Shown here in pieces: positions 1-64,000 of a stretch of DNA of 64,000 nt. The translations under genes and the position numbers were made by a program. Numbering within the stretch: position 1 is the first letter of the stretch; each line of letters starts with the position of its first letter. The stretch lies in assembly GCF_021134715.1 (NCBI RefSeq), contig NC_060017.1, positions 3,162,001-3,226,000 on the forward strand, written 5' to 3'. The notes below the pieces were generated by a model. It ran no database searches. It was not told the origin of the DNA and saw nothing but the letters and a program-made list of their open reading frames with translations. The DNA comes from Daphnia pulex. Taxonomy: Eukaryota > Arthropoda > Branchiopoda > Diplostraca > Daphniidae.

Positions 1-3000
1 TTTGTGAGAAACGTGAACAGAATAGAACACAGTTCTATAAGAGAATCTCTTCGGCAGCAACTTTGTGTTGTGTCTGACTCTCTCGACACGAGTTATTCGA
101 CTTGTGGGCACCTTTTGGGGAGGAGGAGAAGTTAAAAAGAAAGAAGAAGAAAAAAAGGAAAAACATACACGGCCATGCATATACACTGGATACCCTCTCA
201 CCTCTTTGCCTTTTGGCTCTTGCGGTGGTGGTGGGTACCATTCCCATCCTTCTTCTTCTTCTTGACTCGCCTGTGTGTATCTCATCATCTTTTTTTTTTG
301 TGTTGGGTGGGTATCCTCCGTCCATCCAGTGTGGAGATTCCTCCGGAGGTAGGTACACAGCTTCTCTCCTCTTCTAGAAAAACAACCCCTTCCACCCCCT
401 CCCCCCCCCCCATCGGTTATTTCGTCGATAGAAAAACACATTTCCATAGGGTGGAGAAATATAAGGGAGAAAATGGAAAAAAAAATGCATATAAATATGT
501 GTCGAGTGTAAACCCTCGGGGGTGAAAGGTGAAATGCAAATTCGATTCGGGGCCCCGATGGCCGAGGAGGCCTATAGCATTTTATTTGTATGTACATATG
601 TGATGGAAAGTGCCAAGGAAAAAGAAGAAGAAAAACAACGTCAAAAGTCTCGGGGGTAACATAACTGATGGCTGAGATATTACATCGACAAGGGGAGTCC
701 ATCTTCTTCTTCTTCTTTCATATAGTGCAGCATTGGTCCTTAATAATATTCTGGCCGGCCGGCGTGGATCTTTCCGTCTTCACGCACGACGTCGTATTTA
801 TTTTCGAATACATATTTATGTGTCGGGGCCGGAGCAGCTAGGCCACATCATCAAATTAATAAATTTTTTTTTTTTCTTTTTCCTTTTCTCATTCAAATAT
901 AACAACCAACCCAACAATTTTAGTTGTGCAGCTGAGAAAGTTCGGGTTACATTAAATAAACACGCAACGAAATACAAAAAAAAAAAAAAACTAAATATGA
1001 AAATTGAAATTTGAAAAGACTCGGGGAGTGATTCGAATTAAAAAATAAAAGAAAGAAAGAAAAATTGAGCGAGAAATCCGATCTGTTTGAGTCGACAAGG
1101 TTTCAAGTGTACCCAAAAAACATCTGAATCTTATTTTTGCTTTCGTATTGTATTTTATTCGAGAACCGTCTAGCCCTATATATATATATATAAAAAAGGA
1201 CCACCACACGTCGTCTGTTTCATAATTGACGTCCATTTACGTCGTTTTAGATGACATTTCAGTTCGGAAAATGAAACCGGAGAACTTGTCGTTTTCACCG
1301 CAAGAGAGAGGGGGGACGATAGAAACAACAACAACAACAACAAGGAAAACAACGAACAACGATAACACAACCCGGAAACCCTTTAGTGATAAGAAACCAA
1401 CAAAGCGGATCGACCCCGTATATGGTAGTAGCCTGCCTCTTATATCAAAAGAGATAGGCAAATAAGCGGAGGGGACTAAATGTCTTAATTAAGGTATTTT
1501 ATTATCATTGCTTCTACCTACAGGATAGTCGTCGTGTATGGGCTGTTGCGCCATTGTCCGCCCTTGTTTCAATTCAATGACCACGGCACAATCGAAAAGC
1601 GCCTTTTATTTTATTGGTAGTCATTAAAAATGATGACCAATCTCTAAGGTTCCGACATGTGTAATGGTATAAAAAATGCTTTAGTAGAGGATCGAGACGT
1701 ATAGTTCAGAGAAAGCGAACTACGACGAGTGTAACCGATCTGAATGGCCCTTTTCATCCGTTAACAATAGAGTCGGAGAAGGACAGCACCGTATGGAAAA
1801 TGTGTAAGATATATCCCCTCATCTTTGGGTCTCCGTTTTCTTTCAATTGCCATCATCGCCCGCCACGTAAATGTCCAATGCAATTTCACATATCCGATGG
1901 GTTTTCCGTGCGACCCGCGGCCGCCACTCGGGTCTCTTTGGCATGGCACTTTTTTCTTCAAATCCTTGGCGGCAATTATGAAATGGTGAATGCGCACCGC
2001 CCACTCTCCCCTGAGAGATTCTATCCGGTAACGGTCGTTTTCTTCTCCATTCTCTCGTCGACAAACCGCATCGGCACAGTCTCATACTCCGTGCGCCAAG
2101 TGACTGTATAGTCAATGGCGGAAAAAGAAGCTAAGAAGAAAGAGGCTGGACATGAATTCTAAACAACTGTGCGCTGCTGTAAGGCATATAATAGCGGGGC
2201 CATCAGCAACGAGAGACTCGTTTTCTCTCTCCTTTATAATATTTGCACCATCTCCCCTCTATTCTTCTTGGCTGCTGTACATACGTACGTGTATACGTAG
2301 ATATCTACCTTTATATGATTGCTTGTTTGGTGTGTGCAACGCCATCATATTAGCTGCCAGCCGGGGCCGGTTGGCCGCTATTGTTAAATCTCTACTCCTT
2401 GTACTAGACCGCGCAACACACACAAGAATAAGAAACTGGGCGGACTTTTTTTTTCTCGCTGAACCTTCGTCTCTTATTGTTGAACCGAAACTTTTTCTTT
2501 TTCTTTTTTTCTTTTTCTTCTTGGGACTTGATCACTCGGTTGGCAGAGTGAAGGCCAAAGTTGTAAATAGAGAAAAGGAGAGTCTAGTCTCTACACCGCA
2601 AGAAGACGATTCGTTGTGTGGATAATAGCGAACGAACGCGCTTATAATTACCCTCTCGTGTGGCCGCCGCAACGAGATGCGCACCGGGCGCCTCTTCTTT
2701 TTTTCCTTATTTTTGATGTTGCAACAACAACAACAACAACCACCGCTCGCATCAGGACTAGCACACAATGAGCTAATGACCGTTGAAGAAGAAGAAGAGT
2801 TTTCTTTTATCGCTTCTTATAGCAGGGTAGTCAGACGTACGGGAAATCGAATTATATTGAACGTCGGGAATTTTTTTGTTTTCGAATTTCACGAGGTCGC
2901 AAATGACCACCGTGTGCACCGTGTCGGCTCTATAAGTCTATATGGAAGGAAATCCAAGGGGTGTGTCACTTTCTTCGTGATGATTAAATATAAATCGGGA

Positions 3001-6000
3001 CCGCGGGGGTCTTGCGTAAACATAGAGAGGGTGAGAGGAAGGAGGAGGACGGCGAGTCACGGTCTCGGGGGCTCACGGTCAAAGCGAACGAGAAACCGTT
3101 GAACCACTGACGGCGGGAAATGTAGACTATGATTACAAACGCCGGGGCAAACCGTTGCGAAGGGAAAGTCTCACATAGAAATAAAAGAAATGGATAAAAG
3201 AAAAAATCAAATTTTATCCGCAGGGTAAAATGCATAGGATCGAAATGACACGCCTCTTTTAGTATTTTTTTTCTTCTTCTTCTTCTGTGAGGTTTAGACA
3301 TTTGAATGCGATAGAGACTGGTGTGATGGGTAACAACAAAAGAACCGAATATTAGACAGACCCCCTCCTCCTCCTCCTCCTTTAGGGGGCCAATATAAAA
3401 GCAATCGTCTCTGAATCTATAATTTTTTTTTCCTTTTCTTTCCCATTCGTTTTTTTTTTTAACATTTTTTTCCCGATAATTTCTCGCATTCATTTGACCT
3501 TATGTCTGCTACTCTCTCGGTCTCTCCCCCCTGATTTGTTATTTCGATTTTTCGGGAGGAACTCTTATAGATGAGAGGGCCATCATCTCTCACAACAATC
3601 CATCACGTTGCGTAATGAATAATTCCAATCGTGATTGGCTTATTTCTCCTCAGCCACTAAACTCTTCTCGATTTGATTCACGTTGTTTATTTATAGATGG
3701 AGAGAAAATGTATCCGTGCGTCCTCCGCTTATTTCTCCGGGGCGTTACAGTTACAACAAAAAACAGGTGCTCCGTGTTTACCCATCATTAATTCATCAGC
3801 GAATATATAAATACATTTGATGGTTATCATAGGCAGGTTGTGCTGGATGTAACATGTGTCATGATTTGTTCGCCATCCTTTTGTGATGGTCTTCATTTCG
3901 CTCGGGCCGCCATCGCATGTGCACATTTCCCAAAAGAAGGTTCGTTATTCGTTTTTTTTTTCGGCCGGATCCTTCATTACGGACTATTTATGTCCGTTTG
4001 TTCATCCATTATTCATGGCGTCTGGTACATAAATCACAGGCAGCCAAAAGGGAGAGAAAGAGAGAGAAGACCTTATTATGACATGCCAATCTGTCAGGTA
4101 CCGTGTGTGTAGACATGGATGTGCGCAGTAAATTATGCCGAGCATAATAGAAATATTGGGAAGAAAAGGAAATTCAAGCAGACAAATAATTCAGAATAAT
4201 TTTCAAGCTACCCGGGTATAGGTCGTCCTATAGGCCTGCCTCTATATGGATAATGATGTGCACAATGAACGCACATGTGTGATGAAAACACAACGGCCAA
4301 ATGAATACGTTTGGGGGTCGACCGTTTGATGAAATCTCATCATTATTACCGCTTCATTAGTCTCTCACATTCCGCCAGGGGTTTTCTCCAAAGAAAATTG
4401 GGCCTATAACATGTTTTATCGAAAAATATTGTAGATGTTAGATATACCGTATAGTTCCTTTTTTTTTTATTTTGGAGGGGGTTCATTATCTTTTATTCTT
4501 TTGCCCCCTTTGACTCACATTTTCCCATGGCAGTACTATCCACTTTTGTTGTAGTTGTTGTTGTTGTTGTTGTTGCTGGGGCATTCTTCGCTCGTCGAGA
4601 CTCTGATGCCCGTCTGCGTATACCACAACTTCATTCAACCGACACGGTCTGCATCCAATCGGACGGAACGAGCTCGATATTAAATATGATGACGGTAAAA
4701 TTGGTATTTCAATTTCGAAAAAAAAAGGTTTTTCTTTATTATTCTCCTTTTTTTCTTCTTAACCCGGGTAGCAAGCAGCACACTCTGATGTATACGCCTA
4801 ACCATTTTTCGCCTTGTTTGCTGCTGCTAGACGAGACGTTGGTTGGCATCCGTCAGGTATTTGACGAGACAGACACAACAGCCATAGCAGCGCAGCTGTT
4901 GGAGAGAAAGTAAAGTATAACGCGCATAGAATTTCCCCAAGAGAGAAGATGATGACGCGAGGTACGCCGAGAGTTCGGGGCGACGATGAGGGACGCGTAC
5001 GAGCAGTTTGGTTTGTCCATAAGATGATGGGGGAGGAATATATGGACGCCAGGAATGCGCACCGACTGCTGTGTTCCGTTTTCTTTTTCCTTTTTCCTTT
5101 GTAGGCCTCTTTTTCCCCTCTTCAACGTGGGCCTATAAGATTGTATATCCGTATAGACAGCGCACTGATGGACTGTGGGGTAAACTTGGAAGATCAGCGT
5201 GTCATCTTTTTTGTGTTTGTCAGGTCTCGTCAGCCGGCATCGTGATGTGTGATCAGAAGACCGTGAACAGAGTTACCTGAGCGACCCATCGTCGAGGGGG
5301 GATACACACACCCACAACAGCAGACATGAAACGGAAAAGCGTAAAAAGATAGACGAAATAAGAGAGAGAGAGGCCTAAGAGTCCATGGTACATTTGACTG
5401 TACTACGCTCTTAGGAAACCGGAGAAAAGTGACTGTAAACTTGAAGCCCTCTTCAACAACCTGAAACGGGCCTCGCCTTGGCAGGTTCTTGGAACCGAGA
5501 AAAAAAATCAAAATGTTGAAAAAATAAAAATAAATACAAGAATTAAAATACATAGGCCTATACCCTCTTCTTAGAGAGAGAGAGAGGAAAAAAAATGAAA
5601 TAGAAAACAAACAAAACCGAAATATGTATGGGGGGAAGTGTTTGGTAACGGCAGTACAAACTAAACGAGCCCTTTTTTCTCCTTCCTTTCAAGAAAAAAA
5701 AAAAAAAGATTCTTAACAAGTTGTCGGAGTCATTCTTTTTTCTTTTGCCCCTTTTAGTATTATCTATAGACAGACTGTTCGTTTACTCAACCGACCAGCA
5801 TCGGCAGAACTGTATAGTGCTTCTCGGTGCTTCTTCTTCTTGCTGTGCTGCTGCTGCTGCTGGTGGCCTCGATTCATTGCATTCCATTTTAGAAATGGTA
5901 GTGTAGTATATTGTCCGTTGAATGTTATACACCCCTCTCCCGAAATTATGGACACCTTCTTTATCTTTTTCGTTCTCTATCCTCCTATATAGATCCTTCC

Positions 6001-7800
6001 TATAATTTACCAAACGAAATTTTCTCTCATTCCAAACGATGGCGCCTATATAGAGTTTCAGGTTCTCGGAAATGAGCAGCAACTGCGCACCAAAATAAAT
6101 AAATAAATAACATTTTGTTTCTTTTTAAAATAAATTTTTAAATAAAAAGCAGCCGCCCACCACGAAAAAATGAGAAAAGAATCGAAGCTGCTGCTGCTGG
6201 ACCACCGTCTTCTCCGACGGTTTTTCGGTTGTTGTTGGTGTGTACTGGTTATTGGTGATGCGTAACGCTGGAGGTTGATACTCATTTTCATTCCTCTCCT
6301 ATATATCCCCCCCCCCTCTATCTCTATCCCCTGCTGCTGATGGCCGTCCTACATCATCCGACCCAACACACTATACTGACGGATTACATGATCGATTCCT
6401 CCTACTCCTCGTCCAGTCAAAGATCCGACCCACACAGAGAGCTTCTTAAATTCCCCGGCCGACTTCTTTTTCTTTTTCTTCTTCTTCTTTCTTTCATTCG
6501 CCCCCCACTGTTGATGATGATGATGATGATGAAATGAGCACTACGGTGGCCTTCCCTCCTTTAGCAGCCAACCGTTGCCGGCCCATGGTTTTCTTATACA
6601 TATTGCGGGCACAGGTGAACGGGCCGCTCATATGTATGTATTTGTTGCAGCGATACGTGGATGGAGGTTCAATCGGTCGGATGCTGCTGCCCGCGCCGTT
6701 GTTTCCATTTTACCTGAATAGACACGTTATTATTGTTGTGTGAATTTCTTTTTTCCTCCCCCTGTTGTAGGCCACCGAAAACAAATGATTTATGATGGCG
6801 GTGGACCAGTCGCGGCGGTAATAACGGTCTGTTTCTTTTCTTCCATCTTTTGCGACTCATGGGGGTCATTACGGACGGATCCCGGGTTCCACCGACGCAA
6901 GAAAACGCGGCCGCTGTTGAGCGATGACTCTGTCGGAGAAGAATCAAAGTCGGTTCGATTTTTCTTAGACCCAAATGATATTGCCTTCTTCATTTTCTTG
7001 TACTTTTGGGGCTGCCCGTCAGTGTAACAACTGCGGAGAGACCCCCCCCCCCCCCCCCACAACAGCAATCGTGCTCATGCAAATTCAAATGGCTACCGTT
7101 TTTCGGTTTGAATAAATAGCTGTGCACATGCACACGGGAGGGAGATGTATGAAACACAGCAGCTTCTCCATAGGCCGAACATCGTCACGCGATTATGATT
7201 ATTTCTTACGTTTCAATGTTGAGAAAACGGACGGGAAATTTGCCGGCGGTTTTACCGATTGAGAGAAACAAAAAATAGCCTCGAGGTCTTTTATTAATAG
7301 AAATGGCCATCCGTTTGAATCGGCTCTTAATCGCACTATAACAAACGGCCGCAAAAGGCTCTCGTGAAGATCGTAAAAAGCTATCAAGAAAGAAGAAGCA
7401 GCTGTTTATTCCCCAGCTATATACTCAGACTGCTGCTTCTGGCAATCAAATTCTTTGTATATATTTATTGCTACTTAATGGTCGCCTCGATGGCGTCGGG
7501 ATGCCGTTGATCATCTCCCGTGAAAAAAAAAAGAAAAAGTGTAAAGAGAGAAAATGGGTTGCTGCCCGGCCATTTCGCCGCCGACAGATCTTATCTTTTC
7601 TTTTTTCACAAAATAAAAAAGATAAGCAGCAGACATACTTTGCTGCATTGGCGCGTTCCTCCATTCAACTTGTCTCGGATCATAGTCAGATCTCTTCATC
7701 ACATTTCCCCTTTTTTCTGTATTTGTGCTGTAGCTGTTATTTGGCGTTTCTCCTTTTCCATCAATACGTGGGCGGACAAATGGCGAATCTTCTGAATGGG
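1..7800. other. Gene-free low-complexity spacer
   Basis: No exon, RNA gene or recognisable protein was found on either strand. The stretch is dominated by poly-T/poly-A runs and short-unit repeats. These include a GTT run at about 4547-4575, an ATG run at 6514-6534, a run of 10 C at 6307-6316 and a run of 17 C at 7042-7058. Open frames of 60-170 codons exist on both strands, but they consist of homopolymer translations (poly-F, poly-K, poly-S) and overlap each other, so none is called. It could be regulatory DNA of a gene beyond the left edge. Confidence 0.6.
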
Positions 7801-10175
7801 TTGTGAGAAAGTGTGGGAAAACATATAGGCTATCGAGTATATGGTCCGGTAGCGTAAAAGACGTTATTGTTGTGATTTGCGGCTTTTCAGAATTGTTGTG
7901 CAGTACATTACAAGACGGAGGATTTTACACATTCTTGAATTCCGGAGTGGCGCCCACTTTATTCGCTACTTGAAAATCCATTTGCGGCGAAAGTCGTCAT
8001 GTCTTCCTTGACTTCTAGTTATCATGTTATACTGTGCATTTCTACTTGATGGCTATGACCAATCAATCTGCAAGGACATCATTCCTTGAAAGTCAGTTTT
8101 CAGAGACATTGGCTAAATAGGTTGCAGGAAGGATGTTTTAGTCAAACAAGGTTTCACAAAAGAAAAAAATAAGAAATAATAATTAACACTGCGATTTCTA
8201 CATGTCAGTTAATATGGCATCTAAAAAATATTTTTGATAATTTTTCACGAATATTCCTTGCGTCAGGTTATTTCATACCTAATTTATATGATTGATGGGT
8301 AACGACTAACGATGTTATTGTTTCACGATTTTTAATTTGAATTTTTTTTAGTTTGAATTTGATTTTTTTTTAGTTTGAATGTTTTTTGCTAGCCTGCAGG
8401 TAGAGTCAGCAAACAAGAAATGTTTCCATCTAGCGATAACTTAGGTTACAAGAAAAAAAAAACTTTGTTCTAAAGAAATTGAATTTTCACGATGCTGCAA
8501 ATTTAAAAAAAATCTTTATTCCTTCGTATGCTAATACACGCATACCAAGTATATGATCTTCTGTGTATTTAACTAAGTAACTTGCAAATTATTGGGCGAA
8601 TTATTCAGCAAGCAGGAAATATATTCGACAGAATCAGAATTGATTGAAACGAAATGAACAGCAACATCAAAGAGAAACAAACCAGAATAAGCTACTCAGC
8701 TTCATGTATCAAGGTCCTGAATAACGAAATTTAATATTCCAGTTTTTCTGATGGGCTTGCTGCTCCCAGTCCGCAATATCATCAGGCGTCAGATTTTCAC
8801 AACAACTGATACAGAAACTTTTAAGCGGATTGTGATGAGTCATTATTCAAGCGTTGTTATGTGCGCATTTCCAGCCTCTTGAAGACGTGATTGGCGACGA
8901 GTTGCCATAAGTGATTTTCTTTTGAGCATAAAATTATATATCTAGAATTAAAGGTGCCAAATAATATAAGAACATATACCGCATATGCATCTCGTCGTCT
9001 CCGTTGATCTCACGTTCGTCAACGATGATGGCGGTCAATCCGTTTTCTTATGTTATCTTGCACTTCATTTCGGGTCTTACGTGTTCTTACCGTTGCGCTT
9101 GTGTGTGCTCTGCGTTGTATAGCAATTTTTAGAAAAAAACAAACGGTTGCAACATATCTGTAACACGTACCTAGACTTTGCGTCCATCCATAGTTGTCTT
9201 TTCTTGTTCGAAGTTTAAAACAAAATTCGTGCTGCTGCGTTCAGGGAATCCCTCGGCCGATCCGCTCACTTTTCTATTATGGTCGCCATCGTGGGAATAA
9301 TATTCGGAAATGGGTAGCACCTTTTGGCGCTCCGGTGGGACAGAAATCAATTAACTTTTTACAGATATATTGAAATAAGTTCAACTAAAATAAATTTTCC
9401 TTACCGACTGCCTCCATCATGATTTTTTCGTGGGCGTCGTCATCGGTCGTCATCTCCGACGACCAATTAGAATTTGCCGGTTGTTTCGAAAACCATTTTG
9501 AATGAAGAAGTAGCCTAGGTTCTTTGCCTCATATGAACCTTCTTGCCATTAGAGCCTATCGAACGACGATGATGGAATAGTATCGAATATTATCCGGGTT
9601 ACAAATTTAGTCAGACAAACTGACAAACTGTGCACTTTTTAACCTGTTGACTGTTCGGTTAGCATCTCCATCATCTTTACAATACCTCATCAAAACCTGA
9701 ATGAGTCAATGTTTCCGTGAAGGCAGTTATTACATAAGGATTCTTGTGCATGCAGTGTCTTAATTTATGTGTTTTTAAGAGCATTTTTCAATCTCCACCG
9801 AGAACTTACTTTGAATATACCTATGATACATGAGTTATCGCTTACGTTATAAATACACAATTTGCAGCTTAACATGACTAAAATGACTTCCTTACTGAGT
9901 TTAGTATAAAGCGATATAATCTTCCATCTTGTCAACTTTTGTTCTTCCGCACTGAATTTGCTGTCATCACTATATTCTTGATACGATTCGAATCCGAAGA
10001 ACCAACTTTTTGGCGCCGTCGTCGAATCACTATATTGGGAAGGAAACAATATAAAAAGTTCCCGGATTTCGCACGTTTTCCGTCACGACGAAAGAGAGGC
10101 CACGGCACTCTAAAACGCTTATGCGTGCATACCATTCGCACGTAAGCAACTCTCTGGGAACCGAACTAAAGAAAA
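7801..10175. other. AT-rich intergenic DNA with weak coding-like fragments
   Basis: Base composition changes near 7800 from homopolymer-rich to ordinary AT-rich sequence. Three minus-strand stretches look mildly coding: 9171-9350 (59 codons, ending MDGRKV-stop, with a donor-like GTACGT just after the stop), about 9399-9500 (containing MTTDDDAHEK, followed by a GTAAGG donor-like site at about 9399) and 8709-8843 (44 codons, with a cysteine cluster FCISCCENLTPDD). I could not join them into one frame through plausible splice sites. They could be exons of a small unrecognised gene, remnants of a mobile element, or chance. No gene is called. Confidence 0.3.
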
Positions 10176-10604
10176 ATGTGATGCGGGGAGCAGACCATAA
10201 GTGAAATAAATAATGTGTTTATTTGCTTAGTAGTCGTATTTTATCAGTGTTCTTATAGTACCGAGAAAGAAACGTAGAGAAGACGAAGGCGATTCTAGAG
10301 AACTGGACGACGGGGTGACGTAGGAGGAGAGGAGCGAGAAAGGAGAGAGAGGGGAGTCATTCGGAGGAGAAACGAGAAGATAACTGGACGGTGTTGCTCC
10401 GAATTAAGAAGGAGTATTATTGTTGATCCAATTTATTGATGTCCTGCTCTACCGTGTTTACCACTTTACCCTCGTTAACTGTATTTTATGTGCTGTAAGC
10501 GCGGTGCTCACCTTTAATAAAGGCGGAATTTAAAAGGTACAGTATGTGTGTGTGTGTGTCTCTTCTCTTTTATTGAAGATCGTGTGACTATTAAGGGCAA
10601 CAGT
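10176..10604 (+). repeat. Possible solo LTR or LTR fragment
   Basis: The segment starts with TGTGATGCGGGGAG and ends with GGGCAACA, giving TG...CA ends. It contains an AATAAA-type signal near 10518, followed by a TG-rich stretch at about 10543-10558. It is directly followed by AGTGGGTCATAAC, which has the look of a primer-binding region. There is no internal gag/pol, no second copy in the window and no clear target duplication, so this call rests on architecture only. Confidence 0.2.
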
Positions 10605-10949
10605 GGGTCATAACAATAAGTCGTCCGCATCGGACGGTAGCTAGGGATGAAACGAAAAATATCTGATTATTTTTTTGGTCTACCTTAAAACAGAATTCAA
10701 AAATTATTTAATATTTGTGTTGACAAAACCCTCTTGATTTATTCTGCCACGTTTTTGCCGTTAATAAGCCCGTTGGGTGACTTACGTATACCACCAGCGA
10801 TATAGCTACGGGGAAAAGCACAACGACAACTGAACGTTCCGGTGTTACCCCTATTTAGAAAAAAATAAATGAATAACGCTTGCAGAAGTGATTTCGATTT
10901 GGAACTTCGATGTTAATTGTTTTGTGATCAATTCAATAGATTGCAAAAA

Positions 10950-11805
10950 ATGCATGAAACACGATCCAGAATGGCGCAGTTACGAGCACAGGAAATGGGA
11001 GAACAAATAGACCCAGTGATTGGAAATCAAATACATGTAAATGAAGATCCTGCTGATGCGCAAGGACCACTCATTATTGATGATCAACAAATAGACCCAC
11101 CGATTGCAAATGTTGATCTTGCTGCACAAGGTCGAGACATTATTGATGATCAACAAAGGTAAGATCACTTTTTTTTAATATATGTAGGAATGTGTGATGT
11201 CTTCTCGCCTCTTGGGCCAATCGCTGTGTTTTCTGCGGTTTTCTGCAGATGGATGTACACATCTATCAGGGTGATTTTTACACGCAAAAATTGTGAAACA
11301 AACAATGAAACAATTTTTTTTATTTATTAAAGGAATGGCGAACGTCAACACAGACGACCATCCGACTATTGCAGACCTTTAATAGGCCGACTTCGGAGCT
11401 TTATCGATAATCATCGAGCCCAAATCGAAACTGATTTAAGAAACCACCAACAACAACAAAGAAAGAATCGGGAAGACCTTGAGTTGCTCCTTAATGAAAG
11501 AAATGAACACCTGAATCAATCCGAGGTATCGTCATTTTTATCGTTCGCAATCTATAAAACTCACTTGTCTTAATCTCTGTCTTAATGTTTTCTTAACTCA
11601 GAGAGATTTAAACGCGATGGTAGAAGAATTGGAGACGGATTTTCGGCGACAAGAAGATGAACTTATAAGAAGACGTGATGAACTTGATCAGCGTGAAAGT
11701 CAACTCCACCAAAGAGAAATACGTACGAATCACCGTTTTCATTTTAACGAACAACGCACCATATATCTGCATAATTTTGAAAGAACATTAATGCACAGAG
11801 AATGA
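10950..11805 (+). CDS. Unrecognised coiled-coil protein, 3 exons
   Basis: Exons are 10950-11158, 11333-11525 and 11602-11805. All junctions are GT-AG and the phases agree (209+193+204 nt = 201 residues plus stop). The start is the ATG at 10950 (MHETRSRMAQ...). The N-terminal part carries an imperfect duplication: two blocks that each begin with QIDP and end with IIDDQQ (about residues 12-70). From about residue 95 the protein is rich in Q, E, R and N with heptad-like spacing (RQEDELIRRRDELDQRESQL), consistent with a long coiled coil. No signal peptide or membrane segment is seen. I do not recognise the family. The stop TGA at 11803-11805 overlaps an ATG at 11802 in another frame. That frame stays open to a donor at 11886 and may continue in an exon at 11997-12032. 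Possible polyadenylation signal AATAAA at 11963. Confidence 0.6.
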
Positions 11806-12032
11806 CGGATCCTACCACAATTAAACCGGCGACATCAACCTCGACATCAACACGATCAACACAGAGGCGGGGAACCACTTCGTCGGTAAACGGTTATATC
11901 CTTTTGTAAACTTTCATAAATACCATAACTGTAATCAACGAAAATACACAGCATTAGATTGAAATAAATTTACAATTACAAATTCATATTTTTCAGCATT
12001 GGCACGGGGACAAATCAGGAAAAATAGAATGA

Positions 12033-12646
12033 ATAGAATAAGAGCATCCCTGTTCTCACCTAGTTAATGCAGCATGCTCATCAGCTTCCGTTTCATAGTC
12101 ACTGTTTCACTGATGATCAATTAATTTCCCATTAATTAAAAAATACGAATACGGTATAATTATCCACCAATTTTCACGTTTATGTATCATTCAATATGTG
12201 ATTGTAATGCATCCTATCTTTGTGTCTAAAAAATTTAAAAAATGTTTCGCTTTTGGATTCTAACAACTACCCATAGAGGGCAACGCTTATCGGAACGAGC
12301 CTGCGCTATAGAAACTCACGATTTTAAAAAAAAAATGCGTCGGGGTACAGAGAAAAATATTCACCAGTCACTACTCTAGGCGCATTGTTTTTAAACGTCT
12401 TGAATAAGCGCGCATCTCCTAGTTTTAATTAAAATATTTCCAATTAATTTTTCCATCAAATTTTGATTCACTTTCCCCTTTTAGACTTTAGACAATTGAA
12501 TTCAGCTGCCGCAATCGCTAGCTGTGTTTTTAAAATAATAGGCATCGTTCATTTTACGTTTTTATTCATTTTAACCTTATTAGTTACTACCCCATAAAAA
12601 TTTAAAAATTCGATAGACACTCAAAGTAAAGTGTGACGATTGTAAA
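12033..12646. other. Intergenic spacer
   Basis: AT-rich DNA between the coiled-coil gene and the Kunitz/menorin gene. Nothing coding is seen. It probably contains the promoter of the downstream gene, but no clear TATA box or initiator could be fixed. Confidence 0.5.
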
Positions 12647-12704
12647 ATGTTTGACAAAATTATTTTCTTGCTTTTTGTTGCGTCCGTCGTTATCTCCAAC
12701 CCGA
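12647..12704 (+). CDS. Signal-peptide exon of the Kunitz-menorin gene
   Basis: This short first coding exon encodes MFDKIIFLLFVASVVISNP and ends in phase 1 at a GTAAGT donor. It is linked across a 489-nt intron to the Kunitz exon at 13194. The fit of phase (A|TG) and the hydrophobic leader support it. It lies upstream of the nearest longer open frame. Confidence 0.8.
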
Positions 12705-15470
12705 GTAAGTTCAAACCTTCTTCAAGTTCAGCAATTTCATCGTTTTTTTTCTTTTTCTAGGCTAATTTAATTTCAATATCTTCAAATTTTTGTGTTGTCT
12801 GTATCTTCTTTTCCTATTTGATCAAGTTCTTGAACAAAATATTATTCTTGGTAATCCTACTATTCGGCGATGACATGCCTAACCGGAAACTATCCATCGA
12901 TCCATACAACGGAGCGATGAAATTTTTATCGTTAGAGTTTATCGCTTAAACCCTAAAGTATGTTGGGGGGAGGGGGTACTGGGGACGGTTTCCTTTGACG
13001 GAAACTGATAAAAGCTAAAAAAAAAATGTGTTTTTTTAAAGAAGAATTTAAACGATGGACCATGTTCAAGTCGCAACTAATACCGACAAGCGTCGGATAT
13101 TTTTGTTATTAAATAAAGGCTCCTATTGAATAAAAGCTATAACCGTCGTGATCTCTAACACTCATGCGATATGTAATTTTATATTCCTATTAGTGAACGA
13201 AGCCGAAAAGATTGACGAACTGAAGAAGCTGGAGAGATGCAGCTTGCCACCCGTTAAACCAAACTCGTTCATTTGTTCTCTTACTACCACCCCTTCTTGG
13301 ACTTATGACGCCAAAGCCGGAGAGTGTCTGAGCTACCAGTACGGAGGTTGCGGGAAAACATCGAATCTTTTTGGATCCCATGATGAGTGCAAAGCTGCTT
13401 GTAGTCGTGGACCGGGTAAGATAACATCTTGACACAACGGTTATCTCTTAGAATTAATTTTTTTTAAAATTTGTGCCAGTAGTTAATTCTCAAAAATTTT
13501 TATTGAATCACGAATGAAACAGCTAAGGAAAAATCGCTTCAAAATCTATGTTGGTATCGCAACGTTTCCTACTACGCCGGCCAAGAGATTGCCCAGGTCA
13601 ACAAGGACGATGCGTGCAAAACAGATTGTTTTTGCGAGAAGAGTGACAACCAGTAATAAGAACCGTTATTCTCGACTTGATTGCGCCACTGATTAAACTT
13701 GAATGAACAAATATCTTGAAGTCGAGGTGGGGCCACCATCAAATGTAACCAGATCGTCTGCGACGAACTCATCCCGCCGCAAGAGGAAGGCTGCGTTCTA
13801 GTCACGTTACCCGGCGCCTGTTGCCCGTCTTATAAATGCCGTAACAAGAGACGAACATAACGGTAGATCGATTGATGTACTAATACTAGTTTTGAATCAA
13901 TTTTTCATTTACAGCGGAGAGAAGTCTAGATCAGGAAGGTACCCCAGATGACATTTGTGTTTTTAACGGTAAAGGGTATCTTAAGGGACAGGCGATTCCT
14001 TCCGGCGATCCGTGTAAGCGATGCGTCTGTGTGGACGGATTCAGCGGTAAGATTCATTCATAAAACATGAGATATTCAACACAAACGCATTGTGACTTTT
14101 TGAAAAAAAACAAACAAAAAAAAACAAAACAACAACAAACAGGTTTGAATAGTCCGGGCTGCCACGAAGTTCACTGTATCTTAGATAATCGCATTGGATG
14201 TAACCCCGTTTACACGCCAGGAGTCTGTTGCCCAACTAGTTACAGGTGTAATTCGCCGATGGCAAAATTTTTCCCGCAAATCGATTCAGATCTTTCGCGC
14301 ATCAAGTGGGGACATGGAATCAACAGCAAGGTGCAGCTTAACACGTCCCTTTACGGTTAGCCTTTTTTCGCTTTCGTTAATATGTCCCGTGTTATTTCCA
14401 TTAAAATTATTCGACATAATTTTAAAGGGAAAGACATGATGATTGAAGCTGACGTTTCTATGGGTACCATTGTTGGTGGAGATGGCACTATTTTACCAAT
14501 CATGGCGCATCCACCGTTGGTCTCTTCTGACCTAAGCCTAGAAGAATTTATGGATACTATTCTAAACAGCGGTACATTTAAAGGAATTAAGCTTGACTTC
14601 AAAGACATAGAAGCACTTGAACCGTCTTTAATGGCAATTAAATCTCGTGCTAGTAAGGTATATAACAGGGATGGACTTTATAGTTAATGCATCGTATGAA
14701 ATGTCCGTATTTTATTTCTTGAAGATAACCGCTCCTCTTTGGTTGAACGCGGACATTCTCGCAGGACCGGTGAATGCCACTACGAAGCCAGTTGGTAAGA
14801 CGAAGTTTTTTAATATTTATTTACGGTTAATTACAACCACTCATCATTTGTATTTAACCTTTATGTCTATGTCTGCTTTATTGGATGCTATAGTTTTTTA
14901 TTATTCATTCATCTGTTCCTTTGACAGATATTGGACGATTCCTGGATTTGACAAAAAGTTACTTCCCAGATTCCGTTCTCTCCGTCGGGTGGACTACTAG
15001 GTTCCGTTAGCGTTAATTTGCGAATATTTCATTTTTGTGGTATAACACGGACAACTATAATTAACAGGTTTGGCCCACAAATGACTTGGCCTTTGCAGAT
15101 TATCAACGAAGGATCTTACACCATGGACCATATGATTCAAATGCGAGATGCTCTTCACGCAGCTCAGATTCGACAGCCGGTTACATTCCCAATCCGGGCA
15201 GGATTATCAACCTCGCCAGAGTCGCAAAGAAACATCCTCTGGTTACTCGAACAAGTATGTATTATTCTTCAATTTTAATTTGTTCATACAGTAAGTAATG
15301 AAAATAATTTCATATAGATTGAAAACAGTTCGTTGACTGTCTGGAGTTCCCAATACGACATTGTAGATGTTCCTGCATTAATGAAGCTCGTCAATCATAT
15401 TGGGAAAGAAAATATTTTCGTCGATGTGCCCAGTGGTCTGAGTTGCGAGATCCAACATTTTGAGGAATAG
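12647..15470 (+). CDS. Secreted Kunitz-VWC-VWC-menorin (FAM151/DUF2181) protein, 11 exons
   Basis: Exons: 12647-12704, 13194-13415, 13523-13652, 13722-13840, 13915-14046, 14143-14355, 14428-14657, 14725-14794, 14928-15000, 15068-15254, 15318-15470. All are GT-AG and in phase, giving 528 residues. Residues 1 to about 18 are a signal peptide (MFDKIIFLLFVASVV). Residues 35-89 form a Kunitz domain with all six cysteines (35, 47, 64, 72, 85, 89) and the YGGC core; the residue after Cys2 (the P1 site) is Ser, not Lys or Arg. Two von Willebrand factor type C domains follow (about 103-176 and 191-256), ending PGACCPSYKC and PGVCCPTSYRC. Residues about 257-528 are a menorin domain, shown by WGHGINSK, IMAHPP and GIKLDF. 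In nematodes menorin works with an L1CAM protein and LECT2 in dendrite branching. A related extracellular adhesion or signalling role is inference. Polyadenylation signal AATAAA at 15552. Confidence 0.9.
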
Positions 15471-15551
15471 AGCCATCAGCCATCCTATTATCAATTTATC
15501 AGCTATAAACTGTGACTCGAATGCGAATCACTATATATATTTTAGATCTGA

Positions 15552-15557
15552 AATAAA
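15552..15557 (+). terminator. Polyadenylation signal of the Kunitz-menorin gene
   Basis: AATAAA lies about 80 nt after the stop codon at 15470, a normal distance for a compact arthropod 3' UTR. Confidence 0.6.
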
Positions 15558-15766
15558 CGGTTATTAAATTACTTTAAAATAGGCCTACTAAGCGGAAATA
15601 GGATTAACAAAACACAGTGTCAATCAGTTATCATTTCTTTGAATTATTGGAACTAATTTGTAAGTTATTATTTTTGTTCTTAAACTATAAAAATTATGTC
15701 TTGAGTTTCCCACAGTAGAACTCTAAAGACATAAGATCCTTTTTTTAAAAAATATTATTTAAAATA

Positions 15767-15805
15767 CCCGACAATAGAACTCCAGTGCCCGACAATAGAA
15801 CTCCA
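15767..15805 (+). repeat. Short direct repeat
   Basis: CCCGACAATAGAACTCCA occurs twice (15767-15784 and 15788-15805), separated by GTG. A diverged third copy (CCCACAGTAGAACTCTA) lies at about 15709. This is a small local tandem array of unknown origin. Confidence 0.7.
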
Positions 15806-17610
15806 CTCGATTTTTAAAACCAACGCGCAATCGAAGCGTACCGAAAAACCGTCAAAAATCAACCATTTTGTCACTTTATCAGTTGACGGTTGGTCTAGAT
15901 TTAATTTTTTTTTATAAAAAAAAATATGGACGTTATTCAACCTATAAGTAAACCGAAATAGATTCGATCCAAAAATCACAATACGAAAATAAAAAAAAGT
16001 GCGGTTCTTAAATCGATGAAAAGATGCATATATTATTAGTTAGTTTTTATAGTTTAGACTGGATGGGTATATACTCATTCCGGCGGTAACTCATTCCTTA
16101 TCGTTGATAACAGGTGGCTAAATTCTCTAGAATTCATTGGGGGTAAGGAAATTCACTTTGTCATTGTCTCCTCTCTTGTTTAGCCGCTGAAGAATTTAAA
16201 GTAGAAATCAATTGAAGAAATTGTGTACACAGACCTTTTCAAGAATGTCTTCATTTTTTCTCGATTTTTGAGCACTTATTGATTTTTTTAGCCCAACAGT
16301 GTCGAAATTTGGAACATTACGAACAGTAAGCATTTTTCTAATCCATATATGTTGTTGCCACCTTTTGATGCCATTGTAAGTTTCTGACAGCAGCCTGTCA
16401 GAGCGTTTTTATGTAATAGCCTTTGTATGAATCCTAAAAACTAGTGATAACTCATAACTGAAACAAACTGAAGCGAGAAAGAGTTTCGTAATCCCTAATT
16501 TAATACCCCCATATTATTCTTAAAATGACTTTTCCTGGTTTAAGAAAAAAACTAAAGTATTTTTTTATATTTTTTTATTATTATTATTTAATCCAGTTAG
16601 CGTTTTTGTCACTAGAGGACATTATTCATTAACGTGGTGTAATTTTTTTATCAACTTTAAATCTCTTCTTTATTAGGATATCATGACGGAAAGAGTGTGC
16701 TATAGTGGCCTTCTATCCCGAGTTGATAAGGTGAAACTAAGCTCTAACCACTGACATAAGACTCTCCTGTTAACTTGGCAAGCGATTGGTACACGCATTT
16801 ATACAAAAGCGGTACTTTTTTCAAGTGCCAAAAGCCGCTATTTTTCCAAGCAACATTAGATTAAATTTGTTCCTTATTTTCCATAGAAGTTTTGGTATTT
16901 CGTATTTTTTTATTTATAGCTTTAATACCGCAACGGTTATACTAAATGTCTAAATCATTCTTTCTTAATTCTTAGTAAGTAATGCATTGATCATCGGCAA
17001 CCAATTTCAGTCAAAAGCGTTTTGATCAAACACATTTCAATGTGCTTTTTTCCTTTTAAATAACGTTCAAGTTTCTTTTTCCTTGTGCGCGTCAACAAGA
17101 TTTGGCTAGAAGAACGTAAACTTCTAGACTATTGGTTATACTGCTGTCATATTGATACTGTAATTGACCATGCGATATACGCTGACTCTCTTATTCTGAT
17201 ATTTGGACGAGAACGGCGATATTTTCCCAGCGTCTGTCTGCCCGAACAAAATACGTTTAAATTTTTGTGTTAAAGAGTGACGGCCACAGTCTAGAAGTAA
17301 CACTAAACCTCTTGAAAAGATTCGCCAAATGCGGAACAGGAATCGTTTAAGGACATGCGATTCATTTGTGAATGAAAAAAACATATTAGTAAATAAATGA
17401 ATGAATCACAGTAGCATAATAATATTAAGCTAATCCTACATTAATTTTGACAAACCGATCCGAGGAGAGAATATCCTTTATTTTCTGTATTTCTTGTTGT
17501 CCAAGTCGAAATTGGAAAACATGTTATTATGTAGTGTTACATTACATAAAAATATTGCGTATTTAGAAACGAATTTCGAATTTTCAAGAAAATGTATCAA
17601 TTCCCTGCCG

Positions 17611-18184
17611 TGTTGGAGCCCGAAGCGAACAAATTCAAGGCCACTGAACAGAGCTAGGCGCCGTGATACGAGTCGTGGCTCTGAGCAGATTAGCAGAGAG
17701 GAGTTTATTATGATGGCGACGAAACGAGAAGCGTCAAAGAGGCGGTTCTTCTTCCGTGTGTCCAGGCGACCAAGGAGGACTCCTCAGTCCTCAAGGCTAT
17801 AAAATGAAGCATTTAAAAAAAGCCTTTCAAGGGCGTAAATACTGGGGGGAAGAAAGAGCTATATATTAGGTTCGCAGTTCTTGCGTTGTAATAGTCAGTT
17901 GAAAATTAAAATCCGAGGGATAGAGAACACGAAGCGTACAGCGATTCACTGGAAATACTTAAAAGTAAGAGTGGTTTACATGTCCAATTGCGGATGCCCC
18001 ATTTGAACGATCGGTGCAAGTTCACTAACCTTCACGTTTTGTTCACGTGTTACAGTACGTACTGAACTTTGAGAGCATCTATCTTCTTGCTGGTTTGTTT
18101 TTGTTCCTAATAAAATTATTTTCTAGCGTTGAAACTTGAAACACAATCCAGTGCGTGTTCGCTGTCTAGCCTATTATTGAAGAC
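17611..18184 (+). repeat. Possible LTR-like fragment
   Basis: The block begins TGTTGGAGCCCGAAG, has a TATAAAA at about 17799, a TCAGTTG initiator-like motif at about 17895 and an AATAAAA signal near 18108. These are the regulatory parts expected of a retrotransposon LTR. No target duplication, coding internal region or partner LTR was found, and the right end is a guess. Confidence 0.15.
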
Positions 18185-18469
18185 ATTTTAAAAATAAACT
18201 TTTAACTCTGGGTACGATGCTGAGTTTGTGTTAAAAGATATGGCGAACAGTGAATGTTTTCTAACAAATCATGTTTGTTTTACATGTTTGGTTTGCCAAT
18301 AGGGAATTACTGCCCTTTTTTCACTACACCAAACTGTTGGAATACTAATGTATTTTCTTTTTTATTGCAATTTTATTAGGTTTCAAAGGATTTCATCAAG
18401 TTAATTTTTGTCCTCGGTTGTTTGACACAACTCTGTTGCTTTCGCCGAGGCATTTGGAAATTTTAAATC

Positions 18470-19688
18470 ATGTTTGACGAAGTAAATGGACTGATGCGCC
18501 TCCGCGCTCTCGTTGACGGTACCAAATGTTTATCAGTTAGTTCATGAACTCTTCGTGTCCCCGACTAAACCAGGATGTTATTATACGTTACAGAATCGAC
18601 TTTGGAACACCCGATAAAGGAGGAGCTCCTTCTCTGCTTCCTTCGCGCGCGAAAATACAACGTAGATCGAGCCTTCAAATCTGTTAGAATTTGACTTTCT
18701 TTACAGACTGAATTCATTTTTAACTAATATTCCTTCTTGATTGACAGCTCAAGAATTATCTCAAAATGGTGAAGAACTATCCTGAACTTTTCACCAATTT
18801 GTCCGCATTCAAATTGCGTTTTCAGCTGAAGGAACAATTGCAACTCGTTTATAAATCCAGGGATAAGCAAGGCCGTCGTATCTTTATTTTCCGAGCAGGT
18901 ATAACAAATCTTGACGTTTTCAATCACAAGTGTTACAAAATCTTGACTAACGTAGGGCGATGGAATCCGAAGGAATGCTCCCTAGATGACATATTCCGCT
19001 GTAACTTATTTTGCCTCCAACAGCTCGCTTCAAATCTTGACTCTCAGATAAACGGGATTGTGGCCATTGTTGATCTCGAAAACCTCGGTCTGCACCAAGC
19101 AAGGCACTTTACGCCGAGCTATGCCAAGAAAATTGCTGATTTATTAATAGTACGAATTTTCTTGACTATTTGAGAAATTTGCAAATCAAGTGAGGAATCG
19201 CTGAATTCCAATTCGTGCAGAACTACATGCTATGTAAAATTTGTCGTTTCTGAAGTCGAATTCTTGATGAGAAACGTACGAACTTGAAAAGCAGATTTGC
19301 AAATCTTTAATTATTCATTTTTGTTTTTATAATTTTTTTTATTACAGGAAACATTTCCCATAAGCTTTCAAATTATCCATATTGTTAATCAAAATTGGAT
19401 TGTTCACACCCTTATGTCCATTATTTGGCCTTTCCTGTCAGCTAAAATCCAAAAACGGGTAATATCGGTTTTATTGCGGTCTAAATCTTTTATTTACATT
19501 TTTTTTTACATTTTCTTTAAATAAAGATGCTATATCACGGATCTTGCTGGGCTTCCTTGCACGAATACGTAGACGTTGCGGATTTGCCAGAAGATTACGG
19601 CGGTTTTCGAGAGCGGCTGGATTGCTCAAAACTGCCTGACACAAAAGTCTCCATTGAAGAAACTTGCAATTTATTCAACTTGAACTAA
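18470..19688 (+). CDS. CRAL-TRIO domain lipid-transfer protein, copy 1 (6 exons)
   Basis: Exons are 18470-18518, 18594-18682, 18748-18898, 18956-19149, 19348-19458 and 19527-19688, giving 251 residues. It belongs to the arthropod clavesin/alpha-tocopherol-transfer-protein-like family, which binds small hydrophobic ligands in the cytosol. The CRAL-TRIO N-terminal helices (EELLLCFLRARKYNVDRAF, about residues 24-42) lead into the SEC14-type lipid-binding domain. Hallmarks are the strand GIVAIVDLENLGLHQARHFTP, the HIVN motif, IIWPFLSAKIQKR and the C-terminal HGS/LP-YGG signature. The intron 18899-18955 is only 57 nt and contains no in-frame stop. It is placed by comparison with the neighbouring paralogue. 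The ligand cannot be told from sequence. Polyadenylation signal AATAAA at 19777. Confidence 0.9.
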
Positions 19689-19776
19689 CACTGTGATTTA
19701 AATCTTCCATAAAAGTCAAATATCCCCCCCCCCCCTCCTTTTTTTATTGAAAATGTAAACTGAATTGATGTAAGCA

Positions 19777-19782
19777 AATAAA
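19777..19782 (+). terminator. Polyadenylation signal of CRAL-TRIO copy 1
   Basis: AATAAA about 90 nt after the stop codon at 19688. It follows a 12-base C run at 19724-19735 in the 3' UTR. Confidence 0.55.
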
Positions 19783-19896
19783 CGAATGGGTCTTGAAACT
19801 TATTAAAATAAGGCAGCGTAAGCAACTTTTGAAGACCGCATATTATATTTTAAAAAGGCACGAGTTTTGACATTTCCTTCATTTAACAGCAGCATG

Positions 19897-19904
19897 TATA
19901 AAGG
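19897..19904 (+). promoter_or_regulatory. TATA box, likely promoter of CRAL-TRIO copy 2
   Basis: TATAAAGG stands about 500 nt upstream of the copy 2 start codon. A transcript starting about 30 nt downstream could contain a non-coding first exon ending at a GTAAGT donor (20139) and spliced to an acceptor CAG at 20290, before the ATG at 20396. The splice pairing is inference. Confidence 0.4.
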
Positions 19905-20395
19905 TCAAACGAAAGAGCATACACGCGCTGCATGTGTACTCTATGTAGATCAACCCTCTCCAGAGATAGACAGCCGGTTGCTCGAAATTATTTGGGTCAG
20001 TTATTGCCAAAGACCCGGATCAGTTTTTTTTTCCACAATACATTAACTGAAGATATCACTCGTAGTTCATTAGTCAATCGACAGCAGTCCTTATACTCCG
20101 ACCTGCTACTGTCCGACAGTCAAACAGTTCAGAAAATCGTAAGTGAGAAAATATTGATGCTTTTTTATTTTGAAATAAGCGCGCTAAGTTAAAAAGTTAA
20201 TTTTGAAATTTAATTTAGTAGTAAACTCTTTTTCATTTAATTAACTGCCAAAATTGTGTGACTTTATTACTCAATATCTTCCGCCTGCAGTAAATCCCAC
20301 CCGCAAACACCGGTAGTCTGACTATATTCGTGCGTGCCTGCATTAAAACAACAATTTCCGTGTGATAGGTGATCGATCTGCAACTAATAACAAAA

Positions 20396-21516
20396 ATGAG
20401 CAACATAAATGAAAATAAAATGGAAAACAACAATGAGCTCTTACTCAAATTCGGCTCACTCATCAAGGGTAAATTCGTTTGTAATAAGTTGCTTCGTTTT
20501 CTTCACTAATTCTCTGCTTTCCACAGAATCCGACATTAATTTCCAGATACCTGATGAACTGATGCTGTGTTTTATTTATGCGCGCAAACGCGACGTGCAA
20601 CGCGCCATGAAGTTGGTAAAAAATTCTAAATGATGACACTATCCTCCAATGAATTTAAAATTAACTATTTCATTTGCTAAAAAGTTAAAGAATTATTTGA
20701 GAGTGATGAAAAACTATCCGGAGCTTTTTACTGATTTGCGGAGTGAACGCGTGAAACACGTTTTAGATTTAGGCCATCTTCTAGCGTCTCCCATTCGCGA
20801 TCAAAACGGATCCCGTGTCTTCATAATAAATGCCCGTAAATTCCACCAAGAATGTCTTCGTTTTAACTATGAAAGTTAAGAGAGTAACTTTACTTTGTAG
20901 GTAATTGGGATGTTCGTCGTTGCAGTTTAGAGGACGTCTACAGTGCTGTTGTGTTCTGTTTTCAAATGATGGTGTCTGAAATTGAAACTCAGTCAAAAGG
21001 AGTAGTGGGCATCATGGATTTCCAAGATTTCGCACTTCACCAGATAAGACACTTCACGCCATCTTTCCTTAAGAAAGTGGCCGATCTCATACAGGTAGAT
21101 CCCCAGCCCTATATATAATATTCAAAATAATGTCTGTCAATAATATTGTAGGACGTGTTTCCCATTCGTTTGAAAGGAATTCATATCGTTAATGAACCTC
21201 GGATCATGAAGATTCTTGTGGCTATGATATGGCCTTTCTTATCAAACAAAATTCGTAATCGGGTTAGTTGTTTTTGTATGCACTTGTAGTTATCACCTTT
21301 CACTGTTGTAGACTATGCATCTAATGTCAGTTATTTGATTTTATCCCGAAGCTGTTTTTCCATGGTTCGTGCTTCAAAACATTGCATCACCACGTTGATC
21401 CCTCTTGTCTACCAAGCAATTACGATGGTTGTTTGGGGCCGATGAGTTCTATGCATTTCTCCAGCGTATTCTTTGAAGAGGATTACTACTCCAACATATT
21501 CGAATGTTTAAATTAA
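20396..21516 (+). CDS. CRAL-TRIO domain lipid-transfer protein, copy 2 (6 exons)
   Basis: Exons are 20396-20468, 20527-20615, 20685-20835, 20901-21094, 21152-21262 and 21352-21516, giving 260 residues. The four middle exons have exactly the same lengths (89, 151, 194, 111 nt) and phases as copy 1, so the two are tandem duplicates. Protein landmarks correspond: LMLCFIYARKRDVQRAMKL in the N-terminal helical part, then GVVGIMDFQDFALHQIRHF, HIVN, MIWPFLSNKIRNR and FFHGS in the lipid-binding domain. Sequence identity is only moderate, and the C-terminal tails differ (copy 2 ends EDYYSNIFECLN), so the duplication is not recent and ligands may differ. Unlike copy 1, the intron after the third exon (20836-20900, 65 nt) carries an in-frame stop. 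Polyadenylation signal AATAAA at 21664. Confidence 0.9.
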
Positions 21517-21663
21517 AAATAAGCTTGCTGCTTAATACGTATCAAATTCTATGAAAAAAGTAAAATTAATATATTTGGTTAAAATCACGGATTTATAATC
21601 TAAATTTTTATGCTTGCCTTGATTGATGATGATCATATCTTTTGTTGCTAAAAATTGTTGCTA

Positions 21664-21669
21664 AATAAA
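21664..21669 (+). terminator. Polyadenylation signal of CRAL-TRIO copy 2
   Basis: AATAAA about 150 nt after the stop codon at 21516. Confidence 0.5.
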
Positions 21670-22222
21670 TATAAATCACAATTATTTTCAACGGATTTTC
21701 CGATGTCTTTATAAATTCCGAGAAGAATTTGCATAAAAATTCAGCCGGTTATTGAAAAAAATTTACTTAAGTTGTAATATACAGTAAAAATAAAAACCTT
21801 TGGGGAGAGTAGTTAAAAAAAAATTCATTTCGCTGTCGCTGAACGACAGCTTATCAAAAACATGTGATAAAGTTCTATATTAGTTCATACCAACCAGGAC
21901 TTTTAAAATTGAACTCGTTTTTCGTTTGTAGTAGATTAAAAACTGCTGATACACAAATAAATGACGTCAATGAGCAAATGAGTTGCTAACCAACCGGCAA
22001 AACTATTTATCAATGTATGATATGCGCAAGTGCCATACGCAATCTTACTTTCACATCTGTTCCAGCGATCCTAAGCGTCAAAAGTCAAATTCAATCAAAT
22101 GTTTTACTTATATTAATAAAAATAGTAGCAGATTAGCCATAACATTGCGACGACGCAATCGTCCAATGTAGCGACAATTCTGAACTGACCAGCATTAATA
22201 ACTGCAAGGTATAAGAGAAAAT
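21670..22222. other. Convergent intergenic spacer
   Basis: AT-rich DNA between the 3' end of CRAL-TRIO copy 2 (+) and the 3' end of Cdc42 (-). No coding sequence was recognised. Confidence 0.5.
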
Positions 22223-22228
22223 TTTATT
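22223..22228 (-). terminator. Candidate polyadenylation signal of Cdc42
   Basis: TTTATT on the plus strand (AATAAA on the minus strand) would give Cdc42 a 3' UTR of about 450 nt. A closer signal exists at 22638-22643, only about 30 nt after the stop. Confidence 0.4.
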
Positions 22229-22673
22229 GTATATTCTCTCCTATGCCATACAGACAAGTTTTGCGATGAGGATTACAATGATGAGGCCAAAGTTCTTTTG
22301 TTATGCTTACTTCTTTTTTTATGAACAAAGAAAGAGAGGAGAAAGGAAGGAGAGCAACAGAACAGGTATGTGTTATTTCCTAGATCGAGAAGGTAGAGGA
22401 TGAATGAAAAGAAGATTGGAAGAGCGCGGCAAATGGCCTGCGAAACACGCGCACGCACACACAAAATAATCGAAACGATAATGACACGTTGAAACTGGTT
22501 AATGCAAGAACTGGCAAAAAGAACGTATCATCAGTATTTTGCTTTTCCATCTTCTCGTTGAATAATTCCATTGGTTAGTAGCAAGGTGTCATTTAAGAGT
22601 GTTTTTTTTTAGCTCTCCTTATTTTATATAAAGGAAATTTTATTTTGCCTGTTTTGCTGTCAATTTGTCTTGC

Positions 22674-23535
<862 letters not shown>

Positions 23536-23908
23536 TCAGACTCTAAAATGAAAGGGAATAGATAACATTAATGAAATGGCTTACACAAAATTAGCAGATC
23601 ACAACGAGATAAGCGGGCGAAACGAAACTATTCGACAGCCATTTTGATAGATAGGACGCTGGGCGAAAACACACACATAAAAGTGGAGTAAGACTTTGGT
23701 TTAAACCGGTCAATGAATAGAACCTCAAATCACTTTATTCACTTACGATCAATATCTTGAAATGTAGTATCAGCACAATTTGCTGAAAAATATTTAATAT
23801 CCAAAAAAAAGCGGTTGTGGAAGTGACACTTGGAGAATATCAAGGCGTGAACGTCCCTGGTGCAACGTTGCCACTTGTCAGAAAATATTTCAGGACGCCA
23901 CCGCTTCA

Positions 23909-23916
23909 ACCGCAAG
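23909..23916 (+). repeat. Left target-site duplication ACCGCAAG
   Basis: ACCGCAAG directly abuts the left terminal repeat at 23917. The identical octamer abuts the right terminal repeat at 27031-27038. An 8-bp duplication fits hAT and P superfamily transposases. Confidence 0.9.
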
Positions 23917-23994
23917 CAGAGCTATAGATACCTGGTCAGTTCATGGCTGTGTTGGCTTCCCTATCCCGGTTTCAGGGTAAACGTAAGCCGATTT
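23917..23994 (+). repeat. Left terminal inverted repeat (78 bp)
   Basis: It starts CAGAGCTATAGATACCTGG. Its reverse complement is found at 26953-27030 with a single T/C difference at the twelfth base. Confidence 0.9.
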
Positions 23995-24146
23995 TCAGGG
24001 GGTTTTAGGGCGGAGCCTGTCAGAAGTTGTGAAGTGGAAACTTTAAAAAGAGCCATCTAGTGATAAGACGTTGAGTTTCAAATAATACTTTCGGCGGCCA
24101 TTTTTGTGTATTACGTGAAAGAAGCCTAACCATAATTTATGTAAAA

Positions 24147-24434
24147 ATGGTTGGCAGGTGTGCTGTTCCTGGTTGTAAATCAACATATTACAAAGGAAAT
24201 CAAAAAGAAAATGAGGTTACCCTGTTTGCAATTCCTAAAACTTCATTATCAAAATGGCAAGAAGTAATTCCATGTAGTAATTTGACGAGCACCTCACATA
24301 TTTGCTCCCGTCATTTTAACGAAAGTGACTTTCAAACAGGGATTGAAATTTTGAACGTGTTCCATCCTTACAAACGGTGGACTCTTAATGCTGGAGCAAT
24401 GCCCTGGAAACCAAAATTTTCTGTTAAATGTTAA
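24147..24434 (+). CDS. THAP-type zinc finger protein (95 aa) inside the transposon
   Basis: The 95-residue product carries a THAP DNA-binding zinc finger over most of its length. The C2CH ligands are C5 and C10 in GRCAVPGC and the later CSRHF motif (about 53-57). The conserved Trp of the KW motif (about 37) and a C-terminal MPWKP resembling the AVPTIF-type box are also visible. THAP fingers bind DNA and are found in P-element transposases and in host regulators. Here it lies 230 bp inside the left transposon end, in the position of a transposase N-terminus. It stops at TAA (24432-24434), and the captured URB1-like sequence continues in the same reading frame right after. It could be a truncated transposase DNA-binding domain or an independent captured gene. 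No other transposase part is visible. Confidence 0.75.
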   Translation: MVGRCAVPGCKSTYYKGNQKENEVTLFAIPKTSLSKWQEVIPCSNLTSTSHICSRHFNESDFQTGIEILNVFHPYKRWTLNAGAMPWKPKFSVKC

Positions 24435-24436
24435 AA

Positions 24437-25737
24437 CCACCAAAGCTGTCCAATCATTGCATTATTTCTTGCCAAAGCTGCAGCCATCGTTCAAGATCCT
24501 TCTCACCCAATGTACCGTGCAATCAATAACTTTCTACTGGTATGTTCCTGTTAATTGATTGCAATTTCCTTCTCGTTTAAAACTTAAACGCCATTCCTTT
24601 CATTGTTTCTAGGTAAAATCGGCTATGGATGTTACCCAAGTTCCAGAATTTTTCGTCATGCTTCATAACACTGAACTACCTGAACAGAGGTCGCTTCAAA
24701 GGAGTTTTTTACTCAGCCTTCTTCAAGATGGCATCAAAAGTCGTCAGGACTATTTAGTGTGTGCTCGAAGAAGAGTCTTTCCAATCCTTCTCTCCTTGCA
24801 GCCATCCAATCTATTGTCCGACAAAACTGATAAGGTTATTTTTTTAGTAATTGAATTTTAGTTTGAGATTTCATCGAGACATTTTTCTTTGTTTGATTTA
24901 CAGCGGCTCATACTTGAAGTCGTACAATCTTCACTTCAGAATTCAATCATTACCTATGACTTGATTCAACATCGTGGCCTTATCATGTGGCTTGACAGCC
25001 TCTTGCTGACCGACACCGTTGCAGATGAAGCTAGTCAGATGGTGTCGGTGGTGACGACAATGTGGGACACGCTCTACACTCACATGCTGAAGAAGGGAGA
25101 GTCGAAAGAAAAGGACGACGAAGAAGCTATTGCAAAACTTGAACAGGAGGTCGAAATGATGGAAGCCGAAGACGAAGATACCGCCGACAAAACCACTAAC
25201 AAACCCAAGATGCAGAATGCTAAAATCAGTAGCAGAAAACCTATTTGGAATTTACTTCCTATGCAGCAACAAGTTATTGCTCCCTGGATCATGTGTGAGC
25301 TAATGCAGTTGATGGTCAATTTGTGGCATGTACTCTATGAAGCTGAGCCAAACTATGCTACGTTTAACAAATACGCCCGAGTATTATGCTCCGTCGCTTC
25401 ACACATTCACGAATCCAAAAGCATCATTTAAGCAGCTCAGGAGAAGGATTTGAAGACCGTCCGGTTTGTTACCCCTCCCTGCATGCTGAATGTTAAATTG
25501 ATGCGACAGCTCGTTGAAGTCTCATCCCGCTTTGTGAGTAATCTTCCCAATCTAAAGGATCATTTGGCAGTAGTTGAAAGTTCCAAAAAGAAATCCTCGG
25601 CTTGCCCAACAGAACTTAGTCGAAACTGGGAACGAAGACACAGGTATATGCGAGAACTTATGGACCAAGAAGAGACGAATGTTTCAACCAGATATAATGT
25701 GCACAAATTATTGTCTTTAGCTGAATGTGGTGTTTGA
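24437..25737 (+). pseudogene. URB1: Broken 3' part of a URB1 (Npa1)-like gene captured in the transposon
   Basis: Exon-like blocks 24437-24539, 24613-24834 and 24904-25737 are joined by GT-AG introns. The conceptual product resembles the C-terminal region of URB1, a large nucleolar protein needed for 60S ribosomal subunit maturation. Recognisable stretches are HPMYRAINNFLL, VPEFFVMLH, LQDGIKSRQDYLVCARR and QHRGLIMWL. The N-terminal bulk of the family is absent. An in-frame TAA at 25429-25431 interrupts the last exon; the same frame then stays open to 25737. An acidic insert (about 25096-25200) separates two conserved parts. Retention of introns shows capture of genomic DNA, not of a cDNA. A functional copy should exist elsewhere. 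Family assignment is from memory of the family pattern. Confidence 0.75.
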
Positions 25738-25876
25738 AATAACAATGACAATTTTGTTTGCATACAAGGAGAACCTCGTGATACGATTTCTTTTATTTTT
25801 CATATCCACTACAGCATATCTTTGCCATTTGATGTACATATTTCTTTCCCACTATAACGCAGCCAACTTAAAATTT

Positions 25877-26665
25877 CTAGACGGGTTGTTTAAGGAGAGT
25901 GGTGTAACGTTCAATCTTTGATGCCAAACTCATGTCGATGTAGCGATCTCCAAGGACAACTACAAGTCCTCAACAATGGAGGGATCCACCTTGGTTGAAA
26001 TCTTGAGAGACTGTCCTTTCTGCAAGAATCCAGAAAGAGCGGCAGTAACCTCTTTCAATGTAGCAGCATCCAAGGCCTTGATATAAGAATAGATTTTTTT
26101 AAACATTTAATTGTTTAATGTTTTTTAGATTTATATTTTACCTCGGCTGAGGTGGCCTCACATACAACTTCACCTCTGAATGCAGCTATCATGTTAAAGA
26201 AATGGCCAGTGACAACATCCAATTTGTTAAGTCTTCCATTCTCAGCAAGGAGTTCTGTAATCATAAACATATGAATAACAATTAGAATAAAGTGAAAACC
26301 AATAGAAAAGAAAAACTTACCAAGGAAGTTGCCTGTAACAGCACTCATTTTCAATTTCTTGGCAACTGAAATAAGAGCATCTTTCTTAAGTGATCTCTTC
26401 AAAGTGGGGTTGGCAATGAATTCTGCCAAACGAGAATCTTTGGCGATAGTTGCATGAAAGTCCTTCAACTCGCTCTCAACTTTGTCCAAAGATTTCTGTT
26501 TGGAAGCAGCAGAGTAGAGTGCTGAGGCATAGCGACCTTACAACCCAAAAACTTGGACTGGAGCCTATAACAATTACACAATTAGGTTAAATGTACCTGT
26601 ACCACACTCACATGATTTACCTTCACCAACTGCTGGGATGATGAACTGGTGCTGAAGTTACGAGC
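25877..26665 (-). pseudogene. ATPsynO: Broken ATP synthase subunit O (OSCP) gene captured in the transposon
   Basis: Minus-strand exons 26665-26621, 26564-26321, 26254-26142 and 26076-25877 encode most of OSCP, the mitochondrial ATP synthase stalk subunit that links F1 to the peripheral stalk. Hallmarks include GRYASALYSAASK, the ISVAKKLKMSAVTGNF region, FRGEVVCEATSAE and a C-terminus of the form DRYIDMSLASKIERYT. Two lesions kill it: a TAA in place of the Glu codon in FGL-stop-GRYA (26538-26540), and a one-base deletion near 25961-25966 that shifts the frame before the DRYID block. The first coding exon (start Met and most of the mitochondrial leader) was not found. Introns are intact. It converges on the URB1-like piece with about 140 bp between stops, as if one host locus had been taken as a block. 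Confidence 0.88.
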
Positions 26666-26952
26666 CTAATAGTTGGAAAGTAAAAACATTCATTGAAAAT
26701 AGTACAACATTTTATAAATTACGGCAAATTAATTTAGGATTGTGCGAAAACAACCGGCTATTCAAAATCGAATATAAATTCGGCTTGAAACTTAGAGGTT
26801 TGACAGTTGGATATTTCTACCTTTTTATTATTGTTCACTTCTTGTAGAAAAGTAAGCTGTGATTGGCCAATGAGTTTTTCATAGACCCTTCCTGATTGGC
26901 TGGCTTCACGTAGTAGCTGACACACTCACTAGAGGCGCTTTTTAAAGTTTCC

Positions 26953-27030
26953 AAATCGGCTTACGTTTACCCTGAAACCGGGATAGGGAAGCCAACACAG
27001 CCATGAACTGACCAGGTGTCTATAGCTCTG
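26953..27030 (-). repeat. Right terminal inverted repeat (78 bp)
   Basis: Reverse complement of 23917-23994 with one mismatch. It is followed directly by the target duplication. Confidence 0.9.
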
Positions 27031-27038
27031 ACCGCAAG
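27031..27038 (+). repeat. Right target-site duplication ACCGCAAG
   Basis: Identical to 23909-23916. Removing the element and one copy restores an uninterrupted flank. Confidence 0.9.
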
Positions 27039-28389
27039 CGACAAGCCACAAAAAAAAAACATGGGAAAAATGCGACTATGCGAGCGTGTGTGACCATCTG
27101 AGACCACCAATTTCATTAAATTGAATCGTTTATCGCCGTTTTCTTTTTTCCCTTACAACTTTTTGATCAAATATCAATTGTCTCGAATTTGTGGCTTCAA
27201 GCATTTTTAAATCGTATTCGAAAGAGCAGGTATATTTGTTTTCGCTTTTTATTGTTTGTAAAATTTTCTTTTTTTAAATCATTTTTTATTCCGAATTTAT
27301 GGGAAGAACGTACTAAGATGGTGTCCGGGTGTTGTTGCAATTATGAGTCATCTTAAGGTTACGGTTCAGTTTGCGAAACTTTGATGAAATAGAAATACCG
27401 GAGACATTTTGTTTTATTTATTTTTTTGTATTCTAATTTCAGGAATCCTGTTTTATTTTAAAGAAAAAAAATAATGAATAGCAGTAAACCATATTTTCCC
27501 AGCTGCCTGTATATTTTCTATTAAAAATACACTCTGAATTATTTCAACACTATTTTGTACCTCATTTGCAGAATTTTTACCGGATGGTGCAGGGAAAAGT
27601 GCTGATTGATAAACCATAAAAAAAAAACATTCAGAACAAACTATTTTAAATTTTTCGAATAAATCAAAACAAAAAAAAATCATTTCCATTTACGTTTTTC
27701 TTGTAAATTTGTAGGTAGCAGTAATTTGTTTGAAAACCCACCAATTAAAAAAAAATGAACGACAATTCGGGAGGGGAAAAAAACAGAGATGAGAAAAGAG
27801 GTCATCGGGGGTGAACACAATGAGATGGGGGATTATCATTCTTCTACTAATTAATTATAAAATCTCAAATTACGTTCAATTCATTGGCTACGGTCCATGT
27901 GTGTCGCTGATAGGCGACGATCCGTGCAAGTGTCACCGAGTGAAGATACAGTCCAAGGGTCTCTACCGGACCAATAGCGTCGAAATCAAATTGGGTGCAC
28001 CAGTGCTTGCTATCCAAATAGGAACAAATCGTGTTTCACGTGTGTTTGTGTCGGATCATCATGCTGACGTGTCAGTGATGTCTCTTGGGTGTGTGTGTAC
28101 TTGCGTGTGTCTGTGTGTGTATTGCTGGACGGGAAAACAAACAAAAAAAAAAAAAAATGGAAGAGAGAAACTGCACTAAATTAATAGAAGAGAAAGTTAA
28201 AACAAAAAACCGGGCCGTAGATTGGGAGTGAAGAAACAAACCAAAAAAAAATCAAAAATCAAATAAAGGGAGGGGTCGGTTGATTCGTGATCAGCCTATT
28301 CAACTATCTAGCAATATTATGTCTGATGACTTTTTTACGTAACAGAGAGCAGCAGTTCACAGTCATCAGTCATATATTCAAACGGAAAT
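27039..28389 (-). other. Probable 3' UTR and downstream flank of the hamlet-like gene
   Basis: The region lies directly downstream of the minus-strand stop at 28390. Minus-strand AATAAA candidates occur at 27452-27457, 27285-27290 and about 27247. A plus-strand open frame (first ATG 27820, end 28179) would encode a hydrophobic leader and a few cysteines (GYGPCVSLIGDDPCKC) but ends in GT-repeat translation. It is not recognised and not called as a gene. Confidence 0.45.
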
Positions 28390-34177
<5,788 letters not shown>

Positions 34178-34270
34178 TCAGAGGAAACGGCAGATCGGAG
34201 AGTTTTTTCTTGTTTGGCTCAGGGTGATACACAGTGGTGATTTCAATCCAATCAGGCCGAATGAATCATT

Positions 34271-34279
34271 CTATTTATA
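34271..34279 (-). promoter_or_regulatory. Candidate TATA box for a short hamlet isoform
   Basis: The plus strand reads CTATTTATAAATAG, so the minus strand also has TATAAATAG. It lies about 100 nt upstream of the ATG at 34177. A start about 30 nt downstream would give a 5' UTR of about 70 nt with no intron needed. Confidence 0.35.
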
Positions 34280-34287
34280 AATAGCAG

Positions 34288-37200
34288 CGAGAGAAAACGA
34301 GAAACAATTAATGAAGGTGATCCAAGGCAACGGACAATTACGAGAACATGAGAGCGCAGCCCATTTCTATTTTGGCAATGGCCAACACTTTTCCCAAATA
34401 GCTCTATCATTGCAACTCGATCAGTTTCGCGCTATAGACATCGTATCGCTTTATCGAGGTCGATATTTTTAAACGTCATCGCGCTCGGTTAACGTTGCGC
34501 TCGATTAGAGAGTGGACACCGCAGACGGAACCAGCCAGCAACGTCTGTACATGTAAAAGGGACGGCGCAGGAGCTCAGCAACGCAGGCTCTGCTGCCGCG
34601 ACTCGATAATGGCGTTTAAAGTGCACAGCAGCAGCAGTGGACGGCAATGTGGTGGTTATATAAAAAAGAAAAGTAAAAGGGGCAGCGGGGGGACACTGAA
34701 GAAGAGGTGGGGTGGGGTTGCTTTAAAACAAAAAAAGGCCCTAAATTGGCACAGCCCAGAACTCTTTTTTTTATTTGGTTCCGGTCGATTGTGCTGGCGT
34801 TCAACCCACTTTCCCTGTTTTGTTTTTTTTTCTTTCTTTCTGGTTCTTGTGGACTCCATTCCTGAGGCTATTTGGTAGCAGAAGCGCGGCAAAGCAATGA
34901 CATAACAACTTTGCTATCAATGCTGGCTCTTTTTGGGGCTTGCCAACTCTCGTTTTTCTTTGGCGGACACAAAGTCTTGCGTAAAGTCGCATCGACAACT
35001 ACTACTGCCTCTGTCTATACACTATACACTATAGTATATATAAATAGCTGCACTCGTTTTATTTTTCTCTCCTTATTCTTTCTTTTTTCTTTTTTTTTTT
35101 TTACCTTGTATACATTCGGCGATGAAGGGAAACAACAAAATTGGAAGTGAAAACACCCAAGGAATTGAGAATAAACACCGCAGACGCTCCGTGACGGAAT
35201 CCGGGAGACCGTATCGCCTCCCACTCGGCGCGGTTTGATTATTACTATAAGATCTAGAGTACTACACTATTTTCTTCTTTTTTCTTTAAAATTTTGTTGT
35301 TGTTGTTGTTGTTTCGTTATTGCTTGTTATCCTTTCCTTGATGAGAAAGTGTCGCAAAAAGAATACGGGCCAGATATTGTATAATATAAAAGAAGAAACG
35401 GTTGTTTTCACTCGGCTCGTCGTCGAACCTCATTAGTGCGACGACGGCCTTAAAAATAGAAAAGAAAAAAAAAGCTAAGCGGTGCGTTTAGATTGTTGAG
35501 AACACACACACATTCATCGAATTAGTTACATCAACCCCATCTCGTCCGTAATGGCCCAGTCAAGTCCGTGTCGTAAACATTTACAACGACTTTTTTCGCC
35601 CATCAAATGCGAGGGCGATTTGAATAATATAAGCTGGTCCACATTTTTTAAAAAATGAACCGCCAGCAGTCGATGAGTATATAGTTTAGTTCAGGTTTCT
35701 CCAATGAGGAGGGAGGCCTATATATAACATATATTGTCTATAGGGAAACGGGAACCTCTATAGCGCCTTGCGGGTGTTGTTGATGTGTAGGAGCCGTGAA
35801 ATCGGTCGCAAGGGGTTTCCAGATCGCGTCATCACCGCTCTCGGGCCAAAGGCAAAAGCCATGGCAAGGCAAAAGAAAGAAAGAAGAAGAACGAACGAAC
35901 GAAAGAAGAAACACACACAAATTGCCCATTTTGTGGGCCAAATTGTTATACGTCGTTTCATTTTTCTTTTCTTTTCCTTTTTCATTCGGTTGGAAGGAAA
36001 TCTCTTTTTTTTTGTACTTTTTACGATCGAGTCTCTTCTTCTGACGGCGACATGCGTGACCCCATCGACTCTTCTCTAAAGCCTCAACCAGACACTTAAA
36101 ACGCGTTTTTTTGTTGTCTTTTTTTTTTCTTGTTATACTCTTAAATGATTGGATTTTTATATTTTTTGGTTTCTAACTCTCAATGTTTCCGGCCTCTATC
36201 GCTGTAGGTCAACCGGCAGTTTTCTTTTAAATCTTTTTTCAACTTAAAAAAAGGAGAAAGAAACACGACGCGTGCCTAGCGCTACTCGCGACGGTGCCTC
36301 ATCGGGAATGCGCAACCGATTCCGCCCCTAACAGTTGAAGAACAGAGGGGAAAACAAATAAAACGCAGCACCTTAAAAATGTGCGTGAATTGTTTCAACG
36401 GAGAATAAAAGCGAGAACGACTTTTTTGGCGATTCTGAGAACAATGCCATGGCCGGCATCTCTCTCGTATCTCTGATTATTTCGTTATGTAATACCACCG
36501 CCAGCTAAACCATTTTTTATTATTTGTAGTTCCCAATTAAAAATTGAACAACAGAAAGTCGATGATAACAACAACATTTTAATGAGTGGTGGGCATCTAG
36601 GGAAAGGAGTGGGCGGATATGTAACTCTCGGGTTCGTCAAAAATAGACCAACGAAATAGAAATTGCATGTCAAAAAACAGGATCGCCCGTCTGGGCCTTC
36701 AGTCTCGTGCTGTCAGACTTATCCAAAACAATTTGTCTGGACGTTCTTATATATGTCTAACTTCTGGAGATCGGGTTATGGCCGGCCGGGTTCGCGCAAC
36801 CGAGTTGACGTTGCTCCACATTCAAGGAAAACCCAAAAATAAAAAAAAAGTCTCTTATTTTCTTTCTTTCTTAAATTTTTTTTTTTTGTTTTCGGGTCCC
36901 CACGAAAAGACATGAAAATGAATAGAGGTTTCACCCATTGTCCACATTTTTATACGGCGAGCGACGAATGTTCCAAAAAGGCAGCCAGCAAAAGAAAAAG
37001 AATGAAAACAAAAAAAAAAAAAATAGAACCGGAGCGGTGCATTTACAACCAAATAGGGAAACGCGCAAGGCAAAGGCAGCAGCAGCAGACCACCGAGTTT
37101 GAAACAGATGAGAGTCCTAAGTACTGCCACGGTTGTATAGTATAGAGCAAGTGTGGCCATTACATCACTAAAGAAAGACGAAGAAGAAGAAGAATGGGGT

Positions 37201-40200
37201 TTCCCTTCTTTTTTTTTTCCCAGCGCGCCCACACTCATCTCTATAGAGCGAAAGGATGAGCGATGGCCATAGGCGAGCAGCCGAGTGAATATCCAAGAAA
37301 AAAAACATTAACGATAGAGAAGAAGAGAGGTCCAGTTACTCCAGGTGGCGTGCGGGCACGACAAATACGACGACGAGCGAGCGCCACCCGGTAATTTGAA
37401 TAAAAGTAATGGCAGCAGTCGCCTCTCGTAATGACGGCGAGAAACAAAATGAAATGACGGCCGGAGCTCTGCTTTAGTTAGTGCAGCAGAAGAAAGCGAA
37501 ATTCTCTTATTCTCTCGCTCGCCTTCGTGTTCTTTTTTTAAGCTTTGTTATTTCTCGACAGAGACTCTCCTGAATCATAAACGTCGACTAATTGAGTTAA
37601 TGGCGCTCCGCTGCTGCGGGGTGATGATGATGCTATCGTCTCAATAGAAAATCATCACGAGATGAGGGGCCAGCAGCAGGGACACGGAGAGTCAGAGTGC
37701 TGAAACGACCGCAAAACAGTCGAAACAAAAGCGAAGAAAATGGAAATTAAAAAAAAAAAAAGGAGAAAAGAGTCTGGCCATCAAAAAAGTTTTCCGAGCG
37801 GATAATTGAGGTTTACATCTCGATAACCTGACGCAAGAAGAAGAAGAAGAAAAGAAGATAGCCAAGCGTGAACGAATTTTCACTGATAAATCCGAGCTAT
37901 GGGCAGCACGAATCGTTTTTTTTTTTTTTTTTTTTGTATTATAATAGAAAGGGTCCCGACAAGAACAACATCCAGATTCCGGTTCAACTAGATCATCATC
38001 ATCCTTTTCGGTTTGTTTTGTTGGCCGAGAGAGTGAAAGATGGCGAACAAGACAAGCACGAAATATTGTTTAGGGAGAGGTGAGAGGAAGAAGAAGAAAA
38101 ACAAAACTGGAAAATCGTCCAGGGCACACAGCATACACGAAAGGGGATCGTGTCGGAGCGGATTGATCAGCCACTCGTCGTTGGCATCGCATCTCACGAG
38201 TGAAATTTATTCAAGTATGGCATTTGGGGTTCTTCTAGCTGCTATATAGTGCACACAAACTACATCTCGACTAAACTCTCTCATTTCTCGTTTGAAGCCC
38301 AGTCAGTTTTGTAAGTAAATCAGCCGCGAACTAGCCGAGTAGTGCAAGAAAAAGAAAGGAGAAAGAAAATGGAAATGGAAAAAGAGTGCAGTGCGCGACT
38401 TTCTCCCCTTTGGCGTCAATTCAATCCGGTTTGATCATTGGCTCTCTCTCTCTACATCTGGCCGTAGATGCCCGGCACTTTGGGATGGGATCAATGTGTG
38501 AATATAAAAAGAGCACACACCGCGTCGCTGCTATATCGCCATCACCATCACTCACAACTGCTGGGCAAGGGGAAAAAAAAAACAAAAGGAGCCTCTGAAG
38601 CTATGCACGGCCATCAATTGTGCGCTCGAATTGGTTGGTTCCTTGTGTTCCCGTTTTTTTTGTTTTTTATTATTTTTTTTCGGGATGATCCAGATGCGCT
38701 GGCCGGCCTCATCTCTCCACTCTTGTAATGACGGCCCTCTCCTATAAAAAATAAAGATGCCCATAGCTCGTCGGCGGGTATTTTTTTTTTTTTTCGAAAT
38801 AGATTTTCATTTTAATTGCCGCTCGCGTTGCCGACAGGCTGTTTGGACCGTATGCAAATCTCACCGGTCGTCCGAATTATGGACATTGATGGCTTTAGCT
38901 TTCATCATGAGGAGATATAAAATGTAGGCGCATCGCCAGAGAGAGAAAGAGAGACTTTACGTGTTACATAAACAATAAGGACCCCTATACATCTCTCGGA
39001 GGAATCAGGGCCTATACTAAGTCGATATTATGTGCATGTACGCATATGCATAAACATGCATGTATACGGTCAATCGTATAAATAACATCGTACATATATA
39101 ATCGCAGTGAATGGCTTTGGTCTTCCAAGGTTTTTTTTTTCTTTTCCTTTTTTTTTCGGGATTCAGAAACGGGATATAACCACACCTCCCCTCAAGGCTG
39201 GGATGGGCCGTCTCTCTCTCTCTTTCTCTTTGTTCTTATTTCTTTTCTTTCTTTTATATATTTTTTTCCCCGGCCACACATTTCAATTTTTTTCTCATTC
39301 TTCTTCTTCGCTCTTCTTTCCTTTATCATCTGCCCAGGTGCTGCTGGCCCTGGCCGGTCGTAAGCTACGCATTTTCCTCCTCATTTCTCCTATCTACTCC
39401 TCCCGCCCCAAAATAACAACGCGCAACCTTTTCGATGCGTCATATCATATTGCGTATGCGCTAGCCCGGCGTCGTAGAGTACATTCGACCCTGGACGAGT
39501 AAATTAGATCGAAGTTCTACCAAAAGAGGGAACAAAATAAACTAAAATAAGCAAATGAAGGTACCAAAGAAAAGAAGAAAAAAAAAGAAAGGAGTCCACC
39601 ATTTCACCCGGGCACACGACGGGAGGAGACATTCGACACAAAGGGAGAAGGTCCCCGACGTACGACGGACGAGAGAGAGAAGGGACCGGTTCGATGACGC
39701 GACCGTCAGCGAAAGTCAAACCCGTTGAGATTGATCTGGCGTTTCGTGAGACACGGTGTGCATTGTCCTGATTTCTTCGCTCGTCTCTTTTTTATTCTCT
39801 ATGGCCGGCTGGCGAAAAAAAAACAAACAAATGTAACGGGGGGTATACACTGGCCGTGGTCATCCATTTGATTTTGTCAACGACTCAACGAAGAAATGTC
39901 CAAGGACGATGGAACGACTCCGCTCTCAATTGCGCAAATTGGCGTTAATCACCGACGAATAGCCAAAACACGTCGTTAATCGTGGGGAAAAGAAAAAGGG
40001 CAAACAAACAAAAGAAAACCAACTCACAAACGGCTTTGAACAACTCCGGAGAACGAAAAAGGAAGAAGAAGATACACACACACAAACGAAAAAAAGAAAA
40101 AAAAAAGAGAACTAGAAATGGTAGGAAAAAAGAGGAGGAGCAGAGAAGGAAAGAAAAACAAGAAAAAGAAAAAGAAAAAGAAAAGAAACACAATTTTCAA

Positions 40201-43200
40201 TGACGTCGTTACGGTGAACTGTGTGGAGCGCGCGCATCTCTGTGTATAGAAAGCCCGGGCGGCCGCGTGTACTATAGATCGCGGCTTGAGATGCACGCAT
40301 TCTCCCATCGAGAAAGATCTCCAAAACGAGAAGGAAGGCGAAGAACGAACGAAGGAACGAACGAAACGAAACGAACGATAGAAGGAAAGAATGAGGCGAA
40401 AGAAGATGACCATGGTAAGAGTGTGCAAAGTGACTACGCCCTTATTCTTCTTCTTCTTCTTCGAACGTCTCGTATATTTTTTGAGAGCGCTCGCCGTTGA
40501 TGCCCCGCAACTCGCCTTATATATGTATGTGTTCTCGGCTAAAAGAGTCTTTTACTCCGCCACTATCGGAGCTTCTTCTATGTATAATACCCGTTCTTTT
40601 CATTTTTAACGTCCGCTTTTATCCCGATATTATATACTAGTAATACTTCTTTTTTTCTATTTTATTTGGAAATTCTCTTCTTCGTGATTTGGTAAGATGG
40701 CGGGGGGAGAAAAAAAAAATTCAAGGACCGAAATGGAAAACGTTTGCGCATACAGGTATATGTCGTGTGGAAGCGAGTGGGAAAAGAAAGAATCTTGGTC
40801 GCACCAAGAAAAACTGGACCACCACCATCATGCGACGACCAGCATGAAGATGATCCGTGAAGACTTTTAGCGATCCAATCGCCAAGAAGCGCTGATAAAC
40901 ATCATCCCATTCAACAGTCACCACTGCCAAAAGAGAAGTTTTCCATCACACAGAAGGCCATTCCGGTCATGGCTGCCCCTCTTCTCTCTCCTTATTTTTT
41001 TTTTCTTCTTTTCCTTTTTATCTTTTGTCTTTTTCTTATTTTCCCGTGTTTTGTTTCATCGCCTTATTTTTTTTTTCGTTCGTTCCTCCCGCTCTCTCAG
41101 CTACAGCACATACCACGGCGCTTCTATTTTATGCTCGATCTTCTTTTTTTCTTCCTCTTCATGCCCAAAGCTCATCACGAAATCGCCACTGACCCCACCC
41201 AAATTGTCTATTCACGGGGGCCTTGGGAGAGGAGAGCGGCCAACCGGCGAGAGAGAGAGAGAGAGAGAAGTATACGCGATCTTTTATATATAGAGCAGTC
41301 CCTTTCACCTGGATCTTCCCTGGACGCGGGCGCGCCACTCCTCTCTCTTTCTCGAACTACTCCTCCCATTTCTGTTTTTTTCTTCTCCTTCTTCTTCTTC
41401 TCTGTCTGTCTATATATTTTCTTTTTCGATATCGATGTCATCGCGAAAAGAATAAGAAAATAAGACGACCAAAAAAAATGTAAGGCGGTCGATGGGGATA
41501 ATCAGCGTCACGAACTGGCCCCACCACCGTCTCTCTCTGTGTGTGTGTATGCTGGCCGAGAGCCCTGCCCAGCCAACCGACCAACCCAGCTTTCTCTTTC
41601 ACTGGACTCGTTCGCGTTTTTTTCCCTATTTTATTTTTTTCTTCTTCTTCTTTCTGATTCGCGCCATTGTCGGAATGAGCACTCTCTTCTTCTCCAAATT
41701 CCTCTACAACTATACCACATCGACCCGCTCTCTTTTTTTTCACGTATGATTACGTTTTTCGTCATGTGATGTAAGAATATTGAATTAACTAGTTTTTTTT
41801 TTTGGGGGGGGGGGGGTAGACATCAATTTCGCAAGATTGCTCTTCTTAAATGATTATTTTTACGTTGAAATGGAGTCATTCCTTCAATGGTTATCGCTCG
41901 TTTCGATGAAACACAACGGACCATTTCGAGTAATAAAAGTTTTTTTTTTTGTTGTTTTTAAATGCATATGGCGGATAAAGGTGGACAAATAGAAAAGCGG
42001 CCAAGTCTCTCACACGCGCTCAGACCCTCCGTCCGATTGGCCCACCCACTCTATAGCCTCGTCCACTTTCGCGTCGTCTTTTAATAATAATCGATAAGAG
42101 ATAATAAATGGAAAGAGAGTGAGAGACTTTCCCGGTCCGGTTTCGACTCCGGCCGACTAGTTTCCTAATCAGCTTGCGGAAAGAAAGAGTTGGGAGGAAA
42201 TAAAAAGAAAAGAAAAAAATTGAAAAAGAAAAAGGAAAAATGGGAAACGAAGATGAGAAAAAGAAGATGGACACATTGAGAAAAAGACGGGCGGTACATA
42301 AATTTACGCTATTCACATGCATTCCGTACCAGGTACCACGACTTTTGTGTTGGTCGATACCTATATGGACTGCAGGTGCTGGACATGGCTATGTGTAACA
42401 AGTTCCGGGCTGCCGTTATCTATCTGCGATGACGAAGAAGAATGTCTGTCCGTGTTTTTTTGTTTTGTTTCTTTTTCAGTTCTTTTTTTTTCGCCCCTTT
42501 TTGTTGTCGATTTCTTGGTTACCTGGACTTAACTTTTTTTCACACGTGCGTAAAAACTGACTGTGCGCGTCGTTAACTCCCGAAATGCTCACAATAAAAA
42601 GAGGCGTGGATGGTGATGGGTAGGAACACAGGGGGGGGGACTCCTTTCGCTCATCCGAAAGGTATGAAGAAAGTAGGCCAGAAATACCTTGCCTTTTTGT
42701 TCTCCCCTTTCTGTGTCTCTGTTGGCTTCTGTGTCTCTTGTCTATTTCTCTTATTTCTCTCTCTCTCTTGTCTATCCGCTTTATAGATCCCCTCCCTTAA
42801 AAAAGAAAAAAATAACGAAAGAGCGGCCGATCCAGTTAGTCCAGTTATTCGCTATGGAATTGTCGCTATCCGAATGCCCAATTGTGGACAGCGATGGCCC
42901 AATAGGGTCCGGTTTTTGGGGACTGGGCAGGGAGAGGTGCAAAGTCCTGGATGGACTAGGGCAGGGGGGTGAGTGAATGAGAAATCGGCGAGAAACAAAA
43001 AGGAAAGGACCCGAAAGTATCTCAGATGAAATGATTAATCGAAAAAAAAAACGAACAACAAAAAAAGAGGACAGGATTCTCGTGCGCGCTGAGTCCCACT
43101 GCTGGGCAAACATGTGTGTGCAGATGGTTAATAAGATATTCTCGAATGCGTTTCAAAATCTTCGTCGCCGGACGAAATATATGGAACAAGGTCGTTAATT

Positions 43201-43957
43201 GTCACTCTCTGATGGAAAGGATGCATGGAGTTTATTGGCTACCTACGTCGTGAGACTGCACTCGGCTTGTTTCTTTTTTAAATAGACGAAACATTCCACA
43301 AATTACACTAAATCCGGCAATGGGTCACGAGCGCGCTTCGGACTTTTTTCGGGGGAAAAAAAATTACGAAATGACCATAATTGGCGTAAATAACGATGTC
43401 TTGTTTGTGTTAGGACGGAAACTAGCGAGACGTTTCCCCGTCAAATCCCCCACCTTCTCGTTCCCGAGAGTGAAGATGATGGATCAAAAGGAGAATCGAC
43501 ATCAGACCCCGTGGGCAGCAGCAGTGCTGGCCACATCATAGAGCCATTCGGACACGGTCACTATAATGTATAATAGACTTTCTATTGCGCCAGCAACATT
43601 TGGCCTTTGGATATGATGCAAACAACCAAAAAATCAAATAAATCTGCATCCAATTTCGGAATGTTTCTTGTTTTTTTTGCAATATTTTTCTTTGTGTGTC
43701 GTGGGACCGTATCAACCAACTGTCGTATAATGAACAGTAAAGGTCGTCACGATGTTACCCAAACGACATCTTGTTTACTTGCGCGTTTTCGGTTTGCTTT
43801 TTTTTTGCGTGTGTTAAATAAAGTGGCCTGTTACCTGCCTGTTACAACCCAATCGTTTTACTTTACAATTCAAAATACTTGTTTGCTTTTTGTTCTGATT
43901 CCTTTTTTTCTTTTTCTCTTTTTTTTTGTTGGTCTGTTAATTATTCTGAGAGATATA
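34288..43957. other. Gene-free low-complexity DNA upstream of hamlet exons
   Basis: No zinc-finger, PR-domain or other recognisable exon was found on either strand. The stretch is full of poly-T, poly-A, GA and GAA tracts. Notable ones are purine-rich 40051-40199, an ACGA-rich array at 40342-40377, a GA repeat at about 41250-41270 and an 11-T/13-G block at 41793-41816. Long open frames here are low-complexity artefacts. It is probably hamlet intron or upstream regulatory DNA. Confidence 0.5.
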
Positions 43958-43983
43958 GGGTAAAACAGCGAATGCCGGACAGC
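43958..43983 (+). repeat. Left terminal inverted repeat (26 bp)
   Basis: GGGTAAAACAGCGAATGCC and onward to GGACAGC. It pairs with 46036-46061 with two mismatches. The dinucleotide before it is TA (43956-43957). Confidence 0.75.
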
Positions 43984-44661
43984 GATCCGACTTATGGCGT
44001 TTGTGTGTAAACCCGAAATGCGAATTTCCGGACAAAACGCGAATGCCCCGGACATTTTTTCGAATTCCGGACAGAAATATTTTTAAAAACTAATTATATC
44101 AATCGATGCAGTTTTTAATTCTTAGTAAAATTGCTTAAGACATATAGTACAGTGCAATGAAAGTATTTTGAGATATTTCGATTTAAAAAATCAAAACATT
44201 GAGCTGTCAAAAATTGTTTTCGTCTGCCAAGACTTTTCGACCTGGGATCAAAACGACTTAACAACATAAAATTAATATTTTGAAAATCCCTTTCGTTTAC
44301 TAAATTTCACAAGAACAAATAGGCCTAGAATTCTAAAACAAAAAACGAAATTGAAATCCGTATTGGAATTCTGGAGAAATTAAAGTAGAAAGTCGCCCAT
44401 ACGTGACGCGAATGTCCGAAAACCACCGAAATTTGAAAATTTTCTTAGAATTTCTAAGTTAAGATTTTTATAGAAAAATTGGTATCAATAAATGTAGAAT
44501 TAAGTCCTCTTTATGTCTAGCTGCATAATGGTAACATGACGTTAATATAATTCGTCTAATTAATGAAGGTTCTTTCCCCATAAAGCCCTTGATGCGAATT
44601 CTGGACAGCAGACGGAAAAAATATGACTAACACTGCATTACTCTTTATCCGTCTTATCTAT

Positions 44662-44735
44662 AACAACATAGCACAGCGGTATAACATCTGCCTACCATGC
44701 GGAAGGACTGATGTTCGATACCTGCAAAGGGTAAA
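44662..44735 (+). repeat. tRNA-like (SINE-type) relic
   Basis: The segment has a box A-like TAGCACAGCGG, a 5-bp anticodon-type stem (TCTGC/GCGGA) around a seven-base loop CTACCAT, and a box B-like TGTTCGATACC. The acceptor and T stems do not pair well. It looks like a degenerate tRNA-Gly-type sequence or a tRNA-derived SINE head, not a working tRNA. Confidence 0.45.
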
Positions 44736-44970
44736 TCTGCATTAAAAGATTTAGTAAAATCTTTTAGTCGTACATGCAATTAGAAATGCAAAGCAAGCAA
44801 CAGACATATTGAAACAAAAATAATATGGACATCAGCTAGGTTCATACGTAATAATGGCTTCTACTTAAACCATAAATATATTCAATAATACATAATTGTA
44901 ACAATTATTGAAATAAGTAAAATAATCTTAACTGTTTACCATCACGCTATTTAATTTTAACGTTATTGCA

Positions 44971-45034
44971 GTTATGAGATTTGAACGTTCAACCTTCACG
45001 TTTACAAGCGGACCTTAACCCACACTGCCATAAC
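44971..45034 (-). repeat. tRNA-like relic on the opposite strand
   Basis: On the minus strand, GTTATGG and TCATAAC form a seven-pair acceptor-like stem (one G-T pair). Inside are GTGGGTTAAGGTC (box A/D-arm-like), CTTGTAA (an anticodon-loop-like heptamer) and GTTCAAATC (box B-like). At 64 nt it is shorter than a tRNA, and the T stem is poor, so it is probably a relic. Confidence 0.35.
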
Positions 45035-46035
45035 GATACTTGTCTAAAACTATAAAGATCGATTAGCGAGCGGACTATGTATTCTGTCCGGAATTCGCAT
45101 CATGGCTCCTTATGGGAGCAAGACTGACGCTACATATAAGTGATTTTGAAAAAAAATTTACGCCCTTCGAACATTTTTGGGGGAATTTCAAGCAAAATGG
45201 GGTTACGGGCATGGGAATTAAATTAAAAATCACAAAGACTTTAATTATTTTACAATAAGAAACATTCCGGACGAAAGATACACCATTTTGGGGAATGGTA
45301 GTCATTATAAAACTAACTGCTCGATTTTTTTCAAAAATTTTTTCACTAAAATTACTGAATTATTACGCCTTTTAAAAATATTGATAAACAAGTGGAACGG
45401 GAAAGAAAAATTATGACGACAGCTTTTTTGGATCTGCTAAGATTCGATCCTCTTGTCGCTCAAATCTTTTTTTTTAAATAATGGAAAAACTATACAAAAA
45501 AACTTATAAACATTGCACATCAATCGATTCGCCTTACAATTCTGCGTCGATTGATGTATAGACATATTAAAAAACAGAAAATCGAAATTTTTCAAAATTT
45601 TCTGTCCGAAATTCGCGTCAGCTGTCCGACATTCGCATTTTGGCCTGTTTTCTATTTTCATCGATATTTAAGAAAATTCTTAAAAATAACGACAAAACCT
45701 TATATAATATTGTAGATCTTTCAATTCTCTATCGATTGATATAATTAGTTAAGGGATTTTTCTTGTTTTAACCTTAGAAATTCCTTACCCCGTAAAATAT
45801 GTTTACTAACTGACAACACAGAGCCAAAGTTGTCAGCCGTATAGAAAAATTGAGAAATTTCATTTCATGATAACTCAATTAATACAGCGTATTTTTAGAT
45901 GCCCTTTGGCTCAATTGTGTATCCCCTGTCATATTTTGAAATTCATTCATTAGTTTTCGTTAATATTTCGTCGTTTTTTTATAATTGTAAATTGAAAAAA
46001 TCGACTTTTTTGTCCGGCATTCGCGTATCCGAGAT

Positions 46036-46061
46036 GCTGTCCGGAATTCGTTGTTTTACCC
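46036..46061 (-). repeat. Right terminal inverted repeat (26 bp)
   Basis: Inverted partner of 43958-43983, followed by TA at 46062-46063. Confidence 0.75.
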
Positions 46062-46799
46062 TACATTACCTTGCCCTTGTGAAATAAATGTAGGAAGTGA
46101 ACGCGACGAACAGCCACTCGTCCGAGCGATCTTGACGATTGAAGAAATCAGAAGAAATGAGACAGGCGACGACCGATGTGACGAAGGGTGTATAGGCGAT
46201 GGATAAAACCGGAACACTGCGCGCAAGGTCAGTGACGGAGATTGAAACGAACCGATCGTTGAATATCCAAATCAATCACGCGCGCAAGCAGTTCACGAGT
46301 TGCGATGAAAACAACTCGAACTAGATCAAATTGTCAGTCGGCAGCGATTTAATCGCTGGTCAAATCGACTTTTGAAAAAATTCACTTGTGAAAATCGTTC
46401 GATAATTATTTTTTTTCGATTTGATTAACTGGAAGGGCGGAGGCGCTGAACGAAGGTGCAGGGATTGATGGGGTTGTGGCAGAGGGAGAGAGTGGACGAA
46501 GACACGTCCACCGGGCGACGAGGAATCACTGAAAGTGAAAACGAATTCGTTGGGTGGCACTGACCAATAGGAGAACCAACCGAACCAAAAAAAAAAGTAA
46601 CGGGATGGAGACGATGATGACAAAAAAAATGTGATCAATCGTTCAATAATGAAAAGTCGGGCGTTAGCGACGGACACGTGCGTTCAGTTCGGGACCGGGC
46701 GCCCGAATGAAGATCAGTGGCAAGTGGTCGCCATAGTCATTAGAGCCACGCCGAGCACCGGTGGCCACGGCAGCACGGCGGCTGCTGGCGAATAAGGCA

Positions 46800-47030
46800 A
46801 AAAGGGAGGGGAAAAGAAGGTGGAAGAAGAAGAAGAAGAAGTTAAAGAAGAAGAAGAAGAAGGAAAAAGGAGGCGGCGGGAGTTTGGGCTGGTGATTCGC
46901 GCCCCCATCGCTCTCCGTATAGCGGGAGCGAAGGGGGAAAAAGAAGAAGAAGAGGAGAGAAGAGAGATTGGGAGGTTGAAAAGGGGGGGGGGAGAGACTG
47001 GGAGAGAGAGAGGAAATGTCTTGATGTTGT
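46800..47030 (+). repeat. Long polypurine tract
   Basis: The plus strand is almost entirely A and G in GAA/GAAG units, interrupted mainly at about 46880-46930. Such homopurine-homopyrimidine DNA can adopt triplex forms and generates spurious Glu-rich, Phe-rich and Ser-rich frames. Confidence 0.7.
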
Positions 47031-50000
47031 TGTGTATAGTGTAGCATAGCCCAGCATGCTGCTGCTGCAACAGCCACCAGAAGATTTTCAAACTCTCCCG
47101 CACACACCGGCATAGACACACACCTTTTGGAAAGGGGGCTCTAATACACTGGCGAGAGTCTACAATTCGAACGGGTTGGCCGACGCCCTATTTTGTTCCT
47201 CCTCCAGTTATCTAGTCCTCCTCCCACCCACCCACCTTTCTCATTGCAAATGTTGCGCTACGACTATTTTTTTTTCCTTTATTTTTTACCTTGTTGTTGT
47301 TGTATAGACATAACACTGGGCACGAGCATTCTGAAGAAACTTTTACTCTCAGTTCTAGATTGGCGTGGCGAACCCTCCTCCACCACCACCACCCATCAAC
47401 CACCCCACCTTGTCAGCTGGCCTCGCACTACTGCAGTTCAGCTGTCCTCCCTTTTTTGGTCCAGCAGAAGAAAGAATAAGAAGAAGAAGAACCAGAATTT
47501 CGAGAAAATATCTAACAAGAGCCGCGCGTCTCTTATTCTTGTGTTGTTGTTTTTTTTTTACACAATTCTGACGGAAAAAATTGTGTGCGAAGAAGTAGAG
47601 CATCGCCTTTGGGCGACTTTTTTCTTTCCTTCAGGTCTATACTATATACATCCAACAGTATTAAAAGTGGTCTGGAGTTTTCTCTGTTGGCTCTCTAGAT
47701 TGATGATTCTGCTCGATTAAAATTTCGAATGAGTCAGTCAGACAGAGAAAGATGGGGGGGAAACTGGAATCGTTTAGTAAGTAGTGTCTGGTGCTGATGC
47801 TCGACTATCTAGCGAGCGTAACTCCTCATCCAGTGATTTACATAATAAGTACTATATGCCGTGTCTGATAGACGGGCGAAAAGGTTGACGGGACTATAAC
47901 AATATTTGAATTCCCAATCAGAGCGATATCATCGCGTCTGATTAAAGTTGGGAGAAGAGCACACATCAGCATGTCTATTATAACTCGGTTGGAAATATAG
48001 GCGCGCTTCACATATAAATATAACGGGGCGCCCGATTGAAATGAATGAAATAACCGGAGCTCATCCAAAACTTTTTATTTTTATGACGAGGCAGAGCATC
48101 AAGAAGCTCCAGGACTTGGGCATCATGTCTATCCAAGAAAAAATAAAATAAAATCAACCATCTCAAACTGACTGGAGAGAAAGTTGAATCCATCGGGGGG
48201 GCTGCTCGGCATCAAAAGAGGGGAGGTGCAAAAAACTTCAACGCACGGACAGACGGCTATAATTCCAGCGCTCATGAAATCCAAGTTCATCGCGACAGAA
48301 TCAATTTGGTTGGGATGATTAAAAGAAGAAGAAGAAGGCAAACAGAAAGGCAGCAGCAGCAGTCTCAGCGAAGAAGAAGAAAAAAAGGGGGCGATGCTCA
48401 TCTGTCTGTACTTTGTAACAAAAAAAGGCCCTGCCACCACCAACAACATCCGAAATGATGGATATTTTCGTTCAACTTTGGTCATAAAAAGCCAACACGT
48501 AATATTACACATATCAGCTCTTCTCTCGAATGCGGATCAGACCCAGGCAGGCAGGGGAAAATGGAAACGACAGCGTTTTCACTCCGGAGAAGCAGCGGGA
48601 GGCAGCCCCAGTTCTCTTTTTTCTCTCTCTCACTTTGCTGCTGCTGCTGCTGCTCGCGCTGCTGCATTGCAAGTTGCAACCCGTTCTTGTTCTTGTTCTT
48701 CTTCTTGTTCTTCTTCTTTGGAATTAAGACGAGCTGCGAGCCAAGAAAGAAACTGATAGGAGCCCCGACGAGCTAGGCGGAGAAGGAGGTTTCCCCCGCG
48801 ACGAGTTTAGAGAAAAAGTGAACTTTCTACTGTGTGTGTCTGTGTGTGTATCTATCCACTACACTGTATATACTCTAGATACACACCTTTCATCAAAGGT
48901 ATGAAAACGAAATCGTTATTCGAAAGAGAAAAGAGAAAAGAGACCACGGCGAGCTAGCGCTCCTGATTATTTAGAACGGGTTCTTCCGCCGTCAATTTCG
49001 ATCTTCATATTCCGTTTGGCAATCGCCAACATCACGAAATGGAAAAAAGAGTCACCTAAATCGTACATTTGTCAAACATCGAACCCACTTGACGACTTTT
49101 CCATTTCTTACGTAACTTAGTCAATTTATTGTACAGATATTATTATTCCGAAATTTCTCTGATTCCCGCAGCGGATACATTAGGCTATATAGACGTGCCA
49201 AGGTTGGCTGATGTTGCTGCATCGCCGCCATTGATGGGCTTCTTTCTTTGGGTGGGGGGGTCGAAAGAAGCTCGCCAGTTTAACTCGCCCATTTCCTACG
49301 CAATCGATGAGTCTGCTTTTGGGGAATTCAAATCGGTCGCAATCATAAAATAAAAAAGCGGCCGAATTGGCGAGGGAAACCAGTGAAGGATATAAGAAGA
49401 AGAAGAAGAAGAAGAAAACAACCAACCGGCTGGCGCAAAAGTATCGAATCGTGAAGATCGGTCAGAGGTCGACGGCGTGCGTGAAAGCGAAACAAAACTA
49501 TATATGTATACTGTGTATATCCCGCGAGGGTCTAGTTTGTTTGTATGTGTCTGTGTTTGTGTTCGGTGAGTGTCCATAACGGTATTGGCCTCCCCGCGCT
49601 CCATCGCCGAGAGAGAGAGAGAGCAACAATAGAAGAGAGAAGAACAAGAAGACGCAATAATATAGCCGAGCAGAAGAATAAGAATAATAAGACGGATACG
49701 ATTTATATATAGAAATATAAGGACGTGTCGTTCTCTATAGAAAATGGAACGTTGGCAAACAAGATATTCATCAAAATTTCAATAATACGATTATGTTTGG
49801 GCGGCACGAGAGCAGGAAACGGACGCTAGCATTTTCGGCTCTTTTCCTTTTCTTATTTTTCTTTTCGAGAAAAGAAAAGACAAAATTTATTCAAAACGTC
49901 AACTTCATCTTCCTCCCACTCAACTTTTTTCCGCCTCAAAATGTGAACGATGACCCTGCTGGCTCCAATCTGTAGAATCTACCTGACCCATACGGGGCAG

Positions 50001-53000
50001 TTTGAGTTTTGTGTGGATATCAAATTTCCCTCCACAGATAATGACAACTATTTCCTCTCTCGTATATACGTTTACTGTAACATATATTCCATCGCAGACC
50101 TAATCTGAATGAAAATCAAATAAAGCGGGTGCAATAGAACCAATAGAACAATGCAATGCGATTACTAGTACAAAAGGGTTGACAAATGCGGGACAATTCG
50201 TCTCTCTTTTTTTGTTTCCAGCCGCCGCGTTTCGTTTTGGTTTTCTAGATCGTGTTCCACGCTTGATCGGCTGCCGATTGGGACGATTTATCAACCAATA
50301 ATAATAATAACAACCTTCATCGAGGCTTCGTCTACTTAGAAATTGACTTCACGCTCTAATTTCCGTTTTTTTTCTTCTTCTCCTTTTTGCCGCGTCCGAT
50401 TCAGCGTTGAAAAGTACAAACTTCCCCGTTTTTCCACAAATTGGTTGCGTACATTCTGTGGCCATCCACGTCGTCGTATTGTTGGCTATAAGCTTGTCCT
50501 ATAGCGTTGTCATACCAGCAGACTATATAGCTGCTGCTGTAAAAAAAAAGTCCGCATCGCCAACTGAATAGAAGTTACTTGACGATATCGAATTAATTCG
50601 ACAAATGTACAGATGTGATGCAAAAAGAACCGTTGTCACTGCTTGGACTAGCGCAACCGAAAATTGTTCGAGCATTTCGAAAAAAATTCACCTCAGCAGC
50701 GCTAGAGCATCGTCCAGTTTTCGACTGTGGTTTTATTCATCGCGACATTGCCCCGTATAGGCGAATTAACTCTCCCGAACGCAATTTCAAAAAACCGCCG
50801 AATATACGACTGGCGGAGTGGCGGTCGGTCAGTCAGAAGACCACGCCAATTGATGAATTCCGGTTAATCCACGACCATCGTAACATTGCCACCGCAATAA
50901 CTTGTGTTGAAGCGACGTTGTTGTTGTCTATAGGATGATGCATATATACTGACGTGTGGATTAACTCTCACGTATGTGCGCAGCGCAAAAGACACGCAGT
51001 TGTAATTCAACCGCCGTCTCTTCTGCGTGAATATCTAGCGGTCAGCCACGCAAATTGGCTGGTGGACTACTCAGGCGATCCGGGACTAGCGCAACAAATT
51101 CACCTCAAATATGTAGACTAGACTATGCACAGTCAAATAACATTGGCATCTCTGTAATTTTTCTTTATTCATTTACGACAAAGCTGCGCCTTATTTGTAG
51201 CCTATTGTCAGTTGGCGCGTGTGCTTTTTGAAGAGAGAGAAAAAGACACACAATGGAAGAAGGTAAGCCGCAATCTCATGATAGTATTTCCGGCCCGGAA
51301 AAAAATGTTCATTCAGAAAAAAAAAAGATTAAACAAAAAAAAAAGGTCGAGTTGAGTTCTTCGAGGAGGATATCCTCTGACCGGTCAAATGTAAATCTCA
51401 GAGCCGTAGCTACTTATTATTCTGCTTGTATACTCTGCCGTCATTAGTTGTATGGTAATCATGTTATTCCTCTCGGACCCATAGGGTATATGACAAAGGA
51501 GGATATAATAGAAAACGCTGCCCATTAATGATAATGAACGTGGCATTCATGCCGGCTGACCTGGAAGTTCAAGAGTCTTGACCAGCACACCGTCGTCGTC
51601 GTCCCTATACCGCAAAACAAAAACCCGGAATAACGCCGAATGGAAGAGACAAAATCGAGCACACGCGCATATATGTATCCTGTTATATTATATAGTCTCC
51701 TCCCACCAAATGGCTACCTACGTCAAGTCATTAAGGAAATATACGACTTGTTAACGATTGTTTAAATCCTAATGATTAATAACGCAAACAAATGAAGAGA
51801 GTTTTGATTACGGCGTAATCACGTCGATCTGGGGTTTCTACCATTGGCTATTTTATTTTGTTTTTTGTTTTTGTTGTTGTTTGGCTGGTTGCAGAGTCGG
51901 CATAAAATATATAATAATAGTCTTGGAAGGAAAAGGAGAGCGAGGGAGAGAGAGAGCGTTGTTGAAAAAAAAAAGAAGTTTCGGAGAGGGGCAAAAAATG
52001 GCATCACGCGATGATGGGAGTCGAGTGCTGTGCGGTCCCGGAGCGTGCCGTTTACTCAAGTCTATGTAGCAGAAGAAGGGAAGGAGAGAAGAAAAAAAAA
52101 CGGAAAATCGTCAAGGCAAAGGTGTGGTCATCTGATTCGAGCGCCATCAGTCAGTCCAAGGTCTTGTGTGTGTGCATTGTATATACGCGATTCTTTTCTG
52201 TTATTATTTCTTTCAATCTCTCTCTTTCACTTTTTTTTGTCCCCCTCTTTCTCTCCTTTATAGCTCTCATTTTCGACGTGTTGCATATCGCTTAAACTCC
52301 CTCCTCCCCCTCCGCGCGGGAGCTGGCGTCTCCGTTTGATTGACCAATTGTTACTTTTGCTCCGCACTTGCACTTGCAATGCTACCCACTTTATTAGCCT
52401 ATATTACCCTGCTGCTGGCGCTTTGTAAGTATGTAATATAGTCATGGCCCCGGTCGCTGTGAACTTGATGTTACTCTTACGTAAACGCGACAAACAAAAA
52501 GGGAGCGCAGTATAGAAAATCAGGAGTGCGATTAGACTTGTCGTCGTCCCTATTGCGCCAGCGCGCGACTAGATATGTATCGTGGCGCGTGTGGAGGACG
52601 CGTAGGAGGACCCTGGAACGGATCCTTTGAATCCGTTTTTTTTTTCTCGCTGTCCCCCAACAGCCATCAGACGTGGACAAAGAGCTAGTGAGTATAGTAG
52701 TAGGCTATTAGGTTACATATTTCACAACAACGCCAAAGGTTTCGATAGGAAAGGTCATTGCGAGCAGCAGCACTCTTGACTTTCCTTCGTTGGTTGGATT
52801 GCAGCAACGCGAAATCTCTCCCGTCGAAAGAATATATACACAGAAGCTGTCGCTTGTGTCTCATATGCAGATCGGTCAAATTATTTGGTCGGCGACGCTC
52901 GCTCCTCTAGTCGCTAATTGAAATGTTTTTCAGGTGCGCTCAATATATAAGAAACAGCGGCGGCAGCATAGCCACCGATCGCCATTCAACAAAGGAAAAG

Positions 53001-56000
53001 AAAAGAAAGAAAAATAGAGAGAGAGATCGCCGACTATGTCTAATATGCTCGGTCGTAAAGTAGGCCACGTTAGACGAGAGATGATGCTAATCAGCATCCG
53101 CGTTGGCTTTTATTTATTCATCGAGCGTCCAGAACTCTATATACAGCACTATTACCATACTCCGGCGCGGAATAGAACTTGATAGCCGTGGGCGATATTT
53201 GCGAGCGAAACGACGTCCCGCCGAGCGTGAAACGGCCAGTCGGGTCTCTTCTTCTTCTTCTTCGCGCATACACACACAAATCGTAATCATGATAATCAGC
53301 GGGCCGATAAATCAGACACTGAACTCGCTCAACCCGATGAGGTCGATCGTCTTTTCCTGAAACGATCGTTTTCTCGTGAACGTCGGCCAGCATTACCGCA
53401 TCTTCTGGCACACATTTCCCGCCTAATAATTACTTACTTAAAGAACGAACCGCTGCGGCAACGTTTAAAAAAAATAAAAAAAATAAATTTCCTCGCTCGA
53501 TATCACGGCCCAAAGCCGAGATCCAGCACTCTCGACTTTCTTCGTGAATTTTGAGCGTATATATCGTTCTATGCAGCAGACCACAACAACACCAGCAAAA
53601 AATCAGGTTTGGGAGGATTCCAAGAGCAAACTGGAATAACACACAGCAAGGCGGTAATTTTTTGCTTCCACCTCTATTTCGAATGTAAAGGTAATACGTT
53701 CGTTTTTCTTTAAAAATCAACTGAACTCGATAGACACAGTCTATATACATGTTCCACGTATACCAGACGACCTTCGACATTTTGGTTTTCTTGATTTTCG
53801 TGGTCTCTTCGTTGCTGGCGTTGTTATTTCTCGGTAATGCGTCGTCGGTATTGAAATATTGTTGTGGCCTTATAACGGGCCAGGTATGTCGCTCGCCAAT
53901 ACGCACGGAATGGGGAATAGCAGGCTGTTTGCCTTGAATGTGTTCATTTCGACAATCGATTCGAGTGAGTGCCGATAAGACGAGCGACTACTGTTGTTTC
54001 GATCAAAAAACAAAACACAACAACAGCAAGAAAAACGTTTCCTTCGCCAACATGACTTTCCAAACACTTGCGCACACCAAGTATACATAGACGCGGAGTT
54101 ATTTCAATGTTCCGTGTGCGCCACATTTTTCTTTTCTTTTCTTCAACAAATAAAAAATTCATTGAAAAGAAACGGAAAAAGAAATAAAGACACGGTTCAA
54201 AGTTCATCCTCGAATTTTTTTTTCCTTACTCGCGCTGGATGCGATTATTATACCCTGTCACGGACAATAAAGGCTCTATTCAGACTTCATTTATAGTTGG
54301 TTGTGTGTCTCACAGCTTGCCGTATAACCTGCACACTCTATACTATATAGACTGTACACATTTAAAGATGCTGCAGGGCAGAGTTCGAAATCCTCTCTCT
54401 CTCTTCTTTAATTGACGTACCGGATATAATAGCAAGTCATGTCTTTTGCCTTCAGTCGAATAAATCCGACACGTGTGGCTGCCGCCGTACACACTGTGTG
54501 TGTGTGTGTATACAGTGCGCATATACGCGTAACAATAGTAAGACAAACGCGCGCACACACGATACTTTATTCTCTCACGCTAGATTGTTTTGATTTCGGA
54601 AATTCTGCACTGACTTTTATTTTTTGTTGATGTGGTGCGCGCTGTACATATTGGCAGAGGCAGCTGTAGACAGTGTGCAAACGAGAAAGAGTGTGCGGCC
54701 GTGTTACACGTCTGATGGGACGTGTGTGTTTGCTGCGTTGTGTATACGGTAAACGTGACAAGATACAAGCGGTTGTTGGGGGTCTACATAATTTCTCGTT
54801 ACGCTCGGCGCCCAACAGAAAAGCGACCGCAACAGACAACGGCAACAACAACAGGAAGAGAAACATCTTCTCACGCTCGCGTTGATGTGCATGAAAAGTG
54901 GTTTTCATGCGCGCACAGGCAATTGTAATAGTATACGCGCAGCAGTTCTCTCCGCTGTGTACGGGCCAGGTATTTATGTGTGCTCATCTTCTAGCCGTCA
55001 GGTGAAAGTCTGCCAGAATTTTTTTTTCTTTTTTTTTTTTAAGACGAAGACGGACGTGCACGCAAACCAAACACGAACCGAAAAACACACTGTTTCACAA
55101 ACGCCTTTTGTTCGATTGAACTTTTGACTGCGGCTTGACGAATGATGGTTTTTATCTAACATTTATTCTTGGCGCTGCAGCCCCGTCAGACATATTCACG
55201 TCGTGTACGAACGACTCTACACTTGATGGAACTTGGGAAATTTAAAAAAAAAATTTGGCAGACGACTTACCGGTGTTGGCGATGAAGGGATGAAGGGCTA
55301 TATTTTGGAAGATGAGCGAAGGGATGAAATCAGTTGGTGTCGTGGCGACGGCGGCGAAGAGACGAATGATCCAACACGAGTCGATTCTTTCGGCGTTTGT
55401 CTCAAATAATCAGGAACCCGAAACCACCTAGGAGGAAACTGTGTTGAGCCTCCGATACACGCCAACAAGAAGCTATATCCCGATGTCGGAAGTGTGTTAT
55501 GTGCTCAGCATGCGCCATGGATGCCATAGCGCTAAAAAGGCCGGGCCCAGGTATACACAAGGAATCGAATTCTCATCTTTAGATTTTTCCTCATCCCAAG
55601 CCGCTCTGGTTGGTCTTCTATCGGGCAAGAGGAAATGCGCGTGTTAAAACGACGTTTAGAGAGAGAGAGAAAGACCTGTGGAAATTCTATTGGGGCTGTC
55701 GTTCGGTGCGGGTCGGAGGAAGGCTGGGTTATGTGATTGGGGTTGTTGATTGTTGAAGAGAGAGGCCGAGGAGTGTGAGGATTTTTCCTCCTCTCCTTTT
55801 TGCCCTGGCTCAAAAGGCAGCCGTTGAATAATAATGATGAAACAGCAGCAGCAGCAGCCGCACAGAAGTATAGCTGCTATGCAACGTTGGATTTCTTTTG
55901 GGTCGAGAAATCTCCGCCTTTAATGCCGCCCCGCGTTTCCTCCGCGGAACGTTGTTGTTTTCTCTAATCAGACGCTGTTATAGCTGGCGCGCGCCACGGC

Positions 56001-57057
56001 TTCCCATGTTTGCCGTGACTCGACCCCCCCCCCCCCCCTTACTAATACCCTCCCCCGCATCATGTCATCACCATCTCATTAAATTAGAAGTATAGCTTCG
56101 AGCACCGTGTCAGGTGTTTTCCTCGTTCTGAAACCGAAGAAACCAAAAAGAAGAGGAAAGGATATACAGAAAGAAAAAGAGAGAGAGAGAGCCTTGCGTG
56201 ATGCCGATTCTATCGGTATATATAAAATATATAAACGGTCGTCATGATCGGATCCGATTTGCTGCATAACCGCTTCCGGATGTCGTTCTTTTTTCCCCAA
56301 ACGGAACTTATCAATTCACATTCAATTTTTCCTGGTTTTTCATTAGATATTTTTTTGGTTTTTGTCTTTTGCTGTCTTGGTTGAATATTCAAAGCGCTAA
56401 CTTTCTGTTGAAAGTTATAAAAAGCGATGAATATTTTGAGGCCACCACCGTTATTGATACATGTGGCAAAGGACAATATCACGGTTTCATTAAGTATTTA
56501 GAATAATATATTAAATCAACTCTAACGGGAATATCTTAAAAGGATTTGCGTCTTGGAAATACTATACGTCCTGCGGGTTAATTTATGTTTTTAACACGCA
56601 TTTGAATTACAAAGAAGTAGGGGAACGAAAAATAAAAATAAAATAAAAATAATTTTGAACTGGTTTTCTAGCGATCAATGATACCCATAAACCTCAGAAA
56701 ACGTACAAGGTAAAGCTTTGAGAACTTTACCAGTAAAAAGACTCGTTTACAAAAGTCGGCGAAATTCTTTGGCATTTAAAAACAGGTCATTTGACCTTAA
56801 AACCTTTACACCCCAATACCGCACATTTACCAGAATTTGCAAGGATTTTTCAAACAATGACCCAGTTTATTTGCCGACACTTGCGGCTATTTTTCATGAT
56901 GACAGTTCAATCGAATATTCTAATTTTAGTCGCGGGGATAACAAGGCGAAGAATTATTTGCAATATAACGAGTGCACTGTGTAACGATAGTTATTACCGG
57001 TAAACGGTGGTCGGAGAGTCACTTGTTTTATCAAAGAAAAATCGAAAGGGATCCGGC

Positions 57058-57141
57058 CTGAATCAGCCTTAATCCGGTCATGCCCGCCAATCGGCAGCAT
57101 ATAGCCATAGAAGGCAGTTCTATGAAGCAATGCTGATTCAG
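57058..57141 (+). other. Inverted-repeat hairpin
   Basis: CCTGAATCAGC (57057-57067) pairs perfectly with GCTGATTCAGG (57132-57142). Inside the loop a second stem, CATAGAA/TTCTATG, lies at about 57106-57124. The function is unknown. It could be a structured RNA or a small foldback relic. Confidence 0.4.
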
Positions 57142-60100
57142 GATCTTCTAGATAAGCAAATGTACAGTTGAGTCCCTTCTCCGAGGACTGCTCGCTGATT
57201 GGCCGAGGGTCTGTCGTCGTTTTTCACGGTTTTTTTTCAAATGAGAATTATCGACAATTTCTCCGGACGAGAATTATTTACAGCTAAATTTCTCCCGAGG
57301 GACGGATAAAACTGTCATAATGATTTGCATTCGTGCATCGGCCAATTACCATATCGTATGTCGTGCAGTACTATATAATTCCCATCATATTTCAAATGCG
57401 CTCTCTGTTTTTACTGTCACCGTGTCTAGAACAACGTACGAATCAGCTGTTAAGCCAGCAATGTATTGCAACACGAATGGCAATCAAAACACCAAAAAAA
57501 TAAATAAAATAAAAACCCAGTTGGTTAAAAATGACCGGTTTGGGTTGGAAAGTTGTCGTTTCCAGTAACTGAAACGACTGCCGACTTCTTAGTTTGTTAT
57601 TCGTGTTTTGAATTGTACACACAGACACACACGTTGAGTAGCACGTTTGATGGTACTGGTAGTGTACGACATGCAAGATTCCGGAGGCCAGCACCCGAAA
57701 GGGAAACACCGAGTGTTATTGATATCGGGGCCAAGGTGATTCCTCATCATCGTCCGTTATTAGACTATCTCAGTGGCGCAGTTGTATATAGAGTGAAATT
57801 CCCAGCGATTGCGGGCACTCCACAGCAGCGACCGTGTAAATTACGTCGCAGCCAATAAACCAAATCATCGGACCCCAAAAAAAGGATTCAATAACACAAA
57901 AACAAAACCATTTCAAATCCATACATTATGGCCTTGTCCAGCAATAATAGAGTGAGCTGGAAATGGGTGCGAAGACTCTGACGAGAATAAGTTCAAAAAA
58001 AAAAGAAATAAATAAAAGTTGCGTCGATCCGCGCACTCTCGCGCTCTTCTAAATGGCCGGGAGCGAGATATTGCTGGAGCTCTGAGTGATGGCTGCGCAC
58101 ATGTAGGCGCTGACATGCGTGCATCAGCACTGTGTCATTATACATCGTGAAGAAAATAGATTAGCGCACGAGCAGAAGTCCGTCCAGGTGAAAGGGGAGT
58201 CCGTTCGGCGAGGTTGGGCCGTTGGGGCTGACTCAGGGATAGCGGGAATCGCTCGGCCATCTCTTTGCTGCACTCGTCCAACGAGTTTCGATCGCGTGAT
58301 GGCACAACACGAAAGCACAAAAGAGTTCTCGAGAGCCACTTGACCACGCCCGATGCCCCAATTTCTCGGATGACGACAAAAAAATCTGATCTGGATCACT
58401 TTGCTTTTGCTCTCTCTCTCACCTCGCATTCTCCGAAACCTTTCCCATCGGTCCGCTTGAAAATCCAGTTTTCCATCAGTCTGGCCAAGTCCTGTTTTTT
58501 TTTTTTTCGTAGAACCTTCACCGGTTCTTCCAATTAAATAAGGAAGAGTGTCCGATCTTCGGACCTTGCAAGTCGCGAAAAGGAAATTTCGATACCCGTC
58601 TAGTCTTTTGGGAGGAGGGAGGGTGGGGTGGGTGGGGGACCGAAAAATGAGTTTAATCGAAATGCTGCCATTGGATGAAGTTGCTTATTCTGAAAATGGA
58701 GAGTTCGAAAACTTTCGTGGCATAAAAAAAACAAAACAAAAAACAATCACATGTAATGTGCGTAGTTATGCGCGAAGATGGCCAATTTGTGATAGAAATT
58801 ATTGCTGATGAATGTTCGACGACATTCCTCTATAATACGCCCAGAAATACCGTTCGCTTTATCGTACATATAATACGCGCTGTTTGCTGCTTTTCAAACA
58901 GTCAAACGTGACTGTCAACAAATAATAATCGCACAAGTTTATAAATGAAAGCGTAAGCCAATAATTTCGACATTCTGGGGCGGCCTCTTTTCACGCAAGT
59001 CGTCGTTTCTGTTTTTCCTTTATCTCAATCCTTCCATCTCCATCCTTATTCTCTCTCTGTCTCTCTCTATGCCGTCGTATCAAAAGTGGTTACACGGGAG
59101 TCTTTGCCGTTCCCCGAAATCTCCCTATCTGGAAACTAGATCAGCCAAATGAATAAACGAGAGAGACTTTCGGATCTGTGGCTCAATCAGGTTATTTTTT
59201 TGTTTTTTTGTCGTGAGCAAGTGATCTGGGAAAAACTCTCTTCGCTGCGTTGCGCTTCTTTTTTTTTTGTTGTTGTCCCGACTGATTTTTGTAATGAGCT
59301 AAATGATCAGGCATTGCGGCGTAGAATGTGCACGCGGGATAGGACCGGCTAGAGTTTCGGGCCAAAAAAAAAAACCCGAGTTTCGCTGCTGATATACGCT
59401 CTCGGGGGTCTCCATTTTTATTTCGACTTGAAACTACCAAAAAAAAAGTCGAAACGAAAGAGAAATTGGTTGTGGAGAGCAGGAACAAATGAAAGGGTCA
59501 GGAAGAGTGTTCTGCTTCTGAGTCGCCGGGGCATGGGCAGTGTATATAATTGAACGGGAGACACACGCAAAAAAATAAGGAGAATAAGGTACTGCTGGCC
59601 GAGGTGATAAAGGGGGGGTTTATTTTATGTAGAGCGAGACGAAGCAGCAGCACGTTATACACTCATGAGCACGGTCAACGGGGGAGAGTCAGGATTCCTT
59701 TATAAGAGACCAACCGCGTCCTGAAGCAACCCTCCTTCTTCTCCTATATATTTGTTGTAGAACAAAAAGTGAGACAGAAAGAGAAAGAGAGAATAGGGCG
59801 TTTCACTGTCGATTTCTTCGATTATTGTGCGCTTGCTATTTATACAATAATAGACGCTGTCAAAGTTGTGGCCGAGAAAAAAAGAAGAAAAAAAACAACT
59901 GAATCGCCGAGCCGAAAGGCGTTTTACTTCGTGACGAGCGTGCTACGTATATATACACGCTCCTGCTGTTATGTGACTGTCATGTGGAGGATTCGCCCAA
60001 AGGGGCGCGGTGAACGCCGACGCTGCCATCATCACCGCAGAAAAAATAAGAGAGACACTGGAAGACAACAACCAAACAAAAACAATAATAAATAAAAACC

Positions 60101-63100
60101 AAAAAAATAATGGTAATAATAAGTCTATTTGGGTGAAAGTGATCGCGAATGAGGAGCGACCAACCGCACCGAATCGTCTGAGCCGCAACAATAAGTCGAA
60201 ATGTATCCACAGAAGTGGATTTTGGATGAAGTATTGGCTACATAAACGCATAGAAAAAAAAGGCGTGGCAGATGAGACTTATTCATCATCATTCGCGCTT
60301 TCCTATATACTCGGCTACGCGTGGACGTGTGTAGTCCTTGATATACGGCCACTAAACAACCCTGGACGACTTAGCATTCAAGTGATTCCCGAATCCCAAT
60401 TATTATCCTTAAACCATCGCAAAATGTCATTGTGTATTATTCCAGAAAAAAGAAAAATGTAACATTCCGGTTTTTTCGTTTAAGAATTTTTTCCCGTTGA
60501 ATGTCAGTATTTCTTTTAAACTTTTTTTTATTCCGTTAAGGTCGAAGTATGTCCCGGATATGGAAGCAAGCGTTATTATTTTTTTTTTTTCCTAGTTCTA
60601 TATATTCGAGATCGAAAAGGATACACGCAAGTCATATAGATGAAAAATCATTTTTCTATACGTTAAATATAGAATTTGAACCCATACTGAGAGGTAGAGG
60701 TCTTTATATAAAAAAAACCGGCTCCAAATAGCTGCCGGTCGGTTGGACTTCAAAGAACCAGCAAAAAAGTGTTTTCCCTGCTAGTGCTGGGAGGAGTCCT
60801 TGCTAACGTGCCTACAGTGTAACCTGCTGGACTCCTGTACCAAAATCGCGAGGTCGTCACTTGGGCTCGAAAACGTCGAAGGGCGCGTCATTTGAAATCA
60901 GGAATGACTCATGCTGAATGGTCAATCGTCGTCTGCTTTTTTTGTTAAACCGTGTGATATTGATTGGCTAAAACAGGCAGAAAATAGGTCACTAGATAGA
61001 GAATCATTTTGATGACATAACTGGAACTCGACTTCTATAGCCTATCTATTGTTTGTATAGTAACATAACGATCTCGGCCAGTAGTTTCTGTCTGGATAAA
61101 TCTGATGGCTTTATCTATCTAAAAAGTCAAAACAGGTTCAACAGTTGAATCGTTGATCGACAGGTAAAAAAAAAACAAATTTTCCCCTTAGATTTTCCAG
61201 TAATCGATTCGTGTCACGGTGAATTTCGATTGCTTTATCTTTCTGCTTATCTCTATCTGGTTTGAATTATATAGGCCTAAGACTGTCATGTTTTTGAGGG
61301 ACCAAGAAGTCGTGCTCTGGATGGCAAACTCAATGGATGTACAGTTATTCATCGACGGCGTCGACAGTGTCAAATACAAAAAAACAAACAAAAGAAGAGA
61401 CGGAAAGATAAAAATTAAGACCTGGAGCAAAAATTTCGCTTTCTTCTTTTCAGATCCAACTAGTTCTATATCTTACCATTTTTGCCATTGATTTTAAAGG
61501 GTTCCGCTCTGGATCCTTCCGGATTCTTGAAAATAATAAATAAAAGCAAAACAAACAAAAACCAAACAACTGAAGAAAAAACACGGCAGATATGTTGAAT
61601 CCATTCATTCTCCTCCAGTTAGAAGAAAGACAACTTTTACGTAAAAAAAAGGTAAAACAGTTTCACCTTCTTTTTTCTGTAAAGCTGATGCCTGTAAAAT
61701 GTATATCCATAGAACGTGTTATACCTTAGAAATAGACACGGAAACAGGCGCAGTTGAGACGCCAGAAATATATAGTATAAAGGAGACAAATAAGAGAGAA
61801 TAAAACGACGATGAAAACCAGAAAGAAAATAACGCGCTTTCAAATTTCCAAATTGGTTAGACGAATTGAGGTTTTTGAAGCGACCGAGCCAGTATATACT
61901 TACTGTCATCATGAAGCACGACACTATCTCTCTATAGCATCCAAACTATCAACTGTTGTTGTTGTTGTTTTCATGTTCTTTCGTAAATAAAGACGCCATT
62001 GTGTTTTCGTTTCTGTCGGCGCGAAATGATCGTAAAATAATAAAGAGCAGCTGCGGACCCATCGTAGCGGGTGGTTCGCATTGATGTTTACCTTATTCGT
62101 CTTCTTCGTGAGTGGCGAAGAAGTCTAGAGCGAGAAGCGTATAGCGATATACAGAAGATAAGGAAGAAGAAAAAAACGGTATCAACTATCAAGCACATTT
62201 GTGGGACAAGCGGTCGGCGTCGTGATTGCACGAAAACAAAATTAGAGTATATAGATTTTTTTTTTATTATTTTATTTTGACTTTTAGAAAGAATCGCTGT
62301 TATAAGCTGCGGCCGAAAAAGTCAGGAATATTAGTTGTCATGCCATCCAAAAAGAAATCATAAAAAGAATGAGATTTTTTGCGACCTATAAAAAGATAGT
62401 GGCTAGTGCATAGTATAGGCTCCCCTCTTTTCTTATCTGGATTTTTCTTTCAATTAACCGGTTTGATTCGTTTCACGAAGGCGCGTTCGGGTAATCTTGA
62501 CGAGGAAATGAACGAACGCGCAGAAGAAGAAAAAAACAACACGAAACAAAAAGCGCCCTACTTTCACTTTCGAGGCAACCAAGCATCGTCAGCGGTGCTC
62601 TGTTTTGGCATTCAAAAAACTGAATTCACAAACACTTTTTTGTATTCGACTAAGAAGAAAAGAATACAATTATTCTACCAAGAAAGAAAGAGAATTACTA
62701 TCTACTATATAGCTGGTCTCGCGGTGATGGCCTGTCGATTCGCCGTCGGATTCAGTCGGTCATGTCCGAAGCGGCACCAATTAATTCGAATCTTTTCTCT
62801 GTCAAGAGCGCAGTTTTCTCTCTCTAAATCTTGAGACTTTTGTTCAACCGACGTTTCACTATCAAAGGGCAATATACAGTATACATATTTTTTTGTACTC
62901 ATTTCTTCAATCCGTCTCTCAAAACCACATCAATGCTCTAGATTTTTTTTCTTCTATAATGCGCTTTTCTGCATTTGATGCAAACTATGGCTGAAGGCGT
63001 TTCATATTCAACTTCACCCTTTTCTTGGGAGGAGTGAAATTTTAAATATCTAATGTGCGTGTATATTTTTTTAAATATTTACATTCATTTTACGTGGGTT

Positions 63101-64000
63101 CCCATCACGATCGAATTTAGTAAGTAACGGAACCCTTCGTATTTCAATGATTTGCTCCCTTCGACCCTTCCGCTTTATATGATGGGATTCTTGGAGGGTA
63201 GAATAATTTTTTAAATCAATTGCATCGATCATAAAAGCGAGAGCCAGCAGTACCTATAGCCAAGGACGGCCGAGATATCATCTCATTGAATAAAATCTTA
63301 AAATGTATACATAGAAACTAAAATGAATAATAAGGTGGAGGCAATAACGCTTAAAGTAATTAAATTGTTAGGGAATATGGCGGTAATTTTCACTCTATCG
63401 TACCCTATTCAATGATATTTGAAGAAAAAAAAATACAAAAAATAGGGAAGATAGAGCAAGTAGGCACACTCGTGCAAAACACTTTTTAATCTGTCATCGT
63501 TTCTAACTCAACAATCGAGCCCATTGTAAAAGTAAAAGAAACCATTACAAATTGCTATGGGAGGAAAACCGCTTAACTGTATAGACAATCACGATACGTC
63601 TATACCTCTGCTCCGTATAAAAAGAATTCCCGTTATCGTGACTTGGAAACAACTATCTCGCAACTACCAACTTTACCTAGCTTCTAGACCATTATTGTAT
63701 GGAAGGAAACTAAAATTAGCCGTATTTCTTCTAGGCACGTCATTAATTAGCATGTAGAATAAATACGCCGACGACGAGAATACATTTAACATTCAAACGC
63801 CATCTATACCTTATGGTTTGAACGAGCGTAGTAAGCGGTTAATTTGACAGGACTATAGGAGGATCATCCAAACTTCCGACGTCAAGTAACAGACATTGCC
63901 ATTTTTTCCCTTTCAATGAGATTAATTGTATTCTCAACAATAAATATAAATAGTATATTAGCCTGTCGTAAGCATTTGAATGACCTTGAACATGCGATCC

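Follow-up and report, generated by a model that had tools for sequence, protein, structure and literature searches.

A chimeric transposon in the window

The window, the whole stretch of 64,000 nucleotides of Daphnia pulex DNA that was analyzed, contains a non-autonomous DNA transposon of 3,114 bp at 23917-27030. Its inverted ends (23917-23994 and 26953-27030) are 78 nt long and pair at 77 of 78 positions (99% complementary), and the octamer ACCGCAAG stands on both flanks, at 23909-23916 and 27031-27038. From left to right, the element consists of a P-element 5′ arm with a THAP open reading frame (ORF), a block of host DNA, a 28-bp filler, and a P-element 3′ arm; its parts are as follows (copy groups are defined below).

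23909..23916, no strand: left target-site duplication, ACCGCAAG
23917..23994, + strand: left 78-bp terminal inverted repeat, with at least 42 genome matches
23917..24433, + strand: P-derived 5′ arm (leader and THAP exon), from alignment to other P copies and a 5,022-bp element
24035..24054, + strand: subterminal inverted repeat of the left arm (20 nt, 95%)
24075..24434, + strand: THAP ORF, which stops at the junction created by the group A deletion (Pfam E 2.1e-13)
24436..26762, + strand: captured host block, contiguous, 97.2% to the native locus at C11:2688043-2690369
24436..25737, + strand: 3′ part of a URB1-like gene (NopRA1) with introns, a 2-bp deletion, and a TAA at 25429-25431
25880..26665, − strand: most of an OSCP gene (Pfam PF00213) with introns, a stop, and a frameshift; limits approximate
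26763..26790, + strand: 28-bp filler at the right junction, exclusive to captured copies
26790..27030, + strand: P-derived 3′ arm
26934..26953, + strand: subterminal inverted repeat of the right arm
26953..27030, − strand: right 78-bp terminal inverted repeat
27031..27038, no strand: right target-site duplication, ACCGCAAG

The genome that we searched is 133,188,837 bp long and comprises 13 contigs (labeled C3, C7, etc.). The window arrangement is far beyond chance, because the 78-bp end has at least 42 matches in this genome (40 of 192 candidates scored). An initial annotation, made from the sequence alone, had described identical octamers, 78-bp inverted ends with one mismatch, a THAP ORF, and portions of two genes (the 3′ part of one resembling URB1 and most of one for OSCP), and all are present; the URB1-like part matches Pfam NopRA1 (E 6.2e-14), and the OSCP part also has a Pfam match (E 4.5e-22). 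We take the NopRA1-matching gene to be URB1. The THAP ORF has a pN/pS of 0.64 between the window and C11 copies, on 10 changes only, and is frameshifted in the C9 and C10 copies.

The element lies ∼390 bp upstream of the ATG of a Ras-family GTPase gene, whose first exon is on the minus strand at 23326-23523 (Pfam Ras E 3.9e-11). This exon presumably resembles that of Cdc42.

The frame belongs to the P superfamily

The initial annotation had noted that P and hAT transposons both make 8-bp duplications and that P transposases carry THAP fingers. In the same genome, a near-complete relative of 5,022 bp (C7:3952755-3957776; L045/L047) is flanked by a 7-bp target duplication and has ORFs with profile matches to THAP, P-type RNase H, and GTP-binding insertion domains; its arms align with those of the window, C11, and C9 copies at 85-91% (5′ arm) and 86-97% (3′ arm). 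We assign the family to the P superfamily because a relative with related arms carries these three domains, and of the P-type transposase the window element retains the THAP exon only. The search for an autonomous relative, a check that the annotation had proposed, yielded this near-complete element with P transposase domains.

Target duplications, measured in 21 elements, are 7 bp long in 16, 8 bp in 2 (one of them the window element), and absent in 3. Thus, the annotated 8-bp duplication is real at the window site, but the family rule is 7 bp. Duplications of 7 to 8 bp and terminal and subterminal inverted repeats, all of which are present here, are among the features by which P elements are recognized. 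Three of the six ORFs of the 5,022-bp element match P-superfamily domains or THAP, one has weak matches to sub-cutoff families, and two match nothing; none of the six has a hAT match, and none of the 108 genome matches to PF05699 lies inside the element. The absence of hAT domains and the predominance of 7-bp duplications rule out a hAT origin. A comparison of the second P ORF with viral contigs found no relative.

P-related sequences are numerous in this genome, where THAP is matched at least 137 times and the P-type RNase H domain at least 77 times. From its alignment to the 5,022-bp element, L027, which is 1,949 bp long, derives from such an element by internal deletion. One P element on C3 (11859307-11866555; L033:501-7749) is interrupted by inserted DNA whose long ORFs look, by eye, like those of a LINE retrotransposon. 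Two miniature elements of 284 bp (L038:501-784 and L044:501-784) consist of the two arms alone, and the second of these is inserted in the end of another miniature element of the same type.

A contiguous host block in at least eight copies

Both exons and introns of the block at 24436-26762 are colinear with a native locus (L015:1497-3829) at 97.2%. The native locus is one contiguous match of ∼2.33 kb (C11:2688043-2690369), in which the URB1-like and OSCP exons are convergent and both genes are open; finding such an intact locus was among the checks that the annotation had suggested.

A search with the terminal repeat, proposed there as well, led to eight captured copies; the counts of captured copies (at least eight) and of P copies are lower bounds. 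The captured copies fall into three groups.

Group A: window 23917-27030; C7:1474278-1477393 (C7a)
Group B: C11:2607746-2610989; C7:939611-942854; C6:6595980-6599223; C4:454516-457760
Group C: C9:1283860-1286342; C10:2796204-2800071

The two copies of group A differ by 3 substitutions in 3,114 bp, and the C10 copy of group C contains two extra stretches of 975 and 381 bp. A 4-kb stretch at C6:6921500 has a C9-like 5′ arm; a right end was not found there. Six of the eight copies have a target duplication of 7 or 8 bp; those on C6 and C10 have none. C7a is nested in the end of another element, and once one of its 7-bp duplicates is removed along with it, 1,807 bp are identical, with 0 mismatches, to C11:5094302-5096108, which serves as its empty site. 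An empty site, which the annotation had recommended looking for, is thus available for one copy, other than that in the window. Because six of eight copies have target duplications and one has an empty site, we conclude that the captured element is mobile as a unit; with host sequence of a parent locus elsewhere between its two ends, it qualifies as a Pack-TIR.

Both carried genes have disabling lesions, as the annotation had noted together with the retained introns. In the window copy, the first URB1 exon has lost 2 bp that its closest relative, C7a, retains, and there is an in-frame TAA at 25429-25431; its OSCP part has one stop and one frameshift, and the native copy is open at the lesion sites of the window copy. 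Group A shares the URB1 TAA and the OSCP stop, group B lacks 10 bp of URB1 and has a different OSCP stop, and the C9 and C10 copies have an OSCP frameshift of their own. Decay of the carried gene pieces is thus separate in each group, with no sign of retained coding function. Another OSCP frameshift occurs in C9 and in all but one of the four group B copies; that remaining copy differs at this place, and C10, the window copy, and C7a lack the frameshift. This pattern hints at gene conversion between copies.

One capture and at least three carrier lineages

The right end of the host block falls on the identical base in all eight copies. Seven exact copies of the filler exist in the genome, all in captured elements (seven of the eight); the eighth, on C4, has a filler with six bases missing, and within two mismatches we found no filler elsewhere in the genome. 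The captured copies diverge less among themselves than from the native locus. In the part common to all eight, they all differ from the native locus at 22 alignment columns, as expected from one common ancestor or from a different native allele as the source. Because one right junction and its filler are common and exclusive to the eight copies, we conclude that the block was captured once.

The left junctions are varied. In group B, P sequence near position 600 is joined to the block, and a deletion spanning that junction has removed 118 alignment columns from group A. In group C, P sequence is retained to position 734, the block starts ∼0.9 kb further in, and the junction shows 2 bp of microhomology by inspection. 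No single deletion would turn the group B junction into that of group C or the reverse, and one or more additional rearrangements have to be assumed.

The arms tell a different story from the block. Block differences number 24/2314 (window-C11), 16/1481 (window-C9), and 12/1482 (C11-C9), and arm differences number 25/653, 54/644, and 41/624 for the same pairs (Fisher p of 1e-5, 3e-16, and 5e-13, arms versus block). Of the within-group controls, window-C7a lacks this contrast (p 1), but C9-C10 (p 0.019) and C11-C6 (p 0.025) have a weak one; the excess in the arms may therefore be due in part to faster change or to exchange within arms.

Arm trees were built from 18 elements, omitting the element with the LINE-like insertion (L033), the short copies L038 and L044, and single-ended loci. 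A single clade of captured copies is rejected by the 5′-arm tree (AU p 0.0048) and by the P-only 3′-arm tree (AU p 0.0095). A 3′-arm tree that united all captured copies (46/82) was discarded, as its slice held their shared filler, and was replaced by the P-only slice; in a tree of joined arms whose 3′ slice wrongly included the filler, one clade was not rejected (AU p 0.143). In the 3′ arm, group A joins an element at C5:2206984 (96/92) and group C joins the 5,022-bp element (98/96). These trees argue that a block captured once now resides in at least three P lineages.

A second capture and other host pieces

The C5 element (C5:2206984-2208832; L031:501-2349), the closest to the 3′ arm of the window, is another capture in the P family. 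Its interior is 90% to C10:9417385-9418549 (L050:1501-2670), its only full-length match, and also matches a 317-bp piece at C10:6365592. The C10 locus has a NUDIX match (E 5.7e-5); for one exon there, the best structure match is ADP-ribose pyrophosphatase (1q33, E 4e-12), and the next exon best matches a TRPM2-like channel, a protein that includes a domain of this kind. The cargo thus comprises three exons, with introns kept, of an ADP-ribose-pyrophosphatase-like gene, which we assume to be NUDT9; the third exon, read by eye, is frameshifted in the C5 element. This second capture looks older.

At C10:6362105-6366182 (L040:1-4078), a patchwork matching several loci, including dynactin-1 (92%), lies beside sequence of this cargo and a P right end at C10:6366182. 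No left end for it was found in the 8.6 kb searched, and we therefore do not claim the dynactin-1 and other host pieces as a third capture.

Origin of the captured element

The best explanation for the chimera, its mobility, the single capture, and the different arms established above is a Pack-type non-autonomous transposon of the P superfamily that acquired host DNA during repair and later changed carriers; we put the probability of this reading at roughly 0.8. The initial annotation had likewise proposed that a THAP-bearing element lost its catalytic part, gained host DNA in the manner of Pack-type elements, and moved recently, and the checks that could be run support this interpretation.

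In the proposed sequence of events, a P element would be broken or excised, and repair would copy inward from its ends and then switch template to the URB1-OSCP locus, a step read from the junctions. Filler DNA would seal the right junction, and the chimeric product would be moved by cut and paste with transposase supplied from elsewhere. Afterward, P copies could recombine or serve in each other's repair, which would give the same block new arms and left junctions. The host block replaces most of the transposase gene between the P arms, with breakpoints near both P ends (∼600 and ∼4,780 of 5,022). Repair after excision is expected to give large gaps and end-biased breakpoints, and other breaks small internal ones, as set out in PMC8277862; the end-biased breakpoints therefore fit capture by repair after excision.

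Alternatively, the block may never have been passed on: an old captured element diversified, gene conversion homogenized the block, and the arms were overwritten by, or diverged toward, other P copies. The OSCP frameshift that C9 shares with most group B copies, but that is missing from C10 and the window group, makes gene conversion plausible. On the other hand, the 3′-arm tree places groups A and C with plain elements at starred support, and we regard this course of events as unlikely, at perhaps one chance in four. Block transfer and arm overwriting would leave the same end product and are indistinguishable in these data.

A change of carriers after repair capture also has to be weighed against end-bypass transduction, in which a P end beside the native genes would pair with a distant P end and no template switch would be needed. 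Laboratory flies provide examples of such transduction by P elements (cited in PMC8277862), and the native locus has a captured copy 77 kb away (a chance of ∼0.009 for any of the eight, post hoc). Yet the 5,327 bp examined around the native block contain no P sequence and match the element at 24436-26762 only, both arms hold internal P sequence in normal order, and a filler sits at the right junction; together, these points make transduction improbable.

Independent captures of the URB1-OSCP locus by three P lineages would account for the differing left junctions and arms, but the identical right end of the block in all eight copies, a filler found nowhere else within two mismatches, and the closer kinship of the copies to each other than to the native locus make this very hard to believe. 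An ordinary retrocopy or segmental duplication between repeats, in whose favor there is nothing beyond the presence of host sequence, is effectively ruled out by introns that are kept and colinear with the native ones and by a bounded unit found at eight sites, with six duplications of its own and one empty site.

At the Daphnia pulex rate cited in PMC12926508, the 1.1% divergence between the window and C9 blocks corresponds to ∼1.2-2.3 million generations and the 0.1% divergence of the two group A copies to ∼0.1-0.2 million generations; these ages are rough because copies exchange sequence.

We find it slightly better than an even bet that host-gene cassettes outlive the P element that captured them: the URB1-OSCP block would have been handed between lineages with its right junction kept and its arms and left junction changed, more than one capture would have taken place (perhaps including dynactin-1), and small RNAs against OSCP could arise. 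Transcripts that enter from the THAP end are predicted to run antisense through OSCP, and, more speculatively, a block present in many copies might be a source of small RNAs directed at this core gene of ATP synthase.

Comparison with known systems

The way in which inverted-repeat transposons come by host genes remains a matter of debate, and few multicopy cases are known from animals. Across 100 genomes, the survey by Tan et al. 2021 (PMC8277862) counts 370 animal Pack-TIRs, of which 323 belong to hAT or TcMariner and four are present in multiple copies. Animal counterparts of the Pack-type elements to which the initial annotation had likened the window element were therefore already described; the main text of that survey names no P-superfamily Pack-TIR. 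Here, a single genome has the native locus and a near-complete relative, along with an empty site, a junction fingerprint found nowhere else, varied left junctions, and a second capture, and both template-switch capture and block exchange between lineages become testable by strain comparison.

Like the URB1-OSCP element, Pack-TIRs, including Drosophila Ssk-FB4, hold host sequence with a known parent between their ends and have target duplications; the rare multicopy ones also exist in several copies, and microhomology or inserted bases occur at breakpoints, with a 45-bp insertion in Ssk-FB4 (PMC8277862). The URB1-OSCP element differs from the Pack-TIRs as surveyed there in its P superfamily, two convergent gene parts, eight copies, three carriers, and breakpoints near the ends. 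Plant Pack-TYPE elements, as presented in PMC8903248, are likewise non-autonomous DNA transposons with host gene pieces, but belong to plants and to other superfamilies. Galileo, a member of the P superfamily, has mostly 7-bp and a few 8-bp duplications, as does the window family, but its inverted repeats are long, unlike those of the window element (PMC4168063).

The closest parallel in mechanism is P-element gap repair in Drosophila, in which DNA is copied after P excision, possibly with a template switch; a process of this type is the likely source of the chimera in the window. PMC8277862 describes gap filling as proven for the P superfamily and cites repair and capture in Drosophila after artificial activation of transposase (Gloor et al. 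1991; Tsubota and Huong 1991). Those captures followed artificial activation, whereas the URB1-OSCP element is a natural, amplified product. Among the open-licence literature matches listed, supplements aside, we found no case of natural gene capture by a P element or in Daphnia, and none of natural multicopy P capture or of block exchange between lineages. Set against these sources, multicopy animal Pack-TIRs are known yet rare, and a natural case from the P superfamily, with its block in three lineages, appears to be new.
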